From: Acidimicrobiaceae bacterium
GTDB taxonomy: Bacteria > Actinomycetota > Acidimicrobiia > Acidimicrobiales > RAAP-2
Direction: 5' to 3'
Assembly (NCBI GenBank): GCA_003162395.1
Contig: PMON01000070.1
Location: 62,500-126,499 of the forward strand
DNA: 64,000 nt
Shown here piece by piece: positions 1 through 64,000 of the stretch. How positions within the stretch are numbered: position 1 is the first letter of the stretch; each line of letters opens with the position of its first letter. Position numbers and translations under genes: made by a program. The notes beneath the pieces were generated by a model that saw only the letters and a list, made by a program, of their open reading frames with translations, did not search any database and was not told where the DNA came from.

Positions 1-240
1 AGGTCGCGGCTTCGTGCCCCACGTGGTGGCCACGTGCCGCGCGGCTGGACCATGATCACGTGACTTGGAGTGGCCGACCTCGTTGAGCTCGAACGCGCCC
101 CATGCCAATTCCCAGAGGTCTCCGTCAGGATCCGCGAGATAGCCCTCGTAGCCCCCGCACGCTGCGTCGCGGCTGCCTTGACCACCACTGCTCCCGCAGC
201 GGCGGCGCGTACCAAGAGACCTCGTGACGCTCCCGGACGT
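1..240 (-). pseudogene. VOC (glyoxalase-fold) protein, C-terminal fragment
   Basis: Minus-strand translation gives a stretch containing GGYEGYLADPDGDLWELAWG (about positions 152 to 93), the signature of the last beta strands of VOC-superfamily proteins (usual form GY.GYFADPDGHLWEVAW). The metal- or substrate-binding Glu of the WE pair is present. The frame runs off the window edge, so the true C-terminus is not seen. Upstream in this frame there is no VOC N-terminal half; instead the neighbouring minus-strand sequence is the N-terminus of a different family (see next entry). I read this as a gene fragment joined by deletion, though a frameshift in a longer gene outside the window cannot be excluded. 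Confidence 0.45.
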
Positions 241-248
241 TGTGCGCA

Positions 249-422
249 TCATCCATGGGCGCCTCGATTCCCCGTCGGACTCCCCGCGCCAGGTCCGCCG
301 TGCGCGATGAGGACTGGCACGCCCGCTGGATTGCCTCGCAGCTCGTAGTCGACGCGGTTGCTGTCCCCGGTTGGCATCCAGCCATGGTCATAGGACTGCG
401 ACGAGCTGTGCGGCGAGTCCAT
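249..422 (-). pseudogene. Proline iminopeptidase (alpha/beta hydrolase), N-terminal fragment
   Basis: From an ATG at 422 the minus strand encodes about 57 residues that match the start of proline iminopeptidases: YDHGWMPTGDSNRVDYELRG, then NPAGVPVLIAHGGPG. YDHG, the GNP.G.P strand and the HGGPG oxyanion loop are diagnostic of this family (about 310 residues when intact). The frame stops at 249, before the catalytic Ser, Asp and His regions, so no active enzyme can be made. Directly downstream lies the C-terminal part of a VOC protein. The pair looks like the scar of a deletion that fused two unrelated genes. Confidence 0.5.
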
Positions 423-574
423 CGTGCGTGCGACCGATCTGTTCGCGTGTCGGGACAAGTATGCAATCTGTACGCACCGCCCGCGCCACGCGCGGCGGCA
501 CATCGTGGACCACGGATCCTGACCCGGTTCCGCATCCCTCCGAGCGGGGCGATTCCACGTAGCGGCACGCGGGG

Positions 575-1306
575 CTACAGGCCGAGGTTTCCGCGAGCCT
601 CCTCGATGTGGTGCACGATGCGATTCGCACCAGCGGCAGCAGCGATGCTGCTCGCCTCGTCGATGAGCGCTTCGGCGTCGTCGCGACGACCTTGCGCTGC
701 TGCGATGTAGGTCAAGCCGATGAGATTTGAGGCAACGCCGGGCATGAGGCCAATCTCACGGCGAAGTCGCACTGACTCCTCCAACTCCTCGCGTGCCGCG
801 TCCAGTCTGCCGGCGGCATGGTCTGCGATGCCCATGTGCCGAAGCGCCTCGGACATCGTCGACTTGTCGCCGACCTTTGTTGCGAGTTCGAGGCAGCGAG
901 TCAGGTACGGCGCAGCGAGGGCATGATCACGGTTGACCACCTGATGGAACAGGCCCACCCACAAGAGCGCCTCGCCCTCCCCGCGCACGTCACCGAGCAT
1001 CTGGTAGAGGAATGCCGCCCGCTCGAACAGCGGCAGCTCGGCAGGGTCCCCCTTCGCCTTGGCCTGATTCTCATCTCGCGCTTCCAAGAAGCGCGTGTGA
1101 ATGAGACGGCCCCTCGTGAAGAGCAAGTCAGCCTCGACGCCATCCAGCTCCCGCTCGGCCGCCTCCACTGCTCCAAGGTCGCCGAAGTAGACCGCGCGTT
1201 CGTAGAGAGACCTCGCCCGAGCGATTCGATCATCTGCGCTCACGATTGACTCCATTTCGTCGGCACGCGCCTCGGCACTCTTCCAGAGGAGATCCGAGGC
1301 CGCCAT
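575..1306 (-). CDS. Tetratricopeptide-repeat protein, function unknown
   Basis: A protein of about 243 residues made of helix pairs of TPR type: RARSLYERAVYFGDLGAVEAA, a middle repeat around LFERAAFLYQMLGDVRGEGEAL, a repeat around EALRHMGIADHAAGRLDAAREEL, and a last one around IGLTYIAAAQGRRDDAEALI. No signal peptide, membrane segment or enzymatic motif is visible, so it is probably a cytoplasmic protein-interaction module. The ATG at 1306 is used because residues upstream of it are Arg-rich and look untranslated; ATG 1255 is an alternative. Proteins like this resemble the C-terminal helical domains of large transcriptional activators, and it could be a free-standing relic of one. Confidence 0.65.
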   Translation of the reverse strand: MAASDLLWKSAEARADEMESIVSADDRIARARSLYERAVYFGDLGAVEAAERELDGVEADLLFTRGRLIHTRFLEARDENQAKAKGDPAELPLFERAAFLYQMLGDVRGEGEALLWVGLFHQVVNRDHALAAPYLTRCLELATKVGDKSTMSEALRHMGIADHAAGRLDAAREELEESVRLRREIGLMPGVASNLIGLTYIAAAQGRRDDAEALIDEASSIAAAAGANRIVHHIEEARGNLGL

Positions 1307-1589
1307 CCGGCGGGCGGTGACCTGGGATCGACGCACCATAAGTCCGGCCGTCCGACGCATGGCGCCCGTCGTGCACGTCGCTCGTACACGGACTCGTCGC
1401 TCGTCGGTCTCGCGTGCGGCTCGCCACCGACCAGTCGCCGTGACCCGTCGCACCCATGTCCGCGGTGCCGAGCAGGGCGCGTCCTGTTGTCGATCCTTCT
1501 CTCAGTCGGTCGAACCGTGGGTGCGGATCATCTGGCTCCGTGGCACGTCGAGCACGCAGATCTCGGTCGCCTGTGCTAGCACGTGACGG
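1307..1589. other. Intergenic region, divergent promoters expected
   Basis: The 283 bases between the leftward TPR gene and the rightward metallo-beta-lactamase gene contain no frame with a recognisable protein on either strand. They must carry both promoters, but I see no clear -35/-10 pair or dyad. Confidence 0.4.
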
Positions 1590-2528
1590 ATGTCGAGCTC
1601 GCGGCACGACCATCCTGATCTTGCGCCTCCATGGCTGAGCGAGGTCGCTGACGGCGTCTTCGCGTACGTGCAGCCCGACGGCACCTGGTGGATCAACAAC
1701 ACCGGCTTCATCCGTGGCGAGCGCACGCTCCTCTCCGTCGACACGTGCTCGACCGAGCGGCGGACCCGCGCCTATCTCGACAAGGTCGAAGAGGTCGCCG
1801 GGGAGGTCCCCCGAGTGCTCGTCAACACGCACCACCACGGCGATCACACGAACGGCAACTGCCTCTTGCCGTTCGCCACGATCATCGGTCACGAAGGCTG
1901 CCGGGAGGAGATTGTCCGGTCCGGGATCCAGCACTACCCCGCGCTCTTCGACCCGGTTGAGTGGGGTGACCTCACGGCGGCGCCGCCGTTCGTGACCTTC
2001 AAGGACCGGTTGGACGTGTACGTCGATGACCTCAGGATCGAGCTGGTCCACCTCACCGACGCCGCGCACACCACGAATGACGTGGTGGCGTGGATCCCCG
2101 ACCACCGGGTGCTGTTCAGCGGCGACCTCGTCTTCAACGGTGGCACCCCGTTTGTCGTGATGGGCTCGGTCGCAGGCTCCATCGAGGCGCTGCGGCTCGT
2201 CAAGGGGCTCCAGCCGGACGTGATCGTCCCCGGTCACGGCGCGCCGGGGGGCCTCGAGACGCTCGACCGCTGCCTCGCCTATCTGGAGTGGATCCAGTCC
2301 AACGCCGAGCGGGCCGTCGCGGCGGGCCTGTCCCCCTTGGAGGCGGCCCGGGAGCTCGACCTCGGCGAGTTCGGCGAGCTGCTCGACCCCGAGCGACTCG
2401 CGGGGAACCTGCATCGGGCGTTCGCGGAGTGCCGTGGTGCGCGTCCGGGAGCTCCGATCGACCTTCCTGCCGCGTTCGCCGACATGATCACCCTGAACGG
2501 CGGGCGTCCCCTTCGATGCATGGCATGA
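1590..2528 (+). CDS. Metallo-beta-lactamase-fold hydrolase
   Basis: A 312-residue cytoplasmic protein with the complete MBL metal signature. Strand one carries QPDGTWWINNTGF and LLSVDTC; the zinc motif is THHHGDHTNGN near residues 90-100; a further His lies in DAAHTTND, the bridging Asp in LFSGDLVFN and the last His in VPGHGAP. The C-terminal 90 residues form a helical extension. The WWINNTGF start is typical of an actinobacterial MBL subgroup of undefined substrate rather than of lactamases or glyoxalase II. It is followed after 34 bases by the DUF998 gene on the same strand, so the two may be co-transcribed. The ATG at 1590 has no convincing ribosome-binding site. Confidence 0.85.
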   Translation: MSSSRHDHPDLAPPWLSEVADGVFAYVQPDGTWWINNTGFIRGERTLLSVDTCSTERRTRAYLDKVEEVAGEVPRVLVNTHHHGDHTNGNCLLPFATIIGHEGCREEIVRSGIQHYPALFDPVEWGDLTAAPPFVTFKDRLDVYVDDLRIELVHLTDAAHTTNDVVAWIPDHRVLFSGDLVFNGGTPFVVMGSVAGSIEALRLVKGLQPDVIVPGHGAPGGLETLDRCLAYLEWIQSNAERAVAAGLSPLEAARELDLGEFGELLDPERLAGNLHRAFAECRGARPGAPIDLPAAFADMITLNGGRPLRCMA

Positions 2529-2562
2529 GGGGCCGCCGCAGCGCCGTCGGCGGTCCCGAGCG

Positions 2563-3276
2563 GTGACGCCGACGCCGGTGCAACGGGTGTCACGGCGGTT
2601 GAGCGTCATGGCCCGCGTCGTCCGCGACCGATACCCGTGGCTGGGGCCGCTGATCTTTGTCTCGAGCGCGCTCTACTTCTTTGCTCAGATCGCCGTCGCG
2701 TGGGTGTTCGAACCGTCGTACAGCGTGATCAACAACTCGATCAGCGACCTCGGGAACTCCCGCTGCGGGCAGTACGGGGGGCACGTGGTCTGTTCGCCGC
2801 GCCACGTGCTCATGAACGTGGCGTTCGTCTACCTCGGGATCGTGATGGTGTCGGGGTCGACGCTCTTGTACCGCGAGTTCTCCGAGCGGCTGCGCCCCGA
2901 GCGGATCGCCGCGTTCATCGGGTTCTCCTGCATGGGGATCGGCGGCGTCGGAACGGTGCTCGTCGGACTCTTCCCTGAGAACACGAATCACGCGATGCAC
3001 GTCGCTGGCGCAGCCCTGGCGATCGGGGTTGGCAACGCGGGCATCTTCATCCTCGGCGCCGTGCTCGGCCTGCCCGAGTCGATGCGTCGGTACATGCTGG
3101 TCTTCAGCACCGTCTCTGCCATCGCGCTCTTCTTGTTCGCCTCGCACCGGAGCTTCGGACTGGGCGCAGGGACGATGGAGCGGATCGCGGCCTATCCCGA
3201 GACCATCTGGCTCATCGAGTTCGGGCTCTACGTGTGGCGCTTCCACCCGAAGGACCACCCGGTGCAGACTGCGTAG
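2563..3276 (+). CDS. DUF998 family integral membrane protein
   Basis: A 237-residue multi-spanning membrane protein. After a short basic N-terminus come about six hydrophobic segments. The loop NNSISDLGNSRCGQY followed by VCSPRHVLMNVAF is the family hallmark: DUF998 proteins carry a conserved NxISDLG after the first span. The GTG at 2563 is the longest start; an ATG at 2608 (MARVVRDRYPWLG) is also plausible. The family has no established biochemical role. It follows the MBL hydrolase closely on the same strand and converges on the SDR gene downstream. Confidence 0.8.
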   Translation: MTPTPVQRVSRRLSVMARVVRDRYPWLGPLIFVSSALYFFAQIAVAWVFEPSYSVINNSISDLGNSRCGQYGGHVVCSPRHVLMNVAFVYLGIVMVSGSTLLYREFSERLRPERIAAFIGFSCMGIGGVGTVLVGLFPENTNHAMHVAGAALAIGVGNAGIFILGAVLGLPESMRRYMLVFSTVSAIALFLFASHRSFGLGAGTMERIAAYPETIWLIEFGLYVWRFHPKDHPVQTA

Positions 3277-3382
3277 CAAGCGTCGCAGCCGAACTCCACC
3301 AGCAGGCGTGTACGAACGCTGGGCGGGCACCTCGGCCACCGCCGCGTGCCGCGTGACGTGGTGCGAGCACAGCGCGATGGGA

Positions 3383-4159
3383 TCAGGCGAGCGTGGACAG
3401 CCCCCCGTCCACGGCGAGCACCTGACCGGTGATGTAGCTCGCCTCGTGCGACAGCAGGAACACCACCGCGTCAGCGACCTCGAGGGACGTCCCCTGGCGA
3501 CCCAGCGGAATGCGGGTCGTGGCTCGGCTCGGTCGTCCCGCGCTCGCAAGTCGCCCGAGCGGCGTGTCGATGAGGCCTGGCGCGACCACGTTGACGCGGC
3601 CGCCCCTGCTCGCGGCCTCGCGCGCGGCATGTCGCATGAGCCCGATCTGCGCGGCCTTGGAGCTGTCGTAGGACGGGATGTTGCTGCCCGGACGCAACCC
3701 TGCGACCGAGGCGATCAACACCGTCGAGGATGGATCACCCATCACGGGCAGGGCCGCCTTCAGCGTGAGGAAGTGTGACCGCACGTTGACGTTGAGCACG
3801 GCGTCCCACTCCTCGACCGAGGTGCCCTGCAGGCCCCGACCGATGCCGATGCCCACGTTGAGCACGAGTCCGTCGAGACCCCCGAGCACACCGAGCGCCC
3901 ACTCGACCGTCGCCGCACACGCACCGGGATCAGCTGCATCCGACGCGAGCGCGTACGAGGTGCCCCCTTCCGCCGCGATGAGCGCGGCAGTGAACTGCGC
4001 CGCTGCGCCGTCAAGGTCACTGATGGCGACCGACGCACCGTGGCGGGCGGCGGTGACGGCGATCGCCCGACCATTGCCCATGGGCGCATCGGGGTCGCTG
4101 CTCGGCCTGGTGCCGCCACCCACGACCAGCACCCTGCGACCGTCGAGGCGGCTTGTCAC
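3383..4159 (-). CDS. SDR-family NAD(P)-dependent oxidoreductase
   Basis: A 258-residue Rossmann-fold enzyme of the classical short-chain dehydrogenase type. The cofactor loop is unusual: VVGGGTRPSSDPDAPMGNGR replaces the compact TGxxxGIG, with an insertion of several residues before the second Gly. The remaining signature is normal: ISDLDG as cofactor-specificity strand, NVGIG, Ser in VLIASVAG and the catalytic pair in YDSSK. The end TGQVLAVDGGLSTLA is typical. The GTG start at 4159 overlaps the TGA of the upstream CMD gene (GTGA), so the two are translationally coupled. Substrate unknown. Confidence 0.88.
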   Translation of the reverse strand: MTSRLDGRRVLVVGGGTRPSSDPDAPMGNGRAIAVTAARHGASVAISDLDGAAAQFTAALIAAEGGTSYALASDAADPGACAATVEWALGVLGGLDGLVLNVGIGIGRGLQGTSVEEWDAVLNVNVRSHFLTLKAALPVMGDPSSTVLIASVAGLRPGSNIPSYDSSKAAQIGLMRHAAREAASRGGRVNVVAPGLIDTPLGRLASAGRPSRATTRIPLGRQGTSLEVADAVVFLLSHEASYITGQVLAVDGGLSTLA

Positions 4160-4713
4160 GACTGCTCCTCAGTGGGTGCACGTCGCCTCGGCGACGAACT
4201 GGGAGGCCATCTCGGCGTCGGTGGCTCGAGTGCGACGCCCACGCTGTTGAGCATCCCCGAGACCAACCGATAGAAGCCGGCGAGGACGAGCAGCTCGAGC
4301 AGCTCGGCCTCGCTCCACCGTTGGCTCAAGGTGCGCCACGTGCCCTCCGCGACTAGGTCGTCCTCGCACAACTCGTCGGCAAGGGCGACCAACGCACGGT
4401 CGCCGTCGTCCCAGTCACCGGATCCGCAATCTGCGAGCCGGGCGATCTCCTCGTCGGTGAGCCCCACCGAGGTGCCAATGACGTGGTGCTGTCCGAACTC
4501 GTACTCGGAGCCGCAGCGCCAGCCGACTCTCAGGATGACGATCTCCCGTTCGCGTGCAGGGAGCACGCCTCCGGTCAAGAGATGTGCGCCGAGGCGCCGA
4601 AACCCCTTGGACAGCGCCGCGTTGTGGGCCAACGTCCGAAAGATGTTGAGCGTCGTTTCGTCGCCAACAGCGGCGACCGGCAGGATCCGCGGACGACTGG
4701 GTCCCTCGTTCAT
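4156..4713 (-). CDS. Carboxymuconolactone decarboxylase family protein
   Basis: A 185-residue all-helical protein of the CMD/AhpD superfamily: LPAREREIVILRVGWRCGSE then YEFGQHHVIGTSVGLTDEEI, the standard core with the conserved Glu, Arg and the YE..QH motif. The CxxC pair of AhpD peroxidase partners is absent, so a hydrolase/decarboxylase-like or detoxification role is more likely than peroxidase reduction. ATG at 4713. It is the first gene of a two-gene leftward operon with the SDR enzyme (GTGA overlap), which suggests the two act on the same small-molecule pathway. CMD/SDR pairs are common in catabolic clusters; the substrate is not deducible here. Confidence 0.85.
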   Translation of the reverse strand: MNEGPSRPRILPVAAVGDETTLNIFRTLAHNAALSKGFRRLGAHLLTGGVLPAREREIVILRVGWRCGSEYEFGQHHVIGTSVGLTDEEIARLADCGSGDWDDGDRALVALADELCEDDLVAEGTWRTLSQRWSEAELLELLVLAGFYRLVSGMLNSVGVALEPPTPRWPPSSSPRRRAPTEEQS

Positions 4714-4960
4714 GGCAACTCCCTTCAACTGAGCGAACGTACAAGCAACGCGTGAAAGCCACCAGCGTGGCCAGACGGCCTGTAAGTATCTAGGTCGAGA
4801 GCATGCTCGGCGGATACAGAGACCCTCCACGTTGGCGCCGCAACTCGCTCGACTCCGAACGTGACCCCGTCGCACTCGGTGCGCACCCGCCGGTGATGGA
4901 CGATCCGCGTGGACGCGATGCCGGCGATGCAGCCGCCCGCCGCAGCATCTGCGCCGAGAC
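4714..4960. other. Divergent intergenic region
   Basis: The 247 bases between the leftward CMD/SDR operon and the rightward glycine-rich gene hold no recognisable coding sequence on either strand. Promoters for both directions are expected; I could not assign hexamers. Confidence 0.35.
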
Positions 4961-6295
4961 GTGCGAGCTGGGCCAGCGGTGAGGAACCTCGTGTCCGCGC
5001 GAGTCAGCTGGACGCTGCCGCTCCTCGTCGCGATCACCGTGCTCGCCGCAGCCAGCATTGCCGGAGCCAGCAGCTGGATCATCGGGCTTACCTCGAGCAC
5101 GCATCCGGCCCAGTCCCAGGCGAGCGGGATCAATCCTCCGACCGGCGGCACCGCGACGAGCCCGACGTCGTCGAGCCTTCTGGTCTCGTGGACCGCACCG
5201 AGCTCGGGGGCGCACATCACTGGCTACAAGGTCACGCGCAATGGCTCGGCGGTCCCGAGCGGCAGCGGGTGCTACGGCACGATCTCGTCGACGTCGTGCA
5301 CCGACACCGGGCTTGCGACCGGCACGCTGTACACCTACACCGTGAGCTCGATCTCGGGCAACAACTGGCAGAGCACCGCCAGCGCGTCGTTCCAAGGGAC
5401 GACGATGACGACGGTGACGCTCGCGACTGCGGGGACCCACACCCTCACGGTTCCCGCTCACGTCACGACGTTCAGCTTCACGATGACCGGGGCAGGCGGG
5501 GGCGGTGGCATGAGCGGGGGCAGCGGCGGTGCGGGCGCAAAGGTGGCCGGCACGATCACGATCCCGAACACGTCGTCGTCGACGACCTTCACCGTGATCG
5601 TGGGCGGCGCAGGTGGCGGCGGCAGCGGCACGACTACGGGCGGCACGGCGGGGACCGGCTGCGAGCCAGGTGGCGCGGGCGGAGGCCAGGCGTCGAGCGG
5701 TGCGGACGTCGGGGGTGGCGGCGGGGGCTCGACGTGCATCTATCTCCAGGGCAGTCCCGCCGGGACGATCGTGGAGGTCGGTGGTGCCGGCGGCGGGGGA
5801 GGATTGAGCAGCACTGGTAGCGGCGGCGCCGGAGGCGGCGGACCGACGTCGAACCCTGGCACCAATACCGCCGTCGTCGGCACCAACAGCAGCAACAACA
5901 ACGGCGGGGGAGCCGGCTCGACGACCACCACGGGGTGCGCGCCCACGTGCTCGATCGCGAACACCGACGGCGCCTCAGGCGGCGGCGGTCACTCGGGCGC
6001 GGCCGGCACCAGCACGGGCGGTGGAGCCGGCGGCGGCGGAGGGACCAGCGCAACCGACGGCAACGGCGGCGGCGGGGGCGGCGGCGAGGCCCCAGGCGGC
6101 GGCGGGGGCGGCGGCATCGGCAACACACCGGGTGCCGGCGGCGGCGGCGGCTCCGCGTACACGGGAGGGACCTCCACCTACGGCGTCACCGTCACCTCCG
6201 CGAGCAACGGTGGTGGCGGCTCAGGAGGCGCCGCCGGCACCGCTGGTGCGTCCGCGTCGGTGACCTTCACGGGCGTGGGCATCACCGGAGCCTGA
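4961..6295 (+). CDS. Exported glycine-rich protein with fibronectin type III domain
   Basis: A 444-residue exported protein. Residues 15-36 are a hydrophobic signal or anchor segment followed by the motif ASSWIIGLTSSTHPAQSQ. Residues about 58-148 form a fibronectin type III domain (NPPTGGTATSPTSSSLLVSW ... GYKVTRNG ... LATGTLYTYTVSS). The C-terminal 290 residues are Gly/Ser/Thr-rich with long Gly runs, spaced by short beta-type sequences and ending VTSASNGGGGSGGA then ASVTFTG. The glycine-rich half resembles cell-surface proteins that begin with a Val/Thr-rich strand (TATAGTHTLTVP-like) before Gly repeats. No enzymatic motif. The start is GTG 4961, with GTG 4979 as alternative. Its anchor motif recurs in the next two genes, which face it from the opposite strand. 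Confidence 0.75.
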   Translation: MRAGPAVRNLVSARVSWTLPLLVAITVLAAASIAGASSWIIGLTSSTHPAQSQASGINPPTGGTATSPTSSSLLVSWTAPSSGAHITGYKVTRNGSAVPSGSGCYGTISSTSCTDTGLATGTLYTYTVSSISGNNWQSTASASFQGTTMTTVTLATAGTHTLTVPAHVTTFSFTMTGAGGGGGMSGGSGGAGAKVAGTITIPNTSSSTTFTVIVGGAGGGGSGTTTGGTAGTGCEPGGAGGGQASSGADVGGGGGGSTCIYLQGSPAGTIVEVGGAGGGGGLSSTGSGGAGGGGPTSNPGTNTAVVGTNSSNNNGGGAGSTTTTGCAPTCSIANTDGASGGGGHSGAAGTSTGGGAGGGGGTSATDGNGGGGGGGEAPGGGGGGGIGNTPGAGGGGGSAYTGGTSTYGVTVTSASNGGGGSGGAAGTAGASASVTFTGVGITGA

Positions 6296-6381
6296 GGCGC
6301 GGCTTCTCGAGCCACGACCGGCACCGCGCCGGAGTTCGGCTGCCAACGCCCGCACGGTGCCTCCCAACGCTGTGGCCCGAG

Positions 6382-7113
6382 TCAGCTCGTCCACGCGTCA
6401 GTCGCGGGGGACGGCGTGGCGGTCGCAGCACCGCCGGAGGCGACGACGCCAGTGAGCGAGGGCATAGAGAAGTACGCACCCTCGCAGGCCGCAGGCGCGG
6501 ACGTCGTCATGGACGCGTCGTTCGTGAGCGTGACGGTGAGGGTGCCGCTTGCTGCCACCGTGAGGGCAGTCGTCAATGAGTGGACGCTGCCCGACGAGGA
6601 GGAGGCGTAGTTCCACAGCACGTCGCTGGTTGCCGCGGCGCACCCGGCGATCGATCCAGTGAGGTTCGACGCGGTGTAGCCCGTGGCATAGGTGGTGTTG
6701 GTCGGCAGGTCGACGCCGGACACCGTGACCGGGAAGACGTTGGGATTGGTGATCGTCACGACGACGTCACCCGTGCCGCCCGGGTACAGCAGGTTGCTCG
6801 CCGACGGGGAGGCAACGGCGGCAAAGGTGAGGTTCGCCGCCGCCGCCGCCTGCCCCTCGGCCGAGGACCCGGCGTTGAGCCCCGTCAACCAGTTCGTGGC
6901 GGCGTACGCCGCACCGGCGACGAGCACGGCACCGACCAGCCCGGCGACGATCTTGGTGTGCCTCGAGCGTCGAGCGCCGACGCGGCCGGTGGCGGGGGAG
7001 CGAGGCGCTTGAGGAGGCCTCGTCCGTTCGCGCTGGTGCGACGTGCCGGTTCGCGTGAAGCGACCGCTCGCGAACCGCGAACGTCGGTGCTTGCCGCGTG
7101 AAGCCCGTCGCAT
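6382..7113 (-). CDS. Exported Ig-like surface protein, paralogue 1
   Basis: A 243-residue protein: a very basic N-terminal tail (about 50 residues, rich in Arg), one hydrophobic segment (KIVAGLVGAVLVAGAAYA), the motif ATNWLTGLNAGSSAEGQ, then an all-beta domain. The domain has LLYPGGTGDVVVTITNPN, FPVTVSG and a late LTVAASGTLTVTLTND, a pattern of beta-sandwich surface domains in actinobacteria. It ends TPSPATDAWTS. The next gene upstream (7196-7921) is a clear paralogue with the same architecture and end. ATG 7113 has AGAGGAT about 8 bases before it. No catalytic residues or sortase signal are visible; a structural or surface role is the most that can be said. Confidence 0.75.
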   Translation of the reverse strand: MRRASRGKHRRSRFASGRFTRTGTSHQRERTRPPQAPRSPATGRVGARRSRHTKIVAGLVGAVLVAGAAYAATNWLTGLNAGSSAEGQAAAAANLTFAAVASPSASNLLYPGGTGDVVVTITNPNVFPVTVSGVDLPTNTTYATGYTASNLTGSIAGCAAATSDVLWNYASSSSGSVHSLTTALTVAASGTLTVTLTNDASMTTSAPAACEGAYFSMPSLTGVVASGGAATATPSPATDAWTS

Positions 7114-7195
7114 CGTGTCTGGATCCTCTCGGCGTCAGCGTGCCGTCGCGTGCCCGATCCCCCGTTGCGCACGCACGGGGAGGAGGCGCTCCGGC

Positions 7196-7921
7196 TCAGC
7201 TGGTCCAGGCGTCCGTGGCCGGGCTCGTCGTCGCTGTCCCCGCACCGCCGGTGGCGGTGACACCGGTGAGCGATGGCATCGAGAAGAACGTCGCCTGGCA
7301 CGCCGACGGAGCGCTCGCGGTCATCGAGACGTCATTGGTGAACGTGACGGTGAGTGTGCCGCTTGCCGCGACCGTGAGAGGTGCCGTGAGCGTGTGCGAG
7401 GTGCCCGAGACCCCGGTCGAGTAGTTCCAGATGACGTAGCTGGGCGATGCGGCGAGGCAGCCGGTCTGTGTCGTCGTGAGCGCCGAGGTCGTGTAGCCGG
7501 TCGCGTAGGTGACGTTCGTCGGCAGGTTCAGCGCGGTGACCGTCACCGGGAACGGGTTGGGGTTCGTGATCGTGGCGACGGCGTCACCGTTGCCGCCGGG
7601 GAACAACAGGTTCGTGGCCGCGGGGCTTGCCACGGCCGTGACCGTGAGGTTGGCGACCGTCCCCGACTGTGCCTCGGCCGATGAGCCGCCCGCCAGGCCC
7701 ACGGCCCAGTTGGTGGCCGCGTAGGCACCGGTGGCGACGAGGGCCGCGCCGACGAGACCCGACGCGAGCTTGAAGAAGATCGGCATGCGGCGGTAGCGGC
7801 GGCCCGCGCGACGGAGGAGCCCGGGATAGTCGTCAGGGCTCCCGGTGGTCGACATCGACCCCGCGGCGTCGGCTGGCGAACCAGACGAGCTCCTCGTGGT
7901 GCTGCCGCGGGAGTGCAACAT
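7196..7921 (-). CDS. Exported Ig-like surface protein, paralogue 2
   Basis: A 241-residue protein with the same layout as its neighbour: basic Ser/Arg-rich tail, hydrophobic segment (KLASGLVGAALVATGAYA), motif ATNWAVGLAGGSSAEAQ, then a beta domain with LLFPGGNGDAVATITNPN, FPVTVTALNLPTN and SGTLTVTFTNDVSM, ending TTSPATDAWTS. The two proteins align over their whole length and are separated by 82 bases, so they arose by tandem duplication and are probably co-transcribed. ATG at 7921 was chosen because it begins the basic tail and follows AAAGCAGG at suitable distance. Function unknown; the shared NPNPFPVTVT block suggests a fold conserved for assembly or surface display. Confidence 0.75.
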   Translation of the reverse strand: MLHSRGSTTRSSSGSPADAAGSMSTTGSPDDYPGLLRRAGRRYRRMPIFFKLASGLVGAALVATGAYAATNWAVGLAGGSSAEAQSGTVANLTVTAVASPAATNLLFPGGNGDAVATITNPNPFPVTVTALNLPTNVTYATGYTTSALTTTQTGCLAASPSYVIWNYSTGVSGTSHTLTAPLTVAASGTLTVTFTNDVSMTASAPSACQATFFSMPSLTGVTATGGAGTATTSPATDAWTS

Positions 7922-8194
7922 GGTGGCCTGCTTTCTGTTGGTGCGAGGGGCGCTGACGCAATGACAGTCCCGTTCGAGGTCGTCCGCCGAAGCGGCAAAT
8001 CGTGCTGGAGGTGCCTCACAACGGGCACTACGCAATGTCAACAACGACATAACCTTCGAAGGCACGGGACGCTGAATGCTCTGTCGTTGTCCAAACGGAG
8101 AGCGCGGAGGGTGTGGAGAACCGTTGATCGCGAGCGAGATGCGTGATGTTGACGGATCGTTGATCCCTGCGTTGGGATCGGTACGGTGCCGGTA
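7922..8194. other. Divergent intergenic region with two inverted repeats
   Basis: This 273-base stretch separates the Ig-like pair (leftward) from the CDF transporter (rightward). It holds a 9-bp inverted repeat, ACAACGACA at 8041-8049 and TGTCGTTGT at 8082-8090, and a shorter dyad GATCCC-N6-GGGATC at 8162-8179, 15 bases before the transporter start. No coding frame is recognisable. Confidence 0.4.
8162..8179. promoter_or_regulatory. Small dyad before the CDF transporter
   Basis: GATCCC, six bases, GGGATC: a perfect 6-bp inverted repeat ending 15 bases before the ATG at 8195. Its place fits an operator for metal-dependent control of the transporter, but the arms are short and no linked regulator gene is present. 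Confidence 0.25.
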
Positions 8195-9112
8195 ATGGGA
8201 CAGCACGGCGAGTACGGGGTGGCGACGGCGGCCGCCCAGGAGCGGGACCGCCTGGCGTGGGTGCTCGGCATCACGAGTGCGCTCGTTGCCGCCGAGGTGA
8301 TCGGCGGCGTGCTCGCGCACTCGCTCGCCCTCCTTGCCGACGCTGGCCACATGGCGGCGGACGGCGCAGGGGTGGGCCTGTCACTCCTCGCGATCTGGTT
8401 CGCGACAAGGCCGGCGAGCGGGAGTCGGACCTTCGGATACCAGCGCGCGGAGATCCTGGCCGCCGTGGCCAACGCGGTCGTCCTATTTGGTGTCGGGGCA
8501 TCCATCGTCGTCGCGGCCGCTCTGCAGCTCGTACATCCGGTCTCGGCGAGACCGGGGGAGATGGCTGTCTTCGCTGTCGCCGCGATCGCCGGGAACGGGG
8601 CGAGCATGTTGGTGCTGCGCCATGGCCGATCGAAGAGCCTCAACGTCCAGGCTGCGCTTGTCGAGGTCCTCTCCGACTTCCTCAGCGCACTCGCGGTGGT
8701 CATCGCCGCACTCGTCATCGCCGTGTCGGGTTATCAGCGGGCGAATGCGATCGTTGCCATCCTCATAGGACTGCTGATCCTGCCGCGAACGGTCAAGCTG
8801 CTCCGTGACGCCGTGGACGTGCTGCTCGAGGCAACACCCAGAGGTGTCGACCTCGCGGAGATCCGCGGCCACATCTGTGAGACCCCTGGCGTGTTGGATG
8901 TGCACGACCTTCACGTGTGGACCATCACGAGCGGGATCCCCGTCATCTCCGCACACGTGGTTGTCGACGATGCATGGCTTGCCGACGGAGGGGGCGGTCG
9001 CGTACTCGACCGGCTCGCCGAATGCCTCGGCGGGCACTTCGACGTTGCCCACTGCACGTTCCAGCTAGAGCCATCCAGTCATCGAGCGCACGAGCGCTCA
9101 GTCCACGAGTAG
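8195..9112 (+). CDS. Cation diffusion facilitator (CDF) family transporter
   Basis: A 305-residue inner-membrane metal/proton antiporter of the CzcD/ZitB type. Six transmembrane spans occupy residues 15-210. The metal site in span II is ALLADAGHMAADG (HxxxD) and in span V VEVLSDFLSAL (usual HxxxD position occupied by E/SD, so the first ligand differs: E in place of H). The cytosolic C-terminal domain shows DVHDLHVWTITSG, the classic CDF dimer strand, and ends with a His-containing tail. The substrate is probably Zn2+ or a related divalent ion. ATG 8195 is preferred; GTG 8186 is in frame. Confidence 0.88.
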   Translation: MGQHGEYGVATAAAQERDRLAWVLGITSALVAAEVIGGVLAHSLALLADAGHMAADGAGVGLSLLAIWFATRPASGSRTFGYQRAEILAAVANAVVLFGVGASIVVAAALQLVHPVSARPGEMAVFAVAAIAGNGASMLVLRHGRSKSLNVQAALVEVLSDFLSALAVVIAALVIAVSGYQRANAIVAILIGLLILPRTVKLLRDAVDVLLEATPRGVDLAEIRGHICETPGVLDVHDLHVWTITSGIPVISAHVVVDDAWLADGGGGRVLDRLAECLGGHFDVAHCTFQLEPSSHRAHERSVHE

Positions 9113-9363
9113 CCGTGCCAAGGTCCGAGCGGGACGCTGGCAGTTCGTCGCAGGACCTCGTGGCGTCCTGGCTTCTTCACCGGTGGCATCGTCGCCGATG
9201 AACCTGATGTCACGACCCGCTGCGGCCAGCAGGTACCGCGAAACGCCCCGCATTGCATGTCTCAGCACGACGGCGCATCGCGTGCGACGATCTACCCCGG
9301 AGGCCTCGGCGTGTGACGTCGTCGAGCAGCTCCACGACAGCTTGAGGCGAGGGAGGTCCCCGG
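9113..9363. other. Intergenic region before the sedolisin gene
   Basis: No coding frame with family resemblance is visible in these 251 bases. The last part, GCGAGGGAGGTCCCCGG, supplies the ribosome-binding site of the protease gene. Confidence 0.4.
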
Positions 9364-12300
9364 GTGCTACGAGGTTCACTTCTAGGGCGCACGACGCGAC
9401 CGCTGCTCGTTGGCGCGGCGTCGCTGACGACAGTGCTCGCACTGACCACACCGGGCGCGGCCGCGCCGCGAGCGGTCCTGACCCGCCAGGGCTCGACGAG
9501 CGCGCTGGCGGCGGTCACCGCAGCGCCGAGGATGCAGCACGGCACCCACGTACTCGGCGCGCTCGCCGCAACCGCGCCTGTGTCGGGCGCGGTTGCGCTT
9601 CGTTTGCCTGACCCCGCTGCGGTGGCGCGCTTCATCGCAGGGGTGTCCAACCCGCGGTCACCTTCGTTCCACCGCTACCTGGCACGGGGCCAATTCGCGG
9701 CCCGTTTCGGACCGCGACCCGCGGCGCTCGATGCCGTGCGAGCTCAGCTCTTGGCCGACGGGCTGCGTCTCACGGGCACGTCGGCGAATCATCTCCTCGT
9801 CACGTTCTCGGGCACGGCCGCCACCGCGCAGGCTGCGTTCCACACCGGTCTCGTGCGCGTCCGTCTCGCCAACGGGACCATCGGGCAGGCAACGACCTCT
9901 GCGGTGCGGCTGCCCGGCGCGATCGCTCGCGACGTCCAGGCCGTGATCGGGTTGGACCAACTCGTCCGAGAGACAAGCGGGCTCAAGCACCTCGGCTCCC
10001 GCCACCATGGCATGACGCCGTCGCCCGCAGCGCCTCGGACGTCCAACGGTGGGCCCGTCGCGTGCGGCGACGCGCTCGAGCAACAAGCGTACGGAGCGCT
10101 GACGGACCAGCAAGTCGCCGCCTCGTACGGCGTCGACCCCCTCTACGGCGCGGGCGACCTTGCGTCGGGCCAGACGATCGACGTCTATGAGCTCGAGCCG
10201 TTCGCCACGTCGGACCTGCAGTCATTCGAGGAGTGCTATTTCGGGGCTGATCACACGAGCCAGCTCACCGTCACGACAGTTGACGGCGGACCCGGCACGG
10301 GCCCAGGCAGCGGCGAGGCGGCGCTCGACGTCGAGGACGTCGCCGCACTCGCGCCGGGGGCGGACATCCACGTGTTCTCTGGTCCGAACATGGACGATCC
10401 ATTCGGACCGCTCGACACCTGGAACGCCATCGCCATCGCGGACGACGCCGGCCAGGTCACGTCGAGCTGGGGGCTGTGCGAGACGAACCTCCAAGAAGGC
10501 GCACCGGGCGTGCCCCAAGTGGAGAACGAGATCTTCGAAGAGACTGCCGCACAGGGCCAGACCGTGTTCTCCGCGGCGGGCGACGACGGCTCGGACGACT
10601 GCGCGAGCCACGACTCGGTCCCGGTTGCGGCCAACCTCTCGGTCGACGACCCGAGCAGCCAGCCCTACGTCACGTCGGTTGGTGGGACCACGATCCTTGA
10701 CGCCACGGAGCCGCCCGTCGAAACCGTGTGGAACAACGGCGACGACGGCGGCGCAGGCGGCGGCGGGATCTCCGAGTTGTGGGCCATGCCGGCTTGGCAG
10801 ACCGCCACCGCGGTCGCCCAGACCTCGTCGACCGAGCCCTGCAGCAACGACCCGAGCGGCACCGCGGACAACTTCCACCTCCAGGGGATCGACACCACGC
10901 TGCCGTCAGGGACGCACTGCCGCGAGGCGCCTGACGTGAGCGCCCTCGCCGACCCGCAGACGGGCATCACGATCGAGTATGGCGGGCAGTGGTTCCAGAT
11001 CGGCGGGACGTCGTCGTCGACGCCGCTGTGGGCCGCGATGCTCGCCGAGATCAGTGCGTCGAGCGGGTGCAACGGGCTCGCGAACGGCGTCGGGTTCGCG
11101 GACCCCTTGCTGTACCAGCTCTCGGCTTCGTCGCCGTCGAACTATGCCGCGGCCTTCAGTGACGTGACGGTTGGCAACAACGACAACCTCGGCGTCGGCG
11201 GTGCAGTGGACTGGCCGGCAGGGGCCGGCTACGACCTCGCGTCGGGGCTCGGCACCCCGCGAGTGACCGATCACAATGGCGCACCAGGACTTGCCGCCCA
11301 GCTCTGCACCCTCGCCGCGGGGACGGAGGGCACCGCGCCACCGGACGTCACCTCGCTCTCGGTGACGAGCGGCGCGGCGAACGGTGGCGGGACGCTCGTG
11401 GTCAACGGCGCCAACTTTGGCGCGTCGCCGGGCTCGATCTACTTCGGCAACGTCGCGGCGGCCGTGGTGACCTGGAGCTCGACCGCGGTCACCGTCGACG
11501 TCCCGGCGTACGCCCCGCCGGCTGGCACCCCTGCGGGCACCGCGGGCAGCGCCGACGTCACGGTCGTCACCGCCGGCGCCACGCCCGAGTCGAGCGCGCC
11601 AGGGGCGGCATCGACCTACCACTACCGGGCGAACGCTCCCAGCGGGGCGCCCGTCGTCGACTACCTGAGTGCGCCGACGGGACCGAGCGCGGGCGGCAAC
11701 GCCGTGACCATCGTGGGCGCGGGGCTCTCCGGCGCGACGGCCGTGCACTTCGGTGACGTCGTGGCGACGATCCTCAGCGTCTCGCACAACAGCGACAACG
11801 AGCTCGCCGTCTCAGTGCCGGCGAGCGACGGCACCTGCGCGGTGTCGGCATCCCAGGGAAGTTGCGCGGTCGCCGTCACGGTGACGACGGCCGCGGGGAC
11901 GAGCTCGTCGCCCGTCACGATCCTGCCCGCCTACCAGGGTCCGATCGTCTTCGCGCCCGATGGCTCGTTCGCCGCGCCCGCGGGCTGCGGGTGCGAGGTG
12001 GTCCCTGCGCCCGACGAGTATGACTACGCGCCGGCGCCGACGATCAGCTCGGTCCTGCCCACGTACGCGAGCGAGAACGGAGGGACGAGCTCGACGATCT
12101 CGGGCACTGGCTTCAACCTGCTCACGTTCGAGTGGGCGAACGTCGGGACTGCCGGACCCAACTTCTCGGAGGACTTCGCCATCGAAGGCGTGACGCCCGA
12201 CGCGCTCACCATCGGGATCACCGCCGGCTCAGCGTCGGTCGGTCCGGTCGCGACCCCGATCTCGGTGCAGTCCTCTGCGGGCCTCTCGAACGTGTCGTCG

Positions 12301-13191
12301 TTCAGCTATGCCGGGACGCCCACGCTGCTGAGCATCTCCAAGCACGTGGCGGCACAGGCGAGTCCCGGGACGCTCCACGTGACCGGCGCGGGGCTGGACG
12401 ACGTCACGAGCGTCGAGCTCCAGCTCCAAGCGCCGTTCAGCTTCTTGTCGTCGACGTCGACCACCATCACGAGCCAGACGAGCACGTCGCTCACCGTCGC
12501 GATCCCGCAGGGGTTCACGTACCCGGCCGACGTCCTGGTGTGCACCGTCACGGGGTGCAGTGTGCCCAACCCGGCGGTCGACACGCTCACGCTCGCGTAC
12601 CCGGGACGACCGGTCGTGAGCTCGAGTCGACCGTCGTCAGGGCCCGCGCACGGCGGCACGCTGGTCACGATCCAGGGCTCGCTCGACTCTGCGGTGACGG
12701 CCGTCCACTTCGGAGGGGCCATCGCCACGATCGAGTCGATGCCAGAGCTGACGGCGAGTGGCCCGATCACGGTCCTCGCGCCGTCCGGCCACGCGGGCTC
12801 GAAGGTCGACGTCACGATCTCGACGCTCGGCGGCACGGTGACGCAGCCGCCGAGGCCGACGAGTGCCACGACAACTGCCGCCGTGTTCACCTACATGGCG
12901 AGCACGCCCACGGCGCCGCTTGGCCTCTCGGTGCACATCGGCGTGCGGAGCCTCGATGCCTCGTGGAAGTCACCGAGCAACAACGGTGGTGACTCGGTGA
13001 CGGGCTACCTCGTCACGGCGGTGTCGAAGGGACGGAAGACCGTGGTGCTCCACATCGGCGCCTCGACGCACGACGCCGTCGTGCAAGGTCTGACCCCGAA
13101 CGTCAACTGGGTGCTCACGGTCCGGGCAACGAACAAGCTCGGGTCGGGCTTCGCGGCGACGTCACCCCCGCGCGAGCCCGTGGGGGCCTAG
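9364..13191 (+). CDS. Secreted sedolisin (S53, kumamolisin-type) protease with TIG and FnIII repeats
   Basis: A 1275-residue exported acid protease. An N-terminal signal (residues 10-35) is followed by a Pro-kumamolisin activation domain (about 60-200; FHRYLARGQFAARFGP). The catalytic domain carries the Glu/Asp pair E318 and D322 (SGEAALDVED), the oxyanion Asp D407 (SAAGDDG) and Ser550 in GGTSSSTPLW, with the terminal GYDLASGLGTP calcium-site region. It is therefore predicted active. Residues 660-1180 contain about five IPT/TIG-like beta domains (for example SGGNAVTIVGAGLSGATAVHFG), and a fibronectin III domain closes the protein (PLGLSVHIGVRSLDASWKSP). Ordinary sedolisins end after the catalytic domain, so the 600-residue tail is unusual and probably binds surface or substrate. 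GTG start with a strong GGGAGG site. Confidence 0.92.
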   Translation: MLRGSLLGRTTRPLLVGAASLTTVLALTTPGAAAPRAVLTRQGSTSALAAVTAAPRMQHGTHVLGALAATAPVSGAVALRLPDPAAVARFIAGVSNPRSPSFHRYLARGQFAARFGPRPAALDAVRAQLLADGLRLTGTSANHLLVTFSGTAATAQAAFHTGLVRVRLANGTIGQATTSAVRLPGAIARDVQAVIGLDQLVRETSGLKHLGSRHHGMTPSPAAPRTSNGGPVACGDALEQQAYGALTDQQVAASYGVDPLYGAGDLASGQTIDVYELEPFATSDLQSFEECYFGADHTSQLTVTTVDGGPGTGPGSGEAALDVEDVAALAPGADIHVFSGPNMDDPFGPLDTWNAIAIADDAGQVTSSWGLCETNLQEGAPGVPQVENEIFEETAAQGQTVFSAAGDDGSDDCASHDSVPVAANLSVDDPSSQPYVTSVGGTTILDATEPPVETVWNNGDDGGAGGGGISELWAMPAWQTATAVAQTSSTEPCSNDPSGTADNFHLQGIDTTLPSGTHCREAPDVSALADPQTGITIEYGGQWFQIGGTSSSTPLWAAMLAEISASSGCNGLANGVGFADPLLYQLSASSPSNYAAAFSDVTVGNNDNLGVGGAVDWPAGAGYDLASGLGTPRVTDHNGAPGLAAQLCTLAAGTEGTAPPDVTSLSVTSGAANGGGTLVVNGANFGASPGSIYFGNVAAAVVTWSSTAVTVDVPAYAPPAGTPAGTAGSADVTVVTAGATPESSAPGAASTYHYRANAPSGAPVVDYLSAPTGPSAGGNAVTIVGAGLSGATAVHFGDVVATILSVSHNSDNELAVSVPASDGTCAVSASQGSCAVAVTVTTAAGTSSSPVTILPAYQGPIVFAPDGSFAAPAGCGCEVVPAPDEYDYAPAPTISSVLPTYASENGGTSSTISGTGFNLLTFEWANVGTAGPNFSEDFAIEGVTPDALTIGITAGSASVGPVATPISVQSSAGLSNVSSFSYAGTPTLLSISKHVAAQASPGTLHVTGAGLDDVTSVELQLQAPFSFLSSTSTTITSQTSTSLTVAIPQGFTYPADVLVCTVTGCSVPNPAVDTLTLAYPGRPVVSSSRPSSGPAHGGTLVTIQGSLDSAVTAVHFGGAIATIESMPELTASGPITVLAPSGHAGSKVDVTISTLGGTVTQPPRPTSATTTAAVFTYMASTPTAPLGLSVHIGVRSLDASWKSPSNNGGDSVTGYLVTAVSKGRKTVVLHIGASTHDAVVQGLTPNVNWVLTVRATNKLGSGFAATSPPREPVGA

Positions 13192-13219
13192 GCAGCACCA
13201 CACACCCAGGTCGACAGGA

Positions 13220-13252
13220 GGCCCCGGGATCGCGACCACGATCTCGGGGGCC
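13220..13252. terminator. Hairpin between convergent sedolisin and GH5 genes
   Basis: GGCCCCGGGATCG pairs with CGATCTCGGGGGCC around a six-base loop, with one mismatch or bulge. It lies 29 bases after the sedolisin stop and before the end of the convergent GH5 gene. There is no T tract, as usual in GC-rich actinobacteria. It may serve both genes. Confidence 0.5.
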
Positions 13253-13308
13253 AACTGCGGGTCCGCGCCTGGGCGACCGCGCGCTCGTTGCGCGCGACGG
13301 CGCCAGCA

Positions 13309-14487
13309 CTACGGCGACGGCGGCAGGAGGCCGTGCACGCTGAGGTACGACAGGTGGTCGCGGAGGGCGGCGCCCTCGGGCGACGGCGTGCCGCGGTAGT
13401 TCTCGATCAGCGACGGACCCGCGCACGTCCAGCCACCGGGACTGATCGCGTCCCACGTCCAGCCCAGGTACGAGATGCCCGTTCGATCCGCGAAGGACAT
13501 GTAGGCGGACGAGTACGGCGTCGCGCAGTCGGTCTCGCCGAACTCCCCGGTCACGACGGGCACGACCTTGGCGAGGGGCGCGATCTCGGCGTTCCAGCAC
13601 GCGAGCGTGTCGCAGTACGTCGAGTTGTAGGTATGGAAGCTGACGACGAGCCTCTTGCGAGGGTCCCGGGGCTCGTTGGCGAGCCAGGACCGCTCGTCGC
13701 CCGCGTAGCCGAGCCCTCCGAGCACGAGGGGCTGGGTCGCGCCGGTCTTGCGCACCGCGTTCACGAGTGACTGCATGCCTGCTGCCCGGTACTTCCCCTC
13801 GGGCGTCGAGACCTCGCACCCGGCCTTCCAGCACGACCACCCGATCGAGTTCGGCTCGTTGTAGAGGTCGAACAGGTCGCCGCGGTCGCCCTTGAAGTAC
13901 GTCGCGACCGAGGTCCAAAAGGCGGTGGAGTGCGCCGCATCAGCCATCGGGGGCACGCCGAGGCCGTCGGGCGCGTCGAGCGCCTGGAGGCTGAGGATCA
14001 CGGCCATGCCGTGGGCGTGGAGTGCCTTGACGTACGCGCCGATTGCGGTGCGGTACGTGGCGCCCACAAAGGGAGCCGGGTTGCGACCGGCGTCGACAGG
14101 ATCGTTGGACCTCGTGTAGAGGCCGAGCCAGCACCCCTCGTTGAGGGGCAGGCGCACCGCGTTCGAGTGCCACGACCTGATCGCGGCGATCGACGAGTTG
14201 GTGGACGGCCCGTCGAAGATCCCCCACCCCTGCTCGCACGCGTACTCGGTCCCCGAGCGGTCCACCCCGAGCAGTCGGGTCGTCTTTCCCACGGCGTTGA
14301 CGAGGCGGTTGCCCTTCACCGCGACCACGACGGTCGACGCTCGGGAGGCCGACCGTCGTGGTTGCTCGGCGGCCGAGGCGATCGCAGGCGCGGCGACGAA
14401 CATGAGCACGGCTGCCGTCGCGACGAGCCGGCCGCCGCGCCGTCTGGCACGGCGCACGGTCCGAACGCTAACGGGCGTGGCACGCAC
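13309..14487 (-). CDS. Secreted glycoside hydrolase family 5 (cellulase-type) enzyme
   Basis: About 392 residues, exported: a basic start (VRRARRRGGRL) and a hydrophobic core ending APAIASAAE form a signal peptide. The catalytic domain shows the GH5 pattern: RLPLNEGCW after strand two, the acid/base in LFDLYNEPN (E211) and the nucleophile in VVTGEFGE (E315), with SFHTYNS and SYLGWTWDA. Six or more Cys suggest extracytoplasmic disulfides. GH5 enzymes hydrolyse beta-1,4-glucans, mannans or related chains; the exact substrate cannot be read. No ribosome-binding site marks the start: GTG 14487 and GTG 14457 are both possible. The gene converges on the sedolisin and is downstream of the TetR gene on the same strand. 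Confidence 0.85.
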   Translation of the reverse strand: MRATPVSVRTVRRARRRGGRLVATAAVLMFVAAPAIASAAEQPRRSASRASTVVVAVKGNRLVNAVGKTTRLLGVDRSGTEYACEQGWGIFDGPSTNSSIAAIRSWHSNAVRLPLNEGCWLGLYTRSNDPVDAGRNPAPFVGATYRTAIGAYVKALHAHGMAVILSLQALDAPDGLGVPPMADAAHSTAFWTSVATYFKGDRGDLFDLYNEPNSIGWSCWKAGCEVSTPEGKYRAAGMQSLVNAVRKTGATQPLVLGGLGYAGDERSWLANEPRDPRKRLVVSFHTYNSTYCDTLACWNAEIAPLAKVVPVVTGEFGETDCATPYSSAYMSFADRTGISYLGWTWDAISPGGWTCAGPSLIENYRGTPSPEGAALRDHLSYLSVHGLLPPSP

Positions 14488-14564
14488 CCGGATGCCGTGA
14501 CGGGAGTCGAGTCCACACCGGTGCAGCAGCGTGCGATGGCGTCGTTCGCCCGCGATCTGTGCGA

Positions 14565-15233
14565 TCAGTGCGTGCCGGCGTTCGCCACGCTCGTCGACTT
14601 CCGACGACGCGCGAGCTCGTGCATGCCCCCGATGCCCATGGCCACGAAGCTGTCCTCGAGACGTGCCGCGTTCTCGAGCGTGGGACGCAGTCGCCACCGC
14701 GCCAGCACCGTCGGGATCGAGCCAAGCGCGATGGCGAGCCCGGTTCTCGCGTCGAGCTCGTCGACGTCGTACTCGGCAACCGCCTGGCTGGTGAAGTAGC
14801 GGAGCGTCTGGCCGTCCCTGCGACGCTGGACGGTGCGCTGCGCCGAGGGCCTCCCGCCTCCGGAGTTGAGCGTGGCCAGCGTGGCGCCCCGGCTGGCCTG
14901 CGCGGCAAGGGCGCCATGGACCAGGGCGCGGAGCATGCCGGCGAGATCGCCGGCCGCTCGAACGTCGGCAGCGAGCTGGGAGTGCAGATGTGCCGACTCG
15001 CGCTCGTAGAGCGAGCTGAGCAGGTCGTGCCGATTGGCGAAGTGCTTGTACACGAGGGCCCGGCTGACGCCGGCTGCCTTCGCGACGGCCTCCATGGACA
15101 CCGTCTCGACGTGGCCGGTGGCGACCATGTCCGCGGCGGCGTCGAGCAGCGAGTCGCGGCGGTCGGCCCGAGGCGGCACTCCCTGCACGCCGGCGGCGGC
15201 CGGCAGGGTCCGGGTTGCAGCGGGGGCACGCAT
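14565..15233 (-). CDS. TetR-family transcriptional repressor
   Basis: A 222-residue regulator. The N-terminal three-helix DNA-binding domain is clear: RRDSLLDAAADMVATGHVET then SMEAVAKAAGVSRALVYKHF and ANRHDLLSSLY, a standard TetR recognition helix. The C-terminal 140 residues are a helical ligand pocket with no close resemblance I can name. The ATG at 15233 lies at the edge of a 16-bp inverted repeat (15234-15273) that separates it from the divergent amidohydrolase gene, so the protein very probably represses itself and that enzyme, released by the enzyme's substrate or a related compound. Confidence 0.9.
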   Translation of the reverse strand: MRAPAATRTLPAAAGVQGVPPRADRRDSLLDAAADMVATGHVETVSMEAVAKAAGVSRALVYKHFANRHDLLSSLYERESAHLHSQLAADVRAAGDLAGMLRALVHGALAAQASRGATLATLNSGGGRPSAQRTVQRRRDGQTLRYFTSQAVAEYDVDELDARTGLAIALGSIPTVLARWRLRPTLENAARLEDSFVAMGIGGMHELARRRKSTSVANAGTH

Positions 15234-15273
15234 GGTGGCATTCTGTCACCCACGAGCGTGACAGAATGTCACC
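15234..15273. promoter_or_regulatory. Probable TetR operator
   Basis: Two 16-base arms, GGTGGCATTCTGTCAC and GTGACAGAATGTCACC, face each other across eight bases with one mismatch out of 16. The dyad starts immediately before the TetR start codon and ends 32 bases before the amidohydrolase ATG. Each arm also holds TGACA/TGTCA. Position and symmetry make it the best candidate operator for the neighbouring regulator. Confidence 0.75.
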
Positions 15274-15305
15274 AGCGGCGAGCAGCTGCAAGCGAGGGGG
15301 AGTCG

Positions 15306-16490
15306 ATGACCTACGCCGAGGGACGAACGATTCTTGACGCCGACAGCCACGTGATGGAGCTGGCCGACTTCCTGGACGCCTTCATCGAGCCGACGCAGCG
15401 CGAACGGCTGCGCCGGGGCGGCATGGACGCCCTGGCGCCCGTCTTGGACGACGCGGTCGCCAAAGCCAGCTCGCGGCGAGCTGATCCGTCGAAGGCGGCC
15501 ATCGCCGAGGAGCGCCTCCTGACCGACAAGGGGTGGTCGGCGATGGGCGGCTTTGACCCCGTCGAGCGCAGCCGTGTCCTCGATCTCCTCGGCTTCCAGG
15601 CCCAGCTCGTCTTCGCCACCTTCGCCACGAGCATGTTCACGGGCCGCGATCTCGAGCGTCTCTACGCCGGCGCGTCCGCGCAGAACAGGGCCATGGCCGC
15701 GTTCTGCGCCGAGGACCCCCGGCTGCTCGCCGTCGCGTTCGTGCCGCTGGACGACCCTACGCGCGCCGTTGGGTGTGCGGACGAGGCGATCGCGGCGGGC
15801 TGCGCCGCGGTGATGGTCCCCTCGACCGCGCCGGGCGAGCGGGCGCCCACGCACCCCGCGCTCGACGACTTCTGGGCGTTGCTGGCGCGCTCGGACATCC
15901 CGTTCGTCCTGCACGTCGGCGGCGGCGGGCGATTGCTCGACCCGGCGTTCCACAACAACGAGATGCCCGTCACCGACCACCTCGGCGGCGGCGAGAACGT
16001 TCGCTCCAAGGACTACCTGGCCATCCACCACTCCCCCGAGGTGTTCCTCGGGGCCCTCATCTTCGACGGTCTCTTCGATCGGCACCCTGGCCTTCGGGGT
16101 GGCTGCATCGAGCAGGGCGCCGGGTGGGTGGTGTCGTGGCTGCATCATCTCGACTACGGCCAGCGCGCGTTCAAGAGGACCGAAGAGCCCCTGCGCAAGC
16201 TGGCAGATCGGCCCTCGGACTACGTGCGCCGGCACCTCAAGTTCACGCCGTTCCCCGGGGAGCCCGTCGGCTGGATGATCGAACAGGCAGGCGCCGAGCT
16301 CTTCATGTTCTCGACCGACTACCCGCACCCCGAGGGCGGCAAGGATCCACTGGCGAAGTTCGAAGCGACGCTCACCGACACCAGCGACTCGGACAGGGCC
16401 AGCTTCTATGCCGGCAATCTCGCCACCCTGCTCGGGGCCGCGTCGGTCTCGACCGCCCCACTCCGATCGACGGCCGGCGCGGCGAGCTGA
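15306..16490 (+). CDS. Amidohydrolase-family (amidohydrolase 2) metal-dependent hydrolase
   Basis: A 394-residue TIM-barrel hydrolase. The N-terminal metal motif is degenerate but recognisable: ILDADSHVMEL (usual DxHxxE/P). Further barrel motifs are FVPLDDPTRAV, DIPFVLHVGGGG (metal His), GGCIEQGAGWVVSWLHHLDY and the terminal Asp in MFSTDYPHPEGG. This arrangement is typical of the ACMSD/amidohydrolase-2 group that acts on aromatic or cyclic acids, decarboxylating or hydrolysing C-C bonds. GGGGGAG lies seven bases before the ATG at 15306. Control by the divergent TetR protein through the 15234-15273 dyad fits an inducible degradation enzyme. Confidence 0.87.
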   Translation: MTYAEGRTILDADSHVMELADFLDAFIEPTQRERLRRGGMDALAPVLDDAVAKASSRRADPSKAAIAEERLLTDKGWSAMGGFDPVERSRVLDLLGFQAQLVFATFATSMFTGRDLERLYAGASAQNRAMAAFCAEDPRLLAVAFVPLDDPTRAVGCADEAIAAGCAAVMVPSTAPGERAPTHPALDDFWALLARSDIPFVLHVGGGGRLLDPAFHNNEMPVTDHLGGGENVRSKDYLAIHHSPEVFLGALIFDGLFDRHPGLRGGCIEQGAGWVVSWLHHLDYGQRAFKRTEEPLRKLADRPSDYVRRHLKFTPFPGEPVGWMIEQAGAELFMFSTDYPHPEGGKDPLAKFEATLTDTSDSDRASFYAGNLATLLGAASVSTAPLRSTAGAAS

Positions 16491-16773
16491 GGCCAACGGC
16501 CTGGTCCCACGCCGTGACCGCGAGCGTCTGCCCCGGTCCTAGATGGCCGCGGGCTAGACCTGGGCTAGGCCGGAGATAGTCACTGCAAAGATTTGCAGCC
16601 CAGCAGCTCTGCGGGCGCCCGGAGCCCCGGAGTCACAACTTGACAAGGTGGCCGCATAAGCATGACGAGTTGATCGCTTGATTGTTGTCCACTACTGCCT
16701 CGCCGATTGAAACGACTGCTACCATGCCGGGCTCGTGACACCGTTACGGTCATCGTGAGGAGGAATTTTCAAG
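16491..16773. other. Transition into low-GC segment
   Basis: These 283 bases pass from GC-rich sequence to clearly AT-richer sequence from about 16630. TTGACA is present at 16640 without a well-spaced -10 element. No coding frame is recognisable. GAGGAGGA at about 16757-16764 is the ribosome-binding site of the following gene. Confidence 0.4.
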
Positions 16774-17865
16774 ATGAGGGTGAACGCCATGAGAGTTCTA
16801 CTGGTGGGCATTAGTGGGTTACTAATCGTCACGTTAGGTACGGCCGCGGGAGCTGTACCAAGAAGTGCGCACGCGTCACCCAAGTATGTGTTTGGCATTG
16901 ATACCTTCGTAGCCGACAATTGCCAACCACAAAGTCTCATTGATCAGTGGGCAACGACCCAAGTATCACAATTCAAGGCTCTTGGTGCAAATGCTATTGG
17001 TCTTGCATTTCCTCTCTACACCGCATCGCTTACGTCCAACAACGTGTACGCGAAATCGGTGTGCAATTACAGTTCAATCTTTCAGAGTCCCACGCCCGCT
17101 GTTCTTGCAAGTATTGTGACAATCGCCCACAATGCGGGGCTTGAAGTCGCTCTTCGACCTTTGGTCGATGAGCGACTTCTCAAAAAAAAGACCCCGAGCT
17201 CCTGGCGGGGCATTCTGGCTCCGAAAAATCCCAATGCGTGGTTCAAGAGTTATTTGAGGGTGCTTCGCCCGTACCTTCTCATGGCTCAAGCCAACAATGT
17301 TCAATTCTTCTCCATTTCAACCGAGTTAAACAGCCTCGCGCATGCGGAAATTTGGCCTGGCGCAATCTCCTCGAGCCGAAAGATCTACAAGGGCGGATTG
17401 GAATTTACCTATTCCTGGGCTACGCCAGTTACGAAGACATGGCAAGGTGGCACGTCCAATGCAATAGATGCGTATCCAAAAATCCCGAACGCAAAATCGA
17501 ACGAGAGCGTTAAGGTTCTCGTGTCTCAGTGGAATCACTTGCTGAAGGCGCAATCGATCTACAAGATCCCGAATATCTCGGCAGTCACAATCGACGAAGT
17601 TGGCATTACTGCACAAGACGGCGAGTATCAGAACCCCTCGGTCGCAGGGCTCTCCTTCAAGAAGCACCCGTTCAATCAGGCCATCCAAGGACATTGGTTT
17701 ACTGCAGCATGCGACTTCATGAAGCAGCACAAAATGAGAGGGATCTTCTACTGGGGTCCGTGGCTGGGCATAGACTCGGGTTTACTACCTGTGACTCCAG
17801 ATCCGAAACTCGCGACCGACATTCAACCTGCAGGGCAAGCTGCAATTGAGAAGTGCTTCGCTTGA
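16774..17865 (+). CDS. Secreted TIM-barrel glycoside hydrolase, GH113-like
   Basis: A 363-residue protein with a signal peptide (residues 6-32, cleavage near SAHAS). The barrel shows FKALGANAIGLAFPLYTAS, then LEVALRPLVDERLL with SSWRGILAPKNPNAWFKSY, and NNVQFFSISTELNSL, where E is the likely acid/base; IPNISAVTIDEVG carries the second Glu or Asp. These follow the GH113/GTA-type TIM-barrel pattern (LRPLVD, W.G.I.P, AWF.SY, S.STEL), a family including beta-mannanases. Base composition is markedly poorer in GC than every neighbour, with frequent A/T third positions, so the gene was probably acquired recently. It has a strong GAGGAGGA site 10 bases before the ATG. Substrate uncertain. Confidence 0.75.
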   Translation: MRVNAMRVLLVGISGLLIVTLGTAAGAVPRSAHASPKYVFGIDTFVADNCQPQSLIDQWATTQVSQFKALGANAIGLAFPLYTASLTSNNVYAKSVCNYSSIFQSPTPAVLASIVTIAHNAGLEVALRPLVDERLLKKKTPSSWRGILAPKNPNAWFKSYLRVLRPYLLMAQANNVQFFSISTELNSLAHAEIWPGAISSSRKIYKGGLEFTYSWATPVTKTWQGGTSNAIDAYPKIPNAKSNESVKVLVSQWNHLLKAQSIYKIPNISAVTIDEVGITAQDGEYQNPSVAGLSFKKHPFNQAIQGHWFTAACDFMKQHKMRGIFYWGPWLGIDSGLLPVTPDPKLATDIQPAGQAAIEKCFA

Positions 17866-18030
17866 ACTGTCTTGTGCAGGACTTTCGAATCACTTTGAAA
17901 CGAAACGTCGAGGCGGCCATCGAATCTGGGGCGTCAGGCGATCTCGACCAGACGGAGCTGGAGGATCGTGCACGACGCCACCGAGTCGGGAGAATTCGGA
18001 TGTTGTCAGCCTAAGTAAGCGGTATTGGGG
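17866..18030. other. Low-GC tail between convergent genes
   Basis: The AT-richer composition of the upstream gene continues to about 17925 and fades before the end of the convergent KimA gene. No stem-loop or coding frame stands out. Confidence 0.35.
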
Positions 18031-19998
18031 CTAGGCCCCGTCCTCTTCGGCGGTCGTCGCCCCGGCCACAGGCTGTTCGACGCCGCCGGGACCGGTCACT
18101 GGCGAGCTGTGCGGCGACGCGTCGCTCCGGGGCGCGACGTCGAGCGGCATCCGCACGCGAGCGACCACCACGTCGGCACGCTTGCGCAGCGCCGACCGCA
18201 AGACGAGGTCGATGTGGTTGTGCAAGAGCCGATAGCGCAGGCGGCGAGGCTCGACGACCGGGATCAGGACCACGATCTGGCGGTCGCCCTTCGCCCTGGC
18301 TCGGTCGATGTAGTCGACGATCGGCTCCACCACCGACGCGAACTCGGTGTGCAGCACCTCGAGCGGGGGACCGGGGTGCCACGCCCGCCAGAGCGCCTCG
18401 ATCTCGGGACCGTCACGGCGGTCCTCATCGGGGTAGTCGAGCGAGACGTACAGCGCCACCACGTCCCCGCCGAGCGAGAGTGCCTCACCGATCGCGCGCT
18501 GGGTGATCGCCGACACGTTGTTGATCGGCACGATGATCAGCGACGGCCGTGCGACGGGAGGGCCGGGCACGGATCCCACCTTGATCTCCGCGGCTGCGCG
18601 CCGGTAGTACGCGTTGACCCGGTGGAAGAGCACGATGAACGCGGGGATCGCGACCACGACGACCCAGGCGCCCGCCTGGAACTTCGTGATCAGGAAGATC
18701 ACCGTCGCGAGCAGCGTGACGAGTGCGCCGAGGCCGTTCACGGCGGCGCGGTACTGCCAGCGAGCGGGCCGCGTTCGCCACCAGTGCACCACGAGACCCG
18801 ACTGCGACAGCGTGAAGCCGGTGAAGACCCCGATCGCGAAGAGCGGGATCATCGAGTTGGTGCTGCCGCCGACAGCGACCAAGAGTGCCGCGGACAGGGC
18901 CGAGAGCACCAAGATCCCGTTGCTGAAGACCTGCCGATCGCCCCGGAGACCGAAGAAGTGGGGCAGGTAGTTGTCACGCGCGAGCAGGCTCGTGAGGATG
19001 GGCAGCCCGCCGAACGAGGTGTTCGCCGCGAGCGCGAGCACGATCGTGATGGTGAGCGACACCACGTAGTACGCCCAGTGCCGCCCGACCGCCATGCCCA
19101 TGATCTGGCTGAGGGCCGTCTGACCCGACCGAGGAGCGACGTGCCATCGCTGCGCGAGCACGGCGAGGCCGAGGAGCATCGTGCCGAGGATCGAGCCGAG
19201 CAGGACCTCGGTGCGCTTCGCGCGTAGCACCCGTGGCTCCTTGAACAGCGGGACGCCGTTCGCGATCGCCTCGACACCGGTGAGCGCGCTGCAGCCCGCG
19301 GAGAATGCCTTGAGGACCAAGAGCACGGACACGACCTGCAGCCCGTGCATGGCGAGGAGCGAGCGCCCCGGCTGCGCCTCGTGCAGGCCGAGCGGGTGGA
19401 TGAGCCCGACGGCGATGATCGCGAGCAGGCCGACGACGAACAGCAGCGTGGGCAGCAGGAACGCCCGGGCGCTGGCGCCCAGGCCACGCAGGTTGAGCAG
19501 CGTGATGACGACGAGGAACGCGAGGCACAACGGGACCGTCAGCGACGCGAGGGACGGGAAGGCCGACGTGAGAGAGCCCACCCCCGCGGCGATCGACACC
19601 GTGACGGTCAGGATGTAGTCGACGATCAGCGAGCCGCCGGCGAGGAGGCTCGCTCCGACACCCAGGTTCTCGCGGGACACGGCGTAGGCGCCGCCGCCGG
19701 CGGGATACGCGTCGATGACCTGGCGGTAGGAGATCACCAAGATGGCGAGCAGCGCGATGATCGCGAGGGTGATCGGCAGGATCAGGTCCAGGGCGCTCGC
19801 GCCGCCGACCGCGAGCACGACGATGATCGCCTCGGGACCGTAGGCAACCGACGTCAGCGCGTCGAGGGACAGCGCCGAGAGTCCCTCGACCGGCGTGATC
19901 TGCTCGTCTGACGCGTCGCTCGACCGGAGCGGTCTTCCGATCAGCTGGTTCCAGATCGAGCGGCCGTGCCGATCGCCGAGATCGAGACCTGGCGCCAC
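18031..19998 (-). CDS. KimA-type potassium permease (APC superfamily)
   Basis: A 655-residue transporter. Twelve predicted spans follow the cytoplasmic start. SALSLDALTSVAYGPEAIIV is the signature of KimA (YdaO) K+/H+ symporters, and YPAGGGAYAVSRENLG, FSAGCSALTGVEAIANGVP and ANTSFGGLPILTSLLARDNY are conserved APC elements. After the last span (about residue 480) a universal-stress-like domain begins (PSLIIVPINNVSAITQRAIG ... VVALYVSLDYP). KimA proteins bring in K+ and are controlled by c-di-AMP. The protein is slightly longer than Bacillus KimA (607). It starts with GTG. A stretch before the start has partial resemblance to the c-di-AMP riboswitch but is unproven. Confidence 0.88.
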   Translation of the reverse strand: MAPGLDLGDRHGRSIWNQLIGRPLRSSDASDEQITPVEGLSALSLDALTSVAYGPEAIIVVLAVGGASALDLILPITLAIIALLAILVISYRQVIDAYPAGGGAYAVSRENLGVGASLLAGGSLIVDYILTVTVSIAAGVGSLTSAFPSLASLTVPLCLAFLVVITLLNLRGLGASARAFLLPTLLFVVGLLAIIAVGLIHPLGLHEAQPGRSLLAMHGLQVVSVLLVLKAFSAGCSALTGVEAIANGVPLFKEPRVLRAKRTEVLLGSILGTMLLGLAVLAQRWHVAPRSGQTALSQIMGMAVGRHWAYYVVSLTITIVLALAANTSFGGLPILTSLLARDNYLPHFFGLRGDRQVFSNGILVLSALSAALLVAVGGSTNSMIPLFAIGVFTGFTLSQSGLVVHWWRTRPARWQYRAAVNGLGALVTLLATVIFLITKFQAGAWVVVVAIPAFIVLFHRVNAYYRRAAAEIKVGSVPGPPVARPSLIIVPINNVSAITQRAIGEALSLGGDVVALYVSLDYPDEDRRDGPEIEALWRAWHPGPPLEVLHTEFASVVEPIVDYIDRARAKGDRQIVVLIPVVEPRRLRYRLLHNHIDLVLRSALRKRADVVVARVRMPLDVAPRSDASPHSSPVTGPGGVEQPVAGATTAEEDGA

Positions 19999-20139
19999 GC
20001 CCGCATCGTACGATTCGCGTCCCGCCGTCCGGTGCTTGGTGGTGCTTGTGCCGCGGTCCTCCGAACCAGCGGCGTCGTCCGAGCGCTGTCGGTCACGCAG
20101 CCCGGAACGGGGCCGGCCGGTGCGCCGCTACCCCAAAGG

Positions 20140-21153
20140 TCAAGGCCGTGGCAAGAGATCAGACGACGCGAGCTGCCAGACCGCGAGACCGGCGAGGCCG
20201 TCACGAACGGCAATGCGCCGACGAAGTGCGTAGGAGCGGTCGTCCGACCACCACAGCACCGTCCCGTTGCGCAGCCGCACGGTCCACTCTCCTTGCGAGG
20301 GGACCCAGCGCGGCCGCCTCGCGGATGCTGCCGCCAGACGGCGGGCCTGCGCGTCGGTCACCGAGATCCCGTCGTGCACCCGAGCGCCGGGTGGCCACGT
20401 GTAGCCGTACGCGGCGACGCCGAGGATGAGGCGCCGACCAGGGACGGCGTGACGTGCCGCAGCCACGGCGGCACGTTGCCAGGGAAGGCCGCCGATCGGT
20501 CCGGGACCAGACCACGGGCCGTCTTCGTCGTACGCCATGAGCACCACGTCAGCGACGCGGCCGAGGGAGCCGAGGTGATAGCCGGACCGGGAGTACTCGG
20601 CGAGCGAGGGCGTGGCACTGACGTCCACGGCGACGTGGAACCGAGGTGCCAGCAGCACGCGCAGGCGCGCGACAAAGCCGACGAGCCCCTGGGCGTCGCG
20701 AGCGGCGAGGGCCTCGAGGTCGACCGTGATGCCGTCCCACCCCTGTTCCCGCACGAGCCGAGCGAGCGATGCTGCCACACGCGCTCGACGGGTATCGGAC
20801 GTGAGGAGTCGCGTCGCGACGGCGGTCGACGCGTCGTTCCCCTCGAAGTTGCTCACGAGCAACTCGGCACTCAGTCCGTCGGCGTGCGCGGTGGCGAGCA
20901 GACGGAGCGCGCCGGGTGACGGCATCGTCACCGCGTTGCCCGCTCGCGCGACGTCGATCCCATCGACACCGACCGTCGTGAGGGCAGGTGCCTGCGCGTC
21001 GATCGTCGCCGGCGAGGTCGAGTCGACCGCGTAGCCGGTGACCTGCAGATGCCGGGGCGTCGCCAGCGCGTTCGACGAGCTCGAGATCGACGCGACGAGC
21101 ACGGACGTCACCACCACCACCGCCGTCGAGAGCCGAGATCGCCAGTGCAACAC
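20140..21153 (-). CDS. Secreted GH18-fold glycosidase, SpoVS/YaaH-like
   Basis: A 337-residue exported protein. A basic start is followed by a hydrophobic signal (TAVVVVTSVLVASI). The mature part is a GH18 TIM barrel: LLVSNFEG, QGWDGITVDLEAL (the DGxxxDxE catalytic signature, with D and E intact), HVAVDVSAT, VVLMAYDEDGPWSGPGPIGG (MxYD-type Asp and product site) and LILGVAAYGYTWPPG. The order matches chitinase-like and YaaH-type enzymes that cut GlcNAc-containing polymers, including peptidoglycan or chitin fragments. The closing WWSDDRSYALRRRIAV and GLAVWQLA are the usual last barrel strands. The gene is upstream of KimA on the same strand, but 141 bases separate them. Confidence 0.87.
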   Translation of the reverse strand: MLHWRSRLSTAVVVVTSVLVASISSSSNALATPRHLQVTGYAVDSTSPATIDAQAPALTTVGVDGIDVARAGNAVTMPSPGALRLLATAHADGLSAELLVSNFEGNDASTAVATRLLTSDTRRARVAASLARLVREQGWDGITVDLEALAARDAQGLVGFVARLRVLLAPRFHVAVDVSATPSLAEYSRSGYHLGSLGRVADVVLMAYDEDGPWSGPGPIGGLPWQRAAVAAARHAVPGRRLILGVAAYGYTWPPGARVHDGISVTDAQARRLAAASARRPRWVPSQGEWTVRLRNGTVLWWSDDRSYALRRRIAVRDGLAGLAVWQLASSDLLPRP

Positions 21154-21273
21154 CTGGACACGATTGCAGGTCGACGTGGATCTCGGTCGACCGCAGCCTC
21201 ACGAGGAGTCGACGGACCCGGCGTGCGGTCGGGCTTCGACGGCCCGCGTCGTGCGCCGATAGCCTCGGGCGCC

Positions 21274-22083
21274 TTGCCGGAACTGACGGATCTCGACGCG
21301 TACCTGGCGAGAATCGAGCATCACGGCGCCGCCTCGCTCGCCTCGTTGCATCGGTCGCACGCGACGACGGTGCCCTTTGAGAACTTCGACTCCAGCGCCG
21401 GTCGAGCCGTGTCGCTGGCACCCGAGCAGCTCGAGGACAAGCTCGTCGCCCGGCGCCGCGGCGGATACTGCTTCGAGCAGAACATGCTGTTCATGGCCGC
21501 GCTGAGGTCGATCCACGTCGACGAGGTCGAACCCATGCTGGCGAGGGTGAGAAGCGACGCCACCAGCGAGCCCGGCCCGCTCAATCATCTGGTCCTTCGC
21601 GTCGTGGTCCATGGCGAGCCATGGCTCGCCGACGTCGGCTTCGGCGGAGGCGGGCTCCTCGACCCGATGCCGTTCGCGGTGGGAGTCGAGTGCGACCAGT
21701 CCGGTTGGCGCTATCGGATCGTCGAGGAGGGTGCCGAGATGGTCCTCCAGGTCCACCAGGATGGAGAGTGGAGCGTCGTCTACGGCTTCGTCCCCGTGCC
21801 CGTTGCAATGGTGGACATTGAGGTGAGCAACTGGTACACGTCCACGCATCCGTCGTCCCCCTTCGTGACGGGCGTGATCGCGGGGGCGCGACGCGTCGAG
21901 CGCTGCCTTACCTTCTACCAATTCGATGAGCCCACGCTGGTGGACCGCCAGCTCGGACAATCGCCGGTCATCAGCGTCGTGGGTCGCGCCGACGTCCCTG
22001 CGCTCTTCTTGGAACGGTTCGGCATCGCCGACGTCGTCGTCGACGCCGACGGGCGGGCGGCGATCGGCGACGCACCGACGTGA
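21274..22083 (+). CDS. nat: Arylamine N-acetyltransferase (NAT)
   Basis: A 269-residue enzyme that transfers acetyl from acetyl-CoA to arylamines or hydrazines. The catalytic triad is complete: Cys66 in RRGGYCFEQN, His105 in LNHLVLR, Asp120 in LADVGFG. The start LDAYLARIEHHG and the motif TVPFENFD are family hallmarks. Length agrees with bacterial NATs (about 270-280). The start is uncertain: TTG 21274 gives the usual N-terminus, while GTG 21223 would add 17 residues; no clear ribosome-binding site decides. It lies 50 bases before the PadR gene on the same strand and its stop is followed by that gene's operator-like dyad. Confidence 0.9.
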   Translation: MPELTDLDAYLARIEHHGAASLASLHRSHATTVPFENFDSSAGRAVSLAPEQLEDKLVARRRGGYCFEQNMLFMAALRSIHVDEVEPMLARVRSDATSEPGPLNHLVLRVVVHGEPWLADVGFGGGGLLDPMPFAVGVECDQSGWRYRIVEEGAEMVLQVHQDGEWSVVYGFVPVPVAMVDIEVSNWYTSTHPSSPFVTGVIAGARRVERCLTFYQFDEPTLVDRQLGQSPVISVVGRADVPALFLERFGIADVVVDADGRAAIGDAPT

Positions 22084-22102
22084 GCACTACTACGCCTTGC
22101 GT

Positions 22103-22121
22103 TACTACGTATGACGTAGTA
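22103..22121. promoter_or_regulatory. Probable PadR operator
   Basis: TACTACGT-ATG-ACGTAGTA, a perfect 8-bp inverted repeat with a three-base spacer, ends 11 bases before the PadR ATG. A further half-site TACTACG lies at 22088-22094. Autoregulation by PadR proteins through such dyads is common; the assignment is positional. Confidence 0.65.
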
Positions 22122-22132
22122 TCGTGCCCGGC

Positions 22133-22462
22133 ATGGCGGAGAAGCTGGGCCGGAACAACGAGCCGACGGTCCTGGTGCTCACGAGCTTGGCGTCCGGGGC
22201 CAAGCACGGGCATGCGCTGGCCCGCGACATCGAGCAGTTCGCGGGCGTGCGGCTCGGTCCGGGATCGCTCTACGGCGCGATCACACGGCTGGAGGAGCGG
22301 GGACTGATCGAGCCCCTCCCGTCCGACGATCGCCGCCGCCCCTACGAGATCACCGCGGCGGGCCGAGTCGAGCTGGCCGACGCCGTGCAGAGCATGGCCC
22401 GCGTCGTCGCGGCGGGCAGCACCAGGCTCGGCTTGCGCACCATCGGGCTGCGGCCAGCATGA
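22133..22462 (+). CDS. PadR-family transcriptional regulator
   Basis: A 109-residue winged-helix regulator. NEPTVLVLTSLASGAKHGHA and LARDIEQFAGVRLGPGSLYG carry the PadR signature (L..L..GP.HGYeL, then GsLYgaitRLE), followed by ERGLIEPLPSDDRRRPYEIT, the wing, and a short C-terminal helix. ATG 22133 is preferred; GTG 22124 is in frame. The stop overlaps the start of the next gene (ATGA at 22459-22462), so regulator and membrane protein form one operon, as is usual for PadR pairs in which the second protein is the regulated membrane component. The dyad at 22103-22121 is its likely target. Confidence 0.9.
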   Translation: MAEKLGRNNEPTVLVLTSLASGAKHGHALARDIEQFAGVRLGPGSLYGAITRLEERGLIEPLPSDDRRRPYEITAAGRVELADAVQSMARVVAAGSTRLGLRTIGLRPA

Positions 22463-23391
22463 GCGACGATCGCCGGCTCGTGCGGTGGTACCCCAGGCAG
22501 TGGCGTGAGCGCTACGGCGCGGAGCTGCTGGCGCTCGTCGAGGACATGTCCGACGATGGTGGGCCGACGCGGTCGCAGCGGCGTTCGCTGCTGCTGGCCG
22601 GGGCAAAGGAGCACCTGCGAGAGCAGGCCCTCATCGGGCGTGATCGGCCGCCGCTCGACCGGGTTCGTGCCGGCGCGCGCGTGATCCTCGTGGCGTGGGC
22701 CGCACTCGTGGTCGCAGGCTGCGGCTTCGCAAAGTTCTCCGAGCACTGGCAAATGGGCGTGCCGACCCGCGACCAGCTCGTGCCCGAGTTGATGTACGGG
22801 GTCGTCGTGGTGTTCGCGGCCGTCGGTGCGCTCACGGTGACGGGCGTGGTCGTCGTTGCCCTGCCGAGTCTTCGGCGCACCTTTTCGGCCGGGCGATGGC
22901 GGGTCCTGCGTCGACCCGTGCTCGCCGCCGCCGGCCTGAGCCTCGTGGCACTCTCGGCTACGGCGGGACTGGCAGTCTGGGCGCACCAGCTCACGCCGGG
23001 GCAGCGCAACGGCACGTCCGTTGGCTACCTCGCGGCGTTCCTCTGCTGGGCACTCCTCATCGTCGCGATGGTCGTGGCGTGGACGATCGCGGCCATCGGG
23101 GCCGAGCGGCACCTGGAGCCGTCGCCGTTGCTGGCGCGTGCCGTCTGGATCGGCGCCGGCGTCCTCTCGCTGAGCACCGTGGCGATTGCCGCCGCGATCC
23201 TCGCCTGGTGGATCGCACTGGCGCGCAGCGCGCCGTGGGTGCTCGCGGGGAACCAGCTCGGTGCCCCCGCATCGCCGTGGGCGTGGCCGCTCGTCGGTGA
23301 GGCTGGCGTCGCCGTCACGGCGGCGGTGGTCGCGCTGCTCGGTGCGACACGACTCGTGAGCGCGTCGCGATCGCGCCCGACCGCACGATGA
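22459..23391 (+). CDS. Membrane protein co-operonic with PadR
   Basis: A 310-residue protein. The N-terminal 70 residues are soluble and contain LVRWYPRQWRERYGAELLAL, a motif common in actinobacterial proteins encoded after PadR regulators (DUF-type YPxxWRxRYGxE). Five or six hydrophobic segments follow (about 75-95, 110-140, 155-180, 190-215, 235-260, 280-300). No enzyme or transporter signature is present. It overlaps the PadR gene by four bases and must be co-translated. PadR/YPxxWR-protein pairs often respond to cell-envelope stress, but that role is inferred from other lineages, not seen here. Confidence 0.8.
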   Translation: MSDDRRLVRWYPRQWRERYGAELLALVEDMSDDGGPTRSQRRSLLLAGAKEHLREQALIGRDRPPLDRVRAGARVILVAWAALVVAGCGFAKFSEHWQMGVPTRDQLVPELMYGVVVVFAAVGALTVTGVVVVALPSLRRTFSAGRWRVLRRPVLAAAGLSLVALSATAGLAVWAHQLTPGQRNGTSVGYLAAFLCWALLIVAMVVAWTIAAIGAERHLEPSPLLARAVWIGAGVLSLSTVAIAAAILAWWIALARSAPWVLAGNQLGAPASPWAWPLVGEAGVAVTAAVVALLGATRLVSASRSRPTAR

Positions 23392-23451
23392 ACCGCGGAG
23401 AGGATCACCGCACCGGCAGTGTGAGAGCAGCTCATTGGTAGCGTTGAGTGC

Positions 23452-24324
23452 GTGACGAGATGGACCGCCTCGCACGTTGGTGACCTGCAGGGACGAACGT
23501 TCGTGGTCACCGGAGCGAGCAGCGGGTTCGGCGCAGTCCTCGCGGGAGATCTCTCACGAGGTGGGGCACACGTCGTCATGGCGTGCCGCGACGTTGCCAA
23601 GGGTGCGCGGATCGCGTCCGCGCTCGGTGAGAACGCCGAGGTTCGGCAACTTGACCTCGCCGATCTGGGCTCGGTGCGGGCATTCGCCGCGGGCGTTGGG
23701 GAGATCGCCGTCCTGATCAACAACGCAGGGGTCATGGCGACGCCGAAGCGCCAGACCGTGGACGGCTTCGAGCTGCAGATCGGCACCAACCACTTCGGGC
23801 ACTTCGCGTTGACCTGCTTGCTGCTGGATCGGATTACGGACCGCGTGGTGACGATGTCGAGCCAGGCGCACCGAATAGGCCGCGTCGACGTCAACGATCT
23901 CAGCTGGGAGCATCGTCGCTATCGGCGCTGGGGTGCCTACGCCCAGTCGAAGCTCGCGAACCTTCTGTTCACCTACGAGCTCGCCCGCAGGCTCGCTGCG
24001 GTGGACTCGGGTCGCCGAGCGGTCGCGGCACACCCCGGGTACGCCGCGACGGATCTTCAGACGCACACCGAGTCGATCCAGGACCGCGTGATGAAGCTCG
24101 GCAACCAGTTCGCGCAGAGCGCGCAGATGGGGGCGCTCCCCGCGCTCTACGCAGCGACCGTCACCGACGTCGCCAACGGCGCCTACATCGGTCCCGACGG
24201 CCCGTTCGAGCAGCGCGGCTATCCGCGCGTCGTGCAGTCCAGCCGCCGATCACGCGACGTCGCGCTCGCTCAGGCGCTCTGGGCGCGGTCAGAGGAGCTC
24301 ACGGCGACGTCACCCGCGACATAG
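23452..24324 (+). CDS. SDR-family oxidoreductase (retinol-dehydrogenase-like)
   Basis: A 290-residue extended SDR. The cofactor loop is TGASSGFG (residues 21-28), the second strand MACRDVAKG, the central NNAGVM, the catalytic Ser in VVTMSSQAH and the Tyr/Lys pair in YAQSKLAN. The region LSWEHRRYRRWGAYAQSK matches the WW-domain-oxidoreductase and retinol-dehydrogenase-like group that reduces lipophilic aldehydes or ketones with NADP(H). Complete; GTG start at 23452. No operon partner: 60 bases after the PadR operon and convergent with the GGDEF gene. The physiological substrate is unknown. Confidence 0.88.
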   Translation: MTRWTASHVGDLQGRTFVVTGASSGFGAVLAGDLSRGGAHVVMACRDVAKGARIASALGENAEVRQLDLADLGSVRAFAAGVGEIAVLINNAGVMATPKRQTVDGFELQIGTNHFGHFALTCLLLDRITDRVVTMSSQAHRIGRVDVNDLSWEHRRYRRWGAYAQSKLANLLFTYELARRLAAVDSGRRAVAAHPGYAATDLQTHTESIQDRVMKLGNQFAQSAQMGALPALYAATVTDVANGAYIGPDGPFEQRGYPRVVQSSRRSRDVALAQALWARSEELTATSPAT

Positions 24325-24418
24325 CCCGACACCGGCGTGCGCCCGCGTCGGCCTGGTCGTCCCTGCCGGTGCCGAGCGCCCACGCGGTCGTGGTGCAGGT
24401 TGGGACCGTGACGGCGAG

Positions 24419-25381
24419 TCAGACCCCGTGCGCGATCCTGGCGGGCTCATCGGCCGAGCGGATGCAGTTGCGGCCAGCGGACTTCGCCTCGAAGAGCGCT
24501 CGATCCGCAAGCTCGAGCAGCTCGGCCACAGTCCGGGTCGAGACCGGGTCCCAGCACGCCACGCCGCCGCTCAGCGTGACCAGCTTCGGCGAGTCGGGAC
24601 GCGACTCGTGCGGGATGCCGAGATCCGCGACCGCGAGCCGGAGTCGCTCGGCCGCGACGACCGCGCCCTCGTGCGTGCAGTCGTCGAGGAGCAAGAGGAA
24701 CTCCTCGCCGCCGTAGCGGTAGACGCGCTCGCCGGAACGCACGTCGTTGACGAAGCGGTGGGCCACCCGGCGCAGGATCTCGTCGCCCTTGAGGTGCCCG
24801 TGGTGATCGTTGTACGCCTTGAAGTGATCGATGTCGAAGAGCGCCACGCCGTAGTTTCGAAAGACGCGCTGCGCTCGAGCGTGCATGTTGGCAAGGTCCT
24901 CCTCCATGCGCCGGCGGTTGCTGAGCCCCGTGAGCGCGTCGGTGAGCGAGCGCTCCGTCGCGACAGCGGTGGACCGTTCCAGCATCGACTGGACGTCGAC
25001 GAGCTCACGGTGCAGCGCCGTGACGCGCTCCGCGGCGATCAGCCGAGACCGAACCGAGAAGGGGTCGACGGGCTTGATGAGGTAGTCATCCGCGCCTGCG
25101 CCCATGCCCTCGAGCACCTGCTGATGGTTCCCGAGCGCGGTGATCAGCACGATGTAGACGTACTGGCCGCTCAGCTCGTGGCGCACCCGTCGGCAGAGCT
25201 CCGGCCCGTCGACACCGGGCATCATCCAGTCGGAGAGCAAGACGTCGACACCCGACGTGGACAAGAGGTCCCACGCCGCGGAGCCGTCTGTCGCGATGAG
25301 GCACTCGTGGCCCAGTTTCGTGGCGATCGCCTCAAGCATGAGGCGGCTGGTGGCGTCGTCGTCGGCGATGAGGATGCGCAT
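24419..25381 (-). CDS. Response regulator with GGDEF diguanylate cyclase output
   Basis: A 320-residue protein. Receiver domain residues 1-120: IADDDATS acidic pair, phospho-acceptor Asp in VLLSDWMMPGVDG and the conserved Lys in LIKPVDP. A helical linker follows, then a GGDEF domain (about 160-315) with LTGLSNRRRMEEDL, FDIDHFKAYND and the active signature YRYGGEEF, so synthesis of cyclic di-GMP is likely. The inhibitory RxxD site normally five residues before GGEEF reads RSGE, so product inhibition may be lost. ATG 25381 lies two bases from the stop of the hybrid kinase gene upstream, which is the obvious phosphodonor. Together they couple sensing to c-di-GMP. Confidence 0.9.
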   Translation of the reverse strand: MRILIADDDATSRLMLEAIATKLGHECLIATDGSAAWDLLSTSGVDVLLSDWMMPGVDGPELCRRVRHELSGQYVYIVLITALGNHQQVLEGMGAGADDYLIKPVDPFSVRSRLIAAERVTALHRELVDVQSMLERSTAVATERSLTDALTGLSNRRRMEEDLANMHARAQRVFRNYGVALFDIDHFKAYNDHHGHLKGDEILRRVAHRFVNDVRSGERVYRYGGEEFLLLLDDCTHEGAVVAAERLRLAVADLGIPHESRPDSPKLVTLSGGVACWDPVSTRTVAELLELADRALFEAKSAGRNCIRSADEPARIAHGV

Positions 25382-25382
25382 G

Positions 25383-28300
25383 TCAGCTGCTCGGCACGAG
25401 AAGGCTGTTGAGGGCGTCGCTGACCCGCGCGAACTCGGCATCGAAGCTCACCACCAGCTCGGTGGTCTCGTCGAAGCGCGCCATACGCGCGTTCATCTCC
25501 ATCTGCTCGCAGACCGAAGCCAGCGTCGTGGCGCCGATGTTGGCGCTCGCACCACGAAGTGCGTGCGCGGCGCGCTGGATCGCCTCGACGTCGCCCTGGC
25601 CCATCACGCGAACGAGCTCGCCACGACCCTCGGACGTCTGCACGAGGTACTGGCCGATGATCTCGGCGAGCACGGCGCCCTCGCCGTCGTCGAGGCTCAA
25701 CAGCAGCGAGATCTGCTCGGGATCAAGCGGCGTGGCGCCCTCGTTGCCCGCCGCCGTCGGTGCGTCCGCCACCTGGGTGACGCCACCGAGCCATCGCTCG
25801 AGCACGTCGGCGATCGCCTCGATGCGGATCGGCTTGGTGACGTAGTCGTCCATCCCCGCCGCGAGGCAGGCCTCCCGGTCGCCCTCCATCGCGGCTGCGG
25901 TCATCGCGATGATCGGCGTGTGGCGAGATGAGCCCTCGACCCGGCGGATCTCTGCGGTTGCCTCGTAGCCATCCATCTCGGGCATCTGGCAGTCCATGAG
26001 GACCGCGTCAAAGGCGCGCGAGCGCATCGCAAGGATCGCCTCGCCCCCATGGTTGGCGATCTCGAACTCGTAGCCCAGCTTGGCGAGGACCTTCGAGCCC
26101 ACCAGCTGGTTCATCTTGTTGTCCTCGACCAGCAGGATCATTCCTCGTCCTTCCGTGCTCGCGGGCGTGACGGCGACGCGCGCGGTCGATGGCGGCCCGG
26201 CCTCGTCGTTCAGGCTGGTGATGAGGCAGTCGAAGAGCTCCGACGGCCGGACTGGCTTAGTCAGACTCGCCGCGAAGCCACGCAGGTGCGCCTCCGCCGC
26301 GCTCAGTCGATCGCCTGAGGAGCTGAGCAAGAAGAGCAGCATGGGCGAGGTCGTGACCCTCGCGCGGAGCAAGCGGGCGAGCTCGATCCCGTCCATGCCG
26401 GGCATGTTGAGATCGAGCACGCCGATGTCGAAGGGCTCCCCGCTGGCGGCGGCGGCACCGGCGAGCGCAACGGCCTCGTAGCCGTCCGCTGCCTCGACGA
26501 CCTCGACGCTCCATGACGACAGCTGCTGTCGGAGGATCTTGCGATTCGTGGTGTTGTCGTCGACGACCAGCGCACGCTTGCCCTCGAGGCGACGTGGCTC
26601 ACGGACCCGATCCGACGCCGTCGAGCGATCCCCGCGCCGCAAGGACAGCTCGAACCAGAACGTGGAGCCCTCGCCGGGTGTGCTCAGACAGCCCAGTTGA
26701 CCGCCCATGAGCTCGACGAGCTGGCGGCTGATCGCGAGTCCCAAGCCGGTGCCGCCGTACTTGCGGGTGGTGGACGAGTCTGCCTGGGCGAACGGGCGGA
26801 ACAGCCGTTCGAGGTCCGAGGCTGCGATGCCGATCCCCATGTCCACGACCTCGAATCGGATCGCGACGCGGTCCGAGGACTCGTGGAGCGAGCGGATCCG
26901 GATCACGACCTCGCCTTCGCTCGTGAACTTGACGGCGTTGGAGCCGAGGTTGAGGAGCACCTGCTGGACCCGCACGCCATCGCCGAGCAGCTCGGTCGGC
27001 ACGTCGGGATGGACGTCGACCAGCAACTCGATGCCCTTGGTGCTGGCGGTGCCGGCAAGGATCCGACCGACGTCGTCGGCCACGCGAGTCACGTCGAAGG
27101 CCACCTCTTCGACCTCCAGCTTGCCCGCCTCGATCTTCGAGAAGTCGAGGATGTCATTGATGATGACGAGGAGGTTCTCGGCTGACACCTTGACCCCGGA
27201 CGCGAGCTCGCGCTGGCCCTCGTCCATGTCGGTCTGCATGAGCAGGTCGGTGAGGCCGATCACCCCGTTCATTGGCGTGCGAATCTCGTGGCTCATCGTG
27301 GACAGGAAGTCGGACTTCGCCGTCGAGGCCTGGAGCGCGCCGTCGCGGGCCGCCGCGAGGTCCTCGGTGGCTTGACGCGCCTCGGTGACGTCGCCGCCGT
27401 TGAGCACGTAGCCCCGCACCGAGGGGTCGTCGAGCAGGTTCGTCGCTGTCCAGGCGATGGTTCGCCACTCACCGTTGCGGTTGCGCATGCGCGACTCGAA
27501 CGCCGCGGTCCGTGCCTTCTCGACGGCAAGGCTGTGCAGGTGGCCGACCATCGCGGTTGCGTCGTCGGGATGCGCGATGCCCTGGAGCTCGCTGCCCTGG
27601 AGCTCGTGGGGCTCGTAGCCGAGGACCCGCATCGCCGAGGGCGTGATGTAGGCGACCTGCAGGTCGGCGTCGGCGACGACGATCAGGTCCCACGAGTTGT
27701 CGATGAGCGAGCGGAATCGCGCTGAGTTGAGCGCCTGGGCCTCATGCACGGAGAACCAGAGCCGGATGCCGCAGACCAAGAGCGCGCCTGCGGCGAATCC
27801 CATCGCGACCCTGCTCACGTGGCCCCCGAGACTGGCGTCGACGAAGACCAGCAGGCCAGCGACAGCGCCGAAGGCTGGGATCGCGAAGCCGGCTGATCTC
27901 GACGACTTGATCGACGCGGTACGTGCCGCGCGACCGCTTGCCCCACGCTGCGCGTTCGCGGGCAGCACCCACGCGGCCGTGGCAAGGAGGAGCAGTGAGA
28001 CGGGCCACACCGCGGCGTTGGTGATGTAGCCGATCTTGGTGCTCGGCTGCAGCAGGTTGAACATGTCGCCCACGACGTTCGTCGCCATCGCGACCGACGC
28101 GATTGCGAAGAACCGGCGGTAGTCCCGCGGGAGGACGGCCATTGCCCCGACGGCGAGCGCCAAGAGCAAGATGTCGCCGACGGGGTACGCCATGCTCATG
28201 GCGGTCGAGAGATTGCCACCACCGGTCGCCCGCAGCACCGTCTCGAAGAGGAACGCACCCGACACGGCGGCGACCGCGAGGCCGGCGATCAGGCCGTCGA

Positions 28301-28790
28301 GCGACGTCGCGAGCAGCGAACCGTTGTTGCCGCGGCGGATCAGCGCCATGAACGCGAGGTAGCAGAGCGGGAAGAAGCAGACGTAGAAGCCGTCAGCAAC
28401 CGAGGGAACCGACGGCGTCGCACCCCCGAGCGACTCCACGGTCAGCGCGATGTCCCCGATTGCCCACATGCAGCAGGCCCATCCGAGGACGATCGGGAAG
28501 ACGTTGGTCGCCGACTGCTCCGAGCGCCAGGATCGGCTGAAGAAGCGCAGCACGCAGACGGCGCCCATCGAGAACTCGAACACGTCCACACCCCACCCGT
28601 CGACTGGGGTGAAGTGCGAGCCGTTCGCCCGAACGACGAGCGAGATGATGAACGCGACGACCAAGGCCGCGGCGACGACGAGCGCCCCGTGGACGAGTGG
28701 TTCGATTCGGTTCGTGGTGTCGGACCCAGAAGCGTCCGCGTCGATTGTCGTGGAGAGTGTCAAGACGTCCCCTTGGCCGTGTTGTGTCAT
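25383..28790 (-). CDS. Hybrid sensor histidine kinase with two receiver domains and HPt
   Basis: An 1135-residue membrane kinase. Residues 30-350 hold about nine or ten transmembrane segments forming an integral-membrane sensor. Then PAS (about 360-475, FRSLIDNSWDLIVVADADLQ), HisKA with STMSHEIRTPMNG, HATPase (NAVKFTSEGEV, KYGGTGLGLAISR), receiver 1 (VVDDNTTNRK, Asp in GVLDLNMPGMDG), receiver 2 (VEDNKMNQ, LMDCQMPEMDG) and a C-terminal HPt domain with AHALRGASANIG. All phosphorelay residues are present. Output most likely passes through the HPt to the co-encoded GGDEF regulator, whose start lies directly after this stop. The ligand cannot be deduced. ATG start; the first 28 residues are soluble. 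Confidence 0.92.
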   Translation of the reverse strand: MTQHGQGDVLTLSTTIDADASGSDTTNRIEPLVHGALVVAAALVVAFIISLVVRANGSHFTPVDGWGVDVFEFSMGAVCVLRFFSRSWRSEQSATNVFPIVLGWACCMWAIGDIALTVESLGGATPSVPSVADGFYVCFFPLCYLAFMALIRRGNNGSLLATSLDGLIAGLAVAAVSGAFLFETVLRATGGGNLSTAMSMAYPVGDILLLALAVGAMAVLPRDYRRFFAIASVAMATNVVGDMFNLLQPSTKIGYITNAAVWPVSLLLLATAAWVLPANAQRGASGRAARTASIKSSRSAGFAIPAFGAVAGLLVFVDASLGGHVSRVAMGFAAGALLVCGIRLWFSVHEAQALNSARFRSLIDNSWDLIVVADADLQVAYITPSAMRVLGYEPHELQGSELQGIAHPDDATAMVGHLHSLAVEKARTAAFESRMRNRNGEWRTIAWTATNLLDDPSVRGYVLNGGDVTEARQATEDLAAARDGALQASTAKSDFLSTMSHEIRTPMNGVIGLTDLLMQTDMDEGQRELASGVKVSAENLLVIINDILDFSKIEAGKLEVEEVAFDVTRVADDVGRILAGTASTKGIELLVDVHPDVPTELLGDGVRVQQVLLNLGSNAVKFTSEGEVVIRIRSLHESSDRVAIRFEVVDMGIGIAASDLERLFRPFAQADSSTTRKYGGTGLGLAISRQLVELMGGQLGCLSTPGEGSTFWFELSLRRGDRSTASDRVREPRRLEGKRALVVDDNTTNRKILRQQLSSWSVEVVEAADGYEAVALAGAAAASGEPFDIGVLDLNMPGMDGIELARLLRARVTTSPMLLFLLSSSGDRLSAAEAHLRGFAASLTKPVRPSELFDCLITSLNDEAGPPSTARVAVTPASTEGRGMILLVEDNKMNQLVGSKVLAKLGYEFEIANHGGEAILAMRSRAFDAVLMDCQMPEMDGYEATAEIRRVEGSSRHTPIIAMTAAAMEGDREACLAAGMDDYVTKPIRIEAIADVLERWLGGVTQVADAPTAAGNEGATPLDPEQISLLLSLDDGEGAVLAEIIGQYLVQTSEGRGELVRVMGQGDVEAIQRAAHALRGASANIGATTLASVCEQMEMNARMARFDETTELVVSFDAEFARVSDALNSLLVPSS

Positions 28791-29068
28791 CGTTCGAGCG
28801 GGAAAGCATGACGACGGCGGATCTCCACGGGCTCACCGCTCCAACAACGGACAATCAATCGGTGGGCGGCCCATGGGCGGCGTGCCTGCCGGCGCCCAGT
28901 CTGGGAAGTCCCGTTTGCCCAGGTGCAAGATGCGACGCGGGCGTCGACCCTTCCGTCAGCACTCACCGCGGACAGGCGCGACGCTCACTGGTGTCGTCGA
29001 GCGGCCCTCTTATCGAATCCTCAGTCTTCTCACAGACCCTGCCAACGGACGAGTGGGAGCCTCGCGCA
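28791..29068. other. Divergent intergenic region
   Basis: The 278 bases between the leftward hybrid kinase and the rightward response regulator contain no family-like coding frame. An open frame continues upstream of the response regulator here, but its residues show no domain, so I treat it as untranslated. Confidence 0.4.
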
Positions 29069-29785
29069 ATGGCATCGCTGGGAGCCCCAAGCTCCGACAC
29101 GAGGATCCTGGTCGTCGACGACGAGCCCTCCATCCTCGACGCGGTGTCCACGATGCTTCGCTATGAGGGCTACGTCGTCAGCATCGCGACCAACGGTGAA
29201 GAGGCGCTCGCCTCGGTGCGCTCGCATCCACCGTCGCTCATCGTGCTCGACGTGATGCTCCCGGATCTCGACGGCATCGAGCTGACCAAGCGCCTTCGAG
29301 CAGACGGCAGTGAGATGCCAATCCTGCTGCTGACTGCTCGAGACGCCCTGGAGGACAAGGTCGCCGGCCTCGACATCGGTGCCGATGACTACGTGACCAA
29401 GCCGTTCGTGCTCGCGGAAGTCATCGCACGCGTCCAGGCGCTCCTGCGAAGGAGCGCTGGCACGCAGCGACGCGCGGGCCGGCTCAGCTTCGCGGACGTC
29501 GTGCTCGACGAGCGCACCCATGAGGGCTTTCGCGGGGGAACGAGGATCCCGCTCACGGCCACCGAGTTCAATCTGCTGCGCTACCTGCTGCAACATCCGA
29601 GGACCGTGCGCTCCAAAGAGCAGATCCTGGACGACGTCTGGCACTACGACTTCGGGGGCGAGACGGGCATCGTCGAGACCTACGTCAGCTACCTGCGAAG
29701 GAAGCTCGACGCGCTGGGTTCGCCGCTGATCCACACGATCAGGTCGGTGGGGTTCATCCTCCGTGAGGCCGAGGACGCGAGCTAG
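29069..29785 (+). CDS. OmpR-family response regulator
   Basis: A 238-residue DNA-binding regulator. The receiver domain has VVDDEPSILD, the acceptor Asp in LIVLDVMLPDLDG, Thr in LLLTARD and Lys in YVTKPF. The winged-helix output domain covers about residues 135-235: LTATEFNLLRYLLQHPRTV, DDVWHYDF and YVSYLRRKLD, with the final IRSVGFILRE. ATG 29069 was chosen because it gives a ten-residue lead before the receiver. Its TAG is followed at once by the GTG of the cognate kinase. The ABC exporter genes downstream on the same strand are the likely regulated targets. Confidence 0.92.
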   Translation: MASLGAPSSDTRILVVDDEPSILDAVSTMLRYEGYVVSIATNGEEALASVRSHPPSLIVLDVMLPDLDGIELTKRLRADGSEMPILLLTARDALEDKVAGLDIGADDYVTKPFVLAEVIARVQALLRRSAGTQRRAGRLSFADVVLDERTHEGFRGGTRIPLTATEFNLLRYLLQHPRTVRSKEQILDDVWHYDFGGETGIVETYVSYLRRKLDALGSPLIHTIRSVGFILREAEDAS

Positions 29786-31312
29786 GTGTCGCTTCGTGCC
29801 CGCTTGCTCGCCGCGGTCGCGCTCGTCTTGCTGGTCGCCCTTGGCGCCGCGAGCGTCGCGACGTACTCGATCGTCTCGACGAGCCTCATGAATCGGGTCG
29901 ACGCGATGCTTCGCACCTCGCGCACCGGATTCGAGCTCGCCGTGAGCCACGGGCAGACCATCGACTGCGCACGCGGCCCCCGCTTCCCGCCTCCTTCGGT
30001 CCGCCATGTCCCGTTCGTGGGAGGCCCCGGACGCCCAGGGACCTTCTTGGCGACCCAGTTCGTCGAGCTCCGGACACCTTCTGGCGAGGTCGTGAAGCGC
30101 CAGGAATGCCCGGCGTATGTCGGGACCCATCCGTACCGCCCGCTCCTCCCGCCCGCTGCGAGCATCAGGGCCGCCGTGGCGTCGACGTCGGGAACGAGCT
30201 CCTTCCTCACGGTCGCAGGGCAGACGGCCGGTGCGCCGCCGTTCCGCGTCAGCATCACCCGATTGGCGAGCGGTGACTTGTTGATCCAAGGGATCGCCAT
30301 CGCCGACACGCAGAACACCCTGCACGACCTGTTGGCTGCGGAGTTCCTCGTGAGCGCGATCGCGCTCTTCTGCGCCGTCATCGCCGGATGGTTCCTCGTG
30401 CGCGTCGGGCTTCGTCCGCTGCGCGCCGTGAGCCGGACCGCCGCGCTCACGAGCTCGGGGAGCCTGGACCTGCGCGTCGCGGTCGTCAATCCGGGCACCG
30501 AGATCGGCCAGCTCGGCCGGGCGTTCAACGGGATGCTCGATCAGATCCAGGGTGCCATCGCCGAACGAGACGCGTCCGACCAGCAGCTACGACGATTCGT
30601 GGCGGACGCATCCCACGAGCTTCGAACGCCCATCGCGGCGATCTCGGCCTACGCGGAGCTCTTCGAGCGCGCGGCGGACGAGGATCCCGACGACCTCGAG
30701 CGGGTGCTCGGTGGCATCCGTGACGAGGCAGCTCGCATGGAGTCGCTGGTCGAGGACCTCTTGGCGCTTGCGAGGCTGGACGAAGGCATCGTCGGCGCGA
30801 GGCGGCCGGTCGAGCTCGTCCGACTGTGCGCGGCCTCGATCGACGAGGCCCGGACGCTCGCGCCCGAATGGCCCACCACGCTCATGGCCTCACGTCCGCT
30901 CGAGGTCCTGGGTGACGAGCACCAGCTGCATCGCGTGGTTGGAAACCTCCTCGCGAATGTCCGCCAGCACACTCGTGCGGGCACGTCCACGACGGTCACG
31001 GTGCAGTCGCTGGGCAACGAGGCGATCGTCGGTGTGCACGACGACGGTGAGGGAATGAGCGCTGAGGACGCGCGCTACGCATTCGAACGGTTCTGGCGGG
31101 GCGATCCCTCTCGCTCGAGACTGCACGGCGGCTCGGGACTCGGTCTCTCGATCGTTCGCTCGATCGTCGCCTCCCATGGCGGCTCGGTCACCCTCGAATC
31201 GCGTGAGGGAGTCGGGACCACGGTGCAGGTGCGGCTTGTGCTCTCGACGCACGCCGCGTTGCCGGCAATTCCTAATGGGTCCACCGAGAGTTCCCAGAGC
31301 CTCCTTATGTAG
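29786..31312 (+). CDS. Sensor histidine kinase (HAMP, HisKA, HATPase)
   Basis: A 508-residue membrane kinase. A first span (residues 6-28) and a second (about 190-215, FLVSAIALFCAVIAGWFLV) enclose a 160-residue extracytoplasmic sensor rich in Pro and Gly with two Cys. HAMP follows (LRAVSRTAALTSSGSLDLRV), then HisKA with FVADASHELRTPIAAISAYA, and HATPase with VGNLLANVRQHT and GGSGLGLSIVR. The GTG start directly abuts the regulator's TAG, so the pair is translationally coupled. Forty-four bases later the ABC permease begins. The organisation resembles CprSR/BceRS-style envelope-stress systems that control a neighbouring exporter; this is inference. Confidence 0.92.
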   Translation: MSLRARLLAAVALVLLVALGAASVATYSIVSTSLMNRVDAMLRTSRTGFELAVSHGQTIDCARGPRFPPPSVRHVPFVGGPGRPGTFLATQFVELRTPSGEVVKRQECPAYVGTHPYRPLLPPAASIRAAVASTSGTSSFLTVAGQTAGAPPFRVSITRLASGDLLIQGIAIADTQNTLHDLLAAEFLVSAIALFCAVIAGWFLVRVGLRPLRAVSRTAALTSSGSLDLRVAVVNPGTEIGQLGRAFNGMLDQIQGAIAERDASDQQLRRFVADASHELRTPIAAISAYAELFERAADEDPDDLERVLGGIRDEAARMESLVEDLLALARLDEGIVGARRPVELVRLCAASIDEARTLAPEWPTTLMASRPLEVLGDEHQLHRVVGNLLANVRQHTRAGTSTTVTVQSLGNEAIVGVHDDGEGMSAEDARYAFERFWRGDPSRSRLHGGSGLGLSIVRSIVASHGGSVTLESREGVGTTVQVRLVLSTHAALPAIPNGSTESSQSLLM

Positions 31313-31356
31313 CGCCCGTACGTTGCCGAGCAGTACGCAACCTTGGAGGAACGAGC

Positions 31357-32706
31357 ATGGGCACGATCAGGCGCGGCATGAAGAACGCGTTCCGCAACTC
31401 GATTCGTACGCTCTCGATCGTGCTCATCTTGGGCATCAGCTTTGCGCTGGCCCTCGTCATGATCCTCTCGCACCAGGCAGTCGCCCAGCGCATCACGGCG
31501 GTCTCGACGTCGTCGGGCAATCTGATCTCGGTGACGCCCGCCGGATTCGGCGGCTTCGGCTTCGGCGGCGGCAACCCCTTGAGTGCCGCGAACATCGCGA
31601 CGATCAAGTCCACCCCGCACGTGGCCTCGGTCGCCGAGTCGATCACGGGTCGACTCACCAACCCGAACACCTCTTCGGGCGGCGGTCCGTTCGGGGGCAA
31701 CTCGAACTCGAGCGCGACGACGAACCTCACCTCACCGATCGCTGGGGGCGCGCTGGGCGGGGCGTTCGGTGGCGGATCTGGCGGCACCTTCGTCCCGCCG
31801 GTCCAGGTGACCGGTACCAATGAGCCAACGAGCCCCTCGGCAGCAGGCGCCGGCGCGTCATCACTGACCATCACGTCGGGAGCCGCGATCTCGGGCAACT
31901 CATCGGCTGACGTCGCGATGGTCGGCACCGCGCTCGCCACCAAGAACGGGCTTCAGGTCGGCAGCACGTTCACGGCATACAGCAAGACGTTCACCGTCGA
32001 GGGGATCTACAAGACCAATAGCACGTTCTCGAATGCGGGCCTGATCATGCCGCTCCAGACCGTCGAGACCTTGTCGAGCGTCGCGGGACCGACGTCGGCG
32101 ACCGTGACCGTCGACTCGATTTCGAACGTGGTCCCGACGGCAGCAGCCATGCAGACGTCGCTCGGCACGAACGTCGCGACCGTGACAGTCGGCACGCGGG
32201 GATCCCAGGCCATCGTGCAGTCGTACAACTCGATCGAGCAGATCTCGCTCTACAGCTTGGCCGGGGCGCTCGTCGCGGGCTCCATCATCCTGCTGCTCTC
32301 GATGCTGATGATCGTCCGAGAGCGTCGACGCGAGATCGGCGTGCTCAAGGCATTCGGCTCTTCGAACCAAGGGATCGTGAAGACGTTCGTCACCGAGGCG
32401 ATGACACTCACCGTCCTCGGCGGCGTCGTCGGTGTGGTCCTCGGTGCGCTGCTCGCCAACCCGATACTCGGGGTCCTCGAGCGCAGCAGTTCGAGCACTC
32501 CGACGGGTGGCGGCGGGCGCGGCGGGAGGCTCGGTGGAGCGGGCTTCAACCCCGGAGCGGCGATCAGCGACCTGCATGCCGCTGTTGGGCCGAGCATTCT
32601 GCTCTACGGGATCCTGGCGGCTGTCGGCATCGCACTGGTCGGCAGCGCCCTGCCCGCCTACCTGATCGCAAAGGTCCGACCAGCAGAAGTGATGAGGAGT
32701 GAGTGA
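31357..32706 (+). CDS. MacB/FtsX-type ABC transporter permease
   Basis: A 449-residue permease. An N-terminal span (LSIVLILGISFALALVMIL) is followed by a large extracytoplasmic MacB_PCD domain (about 50-280) and three C-terminal FtsX spans (about 300-330, 345-375, 410-440). The extracytoplasmic part is unusual: it starts with a Gly/Phe-rich stretch (AGFGGFGFGGGNPLS) and a Ser/Gly/Thr-rich insert (about 105-155, SSGGGPFGGNSNSSATT) not seen in compact MacB domains. Last spans are separated by a further Gly/Arg-rich segment (STPTGGGGRGGRLGG). GGAGGA precedes the ATG. It overlaps the ATPase gene by a few bases, so the pair is coupled. Probably exports an antimicrobial, peptide or lipid; no substrate is visible. 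Confidence 0.88.
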   Translation: MGTIRRGMKNAFRNSIRTLSIVLILGISFALALVMILSHQAVAQRITAVSTSSGNLISVTPAGFGGFGFGGGNPLSAANIATIKSTPHVASVAESITGRLTNPNTSSGGGPFGGNSNSSATTNLTSPIAGGALGGAFGGGSGGTFVPPVQVTGTNEPTSPSAAGAGASSLTITSGAAISGNSSADVAMVGTALATKNGLQVGSTFTAYSKTFTVEGIYKTNSTFSNAGLIMPLQTVETLSSVAGPTSATVTVDSISNVVPTAAAMQTSLGTNVATVTVGTRGSQAIVQSYNSIEQISLYSLAGALVAGSIILLLSMLMIVRERRREIGVLKAFGSSNQGIVKTFVTEAMTLTVLGGVVGVVLGALLANPILGVLERSSSSTPTGGGGRGGRLGGAGFNPGAAISDLHAAVGPSILLYGILAAVGIALVGSALPAYLIAKVRPAEVMRSE

Positions 32707-33377
32707 TGATCAAGGTGACGGAGCTAACCAAGCGATTCAAGTCCGGGGACTCGATCGTGACGGCGGTCAACAACCTGTCCTTCTCGGTCGAGACCGGGCA
32801 GTTCGCGGCCATCGTCGGGACAAGTGGCAGCGGGAAGTCCACGCTGCTGTCACTGCTCGGCGGGCTCGATCGACCAAGCGCGGGTGAGGTGCGCGTGGAC
32901 GACCTCGTGATCAGCAAGGGATCGGACCGCCAGCTCATCAAGTACCGGCGCGACATGATCGGGTTCGTCTTTCAGAACTTCAGCCTGATCCCCAATCTGG
33001 ACGCCACCGAGAACGTGATGCTCCCCATGGAGTTCGTCGGCGTCAAGAGGTCCGAGCAGCGATCGAGGGCGGTCGAGCTGCTCGAGCAAGTGGGCCTCAA
33101 GGGGTCCAAGCAGGAGCGGCGACCCTCGAGGCTCTCCGGCGGCGAGCAGCAGCGCGTCGCGATCGCACGAGCACTCGCCAACAAGCCACGGCTGATCCTT
33201 GCGGACGAGCCGACGGGGAACCTCGATTCTGCCACCGGGAAGTCGATCGTCGACATCCTTCGCCAGCTCAGCCACTCGAGCGCGACGACAGTGATCATCG
33301 TGACCCACGACCTCTCGGTCGCTCAGAAGGCCGACGTGGCCCTCCGGCTCGAAGACGGTGCGCTGGCGGCAACCTGA
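32706..33377 (+). CDS. ABC transporter ATP-binding protein (MacB/LolD type)
   Basis: A 223-residue ATPase. Walker A is GTSGSGKSTLL, the Q-loop FVFQNFSLIPN, signature LSGGEQQRVAIARALA, Walker B LILADEPTGNLDS and switch His in IVTHDLS, all intact. The sequence matches the MacB/LolD/FtsE class that drives FtsX-type permeases such as the one directly upstream. ATG 32706 shares its first A with the last base of the permease TGA and has GAGGAG six bases upstream; the GTG three bases earlier would leave only three bases to the SD sequence. The operon order regulator, kinase, permease, ATPase suggests signal-dependent export. Confidence 0.93.
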   Translation: MIKVTELTKRFKSGDSIVTAVNNLSFSVETGQFAAIVGTSGSGKSTLLSLLGGLDRPSAGEVRVDDLVISKGSDRQLIKYRRDMIGFVFQNFSLIPNLDATENVMLPMEFVGVKRSEQRSRAVELLEQVGLKGSKQERRPSRLSGGEQQRVAIARALANKPRLILADEPTGNLDSATGKSIVDILRQLSHSSATTVIIVTHDLSVAQKADVALRLEDGALAAT

Positions 33378-33411
33378 GGGCGAGCTCGCGTCGCGCCAGA
33401 CGTCACGTTCG

Positions 33412-33433
33412 GACATCGGCCGCCCGATGTCCC
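33412..33433. terminator. Perfect 9-bp hairpin after the ABC exporter
   Basis: GGACATCGG, CCGC, CCGATGTCC: a perfect 9-bp stem with four-base loop, 35 bases after the ATPase stop and 61 bases before the aminopeptidase start. Without a U tract it may be an actinobacterial terminator; its dyad symmetry also allows an operator for the downstream gene. Confidence 0.5.
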
Positions 33434-33494
33434 CGGTGTTGCAGGCGGCGCGAAGCCGGAGATGCCCGCTCCCGTGCAGGGATAGTTTCCAGTC

Positions 33495-36008
33495 ATGCCC
33501 GCGAACCTCGACCCGTATCGCCTCCCGACGCACGTCGTGCCGTCTGCCTACCGACTGCGACTCACGCCCGACCTCGAGGCGGCTCGCTTCACCGGCACCG
33601 TGGAGGTGGACGTCGAGGTGCTCGAGACCACACGCGACGTCGCCTTGAACGCCGTCGGTCTGGAGCTGGCGGACCCCGCGATACGCCCCACGGGCGGACC
33701 GCCCGTGGTGGGCGAGCTGGCGCTCGATGAGGAGCACGATCGGGCGATCGTCTCATTCCCGGACGCGTTGCCAGCCGGCAGCTACGTGCTGTCGATGTCG
33801 TTCACCGGCGTCCTCAACGACCTCCTCGTGGGTTTTTACCGCTCGACCTACACCGACGTCGAAGGCATCACTCGGACGATCGCGACGACCCAGTTCGAAG
33901 CGACGGACGCCCGCCGAGCGTTCCCATGCTTCGATGAGCCCGCCTTTAAGGCGACCTTTGACGTGACGCTGGTCGTCGCCGAGGATCTCGCGGCCTACTC
34001 CAACTCGCCGATCGTCAGCGAGACGGCAATCGGTGGCGGGCTTCGCGAGGTGGTCTTCGCGCCGACGATGAAGATGTCGACGTACCTCGTGGCCTTCGTG
34101 GTGGGTCCATTCGAGTCGACGGCGACCGTCGACGTCGACGGCATCCCGCTCGCGGTGGTCTATCCGGAGGGCAAGGGGCACCTCACCTCGTTCGCACTCG
34201 ACGTCGGCGCGTTCGCGCTTCGATTCTTCAAGGAGTACTTCGGCGTCGCCTATCCCGGAGAGAAGGTGGATCTCGTCGCGATCCCTGACTTCGCCTACGG
34301 GGCGATGGAGAACCTCGGCTGCGTGACCTTCCGCGAGACCGCGCTGCTCGTGAACCCCGCGACGGCCTCGCAGAACGAGCAGGTGCGGATCGCCATGGTG
34401 ATCGCCCACGAGCTCGCCCACATGTGGTTCGGCGACCTCGTGACGATGGCCTGGTGGGAGGGAATCTGGTTGAACGAGGCGTTCGCCACGTTCATGCAGT
34501 ACGTCTGCTGCGATGCATATCGGCCGGACTGGAAGATGTGGGTGCGATTCAGCGCGGAGCGAGAGACGGGGCTGACGATCGACGGCCTGCACACGACGAG
34601 GCCGATCGAGTTCCCGGTGCACTCGCCGGCCGACGCCGCGGCGATGATCGACCCGATCACCTATCAAAAGGGCGGCTCGGTGCTGAAGATGCTCGAGCAG
34701 TACCTGGGCGAGGAGGTCTTCCGCGAGGGCATTCGCCACTACTTGGGGGCGCACGCTTTCGCCAACACGGTCACCCGAGATCTCTGGGACTCCCTCGAGG
34801 CGGCCTCTGGTCAGCCCGTCGGGCGGATCTTGGACACCTGGATCCTCCAGGGCGGACACCCGATCGTGACCGTGAGCGACGGCACGCTCTCGCAGCGACC
34901 CTTCATGTACTCGCCAGCCGACGGCCCCTCCGCGATCGGCTCGGGGTGGGTGGTCCCGGTGCTGTCGCGACCCCTCGGTGACGACACGGTGTCGCGTCAG
35001 CTGCTCGAGGATCCCGCACCACTCGCCACGACCCAGCCCGCGATCGTCAACGCCGGCGGGACGGGCGTGTACCGGACGAGCTACGAGCCCGACACGCTCG
35101 CGACCATCGCGCCGCGGCTCGGCGAGCTGAACGAGATCGAGCGCGCGGTGCTGCTCGGCGACACGTGGGCGCTCGCGCGTGCGGGCGACCGGTCGGTCGC
35201 CGACCTGCTCACGCTTGCCTCGGGACTGGGCGTGGAGGTCGAGCCCACGACGTGGGAGATCGTCGACCAGATGTTCGAGTTCCTCGGCCGGGCGATCGCC
35301 GACACGGACCGTCCGTTGCTCCGGGCCAGGCTCCGGGCGCTGCTCGGTCCAGCCTTCAGCCACTTCGGCTGGGAGGCCCGCGACGGCGAGGATGAGCGGG
35401 CCCAGATCGTCCGTGCGACCCTCATTCGCCGCCTCGGCATCACCGGCGAGGACGAGCAGGTCCGAGCGGAGGCGTCATCGCGATTCGATGCGGGCGCGCT
35501 CGAGGGGGACCTCGCGGACGCGATCGTGTCGGTCGTCGCGTCGATGAACCGTCCAGGCGACCGCGATGAGATGCTTCGACGGTTCCGCGAGGCGAAGGAC
35601 CCGCAGACCGAGGAGCGCTATCGCAGCGGTCTCACGGCGTTCGCGGACGCAGCACTGTGCCTCTTGACCTTCGAGGAGTGCTTCGACGTGTTCCGCAGCC
35701 AGGACGCGCCGTTCGTGGTCCTGCGACTTGTCGCGAACCGCGTGGGCGGACTTGCGGTTTGGGAGGCGATGACGGAGCGGTGGGACCAGCTCGTCGCGGT
35801 CATACCGCCGCTGATGCAGTTCACGCTTGGCTTTGGCCTCTTCTTTCAGGTCGCCGACGAGAGCTTCCTTGAGCGGGCCAAGGACTTCCATGCCACACAC
35901 CCGCTGCCCGCGGGCCAACAGCGCCTCAACCAGGCACTCGAGCGCCTCGCCTCGTCGACGAGCTTTGCCAATCGCGAGCGACCCCGGCTCACTGCCACGC
36001 TGGGTTAG
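33495..36008 (+). CDS. pepN: M1-family zinc aminopeptidase
   Basis: An 837-residue cytoplasmic metallopeptidase. The N-terminal beta saddle (residues 10-200) precedes the exopeptidase signature GAMENLG (about 269-275) and the zinc site HELAHMWFGDLV (about 304) with the downstream Glu in WLNEAFATF; the catalytic Tyr lies in PITYQKGGSVL. Further domains are a beta sandwich and a helical C-terminal part (about 540-835). All metal ligands and the GAMEN anchor for the free amino end are present, so it should remove N-terminal residues from peptides. Length matches the family (about 850). ATG 33495; weak ribosome-binding site. The symbol pepN is given by family only. Confidence 0.93.
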   Translation: MPANLDPYRLPTHVVPSAYRLRLTPDLEAARFTGTVEVDVEVLETTRDVALNAVGLELADPAIRPTGGPPVVGELALDEEHDRAIVSFPDALPAGSYVLSMSFTGVLNDLLVGFYRSTYTDVEGITRTIATTQFEATDARRAFPCFDEPAFKATFDVTLVVAEDLAAYSNSPIVSETAIGGGLREVVFAPTMKMSTYLVAFVVGPFESTATVDVDGIPLAVVYPEGKGHLTSFALDVGAFALRFFKEYFGVAYPGEKVDLVAIPDFAYGAMENLGCVTFRETALLVNPATASQNEQVRIAMVIAHELAHMWFGDLVTMAWWEGIWLNEAFATFMQYVCCDAYRPDWKMWVRFSAERETGLTIDGLHTTRPIEFPVHSPADAAAMIDPITYQKGGSVLKMLEQYLGEEVFREGIRHYLGAHAFANTVTRDLWDSLEAASGQPVGRILDTWILQGGHPIVTVSDGTLSQRPFMYSPADGPSAIGSGWVVPVLSRPLGDDTVSRQLLEDPAPLATTQPAIVNAGGTGVYRTSYEPDTLATIAPRLGELNEIERAVLLGDTWALARAGDRSVADLLTLASGLGVEVEPTTWEIVDQMFEFLGRAIADTDRPLLRARLRALLGPAFSHFGWEARDGEDERAQIVRATLIRRLGITGEDEQVRAEASSRFDAGALEGDLADAIVSVVASMNRPGDRDEMLRRFREAKDPQTEERYRSGLTAFADAALCLLTFEECFDVFRSQDAPFVVLRLVANRVGGLAVWEAMTERWDQLVAVIPPLMQFTLGFGLFFQVADESFLERAKDFHATHPLPAGQQRLNQALERLASSTSFANRERPRLTATLG

Positions 36009-36283
36009 TCGCGGGGCCGAGGCTCCTCGTTGTCCCCGACCGACCTCACCGTCGAGCAGCTCGCGTGCGATCTCGAGGTGGCCGACCTGCTGGAGCCACG
36101 TTTCGAACCCCGCACGGCGTTCGGGTGCCGTCAACTGACCCAGGTCGAACGTCGCGAAACCGGGCGCATCGACACCCGCCCTGCGTCCGACGCGGGTGAC
36201 CGCGCCGACGCGCCGAGCCATCCGCGACGATCGAGGTCAGCGGTTGGCGCCGCGCTCGGACCGAGCGGAACGTGCAGGGGCTC
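36009..36283. other. Region between M1 peptidase and ApbE genes
   Basis: These 275 bases contain open frames on both strands, none with a recognised family. The minus-strand reading FATFDLGQLTAPERRAGFET and HLEIARELLDGEVG (about 36160-36040) looks protein-like, but the frame continues into the peptidase gene without stopping. It may be the remnant of a decayed gene. No hairpin was found. Confidence 0.3.
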
Positions 36284-37084
36284 TCAGCCGCCGAGCACGG
36301 GAAACCGTGTCGTCGTCGTTATGGCCCCGTCGAATCCGATCGTGAGCGCCTCGTAGTCGTCGATTCCCTCGATGCGGTCGAGCACCTCGTCACCGCCGAC
36401 GCAGAGGGCGGTCGCGAGTGCGTCTGCGAGACCAAGGTCCGGGCCGCAGACACTCCCCGAGGCGACGCGCGTCGCCGCGCGGCGAGTGTGCGGATCGACC
36501 AGGTGCGCTCCTCGCTCGTAGGTCCCCGACGTCGCGATCGCACCTCGAAGCTGAACGACGCACGCGAGCACTTGAGGCGACGAAGGGTCTGCGATGCCGA
36601 TGCGGAATGGCGCGCCGTCTCGGAGGCCGCCGATGCTCGCGATATCGCCGGCGGCATTCACCATCGCGCTGCGCACGCCGGATCGCGCGATCGCATCGAG
36701 CGCGCGCTGCGTCGCCCAACCCTTCACGTACCCCGTCGGATCGATGCCCCCAGGCATCGACCACGGATCGAACCAGCCGCCCGAGAGCGTGCGCGCAACC
36801 ATGCAGCTCGCGAGCACGTCCCTGACCGATGGCGGCATCTCGTGGAGCCTGAGCTCGCCCCGGCGCAAGCGACTGATCGGGCTCGTCGCTCGCCACGTAG
36901 AGAAGACTCGATCGGCATCACGAAGAATGGAGTGGGCGAGCTCGAGGTGTCGTCGGACGGCCTCGGGCGCGACCCCGGCGTCGTCGAAGATGTCGAACGT
37001 CACCACGGTGCCCATGACCTCTTGTCGGAGGTGCGTGCTTGGCGACCCGCCCGGTTCCGTGATGCGGAGCGCTGGCCCGACCAT
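36284..37084 (-). CDS. apbE: FAD:protein FMN transferase (ApbE family)
   Basis: A 266-residue flavin transferase that attaches FMN from FAD to a Ser/Thr of exported flavoproteins. Family motifs are present: TEPGGSPSTHLRQEVMGTVV at the start, DPTGYVKGWA (FAD/Mg binding), MVNAAGDI, and the late YERGAHLVDPHTRRA (usual HHIxDPxTG, here reduced), followed by LADALATAL. The length is shorter than Gram-negative ApbE (about 340) and there is no lipoprotein signal, which suggests a cytoplasmic or unanchored form. Its ATG shares one base with the TGA of the FMN-binding gene (TGATG), so the acceptor and its modifying enzyme are made together. Confidence 0.88.
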   Translation of the reverse strand: MVGPALRITEPGGSPSTHLRQEVMGTVVTFDIFDDAGVAPEAVRRHLELAHSILRDADRVFSTWRATSPISRLRRGELRLHEMPPSVRDVLASCMVARTLSGGWFDPWSMPGGIDPTGYVKGWATQRALDAIARSGVRSAMVNAAGDIASIGGLRDGAPFRIGIADPSSPQVLACVVQLRGAIATSGTYERGAHLVDPHTRRAATRVASGSVCGPDLGLADALATALCVGGDEVLDRIEGIDDYEALTIGFDGAITTTTRFPVLGG

Positions 37085-37542
37085 CAGATGCCCAGCTGGC
37101 TGAGTGCCGACTGGAGCGACTGCGCGAAGCCAGCGCTCGTGTAGCTCGCACCTGACACTCCTTGGATGCTCGCGCTCTGTGCGGCGAGTGCTTCGCTCGT
37201 GAGAAGGGGCACGGCCTGACTCGCGAGGGACTGGGAGAAGGACTCAAGCACCTGGAGGTTCGCGACGGAGACGGCGGTGATGTGCGTGCCCTGGACCGTG
37301 ACCTTCACCGAGATCGTGCCGTAGCCGAACTGCTCGCTTGCGCCGACTGCGCTGCGCGCGGCGTTCGTGAAGGTCGTCGGTGTCGTGGGCGACGTGGAGG
37401 GCGACGTCGTGGAGGTCGTCGGTGATGCGATCGACCTCCGTCCCGACGGCCCGACCGCATGCATCGAGAGGACGGCGACGAAGCCGGCTGACGTTGCGGC
37501 AAGGAGCACCCGGCTGGTCTTCACGGGCCCCCCTCTTCTCAT
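37084..37542 (-). CDS. Exported FMN-binding domain protein
   Basis: A 152-residue protein. A short basic start and hydrophobic segment (VLLAATSAGFVAVLSM) direct export; a Ser/Thr/Pro-rich linker (about 40-62) leads to an FMN_bind domain: FGYGTISVKVTVQGTHITAV, then LASQAVPLLTSEALAAQSAS and the modification site VSGASYTSAGFAQSL. The usual flavin-acceptor Thr of SGATxTS is replaced by Ser133. It is predicted to be flavinylated by the adjacent ApbE and to carry electrons from the membrane flavocytochrome outside the cell membrane. ATG 37542 is used; GTG 37525, after GAAGAGGGGGG, is an alternative start. Confidence 0.85.
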   Translation of the reverse strand: MRRGGPVKTSRVLLAATSAGFVAVLSMHAVGPSGRRSIASPTTSTTSPSTSPTTPTTFTNAARSAVGASEQFGYGTISVKVTVQGTHITAVSVANLQVLESFSQSLASQAVPLLTSEALAAQSASIQGVSGASYTSAGFAQSLQSALSQLGI

Positions 37543-37576
37543 CGCCTCGGCCCGGTTGCTGGAAGGAGTGCCGGCC

Positions 37577-38968
37577 TCATAGCGCGTACACCTCTGCGTG
37601 CGTCGCGTCGCTCGGTACGCCGAGCCATCTGAGCGTCGCACAGACGTCGTGGACGAACTGCTCGGGCCCGGCCACAAAGACGTCTCGCTGGCGCAGGTCG
37701 GGGATGAGGTCGACGATGCCGCGCAGGTTGACCTTCGAGCGAGGGCCGACGAGCTCGTGGACACGACCCTTTTGCTGACGGATGAGCTCGGCCACCTCAT
37801 CGCTGAAGAGCAGGTCCTCCTGACGCGTCGCGCGCAGGACGACCACGGGGTCGCACCCTCGCGGGAGGTCCTCGAGGAGCGATCGCACCGCCGTGACGCC
37901 GACGCCACCCGCGATGAGCGCGATCTTCAGTCGATCGCGGTGGTGGTTCGTGAATGCGCCGTACGGACCTTCGATCGCGATCTTGGTCCCGGGCTGCAGG
38001 CGCGCCACCGCTGCGGTGAAGTCGCCCACGACCTTCACGGTGAGCCGCAGGTACGGCGGGCGCGGGAGGGCCGAGAGGGAGAAGGGATGGGCCTGCCACC
38101 ACATGCCACGAGCAAGGAACCGCCACTCGAAGAACTGCCCACCCGAGACCGCGAGGCGCTCGAGCCGTCGACCCCGGCAGACGACCGTGACGACGCCAGG
38201 GGCCTCGTCGCGCACCTCCACGACCTCCAGGCGGTGTCGCATCGAGCGCACGATCGGCAGGCCGATGCGGTAGGTGAGGACCAGTCCTGCGGTTGCGAAC
38301 CAGAGTGCGCTCCACAACAGCTGCGTCAGCGGGTGGCCCACGAAGGAGGGGCCGAGCACGATGACGTGCGCGAAGGAGATCGCAAGCGCCAGGTACATGA
38401 ACAGGTGCAGCGCCCACCAGCGCTCCCTCGGTATGCGCTGTCGGATCGCGCGAATCGAGACCACCCCGATGGCGACCATGACGAAGAATCCGATCGTCGC
38501 GGGCAGCACGTCGGGGAAGGAGTTCGTGAGGACCCCGAACTCATGCCAGGCGCCCGTCTTCGCGGCCTGGGCGTAGCCAATCGTGAGAAAGACGACGTGC
38601 GCGACGATCAGCGAGAGCGGCCACGGGGCGAGGGACCGATGCCACCGAAGGAGCCCGTCCTGGCCGAGCACCCGCTCGACGAACGGGACCCGCGAGACCA
38701 AGAGCACCATGACGAGCGCGAGGTAGGTCCCGGCGAGGCCCGTGAGGCTGCCGAGAAAGATCAAGGCGCCCCCGGGGGCGCGGAGTTGCGACCAGGTCGT
38801 CGCGGTCAACGCGAGCGCCAGGGTGGCGCCGAAGCCAAGAGCGAGGACGATGAGCGCCGTCTGGAGCACCCAGGGCCGAGGAGCAGGTGCGGGTGGCGAC
38901 GCCGTCGCTCGGCGGCGGCGCGTCTGGGCGTCGGGCCAAGTCTGGCTCTTTGAGGCGAGCGTCGTCAT
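37577..38968 (-). CDS. Ferric-reductase-like transmembrane flavocytochrome (FRE/NOX type)
   Basis: A 463-residue membrane oxidoreductase. Six spans (about 35-235) hold the b-haem ligands: His in LLRWHRSLAP, VAHVVF, WALHLFMY and SFAHVIVLG. The cytosolic half has the FAD-binding HPFSLSALP, the ferredoxin-reductase barrel EGPYGAFT and the NAD(P)-binding IALIAGGVGVTAVRSLLEDL, ending with DVFVAGPEQFVHDVCATL. It should pass electrons from NAD(P)H via FAD and two haems across the membrane. It is the first gene of an operon with the FMN-binding protein (35 bases later) and ApbE, a known combination for extracytosolic flavin electron transfer. ATG 38968. Confidence 0.9.
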   Translation of the reverse strand: MTTLASKSQTWPDAQTRRRRATASPPAPAPRPWVLQTALIVLALGFGATLALALTATTWSQLRAPGGALIFLGSLTGLAGTYLALVMVLLVSRVPFVERVLGQDGLLRWHRSLAPWPLSLIVAHVVFLTIGYAQAAKTGAWHEFGVLTNSFPDVLPATIGFFVMVAIGVVSIRAIRQRIPRERWWALHLFMYLALAISFAHVIVLGPSFVGHPLTQLLWSALWFATAGLVLTYRIGLPIVRSMRHRLEVVEVRDEAPGVVTVVCRGRRLERLAVSGGQFFEWRFLARGMWWQAHPFSLSALPRPPYLRLTVKVVGDFTAAVARLQPGTKIAIEGPYGAFTNHHRDRLKIALIAGGVGVTAVRSLLEDLPRGCDPVVVLRATRQEDLLFSDEVAELIRQQKGRVHELVGPRSKVNLRGIVDLIPDLRQRDVFVAGPEQFVHDVCATLRWLGVPSDATHAEVYAL

Positions 38969-39127
38969 CTGCGCGGCCCTTGCATGCTCAAACGGTACGG
39001 TCACCCCTGCTAATGGGAGGCAAGAGCGACGTAAAGATTTGGGCAAGATTGCCGGTTCTTCCATCAGCAGGGCCAGACTGTCCGCGATGACACGGCGTCC
39101 CGCCTTCCTCGACGCCGTCGCGCGGCC
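38969..39127. other. Divergent promoter region of redox operon and two-component system
   Basis: The 159 bases between the leftward flavocytochrome operon and the rightward OmpR/HK genes include an AT-richer patch, AAAGATTTGGGCAAGATT at 39034-39051, the only such stretch nearby. It is the best place for both promoters and for a binding site of the new regulator, but no clean dyad is visible. Confidence 0.4.
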
Positions 39128-39787
39128 ATGAAGGTCCTGCTCGTCGAGGACGACGAAGACATCGCAGAACCGCTCATCGTCGGACTCCGACGGGAGGGGT
39201 TCGAGGTGCAGCACGTCAGCACGGCTGCCGCGGCCCTCGCGGCAGCGCCACCCGATCTGGTGCTGCTCGACCTCGGGCTTCCTGACGCGCACGGCTTCGA
39301 GGTGTGTCGTCAGCTACGAGCGAGATCGTCGGTTCCGATCATCATGGTCACGGCTCGCGACGACGAGATCGACCGCGTGACGGGACTCGAGCTGGGCGCC
39401 GACGACTATGTCGTCAAGCCCTTTGGCTTCCGGGAGCTGGCGGCGCGCATCCGCGCGGTGACCAGGAGAACCGCCGGAACCCAGGTCTTCAACGGGACCC
39501 AGCAGCTGGGGTCCCTCGAGATCGACCGACGAGAGCATCGGGTGGTGCTCGACGGCGAGGAGCTCGCGCTCACGCCGAAGGAGTTCGACCTCCTCGCGCT
39601 GCTGGCTGTTGACGCCGGCGCGATGGTGACCCGGCGCGACATTCTCGCCGAGGTCTGGGACCCGCACTGGTACGGCACCACGCGGACCGTCGACGTGCAC
39701 ATCGCGTCGCTCCGACGGAAGTTGGGTCATCCCGACTGGATCGAGACCTGCCGAGGCGTGGGCTTTCGCCTCGCAGTTCCGCAATGA
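39128..39787 (+). CDS. OmpR-family response regulator, redox-module linked
   Basis: A 219-residue regulator. Receiver: VEDDEDIA, acceptor Asp in LVLLDLGLPDAHG, Thr in MVTARDD and Lys in YVVKPFGF. Winged-helix output (about 130-215): LTPKEFDLLALLAVDAGAMV, DPHWYGTTRTVDVHIASLRR and CRGVGFRL. Its last four bases overlap the kinase start (ATGA at 39784-39787). Because it is divergent from the flavocytochrome/FMN-binding/ApbE operon across only 159 bases, that operon is its most probable target. The close match of the output domain is to the PhoP/TcrA class. Confidence 0.9.
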   Translation: MKVLLVEDDEDIAEPLIVGLRREGFEVQHVSTAAAALAAAPPDLVLLDLGLPDAHGFEVCRQLRARSSVPIIMVTARDDEIDRVTGLELGADDYVVKPFGFRELAARIRAVTRRTAGTQVFNGTQQLGSLEIDRREHRVVLDGEELALTPKEFDLLALLAVDAGAMVTRRDILAEVWDPHWYGTTRTVDVHIASLRRKLGHPDWIETCRGVGFRLAVPQ

Positions 39788-41208
39788 GACGTCGGCTTCT
39801 CGCCGGCTTCCTCGCGTTCGCGCTCGCCGTCATCGTCTTGCTGGAGCTCCCCCTCGGCATCAGCCTCGCGAACAATGCCCGGACCAACGCGCTGTCGGAG
39901 ATCGAGAACGACAGCGCGTCGCTCGCGTTGCTCGTGGGGGCGTCGCTGCAGCGACATGATCGCGCGGACGCCCGTTCGATCATGGAGCGGTTCTCGAAGG
40001 ACGACCACGCGATCGTCGCGGTCATCGCCAACTCGCGCCTTGAGCTGTCGTCGGGGGCTGGCGTCCAAGAGGAGCTCGCCGACGCCGCAACGAGGTCCAT
40101 CCTGCGATCTGCGGCGACGGGCAAGGTCGAGGGCGAGGAGGGTTCGAACGATCCGGACGACGACCTGTTGTACGTCGCGATCCCGGTGTCGCTCCAGGCA
40201 CCAGGCGGGGTGACCACGTCCTCGAAGGTCGCGAGCGCGGAGGCAGACATCGGCGTCGTGATGCTCGTCACCGAGCCTGCTGCGCCGCTGCACGCCCAGA
40301 TCAACCGAGATCGCCTCGAGCTTGCCGTGTTCGGGGCGGCAATGCTGGCAGTCGCCGCGGCCATCGGGACGATGCTGGCCGTCTCGCTCACGAGACCGCT
40401 CGCGAGGATCGAAGCGGCCCTCGCGGCGTTCGGCGCGGGTCACCTCGGCACGCGGGTCGGCCCGACCCGGGGGCCGGCGGAGCTGCGCGTGCTTCGAACG
40501 ACGGTCAACGAGATGGCCGACAGGATCACCGAGCTGTTGAGCACGCAGCGTGCATTCGTCGCCGACGCGTCGCATCAGCTTCGAGCGCCAATGACCGCGT
40601 TGCGGCTACGGCTCGAGAACCTCGCCGGCGCACTTGAGCCCGGGCACGAAGAGGACGCGCTTCCGGTGATCGCCGAGATTGACCGACTGTCCCGCCTCGT
40701 CGATGGACTCCTCGAGCTCGCGAGGTCGGATGGCAAGCGGCCTGGGCGTGTGGCGCTCGACGTGGACGAGGTGGTGAAGGAGCGCGCCGACGCCTGGGGT
40801 GCGCTCGCCGACGAGCGGCACGTGGCGCTGCACTTCAACCTCGGCGCATCCGGCCAGCACAAACCGCTCGTGGCCCTTGCGTGCCCCGGCCACCTTGACC
40901 AGATCCTGGACAATCTCCTGGCGAATGCGCTTGACGCGACGCCGCCTGGTGGAAAGGTGTCCATTGCCGCAGGGGCGCACAATGGGCATGTCGACATCCA
41001 CGTCGTCGACTCGGGGCGCGGGATGACCGCCTCGGATCGCGCACGAGCCTTCGACCGATTCTGGCGCTCCGAAGGCGCCCCCCGGGACGGCACGGGGCTG
41101 GGGCTTGCCATCGTTGCCCAGTTGGTCCGGATCTCAGGGGGCACGGCCTGGCTCGATCCCGCTCCCGAAGGCGGCATCGACGCGGTCGTACGGCTGGAGG
41201 CACGCTGA
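39784..41208 (+). CDS. Sensor histidine kinase, redox-module linked
   Basis: A 474-residue membrane kinase. Two spans (residues 5-25 and about 175-200) enclose a sensor of about 145 residues without Cys. HAMP follows (RPLARIEAALAAFGAGHLGT), then HisKA in the variant FVADASHQLRAPMTALRLRL, where Gln replaces the usual Glu after the phospho-His, and HATPase with DNLLANALDATPPGG and GTGLGLAIVAQL. The SHQLRAP variant is typical of the actinobacterial TcrY/PrrB-like group. Overlap of four bases couples it to the regulator. The signal is unknown; redox state or metal availability would fit its neighbours. Confidence 0.9.
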   Translation: MRRRLLAGFLAFALAVIVLLELPLGISLANNARTNALSEIENDSASLALLVGASLQRHDRADARSIMERFSKDDHAIVAVIANSRLELSSGAGVQEELADAATRSILRSAATGKVEGEEGSNDPDDDLLYVAIPVSLQAPGGVTTSSKVASAEADIGVVMLVTEPAAPLHAQINRDRLELAVFGAAMLAVAAAIGTMLAVSLTRPLARIEAALAAFGAGHLGTRVGPTRGPAELRVLRTTVNEMADRITELLSTQRAFVADASHQLRAPMTALRLRLENLAGALEPGHEEDALPVIAEIDRLSRLVDGLLELARSDGKRPGRVALDVDEVVKERADAWGALADERHVALHFNLGASGQHKPLVALACPGHLDQILDNLLANALDATPPGGKVSIAAGAHNGHVDIHVVDSGRGMTASDRARAFDRFWRSEGAPRDGTGLGLAIVAQLVRISGGTAWLDPAPEGGIDAVVRLEAR

Positions 41209-41487
41209 GCGGGAGAGGGTCAGCCATCGCATGTCGGGCCGCGGCGATCTGCCTGCACGTCGCGATGGCGCTCGAGTGACCTCGACCGCTTCGCTGCCCG
41301 ATCGCATGTGCCGAGCTAGGTGATCGTTCCAAATCGAGGGGTACAATGGCGTCGAATCCCATTCCGCACCTTCGAGTCGACACGGCGACGAGGGACGCGG
41401 TGGTCTTGTACAAGAATCGGTAAAGGGACACGCAGCGGGACGTAATCGACGGCCCCCGGTCCAGCTCCTAGGTGCAAGTGTGAACAC
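41209..41487. other. Intergenic region
   Basis: No family-like frame on either strand in these 279 bases. TACAAT at 41342-41347 resembles a -10 element for the rightward glycosidase gene, but the base sequence 17 bases upstream does not match a -35 box. Confidence 0.35.
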
Positions 41488-42786
41488 GTGACCGAGATCT
41501 CAGAGCGCGCGCATGCAAACCGGCGACGCGCGCAGCGTGCGCCGATCTCTGGTCGTCGGGCACCCTCGGTGCGGCCGCCAGCTCGGTCGGAGCGACCTGG
41601 CAGGAGCGTCGGTGTGGGCTCACGTCGTCGGTTCCGTCGTCGGCGGATCCGCGCAGCGATCCTGGCGTCGCTCGTTGTCTTTTTCATCGTGGTGTGCAGC
41701 AGCTTGATCCCTGCGCTGTTCAACCCTTCCTATGGCGCGTCCCTCTCGTCGCGTGCCGCAGAGTGGGCCCGCGGCCATGGACTTGGTGCCGTGGTCAACA
41801 TGGTCGAGACGGAGTGGTACAAGCTCAATCCCCCCAAGGTCGGCGGCAAGCCCCCGGCGGGCTCGTTCACCGGGCCGACGCTGCCCACGAGGTCGATCCC
41901 TCAGGCGCTCCACGCGCCGTCGCGTCTGCACTCGCCTGCAGGAGCATGGCTGCCCGGCGAGGGTGTCTGGCATCCCGCCGGGCGTATGGTCGACGGTGTC
42001 CCGGCGATCCTCACGACGACCGTTCGTCCAGACGCGCTCCACACGAGCTATGTCGTGGGCGTCGCCTGGATGGACACGCGGCTCCTGCGTGCACAGCTGT
42101 ACTCGGGGTCGGGGATCCCCGGCGGCGGTCCGTTCACCCACATGGCGCCGATCACGACGACCGCGTCGCGGACGCTCGACGCCGCCTTCAATGGTGGCTT
42201 CCGTACCCAGGACGCGAACGGCGGGTACTACACCGATCACCGCGCGATCGTGCCGCTCCGGCCCGGCGCGGCGTCGCTCGTGGTCTACCGGGACGGCTCT
42301 GCGACCGTCGGTGCATGGGGGAGCCAGGTCGCGATGTCGTCGAGCGTCACCTCGGTCCGCCAGAACCTGGACCTCATCGTCAACAACGGGAGGTCCGTTC
42401 CTGGGCTGCTCGCGAACGACAACTCCCAGTGGGGCGCGACGCTCGGGGGCGCCTTCGACGTCTGGCGATCGGGCATCGGCGTGACGCGCAACGGCGCCCT
42501 CGTCTACGTGGGAGGACCCAGCCTCGCGATCACGTCGCTCGCGAATCTGCTGGTCGACGCCGGCGCGGTGCGCGGGATGGAGCTCGACATCAACACCGAC
42601 TGGGTCCAGTACTCGACCTACAAGGGACGGCGGAATGCCCCGGTCAGCGGCACCAACGGCGCCAGCCTGCTGTCCAGCATGACCGAGGCCCCGTCCATCT
42701 ACTTCCAGTCCTGGTGGATCCGCGACTTCTACACGATGTCAGTCCGGCCCGCCGCCGACGACAGGACGATCGCGCCGATTCCCTAG
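41488..42786 (+). CDS. Membrane-anchored phosphodiester glycosidase (NAGPA/DUF2233 family)
   Basis: A 432-residue protein. Residues 1-55 are strongly basic and Pro-rich, one span follows (about 57-78, AAILASLVVFFIVVCSSLIPAL), and the rest is extracytoplasmic. The catalytic domain (about 190-415) shows the family pattern: DAAFNGGFRTQDANGGYYTD, then LVVYRDGSATVGAWG, LIVNNGRSV, GATLGGAFDV and AVRGMELDINTDWVQYS. Members cleave GlcNAc-1-phosphodiester or related linkages on surface polymers and are frequent in cell-wall teichoic or capsule metabolism. The GTG start is not supported by a strong ribosome-binding site. Downstream by 113 bases is the Cys-rich secreted protein on the same strand. Confidence 0.85.
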   Translation: MTEISERAHANRRRAQRAPISGRRAPSVRPPARSERPGRSVGVGSRRRFRRRRIRAAILASLVVFFIVVCSSLIPALFNPSYGASLSSRAAEWARGHGLGAVVNMVETEWYKLNPPKVGGKPPAGSFTGPTLPTRSIPQALHAPSRLHSPAGAWLPGEGVWHPAGRMVDGVPAILTTTVRPDALHTSYVVGVAWMDTRLLRAQLYSGSGIPGGGPFTHMAPITTTASRTLDAAFNGGFRTQDANGGYYTDHRAIVPLRPGAASLVVYRDGSATVGAWGSQVAMSSSVTSVRQNLDLIVNNGRSVPGLLANDNSQWGATLGGAFDVWRSGIGVTRNGALVYVGGPSLAITSLANLLVDAGAVRGMELDINTDWVQYSTYKGRRNAPVSGTNGASLLSSMTEAPSIYFQSWWIRDFYTMSVRPAADDRTIAPIP

Positions 42787-42899
42787 TCCGGCCCGGGCCG
42801 CAACCGGTGGCTGCACCCGATGCTCAGCGTCCGCCAGCACGACCCTGGCTGCGGGGATAGATTCCGCGCACGTCATGCGGGGATGAACAAGGGGGCGAC

Positions 42900-44687
42900 A
42901 TGCGAAGAGGAAATCGTCGATCACGGAAGACCGCCGTCGGCGTGGGGCTGGTCTGCATGCTGACCGTTGCGGCAGTACCGACGGCGCTCTCGAGTGCGGC
43001 GGCAACCCGACAGCCTGGGTCTGGGGTGACCCACAACATCACGAAGCTCTACGCGGGGGCCAAGAAGTCCGGCGAGCTCGATTGCAACGGCGACAGCCCC
43101 GCCCAGACGCCGCTCCGGGCGTTCAACTGCACGGACATCCGGGGACTGCCAGGCCTGTCCAATCAGAACAACTGGAACAACCGGTTCTGGGACAACGGGG
43201 TCTACATCGGGCACGACGAGCCGGACGCGACGTTCTTGTCGACGCGACCGTCGTCAGGGGGCAACGTGACGTGGCATCTCACGCTCGGGTCCGACCCAAC
43301 GGCCCTCCCCACCGTCGCCAATCCAGGCAGCGACGTGTCGCACTACTTCGAGCTGACACCCGCCCCGTGGCTGTCGATGGCGATCTGCGACCAGAACTCG
43401 TATCCGCAGCTGCCCTGTGTCCCCAACTCGAACCGGAACGCGCCGGCACCGTGCACCACGGCCGCGGCGAAGTGCAGCCAGAACCTCTATCCGGGTGGCG
43501 GCTCGGCGTTCATGGAGATGCAGTTCTACCCGCCCGGCAACGCACCCTGGATCGACAGCGAGAGCTGTGACAACACGCACTGGTGCTCGGCGCTCACGAT
43601 CGACAGCCTCGAGTGCACCGACCAATACCAGCAGTGCAACCGCAACTGCGAGGAGCCGGTCAACTTCTCGTTCATCCAGACCAACGGCATCCCGCCGGGG
43701 CCGCCAAGCCCCCAGTTGTCCGACCTGGCATCGGCGATTCCGAACGTGCACACGCTGCTCATGAACCCGGGCGACAAGATCAGTGTCCACATCGCCGACG
43801 AGCCAGTCAAAGGGGAGCCAGGTCAAAAGGCGCTCCTTGTGGTGATCCATGACTCGACGACGGGTCAGACCGGCTTCATGCAGGCGTCCGCGAAGAACGG
43901 GTTCCAGAGCACCTCGCTCGTCGACTGCTCCGGCTCGCCCTTCAACTTCCAGCCTGAGTACGCCACTGCCGCGGCGGGGAACTACATCCCGTGGGCCGCG
44001 TTGCAGACCAACATCAGCACGGAGTTCGAGATCGGCCACTTCGAGGCCTGCACGAGCCTCACGGAGCCGTTCGCCACCAACCCAATCGACTCGGCCGACA
44101 CCGGCGGGGTCGCCAACGGGTGCACCGGACCGTACGAGACCGCGGGAGGTGCCGAAGGGCCCGAGACGGGCGACGGCCTGTGCTACGCGTCGGGTGACGT
44201 CCACACCGGCTATGACGGCAACGCGACCGACACCGTGCCGCCGAACGAGGTAACCGGCTGCGAGGACAACTGGTACCAGAACGGTGACCTCGACTTCGAC
44301 GGCTCTGGGTACTACGCAGGCGAGTGGCCCACCTCGGCGTCCGTCACGACGCACGTGCCGTCGAGCTTCGTCGAGTCTCTGCCGAAAATTGCTGGCGGGC
44401 CTGGCTACACGAATCTCTTCTTCCAGTCCGACGTCGCGCTCAGCGAGCTCCATTGCGGCTCGTCGCACCTGTCGGACTGCACGGTGCCCCCCAACGGCCC
44501 GGGCCACTTCTACCCGTACTGGAGCGAGGTGGACCGCAACGGCACGTGCACGCTCGAGTTCGGCAACGTGCACGCTGGCGCCACCGACTTCGGCAAGGAC
44601 AACCAGTACGGTTCGAACAAGCTGACCTTGCTTGGCTATCCGGAGTTCGAGGGCAAGACGCTGTCCAACAGCTGCCCGGCGCACTGA
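42900..44687 (+). CDS. Cys-rich secreted protein of unknown function
   Basis: A 595-residue exported protein: basic start, hydrophobic signal (VGVGLVCMLTVAAVPTAL) with cleavage near SSAAA. The mature part has about twenty Cys spread through the sequence (for example CTDQYQQCNRNCEEPVNFSF), so it is probably held by disulfides, and many Trp, Asn and Gly. Short patterns such as FWDNGVYIGHDEPD and LVVIHDSTTGQTGFMQASA recall beta-rich secreted proteins, but I recognise no family and see no catalytic motif. The ATG follows GGGGG at good distance and a perfect 15-bp hairpin closes the transcript. Conserved counterparts might exist in related soil actinobacteria. Confidence 0.75.
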   Translation: MRRGNRRSRKTAVGVGLVCMLTVAAVPTALSSAAATRQPGSGVTHNITKLYAGAKKSGELDCNGDSPAQTPLRAFNCTDIRGLPGLSNQNNWNNRFWDNGVYIGHDEPDATFLSTRPSSGGNVTWHLTLGSDPTALPTVANPGSDVSHYFELTPAPWLSMAICDQNSYPQLPCVPNSNRNAPAPCTTAAAKCSQNLYPGGGSAFMEMQFYPPGNAPWIDSESCDNTHWCSALTIDSLECTDQYQQCNRNCEEPVNFSFIQTNGIPPGPPSPQLSDLASAIPNVHTLLMNPGDKISVHIADEPVKGEPGQKALLVVIHDSTTGQTGFMQASAKNGFQSTSLVDCSGSPFNFQPEYATAAAGNYIPWAALQTNISTEFEIGHFEACTSLTEPFATNPIDSADTGGVANGCTGPYETAGGAEGPETGDGLCYASGDVHTGYDGNATDTVPPNEVTGCEDNWYQNGDLDFDGSGYYAGEWPTSASVTTHVPSSFVESLPKIAGGPGYTNLFFQSDVALSELHCGSSHLSDCTVPPNGPGHFYPYWSEVDRNGTCTLEFGNVHAGATDFGKDNQYGSNKLTLLGYPEFEGKTLSNSCPAH

Positions 44688-44694
44688 CGCGGTG

Positions 44695-44729
44695 GCTTCG
44701 GGGTGGCCCGGCGAGGGCCACCCCGAAGC
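44695..44729. terminator. Perfect 15-bp stem terminator
   Basis: GCTTCGGGGTGGCCC pairs without mismatch with GGGCCACCCCGAAGC across the five-base loop GGCGA, starting seven bases after the stop of the Cys-rich secreted protein. The convergent arsenate reductase gene ends 40 bases further, so it may serve both directions. Confidence 0.85.
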
Positions 44730-44769
44730 GCACCTGCGCCCGCTCGTGGTGACTCCCTCCGCGCGGGGC

Positions 44770-45198
44770 TCAGGGTCTGGGGGAGTCGTGCCCCCGATCA
44801 ACGAGCTCGTCGAGGAGCTGGCGCACGCGCTGCTCGATGGCGTCGCGAATCGCGCGCACCGCATCGATCCCGAGCCCGGCCGGATCGGCAAGGACCCAGT
44901 CTTCGTACCGCGTGCCCGGATACACCGGGCACGCGTCGCCGCAGCCCATGGTGACGACCACGTCGGCTCGGAGCCCCATCTCCTCGGTGAGCGCTCGGGG
45001 CGACTCTCCAGAGATGTCGAGCCCGACCTCGCGCATTGCCGCGACGACCGTGGGATGCAGCGACACGCCGGGCTCCGAGCCAGCCGAGTGCACGACGACC
45101 TGATCGCCGCCGAGCGATCGCGCGAACGCGGCGGCCATCTGCGAGCGCCTCGCGTTGTGGACGCAGAGAAAGAGGATCTCGGGTCGCGCGGCCGTCAT
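44770..45198 (-). CDS. arsC: Arsenate reductase, low-molecular-weight phosphatase type
   Basis: A 142-residue enzyme reducing arsenate to arsenite. The active loop ILFLCVHNARRSQMAAAF is the CX5R-S loop of the LMW-phosphatase fold; the second Cys in MGCGDACPVYPGTRYEDW and the Asp in DWVLADPAGLG complete the thioredoxin- or mycothiol-coupled arsenate reductase pattern. ATG 45198. It lies 19 bases after the aquaporin gene on the same strand. The product arsenite could leave through that channel, the arrangement known from Sinorhizobium AqpS-type operons. Confidence 0.9.
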   Translation of the reverse strand: MTAARPEILFLCVHNARRSQMAAAFARSLGGDQVVVHSAGSEPGVSLHPTVVAAMREVGLDISGESPRALTEEMGLRADVVVTMGCGDACPVYPGTRYEDWVLADPAGLGIDAVRAIRDAIEQRVRQLLDELVDRGHDSPRP

Positions 45199-45217
45199 CG
45201 TGCTCGACCTCGCACGC

Positions 45218-45970
45218 TCATGGGCGCGGCTCGTTGGAGTCCGGTGACCCATGGGGCACCACGACACGAGCGGCGTCGGCATCCGTGACGCCTGGATAGA
45301 GCGCCCTCACGAGCACCAGACCCACCACGCCCCCGACCAGCTCCGCGGCGACGAACGTCGGCACCGAGGACGGGGCGATGCCCGCGAACGTGTTGGAGAA
45401 CATCCGGCCGATCGCGATTGCCGGGTTGGCGAAGCTGGTGGAGCTCGTGAAGAAGTAGGCCGCCCCGATGTACGCACCCACCGCAGCGGGGGCGCTGCTT
45501 GCCCGGCCGCTGCGCGCCAGGGCGAAGATCACGAGGAGGAGCCCGCTGGTCGCCACGACCTCAGCGACGAAGTGCGCCGGAGTGGCGCGATGCTTGGTCG
45601 ACAGCGAGATCGCGGCCCTCGAGTACATCACGTTCGCGAGCATCGCTCCGCACACGCAGCCACCGATCTGGGTGGGCACGTACATTGCCGCGTCGCGCCA
45701 GGAGATGCCGCCGAATGCTGCGTCGACGAGGGAGACGACCGGATTGAAGTGGGCGCCGGAGACAGGTCCGAACATCAAGATGATGGCGAAGAGGCCCGCC
45801 GCGGTCGCCGCGGCGTTCTCAAGCAGCTCGAGTCCGGCGGCGTGCGGCGAGTACTTCTGCGCCGCGATGCCCGAGCCGATCACGATCGCCGCGAGCAGCA
45901 GGCTGCCGAGGTACTCGGCGAGCAGCCGGCGAGCGATGGCTCGGCCATCTGAGATGGACGTGGCCGTCAT
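45218..45970 (-). CDS. MIP-family aquaglyceroporin (arsenite channel type)
   Basis: A 250-residue membrane channel with six spans and two half-helices. The first NPA box is GAHFNPVVSLVD (NPV variant, about residue 75) and the second TSFANPAIAIGRMF (about 182). The region after it, SNTFAGIAPSSVPTFVAAEL, is characteristic of the arsenic-operon group of MIPs rather than water-specific aquaporins. It is followed by arsC, so it probably allows arsenite out down its gradient. No ArsB/Acr3 pump is encoded nearby. ATG 45970. The promoter should lie in the 293 bases upstream. Confidence 0.88.
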   Translation of the reverse strand: MTATSISDGRAIARRLLAEYLGSLLLAAIVIGSGIAAQKYSPHAAGLELLENAAATAAGLFAIILMFGPVSGAHFNPVVSLVDAAFGGISWRDAAMYVPTQIGGCVCGAMLANVMYSRAAISLSTKHRATPAHFVAEVVATSGLLLVIFALARSGRASSAPAAVGAYIGAAYFFTSSTSFANPAIAIGRMFSNTFAGIAPSSVPTFVAAELVGGVVGLVLVRALYPGVTDADAARVVVPHGSPDSNEPRP

Positions 45971-46263
45971 GGGCGGGGGCGACTCGTGTGGACAGCGCCG
46001 ACGGGAGCCACGGCGGAGCAGGAACCGGTCCTCATCGAAGCTGCGCCATCAGGTGCTCGGTCACGACGGCAGCCACTCCTCAGACCTCCAGGGCACTCGA
46101 CACCGCACGGGTCGCCATCCGGGCCACCACGGTCGGATCGACAACGATCGATGTGCAGCATCGCGCATATATCGATGGTTGTCAATGGAACAGCGACCCC
46201 GCTGCACGTCTGAAGCGCCGGCCGCGAGTCGAGGCGCGCGAGGCTCGGACGTAGCCTCGCTCC
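45971..46263. other. Region upstream of the arsenic genes
   Basis: No ArsR-type repressor is recognisable here on either strand. A minus-strand frame from 46290 ends with an ATGA overlap with the channel gene, but its Arg/Gly/Cys-rich reading has no family resemblance. A TTGACA -35 box (minus strand) lies at 46185-46180, followed by the AT-rich CATCGATATATGCGCGATG (46175-46157), an imperfect dyad that is a plausible promoter/operator. Confidence 0.4.
46157..46185 (-). promoter_or_regulatory. Candidate promoter and operator of the aquaglyceroporin/arsC genes
   Basis: On the minus strand TTGACA is followed by an AT-rich segment with outer arms CATCG and CGATG (imperfect dyad). It is the only AT-rich stretch in the 293 bases before the channel gene. 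The leader to ATG 45970 would be about 180 bases. The -10 hexamer is weak, so the assignment is tentative. Confidence 0.3.
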
Positions 46264-46563
46264 GTGGAGTTCAGCCAGGCGCTGCGCCACGGCGTGCTCA
46301 GCGGCGACATCAGCGTGTCGATCCGGCTCTGGAAGTCACCGCGCGTGCAGACCGGCCGACGGTACCGAGTCGGCGCCGGCGAGATCGAGATCGACGCCAT
46401 TGAGCCGATGCCGTTCGCGGAGGTGACGACCGAGGACGTCCGGCGATCCGGCGAACGGGACCGTGCGTCACTGCGAGCCCGGGCTGCCCACGCCGGTCCG
46501 ATCGACGACGACACCCTCGTCTACCGCGTCGAGTTCCACGTCGTCGGGAGCGCCGAGCGGTAA
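46264..46563 (+). CDS. ASCH-domain (PUA-like) protein
   Basis: A 99-residue single-domain protein. FSQALRHGVLSGDISVSIRL then WKSPRVQTGRRYRVGAGEIE and IDAIEPM follow the ASCH pattern (short strand, G.iT.t.R.W, G..Y..g.g.I.V). ASCH domains bind RNA or nucleosides and some, like YqfB, are amidohydrolases acting on modified cytidines. No extra domain. GTG start at 46264 with no strong ribosome-binding site. It stands alone, 165 bases before the sigma factor on the same strand; its specific role is not deducible. Confidence 0.72.
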   Translation: MEFSQALRHGVLSGDISVSIRLWKSPRVQTGRRYRVGAGEIEIDAIEPMPFAEVTTEDVRRSGERDRASLRARAAHAGPIDDDTLVYRVEFHVVGSAER

Positions 46564-46727
46564 CTGAGATGAAGAGCCCTGCCACGAGCCGGCGTCGGCC
46601 GGTTCGGGCACCCCTGTGCTCGTGCGCCGAACAATCGCCACAAAGGTCACGCAAGAACGGACGAAAGGACCGTGGCTATCGTGAAACTGCGCAATGCGGG
46701 CCACTATGCCCGCGGATCAGGAGCGTG

Positions 46728-47273
46728 ATGGGGGTCCACGAACGTCGCGAGCAGCGGTTCTCGCGGCTCGTCGAGGACCATGCCGATGCGCTCCACCGCT
46801 ACCTGCGAAACCGGCTCTCCGGCGGCGACGGCATCGATGCGCAGGACGTCCTCGCCGACGTCCTGCTGATCGCGTGGCAGCGCCTGGACGACATCCCGCC
46901 AGACGCCGAAGCGCCGTGGCTCTTCGGCGTGGCGCGGAACCGTCTCATGAACGCACACTCCAAGCGCTCCCGGAGGAGCGCGATCTCTCGGCGAATCCGC
47001 CCGCATGGGCCCTCGTCACCTGCCGAGGATGTCGCCCTCGCTGACCTCGGGCTGCGAGCGGCACTCGACGCGCTCCCCGATCCAGAGCGCGAGGCATTGC
47101 TGCTCACGGCCTGGGAGGGACTCTCGCCGACCCAGCTCGCCGTCGCACTCGGGGTGTCGGTGAACGCCGCCGCGATCCGCCTCTCGAGGGCGAAGTCGAT
47201 GCTGCTCGACCAGCTCCACGACGACAGCGAGCGGCCAGAAAGTTCGGGCACGTTGGCAAGAGACACTCGGTAG
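46728..47273 (+). CDS. ECF-type RNA polymerase sigma factor
   Basis: A 181-residue sigma-70-family protein. Region 2 is RFSRLVEDHADALHRYLRNR then DAQDVLADVLLIAWQRLDDI and PWLFGVARNRLMNAHSK; region 4 is ALDALPDPEREALLLTAWEG and LSPTQLAVALGVSVNAAAIR, a standard helix-turn-helix. There is no region 3, as in ECF factors. ATG 46728 has AGGAG five bases upstream. The stop TAG shares its G with the GTG start of the next gene, so the membrane protein downstream is produced with it and is the best candidate for its anti-sigma or sensor. Target promoters are unknown. Confidence 0.9.
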   Translation: MGVHERREQRFSRLVEDHADALHRYLRNRLSGGDGIDAQDVLADVLLIAWQRLDDIPPDAEAPWLFGVARNRLMNAHSKRSRRSAISRRIRPHGPSSPAEDVALADLGLRAALDALPDPEREALLLTAWEGLSPTQLAVALGVSVNAAAIRLSRAKSMLLDQLHDDSERPESSGTLARDTR

Positions 47274-48574
47274 TGGCGCCGACGCGAGGAGACGGGATGC
47301 CGATGGCAGGCGATGGCGACGAGCTCATCGCGCGCATCGCCGCGCTCGAACCTGCTCGGGGCACCGCGCCGCTGTCGAGACGCTCCATCCGCAGCCTGGT
47401 TCGTGCGGCGACCGTCACGCCGCACGAGGCTCGGACGTGGACGTGGCCGAGGTATCGGCTCGCCTCACTCGGGGCGCTCATTGGGTCGAGCGCGCTCGTC
47501 ATCGCCGCCATCGTCGGCCTCGACTCAGTGGGCAGCTCGCTGCCATCGGTCGTGGCGAGCGCGGCGAGGACTGCGCACCACCCGCTCGTCCCGCCGTCAT
47601 CGCCGTCCATGCCGGGGTACTCGTTCAACACGGAAGCTGCCACCGCGAGCTCGACCACCCGTGCGGCGGGGTGCCCGGTCATCGTCGCGGATCGTGCGAA
47701 CACCCACGTGCTGGCGTCGGGGCCCCGTCACGCCACTGCGTACCGGGTCGAGTCACTGCTCCCACCCAGCAGGGCGCTGCTCTCGCTCGCCCCGGCGTTC
47801 GGCCTTGGGACGTCGAGCGTGAAGTGGTTCTCGATGCGAGCTCACGCGCGGGGCTGGTGGGTGGGCTCGCTGGCCGGCCCCTCCCTCACCACGTACTCGT
47901 CGAGGGGGATCACGTGGTGGTCGTACTTCGGACGGCGCGAGTCGGCCACCCAACTCCTTCAGAGCGCGGGGCGGCACGGGCAGAACCTCTTGTCCAGCAC
48001 GGTCTCCACGCACGACGCGATGGAGCTTCTCGCGGGACTCGTGCCGGGCGCGCAGCTCGGCGGACCCACCGTATCGCGCTCGGCGACGTCCGAGGAAGTC
48101 GTGATCCCGCTCGCGGTGCACGGCGTCGTGACGGACCTGCGCTTCGACGTCGACTACTACCCAGGAGGTCTCCTCGCGGCGGCTGCGGGACCACTGGCGA
48201 GCGTCATCCAAGAGGTGACCTTCCCCACGATCTCCTCGCGCAGCGCGGCACGACTCCTGCGACGTCCGATGGGTGCGCTCGTCGCGCTGACGACGCCGTC
48301 TTCGGCGACGACGAGGGAGTCGCCTGTCCCGTCCGGGATGGCCGGCTCCACGCTGTACTGCAGTGCCGAGAAGAGCGTTGAGAGTGTTTCGATGGCGTCG
48401 CTGACGCTGAGCACGAACGTGCTGTCAAACGGCCACGTGTGGCTCCTGCCGACCTGGACCTATTCTGCGATTCGCTACGCGAGTGACGAGGTCAATTCGG
48501 TGGCGGTCAGTCCGAAGTACCTCCACTACCGACGTGCCATGGTTCGCTACCGGACTGGGAAGCGAAAGCGGTAG
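47273..48574 (+). CDS. Membrane protein coupled to the sigma factor, possible anti-sigma
   Basis: A 433-residue protein. An N-terminal cytoplasmic part of about 60 residues (DELIARIAALEPARGTAPLS) is followed by a single span (about 63-85, LASLGALIGSSALVIAAIVG) and an extracytoplasmic domain of about 340 residues with few Cys, rich in Ser, Thr and aromatic residues (TWWSYFGRRESATQLLQSAG). This topology is typical of anti-sigma factors and of sigma-coupled sensor proteins, but the cytoplasmic part lacks the ZAS His/Cys motif. GTG overlaps the sigma stop by one base. The extracytoplasmic domain matches no family I know. Confidence 0.7.
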   Translation: MAPTRGDGMPMAGDGDELIARIAALEPARGTAPLSRRSIRSLVRAATVTPHEARTWTWPRYRLASLGALIGSSALVIAAIVGLDSVGSSLPSVVASAARTAHHPLVPPSSPSMPGYSFNTEAATASSTTRAAGCPVIVADRANTHVLASGPRHATAYRVESLLPPSRALLSLAPAFGLGTSSVKWFSMRAHARGWWVGSLAGPSLTTYSSRGITWWSYFGRRESATQLLQSAGRHGQNLLSSTVSTHDAMELLAGLVPGAQLGGPTVSRSATSEEVVIPLAVHGVVTDLRFDVDYYPGGLLAAAAGPLASVIQEVTFPTISSRSAARLLRRPMGALVALTTPSSATTRESPVPSGMAGSTLYCSAEKSVESVSMASLTLSTNVLSNGHVWLLPTWTYSAIRYASDEVNSVAVSPKYLHYRRAMVRYRTGKRKR

Positions 48575-48950
48575 CCAGAGCGCGCTGCGCACGAGACCGC
48601 CTCTGCCGGTGCTCAGCCACCCGAGGCAGTGGGCGGTGCCTGGGCTGGAGGACGACGTTGCAGACCGCGGACGTCGCGCCGGCGTCCGACGGTGCGGCGC
48701 CGACGCAGGTGGCCCCGAGGCTCATTGCCAGGCGTCATCAGCTCTCGTTGCCCGCCAGCACCCTGATCACCGCGGTCGTCGCGCCGGGTACGTCGGCGGC
48801 GTCCCGCAGCGTGGGTCTCGAGGCGCGCCGCGCGATGCCTGGCGTCGACGCAGCGGGGACACGACGTGTGACAGGTGCATCCGCCACCGGAATCCAGGCA
48901 CGGACAGCCGTTCGTGGACGACCAGGAGCTCAGCGCTGGCACGTGATGGA
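48575..48950. other. 376-base region without recognised gene
   Basis: Open frames exist on both strands, but their translations are Ala/Arg/Gly/Ser-rich and show no domain. No inverted repeat or promoter stands out. It may hold the decayed remains of a gene or long untranslated sequence. Confidence 0.35.
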
Positions 48951-49466
48951 ATGGTCGCCATGGAGAGCGCCTCGCTGCTCGTTGAGCTCTATGGTCGGCT
49001 CGCACCCCTCGCGCACGACGCGATAGAGGGCTTGAGTCGCGAAGAGCTGGTCATGCAGCCTGCACCGGGAGCGAACACGATCGCGTGGCTTCTGTGGCAC
49101 GTCGCACGAGTCGAGGACCACCACGTCTCGGAGATCATCGACGTCCGTCAGGTGTGGGTGACGGGCACCTGGGCGGAGCGATTCGAACTGGACCCGGACC
49201 CGTCGAACACCGGTTACGGACACACCCCGGCCGACGTGCGCGCCGTCACGCCGGTCATGCCGAGCGACCTCGTGGACTACCTGGGCGCCGTCCAGGAGCG
49301 AACGATTCCGTGGCTTCGCGCGCTGACGGCTGCGGACCTCGACCGGGTCGTCGACGAACGGTGGGATCCGCCGGTCACGATGGGCGTACGCCTCGTCAGC
49401 ATCGCCGACGACGCCCTCCAGCACCTGGGCCAGGCCGCCTACGTGCGGGGCCTTCTCGGCCACTGA
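48951..49466 (+). CDS. DinB-fold (mycothiol-transferase-like) protein
   Basis: A 171-residue four-helix protein of the DinB/YfiT superfamily. ELYGRLAPLAHDAIEGLSRE opens the first helix; NTIAWLLWHVARVEDHHVSE holds two of the three metal-ligand His and LVSIADDALQHLGQAAYVRG the third, all in the usual spacing. Members are metal-dependent S-transferases or detoxification enzymes that use mycothiol or bacillithiol in Gram-positives. ATG 48951 or 48960 can serve as start. It is followed after 107 bases by a conserved unknown on the same strand. Confidence 0.82.
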   Translation: MVAMESASLLVELYGRLAPLAHDAIEGLSREELVMQPAPGANTIAWLLWHVARVEDHHVSEIIDVRQVWVTGTWAERFELDPDPSNTGYGHTPADVRAVTPVMPSDLVDYLGAVQERTIPWLRALTAADLDRVVDERWDPPVTMGVRLVSIADDALQHLGQAAYVRGLLGH

Positions 49467-49573
49467 TCCCCGAGTCCGGCTGCGGCGGGGTTCTGACAGT
49501 CTTAGTCGGTCCGCGGCATCACGCAGGTGTCGGGCCCCGAGCACGTCGTGGTCGCGGGTCGAGAGGAGCACCG

Positions 49574-50218
49574 ATGACGGCCACGCACCGCAGTCGAGTG
49601 GAGGGGCTCCGAGGCGTTCGCTACGGCGAGATCCTCGTGGTGCACGCCGACGGCCAGCGTTTCCGCGCCGATGTGTGGAACACGATGGGGCTGAACGACT
49701 GCCCGCCCTCAGAGTTCGAGTTGCTCGACGCCGACGAGATCGCGACGAGCAACCGAGCAGTGCTCGCACTCAAGAACGGACCTCGCCACTGGGTCCTCGA
49801 CGCGATCGAGGGGACGGGTCGGGCCTCGGCACCGACGGCGAGGTTCGGGACGCTCGAGATGTGGCTCGCCGCGACGATCGACTTCGGTGCCGTGCTGCCC
49901 ACGCCGGGCGCGTACCTCGAGCGCGGCGTCGCACGCGACACGGTGTTCGAGTGGTACGCGGCGACGCCACTGCACGAGCTGCGCTCCGCGGACGGCAGCG
50001 TCTACGTGATGCAGGCGCTCTCCCAGGCCGTGGACCGTGACCAGACCCTCGACTCGCTGCCCGGGCTCACGTCGCGGCTCGGACCGCCGCCAGGCTGGAC
50101 GTTCTCGACGCGTACGCAGGACACGCCCCTGCGTCTGCTGAGCGACGAGCGAGGCATCGCCACGGTCGTCCAGGACGAGCTCGCCAACACGTACCAGCGC
50201 GTCGACCGGACGGACTGA
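49574..50218 (+). CDS. Conserved protein of unknown function
   Basis: A 214-residue soluble protein. GVRYGEILVVHADGQRFRAD, then VWNTMGLNDCPPSEFELLDA and ALKNGPRHWVLDAIEG form a compact pattern (YxExLxV, N-T-x-G-L-N-D-C-P, NGPRxW) that I have the impression of recalling from uncharacterised proteins of actinobacteria and cyanobacteria, without an assigned function. The second half has a Tyr/Trp-rich middle (FEWYAATPLHELRSADGSVY) and ends DELANTYQRVDR. No signal or membrane segment. ATG with GAGAGGAG upstream. I do not know its role. Confidence 0.7.
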   Translation: MTATHRSRVEGLRGVRYGEILVVHADGQRFRADVWNTMGLNDCPPSEFELLDADEIATSNRAVLALKNGPRHWVLDAIEGTGRASAPTARFGTLEMWLAATIDFGAVLPTPGAYLERGVARDTVFEWYAATPLHELRSADGSVYVMQALSQAVDRDQTLDSLPGLTSRLGPPPGWTFSTRTQDTPLRLLSDERGIATVVQDELANTYQRVDRTD

Positions 50219-50369
50219 GCAAGCGAGGCTCGCGGTGCCTCGGTATCGCTCGCCCCTTCGCCGCGAGCGTCTCCTAAGAGCCGTGCCACCGGCGTCTCGG
50301 CCCCATCTTCTCGCTGGTGGTGAGCCGAGAATGCTTGCCCGGCGGCGGTCGCGGACGTAGGTTCCGATC

Positions 50370-51149
50370 GTGCGCACGTGCATGCCAGTTGCCCTTGTGC
50401 TCGCACTCGTGCTCGCCGCCTCGTCGCTCGCCGGTGCCGCGGGCAGCCGTCCGAATGAGCCGGCCGCCCACCGACAGGCGGTGCGGGCCCTCGAGCGCGT
50501 CCCGGTGCGGGCGTGCCATGCGGCGACGGGGACCTCGTGGGGGAAGGGACCCAAGATTCCGCGGACTCGTGAGATCAGCCTTCCACGGGCGATCGCGAGG
50601 CAGGTCGCCGTCTTCACCGACGAGTACTCCGTCCAGTCCTTCCTCGGGCCCCGGGGCTGGAAGTGCGTCGCGTCGTACGCGGCGGATGGCAGCGGTGGGA
50701 TCACGGTCTATGCACCGAGCGAGCGATCGCCCGGATTCTTCCCGCACTTCATCACCAACAAGAGCGGGTTGCGCGGCATCAACGTGTTCGCGCAGCCCTC
50801 GTGCGTTGGCTGCTATCTCCAGATGGCGTGCCCGTACTTCAAGCGCGCCTTGACGCGTGAGCACCGATGGTTCCACGGCCCGCAAGCCGCCTCGTGCCGA
50901 GTCCCGAAGCACGAACGGGTTCGCACGCTCAGCGCGACACTCGTGAGCGTGATCGACCCACCGCACGTGACGGGGAACAACCATCCCTCCGGGGGCAGGT
51001 ACGTCGCTCTCGGCAACGTGTTCTTCAGCGACTCGAAGAACGCCCGCGGGCCGTCGGGGAGCTACTTCATGACGTGCGCGCTCCCGTCCCGGGACCACGC
51101 CATCTGCTACGCGTCGCTCAACTGGTTCTCGAAGCACTGGCAGGGCTGA
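50370..51149 (+). CDS. Small secreted protein of unknown function
   Basis: A 259-residue exported protein with a signal peptide (VALVLALVLAASSLAGAAGS). The mature part has about eight Cys, among them CVGCYLQMACPYF, which may form paired disulfides, and a middle strand FGPRGWKCVASYAADGSGGI-like (actual SFLGPRGWKCVASYAADGSG) ending in ITVYAP. The end CALPSRDHAICYASLNWF has Cys spaced as in other exported actinobacterial proteins. No enzyme signature. GTG start; weak ribosome-binding site. Related only loosely to the other secreted proteins of the window by location. Confidence 0.7.
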   Translation: MRTCMPVALVLALVLAASSLAGAAGSRPNEPAAHRQAVRALERVPVRACHAATGTSWGKGPKIPRTREISLPRAIARQVAVFTDEYSVQSFLGPRGWKCVASYAADGSGGITVYAPSERSPGFFPHFITNKSGLRGINVFAQPSCVGCYLQMACPYFKRALTREHRWFHGPQAASCRVPKHERVRTLSATLVSVIDPPHVTGNNHPSGGRYVALGNVFFSDSKNARGPSGSYFMTCALPSRDHAICYASLNWFSKHWQG

Positions 51150-51194
51150 GTGCCGGCGCTGGCGCCCAGCGCGACGAGCGGTGATCATTGACCG

Positions 51195-51791
51195 ATGGAG
51201 TACTCACAGGTCATCAGCCGGCGTCGCATGGTTCGCGACTACACCGACGAGCCGATCTCGGCCTCGTGCGTGGAGCGAGTCCTCGCGAGCGCGCTGCGCG
51301 CCCCGTCCGCGGGCTTCTCGCAGGGCTGGGCGTTCCTCGCGCTCACCGAGCAAGAGGACCGGGCACGGTTCTGGCAGATCGCGAGCACCCAGACCGAGCA
51401 CTCGCCCGGCATGCGCAACGCGCCGCTCATCGTGGTCTCGCTCTCGCACAAGGACGCCTACCTCGATCGCTATGCCGAGGCCGACAAGGGTTGGGAGGAC
51501 CGTGCCGAGTCGCGGTGGCCCGCGCCCTACTGGGACATCGACACGGGGATGGCGACGCTCCTCATGCTGCTCACCGCGGTCGACGAGGGACTGGGCGCGT
51601 GCTTCTTCGGCCTCATGCCTGACGAGCTGTCCCCGTTCCGCGCGGCATTCGCGATCCCCGCGGGGTACCTGCCGATCGGCGCGACCACGGTCGGGCATCG
51701 CGGGGCGAACGTGCCGCCACAGAGCGAGCGCGTCGCCCAGCGGAGGCGATCGATCGACGAGGTCGTCCATCGTGGCTCGTGGGGAGACTGA
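51195..51791 (+). CDS. Nitroreductase-family flavoprotein
   Basis: A 198-residue FMN enzyme. VISRRRMVRDYTDEPISASC is the FMN-phosphate-binding R-R-x-x-R-x-Y motif and LRAPSAGFSQGW the PS.g..q.W motif; WDIDTGMATLLMLLTAVDEG and LGACFFG form the dimer helix, and FAIPAGYLPIGATTVGHRG the closing part. The family reduces nitro compounds, quinones or flavins with NAD(P)H; actinobacterial members may use F420-related cofactors. Length is typical. ATG 51195. Its neighbour downstream is a quinone-oxidoreductase-like enzyme 154 bases away on the same strand. Confidence 0.88.
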   Translation: MEYSQVISRRRMVRDYTDEPISASCVERVLASALRAPSAGFSQGWAFLALTEQEDRARFWQIASTQTEHSPGMRNAPLIVVSLSHKDAYLDRYAEADKGWEDRAESRWPAPYWDIDTGMATLLMLLTAVDEGLGACFFGLMPDELSPFRAAFAIPAGYLPIGATTVGHRGANVPPQSERVAQRRRSIDEVVHRGSWGD

Positions 51792-51945
51792 ACCGGCAAG
51801 GATCGCGCGCCGCACCCGCGACGTCGCCGAGGCGGGCCGCCGTCGGTGCGCGGGGGTGGACTCGCCAGTCGGTCCGGGCGGGCCGACTGGCCGGTAGACC
51901 GGTTCTTCTCGGCGGACGACCCGCCCGTGGCAGGAGGGGACGCAC

Positions 51946-52914
51946 GTGAAGGCAGCGGTGTACTACGAGACAGGCAGTCCCGACGTCTTCCGGTACGAGG
52001 ACGTCGCAGACCCCACCGTGGGTGACCTCGACATCCTCATCACGGTCGAAGCAGTGAGCATCGAAGGCGGTGACACGCTCAGCCGGCTCGGCGGGGAACT
52101 GAGCGCCACGCCGCACATCGTCGGCTACCAGTGTGCCGGCACCGTCGTCGAGATCGGATCCAACGTGACGAGGTTCTCCGTGGGGGACCGTGCGGTGACG
52201 CTCGGGGTCGACGGATCCCACGCCGCGCTGCGCGCCGCGAACGAGTCGTTCGCGTGGAGGATCCCCGACGGGCTCGCCACGCCCGAGGCAGCCTGCGTCC
52301 CGGTGGCATTCGGGACGGCCGACGGCTGCCTCTTCGAGTTCGGCCACCTCGTCGCCGGCGAGACGGTCCTGATCCACGCCGGGGCGAGCGGCGTGGGGAT
52401 CGCCTCGATCCAGCTCGCGAAGCGCGCCGGCGCACGCGTCATCGCAACGGCGTCGAGTGACGCCAAGCTCGAGCGACTGAAGGAGCTCGGGCTGGACGAA
52501 GGCATCAACTACGCCACGGGTGACTTCGTCGCCGAGGCCCGGCGGCTGACCGATGGGCGGGGCGTGGACGTCGTCGTCGACTCGGTCGGGGCGACGACCC
52601 TCCAAGGGAGCCTTGCTGCACTCGGGTACCGAGGGCGATGCGTGTCGGTCGGTGACGCGGGGCGCGCGCACGCGGCGAAGCTCGACATCACCGGCATGCG
52701 GCCGAACAACCAGACCCTTTCGGGGTACTTCTTGGGTGCAGAGCTCTTCATGAACCCCCGTACCTACGAGACGATCGCCGGTCAGCTCGCCTTGATCGAC
52801 AAGGGCGAGCTCAAGGTCGTGATCGACCGCACCTTTCCCCTCGAGGATGCCGCGGGCGCCCACGCCTACATCGAGAGCCGCCAGGCATTCGGTCGGGTGC
52901 TGCTCACGCCCTGA
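51946..52914 (+). CDS. Quinone-oxidoreductase-like medium-chain dehydrogenase
   Basis: A 322-residue zinc-independent MDR enzyme. N-terminal GroES-like fold: MKAAVYYETGSPDVFRYEDV and HIVGYQCAGTVVEIGSNVTR; Rossmann part: VLIHAGASGVGIASIQLAKR, GARVIATASSDAKLERLKEL and GVDVVVDSVGATTLQGSLAA. Zinc ligands of classic alcohol dehydrogenases are missing, as in the QOR group that uses NADPH to reduce quinones or enones. Strong AGGAGGGG before the GTG. Its end overlaps by 11 bases the end of the convergent BlaI-type regulator gene. Confidence 0.9.
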   Translation: MKAAVYYETGSPDVFRYEDVADPTVGDLDILITVEAVSIEGGDTLSRLGGELSATPHIVGYQCAGTVVEIGSNVTRFSVGDRAVTLGVDGSHAALRAANESFAWRIPDGLATPEAACVPVAFGTADGCLFEFGHLVAGETVLIHAGASGVGIASIQLAKRAGARVIATASSDAKLERLKELGLDEGINYATGDFVAEARRLTDGRGVDVVVDSVGATTLQGSLAALGYRGRCVSVGDAGRAHAAKLDITGMRPNNQTLSGYFLGAELFMNPRTYETIAGQLALIDKGELKVVIDRTFPLEDAAGAHAYIESRQAFGRVLLTP

Positions 52915-53368
52915 GCCGGCTCGGTCGCGCCGAGGGCGCCTGCTCATCGAGCGCTGCGATGGCGTGCTGGACGAGCGACGCCTGATCGCTCGTGAGCAGC
53001 TCGACGAATCGCGCGAGCGCGACCTCGGGCTCCCGGGTCATCACCAGCGCGTCGTGCATCGCGCCGGCAGCGTGCTCTGCCATCGTGCCGGTTGCGGCGA
53101 AGCGATTGGTCCTCCCCTGCTTCGTGCGACGGACCAGGCCCTTGCGCACGAGTCGGTCGAGGACGGTCACGATCGTCGTGTAGGCGTACTCGGGGAGCAC
53201 GTCGGCGACGTCGCGTCCGGTGAGCTCGGGGCGGGCGTCCTCCCAGAGCACACTGATCACCCGGCGCTCGAGCGCGCCAAGGGACGCGACACCGCACGCG
53301 CACGTCGCGCAGCCGCATGGGTCGCACGTGCAGCGGGCGTTGGTGCACGAAGTCGAGGTCTGGCCCAT
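52904..53368 (-). CDS. BlaI/MecI/CopY-family repressor with Cys-rich N-terminus
   Basis: A 154-residue winged-helix regulator. Residues 30-100 are the family DNA-binding domain: LGALERRVISVLWEDARPEL, TGRDVADVLPEYAYTTIVTV and LDRLVRKGLVRRTKQGRTNR. The C-terminal helices serve dimerisation. Unusual are the first 27 residues, which hold seven Cys (CTNARCTCDPCGCATCACG), a metallothionein-like cluster not normal in BlaI/MecI proteins; CopY repressors carry a CxC-type Cu site instead at the C-terminus. A metal sensor role is therefore likely. ATG 53368 has GAGGAG nine bases upstream. It is last in an operon after two membrane-protein genes next to a Cu+ ATPase. Confidence 0.85.
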   Translation of the reverse strand: MGQTSTSCTNARCTCDPCGCATCACGVASLGALERRVISVLWEDARPELTGRDVADVLPEYAYTTIVTVLDRLVRKGLVRRTKQGRTNRFAATGTMAEHAAGAMHDALVMTREPEVALARFVELLTSDQASLVQHAIAALDEQAPSARPSRLRA

Positions 53369-53409
53369 GGCTCCTCTTTCATCAGCTCGTGCGCGTGGCT
53401 TCGCCTCGC

Positions 53410-54084
53410 TCATACCGAGAGCACCAGCATGTAGCCCATGGCGAGGCACATCGCGACGTGACAGCAGATCTCGAGTCGAGGAGCGAGCCACGGACGAACC
53501 GCGGCTGCGACGTGCACCGGACGGACGGTGTCGCCGCTCGGCACGATGGCAAGGACCTGGCGGCCCTGGATCGCGAAGCGGCCCATCGCGTCGAGCTGCC
53601 AGACCGCCGAGGCCACGAGCACCACGACGAACGCGAGCGTGAGGCCGGGGTCCCCGACGCCGTGCCGCGAGCCGGTCATCGACATCGAGGCGCTGCCGAG
53701 GCCCGCGACCGTCGACGTGGTGAGCCAGAGCATGTAGAGCATGGCCCCCGCCATGACCATGTGGATCGCGAAGTGCGAGACGTGATGCCCGTGATCGTCG
53801 TCGACGCCGGCGACCCCGCGCTGGGCGACGAATCGCACGCACAGGATCAAGAAGTACGTGCCGACCCCGGCGAAGACCACCTCCCATGCACCGATCGGCA
53901 CGATCCGCCAGCTCGGCACCAGCATGCCCGCCATGGCCGCGCCCATGAGGACGTGGGCGACGTTGACGTCGCGGTGGATCCGCCTGCCCATCCGCCGCGC
54001 GAGCGCGAGACGCAGGACGCAGTAGGCCGAGACGGCCACCATGAGCACCGCGAAGCCGTAGGCGAGCCAGCTCGGGAACGGCAT
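53410..54084 (-). CDS. DUF5134 family membrane protein
   Basis: A 224-residue integral membrane protein of the actinobacterial DUF5134 family. The start WLAYGFAVLMVAVSAYCVLR is the first of about six spans; the second region DVNVAHVLMGAAMAGMLVPS and a later HVSHFAIHMVMAGAMLYMLW are His/Met-rich, as is the end EICCHVAMCLAMGYMLVLSV. A His-Gly cluster DDDHGHHVSHF lies in a loop. His and Met side chains in membrane helices suggest metal binding, and the position between a metal-type repressor gene and another membrane gene, beside a Cu+ ATPase, fits copper handling. ATG 54084 lies one base after the upstream stop. Confidence 0.85.
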   Translation of the reverse strand: MPFPSWLAYGFAVLMVAVSAYCVLRLALARRMGRRIHRDVNVAHVLMGAAMAGMLVPSWRIVPIGAWEVVFAGVGTYFLILCVRFVAQRGVAGVDDDHGHHVSHFAIHMVMAGAMLYMLWLTTSTVAGLGSASMSMTGSRHGVGDPGLTLAFVVVLVASAVWQLDAMGRFAIQGRQVLAIVPSGDTVRPVHVAAAVRPWLAPRLEICCHVAMCLAMGYMLVLSV

Positions 54085-54085
54085 C

Positions 54086-55057
54086 TCAGGCGACCCCAGG
54101 CGCCATGCCGCGGCGCGCCTCGCCCGTGGCGCGTCGCGGCGCCCGGTGCACGGCGCGCCGCTGGGGCCAGTAGGCAAGCGAGAAGAGGACCAGCAGCGGA
54201 CCCGAGTTGGGATCGGTCGCGCCGGTCTCGAGGGTCCGTCCAAAGTTCTGGCCCACGACCCAGATGACCAGTGCCGTCACCACGGCGGCGAGAATCGCCA
54301 CTTGCTGGGAACCTGTCTCGAGCAGGCCACCGATCGCGATCGCGCAGAAGACGGCGCACAGCACCACGGCGACGACCGTTCCGCGGCCCGAGAGTCCCGA
54401 CGCAAGCTGCCGATCGAGCGACGAGAGCCATCCCGGCTCGCCGGGCTCCAGCGTGCGGAGCAGGCTGCTCGCCTGACCCGGGGATCGGCTCGCACCGAGC
54501 ACCGACAGCGTCGCCAACGCGAGCCACACCCCAGCCCAGACGACCCGTGCAGCGGGCGACCCGATTGCTTGGGCGGCCACGGTGCTCGCACGCGTGCCTC
54601 GCTGAGCACGGGGCCACAGCAAGATGGCGAGAAGCGCGTAGAAGAGGACCGCTCCGGGTCCGCCTCCGAGGGGTGCCGCGTGACCGCGCAGGATGCCGCC
54701 GAGACCTTCGCCGAACCACCAGACGACGATCGACCACGCGATGGAGGCACCGAGCGCGACTCGCAGCGTCGGGCGCCACGCGATACCCATCCCGAGCGAG
54801 ATCTGGAGCAGCGCGAAGCCGGCGTTGGCCACCTGGGCGTGATGGCCGACGAGCGTCGAGCTCCACTCGATGCTCCGTGCGACGGGCCCGGGATTGCCGA
54901 GGGCGGCCGAGTGCAGCATGCCGCTGAAGCCGTTCACCCCGGAGGTGAACATCAGGCTCTGGAGCTGGAGGACGCCGTCAAGCAGCCAGAGCGTCGCGAG
55001 TGCGAGCTGCAGCATGCGACGAGCATCGGGAACGAGGGTCGCGGCGTCCTCGTTCAT
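54086..55057 (-). CDS. Multi-spanning membrane protein of the copper-type operon
   Basis: A 323-residue membrane protein with about eight spans, starting after MNEDAATLVPDARRML with LALATLWLLDGVLQLQSLMF. Other spans: AGFALLQISLGMGIA, IAWSIVVWWFGEGLGG, AVLFYALLAILLWPRA and GTVVAVVLCAVFCAIAIGG. The Trp/Gly-rich W.FGEGLGG segment and LDGVLQLQ are found in uncharacterised actinobacterial proteins encoded with DUF5134. No motif allows a reaction to be named. It is the first gene of the operon with DUF5134 (one-base gap) and the BlaI-type repressor; a TACTAC-N5-GTAGTA dyad lies 39-55 bases before its ATG. Confidence 0.8.
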   Translation of the reverse strand: MNEDAATLVPDARRMLQLALATLWLLDGVLQLQSLMFTSGVNGFSGMLHSAALGNPGPVARSIEWSSTLVGHHAQVANAGFALLQISLGMGIAWRPTLRVALGASIAWSIVVWWFGEGLGGILRGHAAPLGGGPGAVLFYALLAILLWPRAQRGTRASTVAAQAIGSPAARVVWAGVWLALATLSVLGASRSPGQASSLLRTLEPGEPGWLSSLDRQLASGLSGRGTVVAVVLCAVFCAIAIGGLLETGSQQVAILAAVVTALVIWVVGQNFGRTLETGATDPNSGPLLVLFSLAYWPQRRAVHRAPRRATGEARRGMAPGVA

Positions 55058-55095
55058 GGGACTCGGCACTCCGCCTCCTCGTCGCGTGACTCGAC

Positions 55096-55112
55096 TACTA
55101 CAGCTCGTAGTA
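55096..55112. promoter_or_regulatory. Probable operator of the BlaI-type repressor
   Basis: TACTAC-AGCTC-GTAGTA, a perfect 6-bp inverted repeat with five-base spacer, stands 39 bases upstream of the first gene of the repressor operon. BlaI/CopY-family proteins bind dyads with ACA/TGT- or TAC/GTA-type arms of this size. The site lies between that operon and the divergent Cu+ ATPase, so it could control both. Confidence 0.6.
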
Positions 55113-55304
55113 TTGCCCGCCTCGAGTCGTGCCGCGAGCGGTTCGTCAAGCAGTCGAGCGTCTGCCCGTCGGGCTCGCGTCGCCGGCTCGAGCCGGTCGC
55201 GTTGCGGCGCGTCGCTACTGTCGACGGTGACGCGCAGCTTCGGTTGACGCACCGTGACCGGCCGTCGGGGCGCCGCCCGAGGGCGGGCGCGAGAGGGGAT
55301 CGGC

Positions 55305-55394
55305 GTGCGGACGCCCACCATGACGAGATTCGACGCCGACCGACCGCCCGAGCCGCAGGTCGCCCGCGTGCGCGTACGCGGCGCGCTGAGCTAG
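55305..55394 (+). CDS. Possible 29-residue leader ORF of the Cu+ ATPase
   Basis: A GTG at 55305, preceded by AGAGGGGA at a suitable distance, opens a 29-codon frame rich in Arg, Pro and Val that ends with TAG at 55392-55394. The ATPase ATG follows with no gap (TAGATG) and has no ribosome-binding site of its own. The frame could therefore serve to couple translation. No known leader motif and no Cys is seen; it may also be chance. Confidence 0.35.
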   Translation: MRTPTMTRFDADRPPEPQVARVRVRGALS

Positions 55395-58061
55395 ATGCTC
55401 ACCGTCCCCTCCGAGGGCGCCGCGCCGGTCGACGGGGCGAGCAGTGACCGATCGACGTCCGAGCTCGTCCTCCAAGGGATGCACTGCGCCGCGTGTGCCA
55501 CGAGGATCGAGCAGGCCCTCGCAGACGAGCCGGCCGTTCTCAGTGCCTCGGTCAACCTCGCGACCAATCGTGCGTTCGTCACCTATGTCGCCTCGATGAC
55601 CGACGCGACGCAGCTGTGCGCCGTGGTGCACGCCGTCGGCTACGAGGCGCAGGACGCCACGACCGCGCCGCCCGAACGAGCGGGTGGTGGCGACCCGGAT
55701 CATTGGGTGGCCCGGGCGATCGTCTCGTGGCCGCTCGCGTTGTGCGCGCTGGCTGTCGCGCTCCTTGGCCCGGAGAATGCTCCGGCCGGGTGGGTGGTGC
55801 TCCTGCTCGGCATCGCCGTCGAGGTCGCTGGCGGCTGGCCGTTCCTGACCACGACCGTTCGCCTCCTGCGGCACGGGGCGACGTCCATGGACACGCTCAT
55901 TGCCGTCGGGACCCTCGCGGCACTGTCGGTCAGCGCCGTCGAGGCAATCGCCCTCGGCGGGCGTCACGTCCACCTGGGCGGGAGCGGCGCGTTCGCCGCT
56001 CGCCTGCACGGCGTGATGGCCCCACTCATCATCGCGATCCTCGTCTCGGGCCGAGCGATCGAGGCACGTGCACGGAGTCGGGCGTCGCACGCGATGCGCT
56101 CGCTGATGGCCCTGCGTCCGCCGACTGCCCGGGTGGTGGCGAGCATTGACGACGAGCAGGGGCATCTGGTCCCGCCCGAGAGCGTGCCCGTCGATGCGCT
56201 GGTCCGTGTCCGGTCCCATGAGCAGGTCCCCCTCGACGGGATCGTCGTGGACGGCTGGTCCTCGATCGACGAGTCGATGCTCACCGGTGAGCCGCTCCCC
56301 GTCGATCGCGGCCGGGGCAGCACCGTCACGGGCGGGACTCGCAACGGCGCGGGCTCCCTCGTCGTTCGGGTTGCTGCGGTCGCTGCGGAGTCGGTCCTCG
56401 CGCGGATGCAGCGGCTCGTCGACGACGCCCAGCGTGACAAGCCGGCACTCCAGCGACTTGCCGACCGGATCAGCTCGGTGTTCGTGCCCGTCGTGCTCGT
56501 CGCCGCCGCGGCCACCTTTGCCTCGTGGTGGGTCATCCAGGGCAACCTGGGCACGGCGGTCCTGAGCGCCGTCGCGGTCCTGCTCGTGGCGTGTCCGTGC
56601 GCGATGGGCCTCGCGACACCGGTCGCGATGATGGTCGGGACCGGCCGGGCATCGTCGCTCGGCATCCTGATGCGAAGCGGGGACGCGCTCGAGCGCCTGG
56701 CGCGCGCCGACTCGATCGTCTTCGACAAGACCGGCACCTTGACGGAGCGTGCCGCCACCCTCACCGCGGTCTCGGCGGTCGACGGCGTGGCCGAGGACTG
56801 GGTGCTCGGCGCCGCCTCAGCGATCGAGGCCGAGATCGACCACCCGATCGCACGTGCGATCCGCCGCGCGGCGCCTCCGCTTGCTCGCGCGACGGACGTG
56901 TCGGTCCTCAGCGGCATCGGCGTCACCGGAACCGTTGGCGGTCGGCTCGTCGCGATCGGCCGGCTCGAGGGATCGGGCGCGAGCGCGCACGACGCGGTGA
57001 CCTCGGCCGCGCTCGACCGGGGCGACACCGTGGTCTCGGTGGCATGCGACGGCCGTGTCGTCGGCTCGCTCGCGATCTCGACAGCCGTCCGTCCGGATGC
57101 CGCGGGAGCGATCGCACGGCTTCGGGACATGGGCCTCGCGTCGGTGATCCTGAGTGGTGACGCCGCACCCGCCGTCCGCGCGGTCGGCGACGCCCTCGGC
57201 ATCGATCGAGCGGAGAGCAATCTCAGCCCCTCGGACAAGCTTGACGCGATCCGTGCGCTGCAGTCGGCCGGTCATCGCGTGATCATGGTGGGCGACGGGG
57301 TCAATGACGCACCCGCGCTCAGCGCCGCCGACGTCGGCTGTGCCATCGGCACTGGCGCCGACGTGGCGCTCGAGAGCAGCGACATCACGCTCCTCGGCAG
57401 CGACCTGCACGGCGTGCCGAACGCGGTGGGGATCGCACGGGCGACCTCATCGGTCATCGTGCAGAACTTCGGGTGGGCGATGGGCTACAACATCTCGGCG
57501 CTGCCCTTGGCCGCCGCAGGGCTCCTCGACCCGCTCGTCGCGGCGGTCGCGATGGGCCTCTCGAGCCTCGTCGTGGTGCTCAACAGCCTTCGACTGCTGC
57601 GACTTGGCCGTCGTGGCACCGACACGATCCGACCGCCGAAGGTGCTCCGCGGCGCCCGGGCCTTCGCGCTGTCAGTCGCCGTGCCGATGCTGCTCTTTGG
57701 CTCGACGGTCGTCGTCGCCCAGGCGGTGTCGCCTGCCCGCGGCCAGTCCCTCATCCCGTCGCTGCCGACCATCGTGACCGTGCCGCTTCCTGACGGGGCC
57801 GCCGCGGAGGTCTACCTCGGGACGCTCCAGGCCGGGCCGAACGAGCTCCACCTGTTCTTCACCGGCGCTTCCGGTGTGGCCTCGGACCCACGCGTCATCG
57901 AGGCGGGCGGCGGTGCGTCCGCACCCCTCCGACTCCTTCGGGTCGACGCCACGCACTACATCGGCTTCCCGACCCTTTCTCGTGGCGGATGGAAATTCAC
58001 CTTCACCGTGGACGTCAACGGCACGCCGAGCGCGTTCACGACGCGGTTCACCCTCGTCTAG
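55395..58061 (+). CDS. copA: Cu+-type heavy-metal P1B ATPase with extra C-terminal domain
   Basis: An 888-residue efflux ATPase. One N-terminal HMA domain carries GMHCAACATRIEQAL (Cys31, Cys34). Eight spans include the transport site in CPCAMGLA (about residue 398). Actuator MLTGEPLPVD, phosphorylation site DKTGTLT (about 442), nucleotide site and hinge VGDGVNDAPALS (about 632) are intact; the last ATPase helices hold GWAMGYNISALPLAA and LNSLRLLRL. This set means Cu+/Ag+ export. After about residue 745 comes an additional span and a 110-residue beta domain (LGTLQAGPNELHLFFTG ... YIGFPTLSRGGWKFTF) resembling the CopD/YtkA extracytoplasmic domain. The gene is divergent from the BlaI-type repressor operon. 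ATG directly follows a stop codon. Confidence 0.92.
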   Translation: MLTVPSEGAAPVDGASSDRSTSELVLQGMHCAACATRIEQALADEPAVLSASVNLATNRAFVTYVASMTDATQLCAVVHAVGYEAQDATTAPPERAGGGDPDHWVARAIVSWPLALCALAVALLGPENAPAGWVVLLLGIAVEVAGGWPFLTTTVRLLRHGATSMDTLIAVGTLAALSVSAVEAIALGGRHVHLGGSGAFAARLHGVMAPLIIAILVSGRAIEARARSRASHAMRSLMALRPPTARVVASIDDEQGHLVPPESVPVDALVRVRSHEQVPLDGIVVDGWSSIDESMLTGEPLPVDRGRGSTVTGGTRNGAGSLVVRVAAVAAESVLARMQRLVDDAQRDKPALQRLADRISSVFVPVVLVAAAATFASWWVIQGNLGTAVLSAVAVLLVACPCAMGLATPVAMMVGTGRASSLGILMRSGDALERLARADSIVFDKTGTLTERAATLTAVSAVDGVAEDWVLGAASAIEAEIDHPIARAIRRAAPPLARATDVSVLSGIGVTGTVGGRLVAIGRLEGSGASAHDAVTSAALDRGDTVVSVACDGRVVGSLAISTAVRPDAAGAIARLRDMGLASVILSGDAAPAVRAVGDALGIDRAESNLSPSDKLDAIRALQSAGHRVIMVGDGVNDAPALSAADVGCAIGTGADVALESSDITLLGSDLHGVPNAVGIARATSSVIVQNFGWAMGYNISALPLAAAGLLDPLVAAVAMGLSSLVVVLNSLRLLRLGRRGTDTIRPPKVLRGARAFALSVAVPMLLFGSTVVVAQAVSPARGQSLIPSLPTIVTVPLPDGAAAEVYLGTLQAGPNELHLFFTGASGVASDPRVIEAGGGASAPLRLLRVDATHYIGFPTLSRGGWKFTFTVDVNGTPSAFTTRFTLV

Positions 58062-58187
58062 AAAGTCCGGACTCGACAAACCGACGACGGCCCGAGTGTC
58101 CGCGACCGCCCGACCGGTCTGCTAGGCAGGGGCCGGCGAGATGGGCGGGATGCACCCGACGCGTGTCGCCCTCGAAGGGGGAGTCTC

Positions 58188-60320
58188 ATGTTTCGTCGCC
58201 GGGCCCTGTCATCGGTCGTCCTTGCGGGGCTGCTCTCGCCACTGTTCTTCGTCGTGGCGTCGTCACCAGGTGCGTCGGCTTCGACGATCCCGAACCCCGC
58301 GGTCGCCAAGTGTGACTCTCTCGTGACCACGCCGGCGGGGCACGACTGCCTCTTGCCGTGGCCGAACAACGCGTTCACGAAGGCGGCCAGCACGCCCACG
58401 GGTCGCCTCGTGAACATCGCGCTCACCGCGACACCGATGAACGCGTCCAACGTGCACATCAACCCGAAGTATCAGAACCAGAACGACGGGTTCTCGCCGG
58501 GATCGGTCGTCATGATCAACGTGCCGAGCCTGTCGCTCACGAACTCGAAGATCGCGACGTCGACGAACATCGGCCGCTCGGACTGCACGATCAAGGGCAA
58601 GCTCACGAGCACGGCCGTGCCGATCGTCCTCTGGGACGTCACCCGGCACATCTGCGTCCCCTACTTCGCCGAGCTCGACGCGCAGGACGCAGACCTCACG
58701 ACCCAATTGCTCTTGATCCACCCGGTGATCAACTACACCGAGGGCGACCGCATCGACGTGCTGCTGCGCAACCTGGTTGACACGAGCGACGTGGCAATCC
58801 CGAGGCTCGCCGGCGAGTCCGCCGCGCTCAACGGCACCATGGTGCCGGCGACCCGGGGGGCGCACCTCAAGTGGCTCGTCCAGAACGACCTGAGCTCGTT
58901 CAAGCTCACGCACCTGTACGCAGCCTGGGACTTCTCGGTCATCTCCTCGGGCGGCGCCTCAACGAGGAAGTTCTCCGACAACGACCTCGCGGACCCTGCC
59001 CTCACGATGCGCGACCAGGCGTTCAAGCTCGTGGGCACGACGACGCCCGTCTACCGCATCTTCAGCGTCGCGACCGTTGGCACCGAGCGCCAGGTCTCCG
59101 GCAGCTTCCAGGTGCCGACCTTCCTCACGCACTGCCCCACGAAGCGGACTTCCATGTTCGACAGCACCGACACCGCAGGCTGCGGCGCCATGAACGTCGA
59201 CGCCCATGGGCTGCCGCTCCTGAAGAAGAGCGCCCTCTCCAAGGGCACGAGCCCGACCTGGTCGAACCAGATATGGGCGAACTTCATCTGCGTCATGCCC
59301 ACCTCAATCGCAGGCGGCGTACCGGCGCTCCCGACCCTGTACGGCCACGGCCTGCTGGGCGACGCGACCGAGGTGGCGGGCTCGTCGTTCGTGAAGGGCG
59401 TCGCTGACAACATGATGGGCTGCGCGACGGACTGGTCGGGCATGTCCAGCAACGACCTGCTGCTCGTCGCTGCCTCGCTCCAGAACATGAGCACGTTCAA
59501 CGTCAACGTGGACCACATGCTCCAGGGCTTCGTCAACTTCCAGTTCCTGGCCCGGCTCATCAACTCGAAGCACGGCTTCGCGACGAACGCGGCGTTCAAG
59601 CAGGGCAGCAAGGTGCGCTTCGAGGTGGGCAAGTGCGGCTTCCAGGGATACTCCCAGGGCGGGATCATGGGGGGCGCGGTCTCTGCGATCTCGACGCAGT
59701 GGAGCCGGGCGATCCTCGGGGTGCCCGGGGAGAACTACGGCGGCCTGCTGCTCGACCGCTCGGTCGACTGGTCCGAGTTCGCCGCGGTCTACGACCCCGC
59801 GTACCCCGACTCGACGGACCAGCAGCTGGGCCTGCAGCTCGCCCAGATGCTCTGGGACCGAGGCGAGAACGAGGGCTACGCCGAGCACCTCACCTCGCAC
59901 CCCTACGCGGGCACCAAGGCGAAGCAGGTCTTCATCATCGAGAACTACGGCGACCACCAGGTGGCGAACGTCTCGGCCGAGGCATTCGCGCGAACCATCG
60001 GGGCACTCAATCATCAGCCGATCTTCAACACGAACGCCTTCGGCACCCCGAGGCTCAACCTGCCCGTGACGATGCAGTGGGGCTTGAGCAAGGCCAACCA
60101 GGCGAAGTCCAACCCCGCGTTCATCGAGCTGTGGGACTACGGCACACCGACGCCGCCGACCGACAACCTGTCGCCCGCGGGACCCGCGTACGGCAATGAC
60201 CCCCACGGCTACGGGCGCCAGGACCCCGGCCTCATCACCCAGATCCGCGACTTCATGGCGACGGGCTTCGTCCCGAACGTGTGCGGGACCGGACCGTGCA
60301 TCGGAGTGCCCGGGGCCTGA
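58188..60320 (+). CDS. Large secreted alpha/beta-hydrolase-like protein
   Basis: A 710-residue exported protein with signal peptide (SVVLAGLLSPLFFVVASSPG, cleavage near ASA). The first part contains CLLPWPNNAFTKAASTPTGR, a LP.PND-like opening shared by large bacterial extracellular esterase-type proteins, followed by a beta-rich region. From about residue 370 an alpha/beta hydrolase domain follows: PALPTLYGHGLLGDATEV (oxyanion region), then FQGYSQGGIMGGA, the nucleophile elbow G-x-S-x-G with Ser, and later IENYGDHQVANVSAEAFA with a possible His. More than ten Cys suggest disulfides. Substrate unknown: esters or polyesters are possible. Strong GGGGGAG before ATG 58188. Confidence 0.75.
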   Translation: MFRRRALSSVVLAGLLSPLFFVVASSPGASASTIPNPAVAKCDSLVTTPAGHDCLLPWPNNAFTKAASTPTGRLVNIALTATPMNASNVHINPKYQNQNDGFSPGSVVMINVPSLSLTNSKIATSTNIGRSDCTIKGKLTSTAVPIVLWDVTRHICVPYFAELDAQDADLTTQLLLIHPVINYTEGDRIDVLLRNLVDTSDVAIPRLAGESAALNGTMVPATRGAHLKWLVQNDLSSFKLTHLYAAWDFSVISSGGASTRKFSDNDLADPALTMRDQAFKLVGTTTPVYRIFSVATVGTERQVSGSFQVPTFLTHCPTKRTSMFDSTDTAGCGAMNVDAHGLPLLKKSALSKGTSPTWSNQIWANFICVMPTSIAGGVPALPTLYGHGLLGDATEVAGSSFVKGVADNMMGCATDWSGMSSNDLLLVAASLQNMSTFNVNVDHMLQGFVNFQFLARLINSKHGFATNAAFKQGSKVRFEVGKCGFQGYSQGGIMGGAVSAISTQWSRAILGVPGENYGGLLLDRSVDWSEFAAVYDPAYPDSTDQQLGLQLAQMLWDRGENEGYAEHLTSHPYAGTKAKQVFIIENYGDHQVANVSAEAFARTIGALNHQPIFNTNAFGTPRLNLPVTMQWGLSKANQAKSNPAFIELWDYGTPTPPTDNLSPAGPAYGNDPHGYGRQDPGLITQIRDFMATGFVPNVCGTGPCIGVPGA

Positions 60321-60330
60321 GCGTTGGTGC

Positions 60331-60348
60331 GGCACCCCGCGAGGTGCC
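60331..60348. terminator. Short hairpin after the secreted hydrolase
   Basis: GGCACC, CCGCGA, GGTGCC: a 6-bp stem with six-base loop between the hydrolase stop and the next ATG at 60360. Weak and without a U tract, so termination may be partial. Confidence 0.35.
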
Positions 60349-60359
60349 ACGATCTGAGG

Positions 60360-61355
60360 ATGCGGGCAGCCGTGCACACCGTGTACGGCCCGCCCGAGGT
60401 CGTCGCGGTCCGCGACGTGCCGCGCCCGGTGATCGCGGACACGGACCTGCTCGTCAAGGTCCACGCGACGACGGTCAATCGGACCGACTGCCACTACCGG
60501 GCCGCGTCCCCCTTCCCGATGCGCTTCTTGTCGGGCCTGCGTCGCCCGAGGGCGACGGTCCTCGGCAACGAGTTCGCTGGCCAGGTCGCCGCCGTCGGTG
60601 CCGCCGTCACGTCCTACGAGGTCGGCGAGCGGGTCTTCGGGTACGTGGAGGGTCGCTTCGGCGCGCACGCCGAGTACCTCGCGATCCGCGCCGACGGGCT
60701 GGTGGCTCGGATCCCCGAGCACCTGGGGTTCGTCGAGGTGGCGCCCAGCACGGAGGCCGCGCACTACGCCCTGTCGCACCTTCGCAAGGCTGGCGTCATG
60801 AGCGGCCAGGACGTGCTCGTCTACGGGGCGTCGGGCGGCATCGGCACCGCCGCGGTGCAGCTCGCCAAGACATTGGGAGCGGCGGTGACCGCCGTGTGCG
60901 CGACCAACGGGCTCGCCGTCGTCTCGAGCCTCGGACCTGACCGGGTCGTCGACTACACCGCCCAGGACTTCACGCGTGACCCACGGCGCTACGACCTCGT
61001 CTTCGACGCGTGGGGGATGCTGTCGTACCGCGCGACGAGGCACCTCATGAAGCCGAGCGGGCTCTTCATGTCGACGGGGCCCGGGCCGCACCTCCAGAAC
61101 CTCTACCGGCTGCCCCTTCAGCCCCTGGTTCGCGGACGCAGGGTCGTGTTCGCCCCACCCAAGTTCGACCCCGAGACCGTGCAGTACCTCGCTGGCCTCC
61201 TGGCAACGGGCCGGCTTACGCCGCTGGTCGACCGTTGCTACACGCTCGAGCAGATCGTCGAGGCGTATCGGTTCGTCGAGACCGGCGAGAAGCTGGGCAA
61301 CGTCGTGATCGTCGTCGATGCTGCTGACGGCGTCGTCGCGCCGACGGACGACTAG
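60360..61355 (+). CDS. NAD(P)-dependent MDR dehydrogenase (quinone-oxidoreductase type)
   Basis: A 331-residue enzyme. AAVHTVYGPPEVVAVRDVPR opens the GroES-like fold, followed by ATVLGNEFAGQVAAVG. The Rossmann part has VLVYGASGGIGTAAVQLAKT, and a late segment PLVDRCYTLEQIVEAYRFVE typical of the group. Active-site zinc ligands are absent. It is likely to reduce quinones, aldehydes or enones with NAD(P)H. ATG 60360 was chosen because the frame upstream is Arg/His-rich and lacks the fold. It is followed by a small unknown gene eight bases downstream with its own GGAGG site, so the two are probably one transcript. Confidence 0.88.
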   Translation: MRAAVHTVYGPPEVVAVRDVPRPVIADTDLLVKVHATTVNRTDCHYRAASPFPMRFLSGLRRPRATVLGNEFAGQVAAVGAAVTSYEVGERVFGYVEGRFGAHAEYLAIRADGLVARIPEHLGFVEVAPSTEAAHYALSHLRKAGVMSGQDVLVYGASGGIGTAAVQLAKTLGAAVTAVCATNGLAVVSSLGPDRVVDYTAQDFTRDPRRYDLVFDAWGMLSYRATRHLMKPSGLFMSTGPGPHLQNLYRLPLQPLVRGRRVVFAPPKFDPETVQYLAGLLATGRLTPLVDRCYTLEQIVEAYRFVETGEKLGNVVIVVDAADGVVAPTDD

Positions 61356-61363
61356 GAGGCATC

Positions 61364-61672
61364 GTGGGCTTCATCGAGCTCGAGCAGTTCGCCCTCGCAC
61401 CCGGCGTCACGCGGGACGACTTCGTGGTGCTCGACGACCGACTGCAGGCGTGGAGCTACGTCCACCGCGACGGACTGCGGCGACGGACCACCGCGTTCGG
61501 CGGCGACGGCACCGTGCTCATCGTCTCGCTCTTCAGCGGAGCGACGGCCCCGCCGCCGCTCGTGCTCGACGCCGTGGCAGGCGTCACCCGGGACGACGAC
61601 CCCGTCGACGGCCTCCGCGGCGCCATCCAGCCCGAGTCATATCGGCGGAGCGTCTACGAGGACCGTGGCTGA
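61364..61672 (+). CDS. Small conserved unknown, co-transcribed with dehydrogenase
   Basis: A 102-residue soluble protein. GFIELEQFALAPGVTRDDFV and LDDRLQAWSYVHRDGLRRRT suggest a ferredoxin-like alpha/beta barrel of dimeric type such as the Dabb/EthD class, followed by TVLIVSLFSG; the assignment is not secure. GTG 61364 has GGAGG seven bases upstream. It lies eight bases after the dehydrogenase stop and converges within three bases on the VOC gene. Confidence 0.65.
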   Translation: MGFIELEQFALAPGVTRDDFVVLDDRLQAWSYVHRDGLRRRTTAFGGDGTVLIVSLFSGATAPPPLVLDAVAGVTRDDDPVDGLRGAIQPESYRRSVYEDRG

Positions 61673-61675
61673 CCT

Positions 61676-62029
61676 CTACTGCTGGACGAGCGTGACCTGA
61701 TTCCCCTCGGGGTCCTTGATCCCCGCCAGCGTCGGGCCACCGGGGATGTCAAACGGCTGCATCGTCACGGTCCCGCCGAGCGACGCGGCGAGCTCGAGGG
61801 ACGCCGTCAGGTCCGCGACCTGGACGTAGAGCGTCACGCCACCGTGGTCGCTTTGGCGGAAGTGGCCGGCGGGCCCCGGCTCGGGACCACCGAGGCCTGC
61901 CGCGAACGGCCGGATGAAGCCCTCGCCCACCGACCAGTGGAACATCGCCTCGTAGAACGGCACGAGCACGTCGGGGTCCCGGGCCTCGATCTCGAAGTGC
62001 ACGACCGGTCTCGCCCAGTCCTCGCTCAT
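61676..62029 (-). CDS. VOC-family (glyoxalase-fold) protein
   Basis: A 117-residue protein with two beta-alpha-beta-beta-beta modules. PVVHFEIEARDPDVLVPFYE is the first strand with the metal-side His-Glu, and GGVTLYVQVADLTASLELAA then GGPTLAGIKDPEGNQVTLVQ the second, the last ending in the D-P-E-G-N motif. It is one domain, so it would dimerise to form the site. Members include glyoxalases, dioxygenases and resistance proteins; none is indicated. ATG 62029. It is a separate gene from the VOC remnant at the left window edge. Confidence 0.88.
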   Translation of the reverse strand: MSEDWARPVVHFEIEARDPDVLVPFYEAMFHWSVGEGFIRPFAAGLGGPEPGPAGHFRQSDHGGVTLYVQVADLTASLELAASLGGTVTMQPFDIPGGPTLAGIKDPEGNQVTLVQQ

Positions 62030-62084
62030 CGGACCTCCTGTTGGCGTTCGACGTCAATCGTCCGCCCTCGGACGCTGGACCCGG

Positions 62085-63815
62085 CTACTGCTTGGATCGG
62101 TCGACCCACACCGGCATGCCAGAGGGGCACGTCCTCGGGTCCCACGGCTCGAGCGGCTGGGCCGTGAACGACGGCGCCGAGAGGTTGTTGTCCGACGAGA
62201 CACCGGGCGGGTCGTAGACGGTGGTCGGCGTGGCGACGGTCGTCGTGGTCGTGCCCTTGACGGTCGTGGTGGCGATCGTGCTCGAGGTGGTCGTCGTGGT
62301 CGGCGGTGCGGTCCAGTTCCGAGTCGCGATGGTGAGGTCCGAGCCCGTCTGGACCGTCACCATGTCGCCGTGCGTGACCATGGCCGGGTCGTAGCCGAGC
62401 GTCACGGGGCCCTGCAGCACGGTCATCACGCGCAGCGCCGCTTGGAGGCTTGCGCTCTTCCAGTTGCCGGACGCAGGCGGCGGCCCGCCCCCGTACCAGA
62501 CGAACGTCTCTTCTGGCGTCCCGACGGGGGTGCGGTCGCCGGTCTGGTTGACGACGAATCCCTTGTGGTCCAGCGCTTCGGCAACGGTCGCCGCCTGGTT
62601 CGCGGTGCCCGTTGCATTCTCGACCGAGACATGGAACGCGTCGGGCAAGGGGAGCGGCTTGCCGGTCCACGGGCTCTGGTCAGTCTGCACGCCGAAGATC
62701 TGGTCGACGGTCTGCCAGCCGCCGGGCTGGACGGGGAACTCCACGTCGCCGTAGCCCGGGACACCTTGGTAGGTGTACGAGCCCGTCTGGTTGACGACGA
62801 TCGGAAAGGTGAGCTGCGGGACTTTCGAGATGTTGGTGCTGTGGTAGTTCTTCGCGAGCGTGAGCATCTCGCCCTCGCTGAAGCCGTTGTCGACGGTGAG
62901 GTCGGGCAGGACCGTCGTCGCGAGACTTATGTCAGCTGCCAAGTTGCCAATGCCCTGGCTGGCGAGCTTCGCTGCGACGACGCGCATGAACTCGTGGGTT
63001 CGGCGGATGCGAGCGAGGTCCGAGAGCGGCTCGTTGGGCCAGAGGCGGGGATTCGTCCCGTCCACGGCGGAGTACTGGATCTGGAGGTGTCGTGCTCGGA
63101 CGACCTGGAGCGCGTGGATGCCGTCGAGGTGGTAGCAGCCGGGTCGCTCGATGTTGAGGCTGGAGTACGCGTCGAAGACCCGACGTGGGAAGTACATGTT
63201 GATCCCGCCGACGGCGTCAACGACGTTGGCAAAGGTGTCGAAGTTCAGCTCGACGAAGTGGTTGATCGGGATGCCGAAGTCCTCCTCGATTGCTGCGGCA
63301 AGCTGGCTCGGCCCGTTGTAGAGCGCGGCATCGATCTTGTTCGCGTTGTTGCCGACTCTCGAGTTCGGGACGAAGAGGTCACGCGGAATCGACAGCAGCG
63401 ACACCTTGCCGTTGCCGCCCAGGTGGGCGACCATCACGATGTCGCTGTTCACGCCGTTCACGCCTGCGTCGCAGTAGCCGTAGGCACTGTTCTGATGCTT
63501 CAACGAGCAACGGTCGGTGGATCCCACGAGGAGGATGTTGTTGTTGCCCGACTGCAGGCCTTTCACCTTGACGTGATGGGCGAGTGTGCCGAAGTAGAGG
63601 TAGACGGCAACGATCGCGGCGACGACGAGGATGACGACGGTGCCAAGCCCGATGCCGGACCACATGAGCCAGCGGGGCCGTCGCCGTCGCGAGTGGCGGG
63701 ACGTGGCGCGAGCAGGGCGACGCTCGATCGCTCGCCCGAGGGCGACCAGCCCGTCATCATTTGCGCCCGTTCGCGAGCTCCTCGGGCGTGCCTGGGCCGG
63801 TTCGTCAAATGGCAC
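62085..63815 (-). CDS. LytR-CpsA-Psr (LCP) family cell-wall glycopolymer ligase
   Basis: A 576-residue membrane-anchored transferase that links wall polymers such as arabinogalactan or teichoic acid to peptidoglycan. A cytoplasmic basic tail (residues 1-48) and one span (about 49-72) precede the LCP domain: GNNNILLVGSTDRC, VNSDIVMVAHLGGNGKVSLL then SIPRDLFVPNS (the catalytic Arg), ALQVVRARHLQIQ and LARIRRTHEFM. A LytR_C domain follows (VSVENATGTANQAATVAEAL) and a long Thr-rich linker (about 500-540) before a Pro-rich end. Family elements are intact. GTG start at 63815. The LytR_C plus Thr-rich tail suggests surface exposure. Confidence 0.92.
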   Translation of the reverse strand: MPFDEPAQARPRSSRTGANDDGLVALGRAIERRPARATSRHSRRRRPRWLMWSGIGLGTVVILVVAAIVAVYLYFGTLAHHVKVKGLQSGNNNILLVGSTDRCSLKHQNSAYGYCDAGVNGVNSDIVMVAHLGGNGKVSLLSIPRDLFVPNSRVGNNANKIDAALYNGPSQLAAAIEEDFGIPINHFVELNFDTFANVVDAVGGINMYFPRRVFDAYSSLNIERPGCYHLDGIHALQVVRARHLQIQYSAVDGTNPRLWPNEPLSDLARIRRTHEFMRVVAAKLASQGIGNLAADISLATTVLPDLTVDNGFSEGEMLTLAKNYHSTNISKVPQLTFPIVVNQTGSYTYQGVPGYGDVEFPVQPGGWQTVDQIFGVQTDQSPWTGKPLPLPDAFHVSVENATGTANQAATVAEALDHKGFVVNQTGDRTPVGTPEETFVWYGGGPPPASGNWKSASLQAALRVMTVLQGPVTLGYDPAMVTHGDMVTVQTGSDLTIATRNWTAPPTTTTTSSTIATTTVKGTTTTTVATPTTVYDPPGVSSDNNLSAPSFTAQPLEPWDPRTCPSGMPVWVDRSKQ

Positions 63816-63912
63816 CTCGGCATCCTACCGACGGCGCTCTCGTGCACCCAGATGCACTTTGGGGGCCAGGTAAGTGTTTTCTTAGACAGGTCCGGCTGCA
63901 AGAGTCTGTGCC
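63816..63912. other. Divergent promoter region at right edge
   Basis: These 97 bases hold the promoters of the leftward LCP gene and the rightward partial gene. GTGTTTTCTTAGACAGG is an AT-richer patch (63874-63890). No clear hexamers. Confidence 0.35.
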
Positions 63913-64000
63913 GTGATCCGCTGGCTCGAGCCGCACGAGGTGACCGCCGTCGGCTCGGTGCTCGGGCTCGCGCGGCTCTACCAGGGCAACGGCGACTACC
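63913..64000 (+). CDS. Partial gene, probable GNAT-type acetyltransferase start
   Basis: GTG 63913 begins a frame running off the window edge: 29 codons with IRWLEPHEVTAVGSVLGLAR then LYQGNGDY. A start followed by VxxVLGLARLxQG is common in GNAT N-acetyltransferases of actinobacteria, but with only the first strand and helix visible this is a guess. The cut at 64000 prevents confirmation. Confidence 0.35.
   Translation, partial: MIRWLEPHEVTAVGSVLGLARLYQGNGDY

Follow-up and report, generated by a model that had tools for sequence, protein, structure and literature searches.

TasA of Bacillus subtilis carries an N-terminal donor strand and TapA a similar N-terminus (PMC9674648, PMC10151520), and in the archaeal thread protein Saci_0406 a conserved YYY follows the signal peptidase I (SPase I) site, with Saci_0405 as a putative donor-only cap (PMC9715654). 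We analysed a 64-kb stretch of DNA (the window) from an Acidimicrobiaceae assembly of 2.65 Mb that is 86.7% complete. Three neighbouring genes in it encode exported proteins that share a Trp-containing segment just after the hydrophobic signal segment. By analogy with the Bacillus biofilm-fibre proteins, our analysis suggests that the two protein kinds involved, one with an FnIII domain and one Ig-like, assemble together outside the cell rather than share a special cutting enzyme. The features concerned, in window coordinates, are:

4961..6295, plus strand: P0001, with a signal segment, the Trp segment, an FnIII domain and a long glycine-rich region (open reading frame and translation)
5066..5119, plus strand: shared segment ASSWIIGLTSSTHPAQSQ of P0001, behind A-G-A
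5135..5386, plus strand: FnIII domain of P0001 (Pfam PF00041, fn3; residues 59-142, E 6e-12)
6382..7113, minus strand: P0002, Ig-like exported protein, paralogue of P0003
6850..6900 (read 6900-6850), minus strand: shared segment ATNWLTGLNAGSSAEGQ of P0002, behind A-Y-A
7196..7921, minus strand: P0003, Ig-like exported protein, paralogue of P0002; likely start ATG at 7921 (MLHSRG)
7667..7717 (read 7717-7667), minus strand: shared segment ATNWAVGLAGGSSAEAQ of P0003, behind A-Y-A

With the FnIII gene on the plus strand and both Ig-like genes on the minus strand, the genes converge. P0001 has a GTG start codon, its exact start being uncertain, and an orthologue is present in a same-genus genome (G001); the longer open frame upstream of the P0003 ATG is probably non-coding. 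P0002 and P0003 are 61% identical and, since they are paralogues, two of the three motif occurrences are not independent: the trio is one duplicated Ig-like protein and one unrelated FnIII protein. The W-x-x-G-L motif reported in the first-pass annotation is present as described, all three quoted peptides being found in the translations of P0001, P0002 and P0003. Its view that non-homologous exported proteins (FnIII and Ig-like) share the segment also holds, and the segment recurs with both kinds across genomes.

Over the 64 kb, read in six frames, the only W-x-x-G-L motifs that follow a hydrophobic stretch were those of these three genes, and a profile of the segment matched only in the same three genes of the 2.65-Mb assembly at E ≤ 1 (genome-wide statements here are profile searches of the assembly). 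The motif, which the annotation had proposed to look for genome-wide, was absent from other exported proteins of this genome, an outcome that the annotation had named as counting against its proposal. Because it is confined to three genes, with three matches in the whole assembly, the segment is not a general export signal, a reading that we rejected, and belongs to this gene group. The exported FnIII-containing protein encoded 3 kb away (9364-13191, plus strand), a large protein with pro-kumamolisin activation, TIG and FnIII domains, is without the shared segment. Further along the window, a GH113-like exported protein is encoded at 16774-17865 (plus strand) with a G+C content of 57% vs about 69% around it, and this stretch may be foreign DNA.

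The gene pair recurs in other genomes, among them those of many soil actinobacteria. An Ig-like gene with the Trp segment was present at 24 of 26 loci from named public genomes, and at 19 of these 24 an FnIII gene lay directly downstream on the same strand; all 19 such partners have a Trp just after the signal segment. One locus (L069) ends inside the Ig-like gene, and the same-genus genome G001, which matches it in sequence, has the P0001 orthologue on a separate contig, while at four cassettes (L073, L074, L075 and L091) an adjacent FnIII partner was not seen. Cassette carriers include Acidimicrobiia, Amnibacterium, a Pseudonocardiales MAG and Geodermatophilus, and the named records closest to the window are mostly Acidimicrobiaceae/Acidimicrobiales MAGs. 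The cassette is patchily distributed in the order: of 298 genomes sampled, the window genome and four others gave a strong match. C-terminally the partners differ: some have the FnIII domain only, others a glycine-rich region or repeats of the Big type. Four close P0001 relatives (L071, L078, L081 and L083) keep the Trp segment and the FnIII domain and, where P0001 has its glycine-rich region, carry a C-terminal domain of another kind.

Across the Ig-like N-termini (n = 28) the segment is nearly fixed, as ATNWxVGLxxGSSGExQS. In the FnIII partners (n = 20) the Gly of W-x-x-G-L is not conserved and the pattern is W-x-hydrophobic-x-hydrophobic; in both kinds a Gly/Ser-rich stretch comes next, and the Trp is present in 28/28 Ig-like and 20/20 FnIII sequences (its position was set by hand in five N-terminal segments). 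A hydrophobic residue stands at +2 in 85% and at +4 in 90% of the 20 partners, and at +1 and +3 in 30% and 10%, an alternation reached in none of 100,000 permutations; since related sequences are treated as independent, these conservation counts, like the matrix counts below, somewhat overstate the evidence. When FnIII partners were scored with a matrix made from the Ig-like N-termini only, 14 of 20 ranked above all 86 controls (other signal- or membrane-segment proteins from the same loci). The score of P0001 itself was equalled or exceeded by two of the 86, P0001-type partners scoring lower on this rigid matrix because the spacing after GL differs. By these sequence comparisons, the likeness between the segments exceeds chance. 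The segment is, moreover, an aromatic/hydrophobic one at the predicted mature start, as is usual for TasA/camelysin proteins.

The Ig-like protein matched no Pfam or NCBIfam family above cut-off, and a PDB sequence search gave weak matches only, below the cut-offs. Pfam Peptidase_M73 (TasA/camelysin) did not match P0002 or P0003 at E ≤ 1 in a search whose HMMER filters may drop very weak matches. The structural model of the Ig-like protein (174 residues, mean pLDDT 71.7, pTM 0.68) is all-beta from residue 26, and its first 20 residues mostly have a pLDDT below 50, as a loose tail would. Matches of this model to PDB folds were weak and of a generic sandwich type; TasA was not among the rows, which does not exclude TasA likeness. 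In the P0001 model the FnIII domain has a pLDDT of about 90 and the glycine-rich part is poor. A literature search of incomplete coverage found no paper on such proteins in Actinobacteria.

We propose that the mature proteins begin with the shared segment, that ordinary SPase I would free it, and that the freed segment would act as an edge (donor) strand inserting into the Ig-like beta-sandwich. Ig-like subunits would then polymerise via the inserted strand. The FnIII protein, because its fold is complete on its own, would donate a strand and not accept one, and would start or tip the polymer, on which it would display a cargo that varies between FnIII alone, a glycine-rich region and Big-type repeats. 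Such a mode of working would resemble that of TasA/TapA, without a dedicated SipW. That the segment is a mature N-terminus and donor strand of a two-component, TasA/TapA-like system served by an ordinary peptidase is a proposition we consider evenly balanced. The fuller picture is put forward more tentatively, as somewhat below an even chance: an undescribed actinobacterial surface fibre in which an Ig-like donor-strand polymer forms after the action of the ordinary signal peptidase and carries an FnIII tip with the same strand and interchangeable cargo.

Several observations favour a donor strand: the adjacency of the two genes, both with the segment, at 19 of 24 loci and in the window; the hydrophobic alternation; the 14 of 20 partners that score over the controls; the W-P-V-T-V of the partner in the L128 cassette, which lay outside the training set of the matrix; the mostly matching AYW/AAW starts of distant pairs; the all-beta Ig-like model with its loose N-terminal tail; and, from the literature, the similar logic of TasA/TapA and of the archaeal thread, which is processed by SPase I. 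Against it, the low pLDDT of the segment would suit a plain linker equally, the PDB fold matches are weak and generic, an adjacent FnIII partner was not seen in four cassettes, and the AYW class, to which the distant pairs belong, is without the alternation pattern.

The first-pass annotation had offered another explanation, namely that a dedicated enzyme, either SipW-type or an unfamiliar signal peptidase, recognises the segment, whose place directly behind the signal would suit this. What precedes the Trp bears on this: strict A-x-A is found there in 18/28 Ig-like and 18/20 FnIII sequences, with S-x-A or A-x-G in most others. Small residues thus stand at -3 and -1 after the hydrophobic segment, as in ordinary Sec/SPase I substrates, and most of these sites would suit SPase I of the ordinary kind. 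Cleavage before the Trp by the ordinary enzyme, an outcome that the annotation had itself set against its proposal, is therefore plausible from the -3/-1 residues. Two ordinary SPase I genes, both of the Ser-Lys kind, are present in the window genome (SGSMEPTL...DLVKRI and SLSMYPTL...DLVKRI); they lie in tandem (G000:C2:18588-19729; L022, L023), and in one of them SLSMYPTL replaces the usual SGSMEPTL. Elsewhere in this genome (G000:C75, about 18890-19700; L024) a 124-aa S26 protein adjoins a nickel-SOD-like gene and is probably the maturation protease of this nickel superoxide dismutase-like neighbour. No SipW-type peptidase reached the TIGR02228 cut-off in the window genome, both SPase I and the 124-aa S26 protein falling below it. 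In the relatives panel, TIGR02228 had no match at E ≤ 1e-9 in five cassette genomes (G000, G001, G006, G025 and G073, the last counted as without a match since it is not among the genomes listed as matching), and the S26 active-site motif of the searched form was not found in any real gene at the cassette loci; these searches cover assemblies of 64-90% completeness and see known families only. TIGR02228 genes over the cut-off are found in 6/18 further cassette genomes, which could speak for a dedicated enzyme, but this rate is near the background of 38/148 relatives. In some cases Ser-His SipW-type genes of relatives adjoin exported proteins with more TasA-like starts, AFATY, AAFTD or ALGAF (L095, L106 and perhaps L102), so the search works, and those genes look like systems apart from the Ig/FnIII cassette. 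With the TIGR02228 and S26 searches of genome, relatives and cassette loci negative, the dedicated or atypical signal peptidase that the annotation had called for was rejected, none being found in the window genome, in four cassette relatives or beside the cassettes examined, and we regard its recognition of the segment as unlikely.

The small -1/-3 residues before the Trp in most sequences likewise tell against an anchor, with the signal left uncleaved, or the Trp placed at the membrane or cell wall, so that both proteins would be held at the surface. The Ig-like proteins do have strong hydrophobic segments and long basic leaders, and interfacial Trp is common beside membrane helices, but the hydrophobic alternation continues beyond the Trp, and we think anchoring improbable. 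Equally little probability is given to the 5' ends having a shared ancestry without a shared function, through signal regions exchanged or duplicated between neighbours. Exchange of 5' ends is possible between neighbouring genes, and the window's Ig-like genes are clearly a duplicated pair; however, most pairs share a pattern and not an exact sequence, and diverged pairs in several groups of actinobacteria still have the pattern.

Distant Ig-like relatives, in this family and across the phylum, have AYF/AYW/AAW starts and then a TxGxGSG-like sequence in the same place, and most are neighboured by an FnIII-type or Big-type protein whose start falls in this class too (L063-L065, L112-L119). The two classes split 20/20 vs 0/11, a by-eye reading of the alignment in pairs that share descent, and so an illustration rather than a test. 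Because W-x-hydrophobic-x-hydrophobic is absent there, the donor-strand proposal would need another register in the AYW class. Since these AYF/AYW-TxGxGSG starts occupy the same position, the likeness to TasA/camelysin drawn in the first-pass annotation is apt as a way of working; as family membership it is not supported, with no Peptidase_M73 match at E ≤ 1 and no SipW found.

If our proposal is true, two-component donor-strand fibres of TasA/TapA type would exist in Actinomycetota, including uncultured soil Acidimicrobiia, and would need no dedicated peptidase, their tip domains being open to exchange. A family that has no Pfam or NCBIfam model would gain a concrete, testable role, and a common N-terminus otherwise taken for an export signal would be explained.

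Close to the pair described here are those of other Actinomycetota (L063-L065, L112-L119), whose Ig-like proteins are related, with LYPGG-GD and NPNP-PV motifs in most, and which share the gene order and an aromatic start in both partners. They differ in having an aromatic and TxGxGSG-like start, against W-x-hydrophobic-x-hydrophobic, GSS and Q here, and in their longer partners, some with Big repeats. With Saci_0406/Saci_0405 our pair has in common an aromatic motif that is conserved behind an ordinary SPase I site, and a candidate donor-only neighbour (PMC9715654). The archaeal protein itself carries glycosylation and isopeptide links, and the likeness to it is one of arrangement. In contrast to the TasA/TapA/SipW fibre of B. 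subtilis, neither SipW nor a camelysin-family match in Pfam or NCBIfam was found here, the partner is an FnIII protein with variable cargo, and the Trp pattern is unlike that of TasA. Like that fibre, our pair, known from sequences and single-chain models, nevertheless combines an exported subunit, a beta-sandwich there and predicted all-beta here, with another exported protein from a neighbouring gene (PMC9674648, PMC10151520), and in both systems the two proteins have in common an N-terminal segment that bears hydrophobic residues directly behind the signal.
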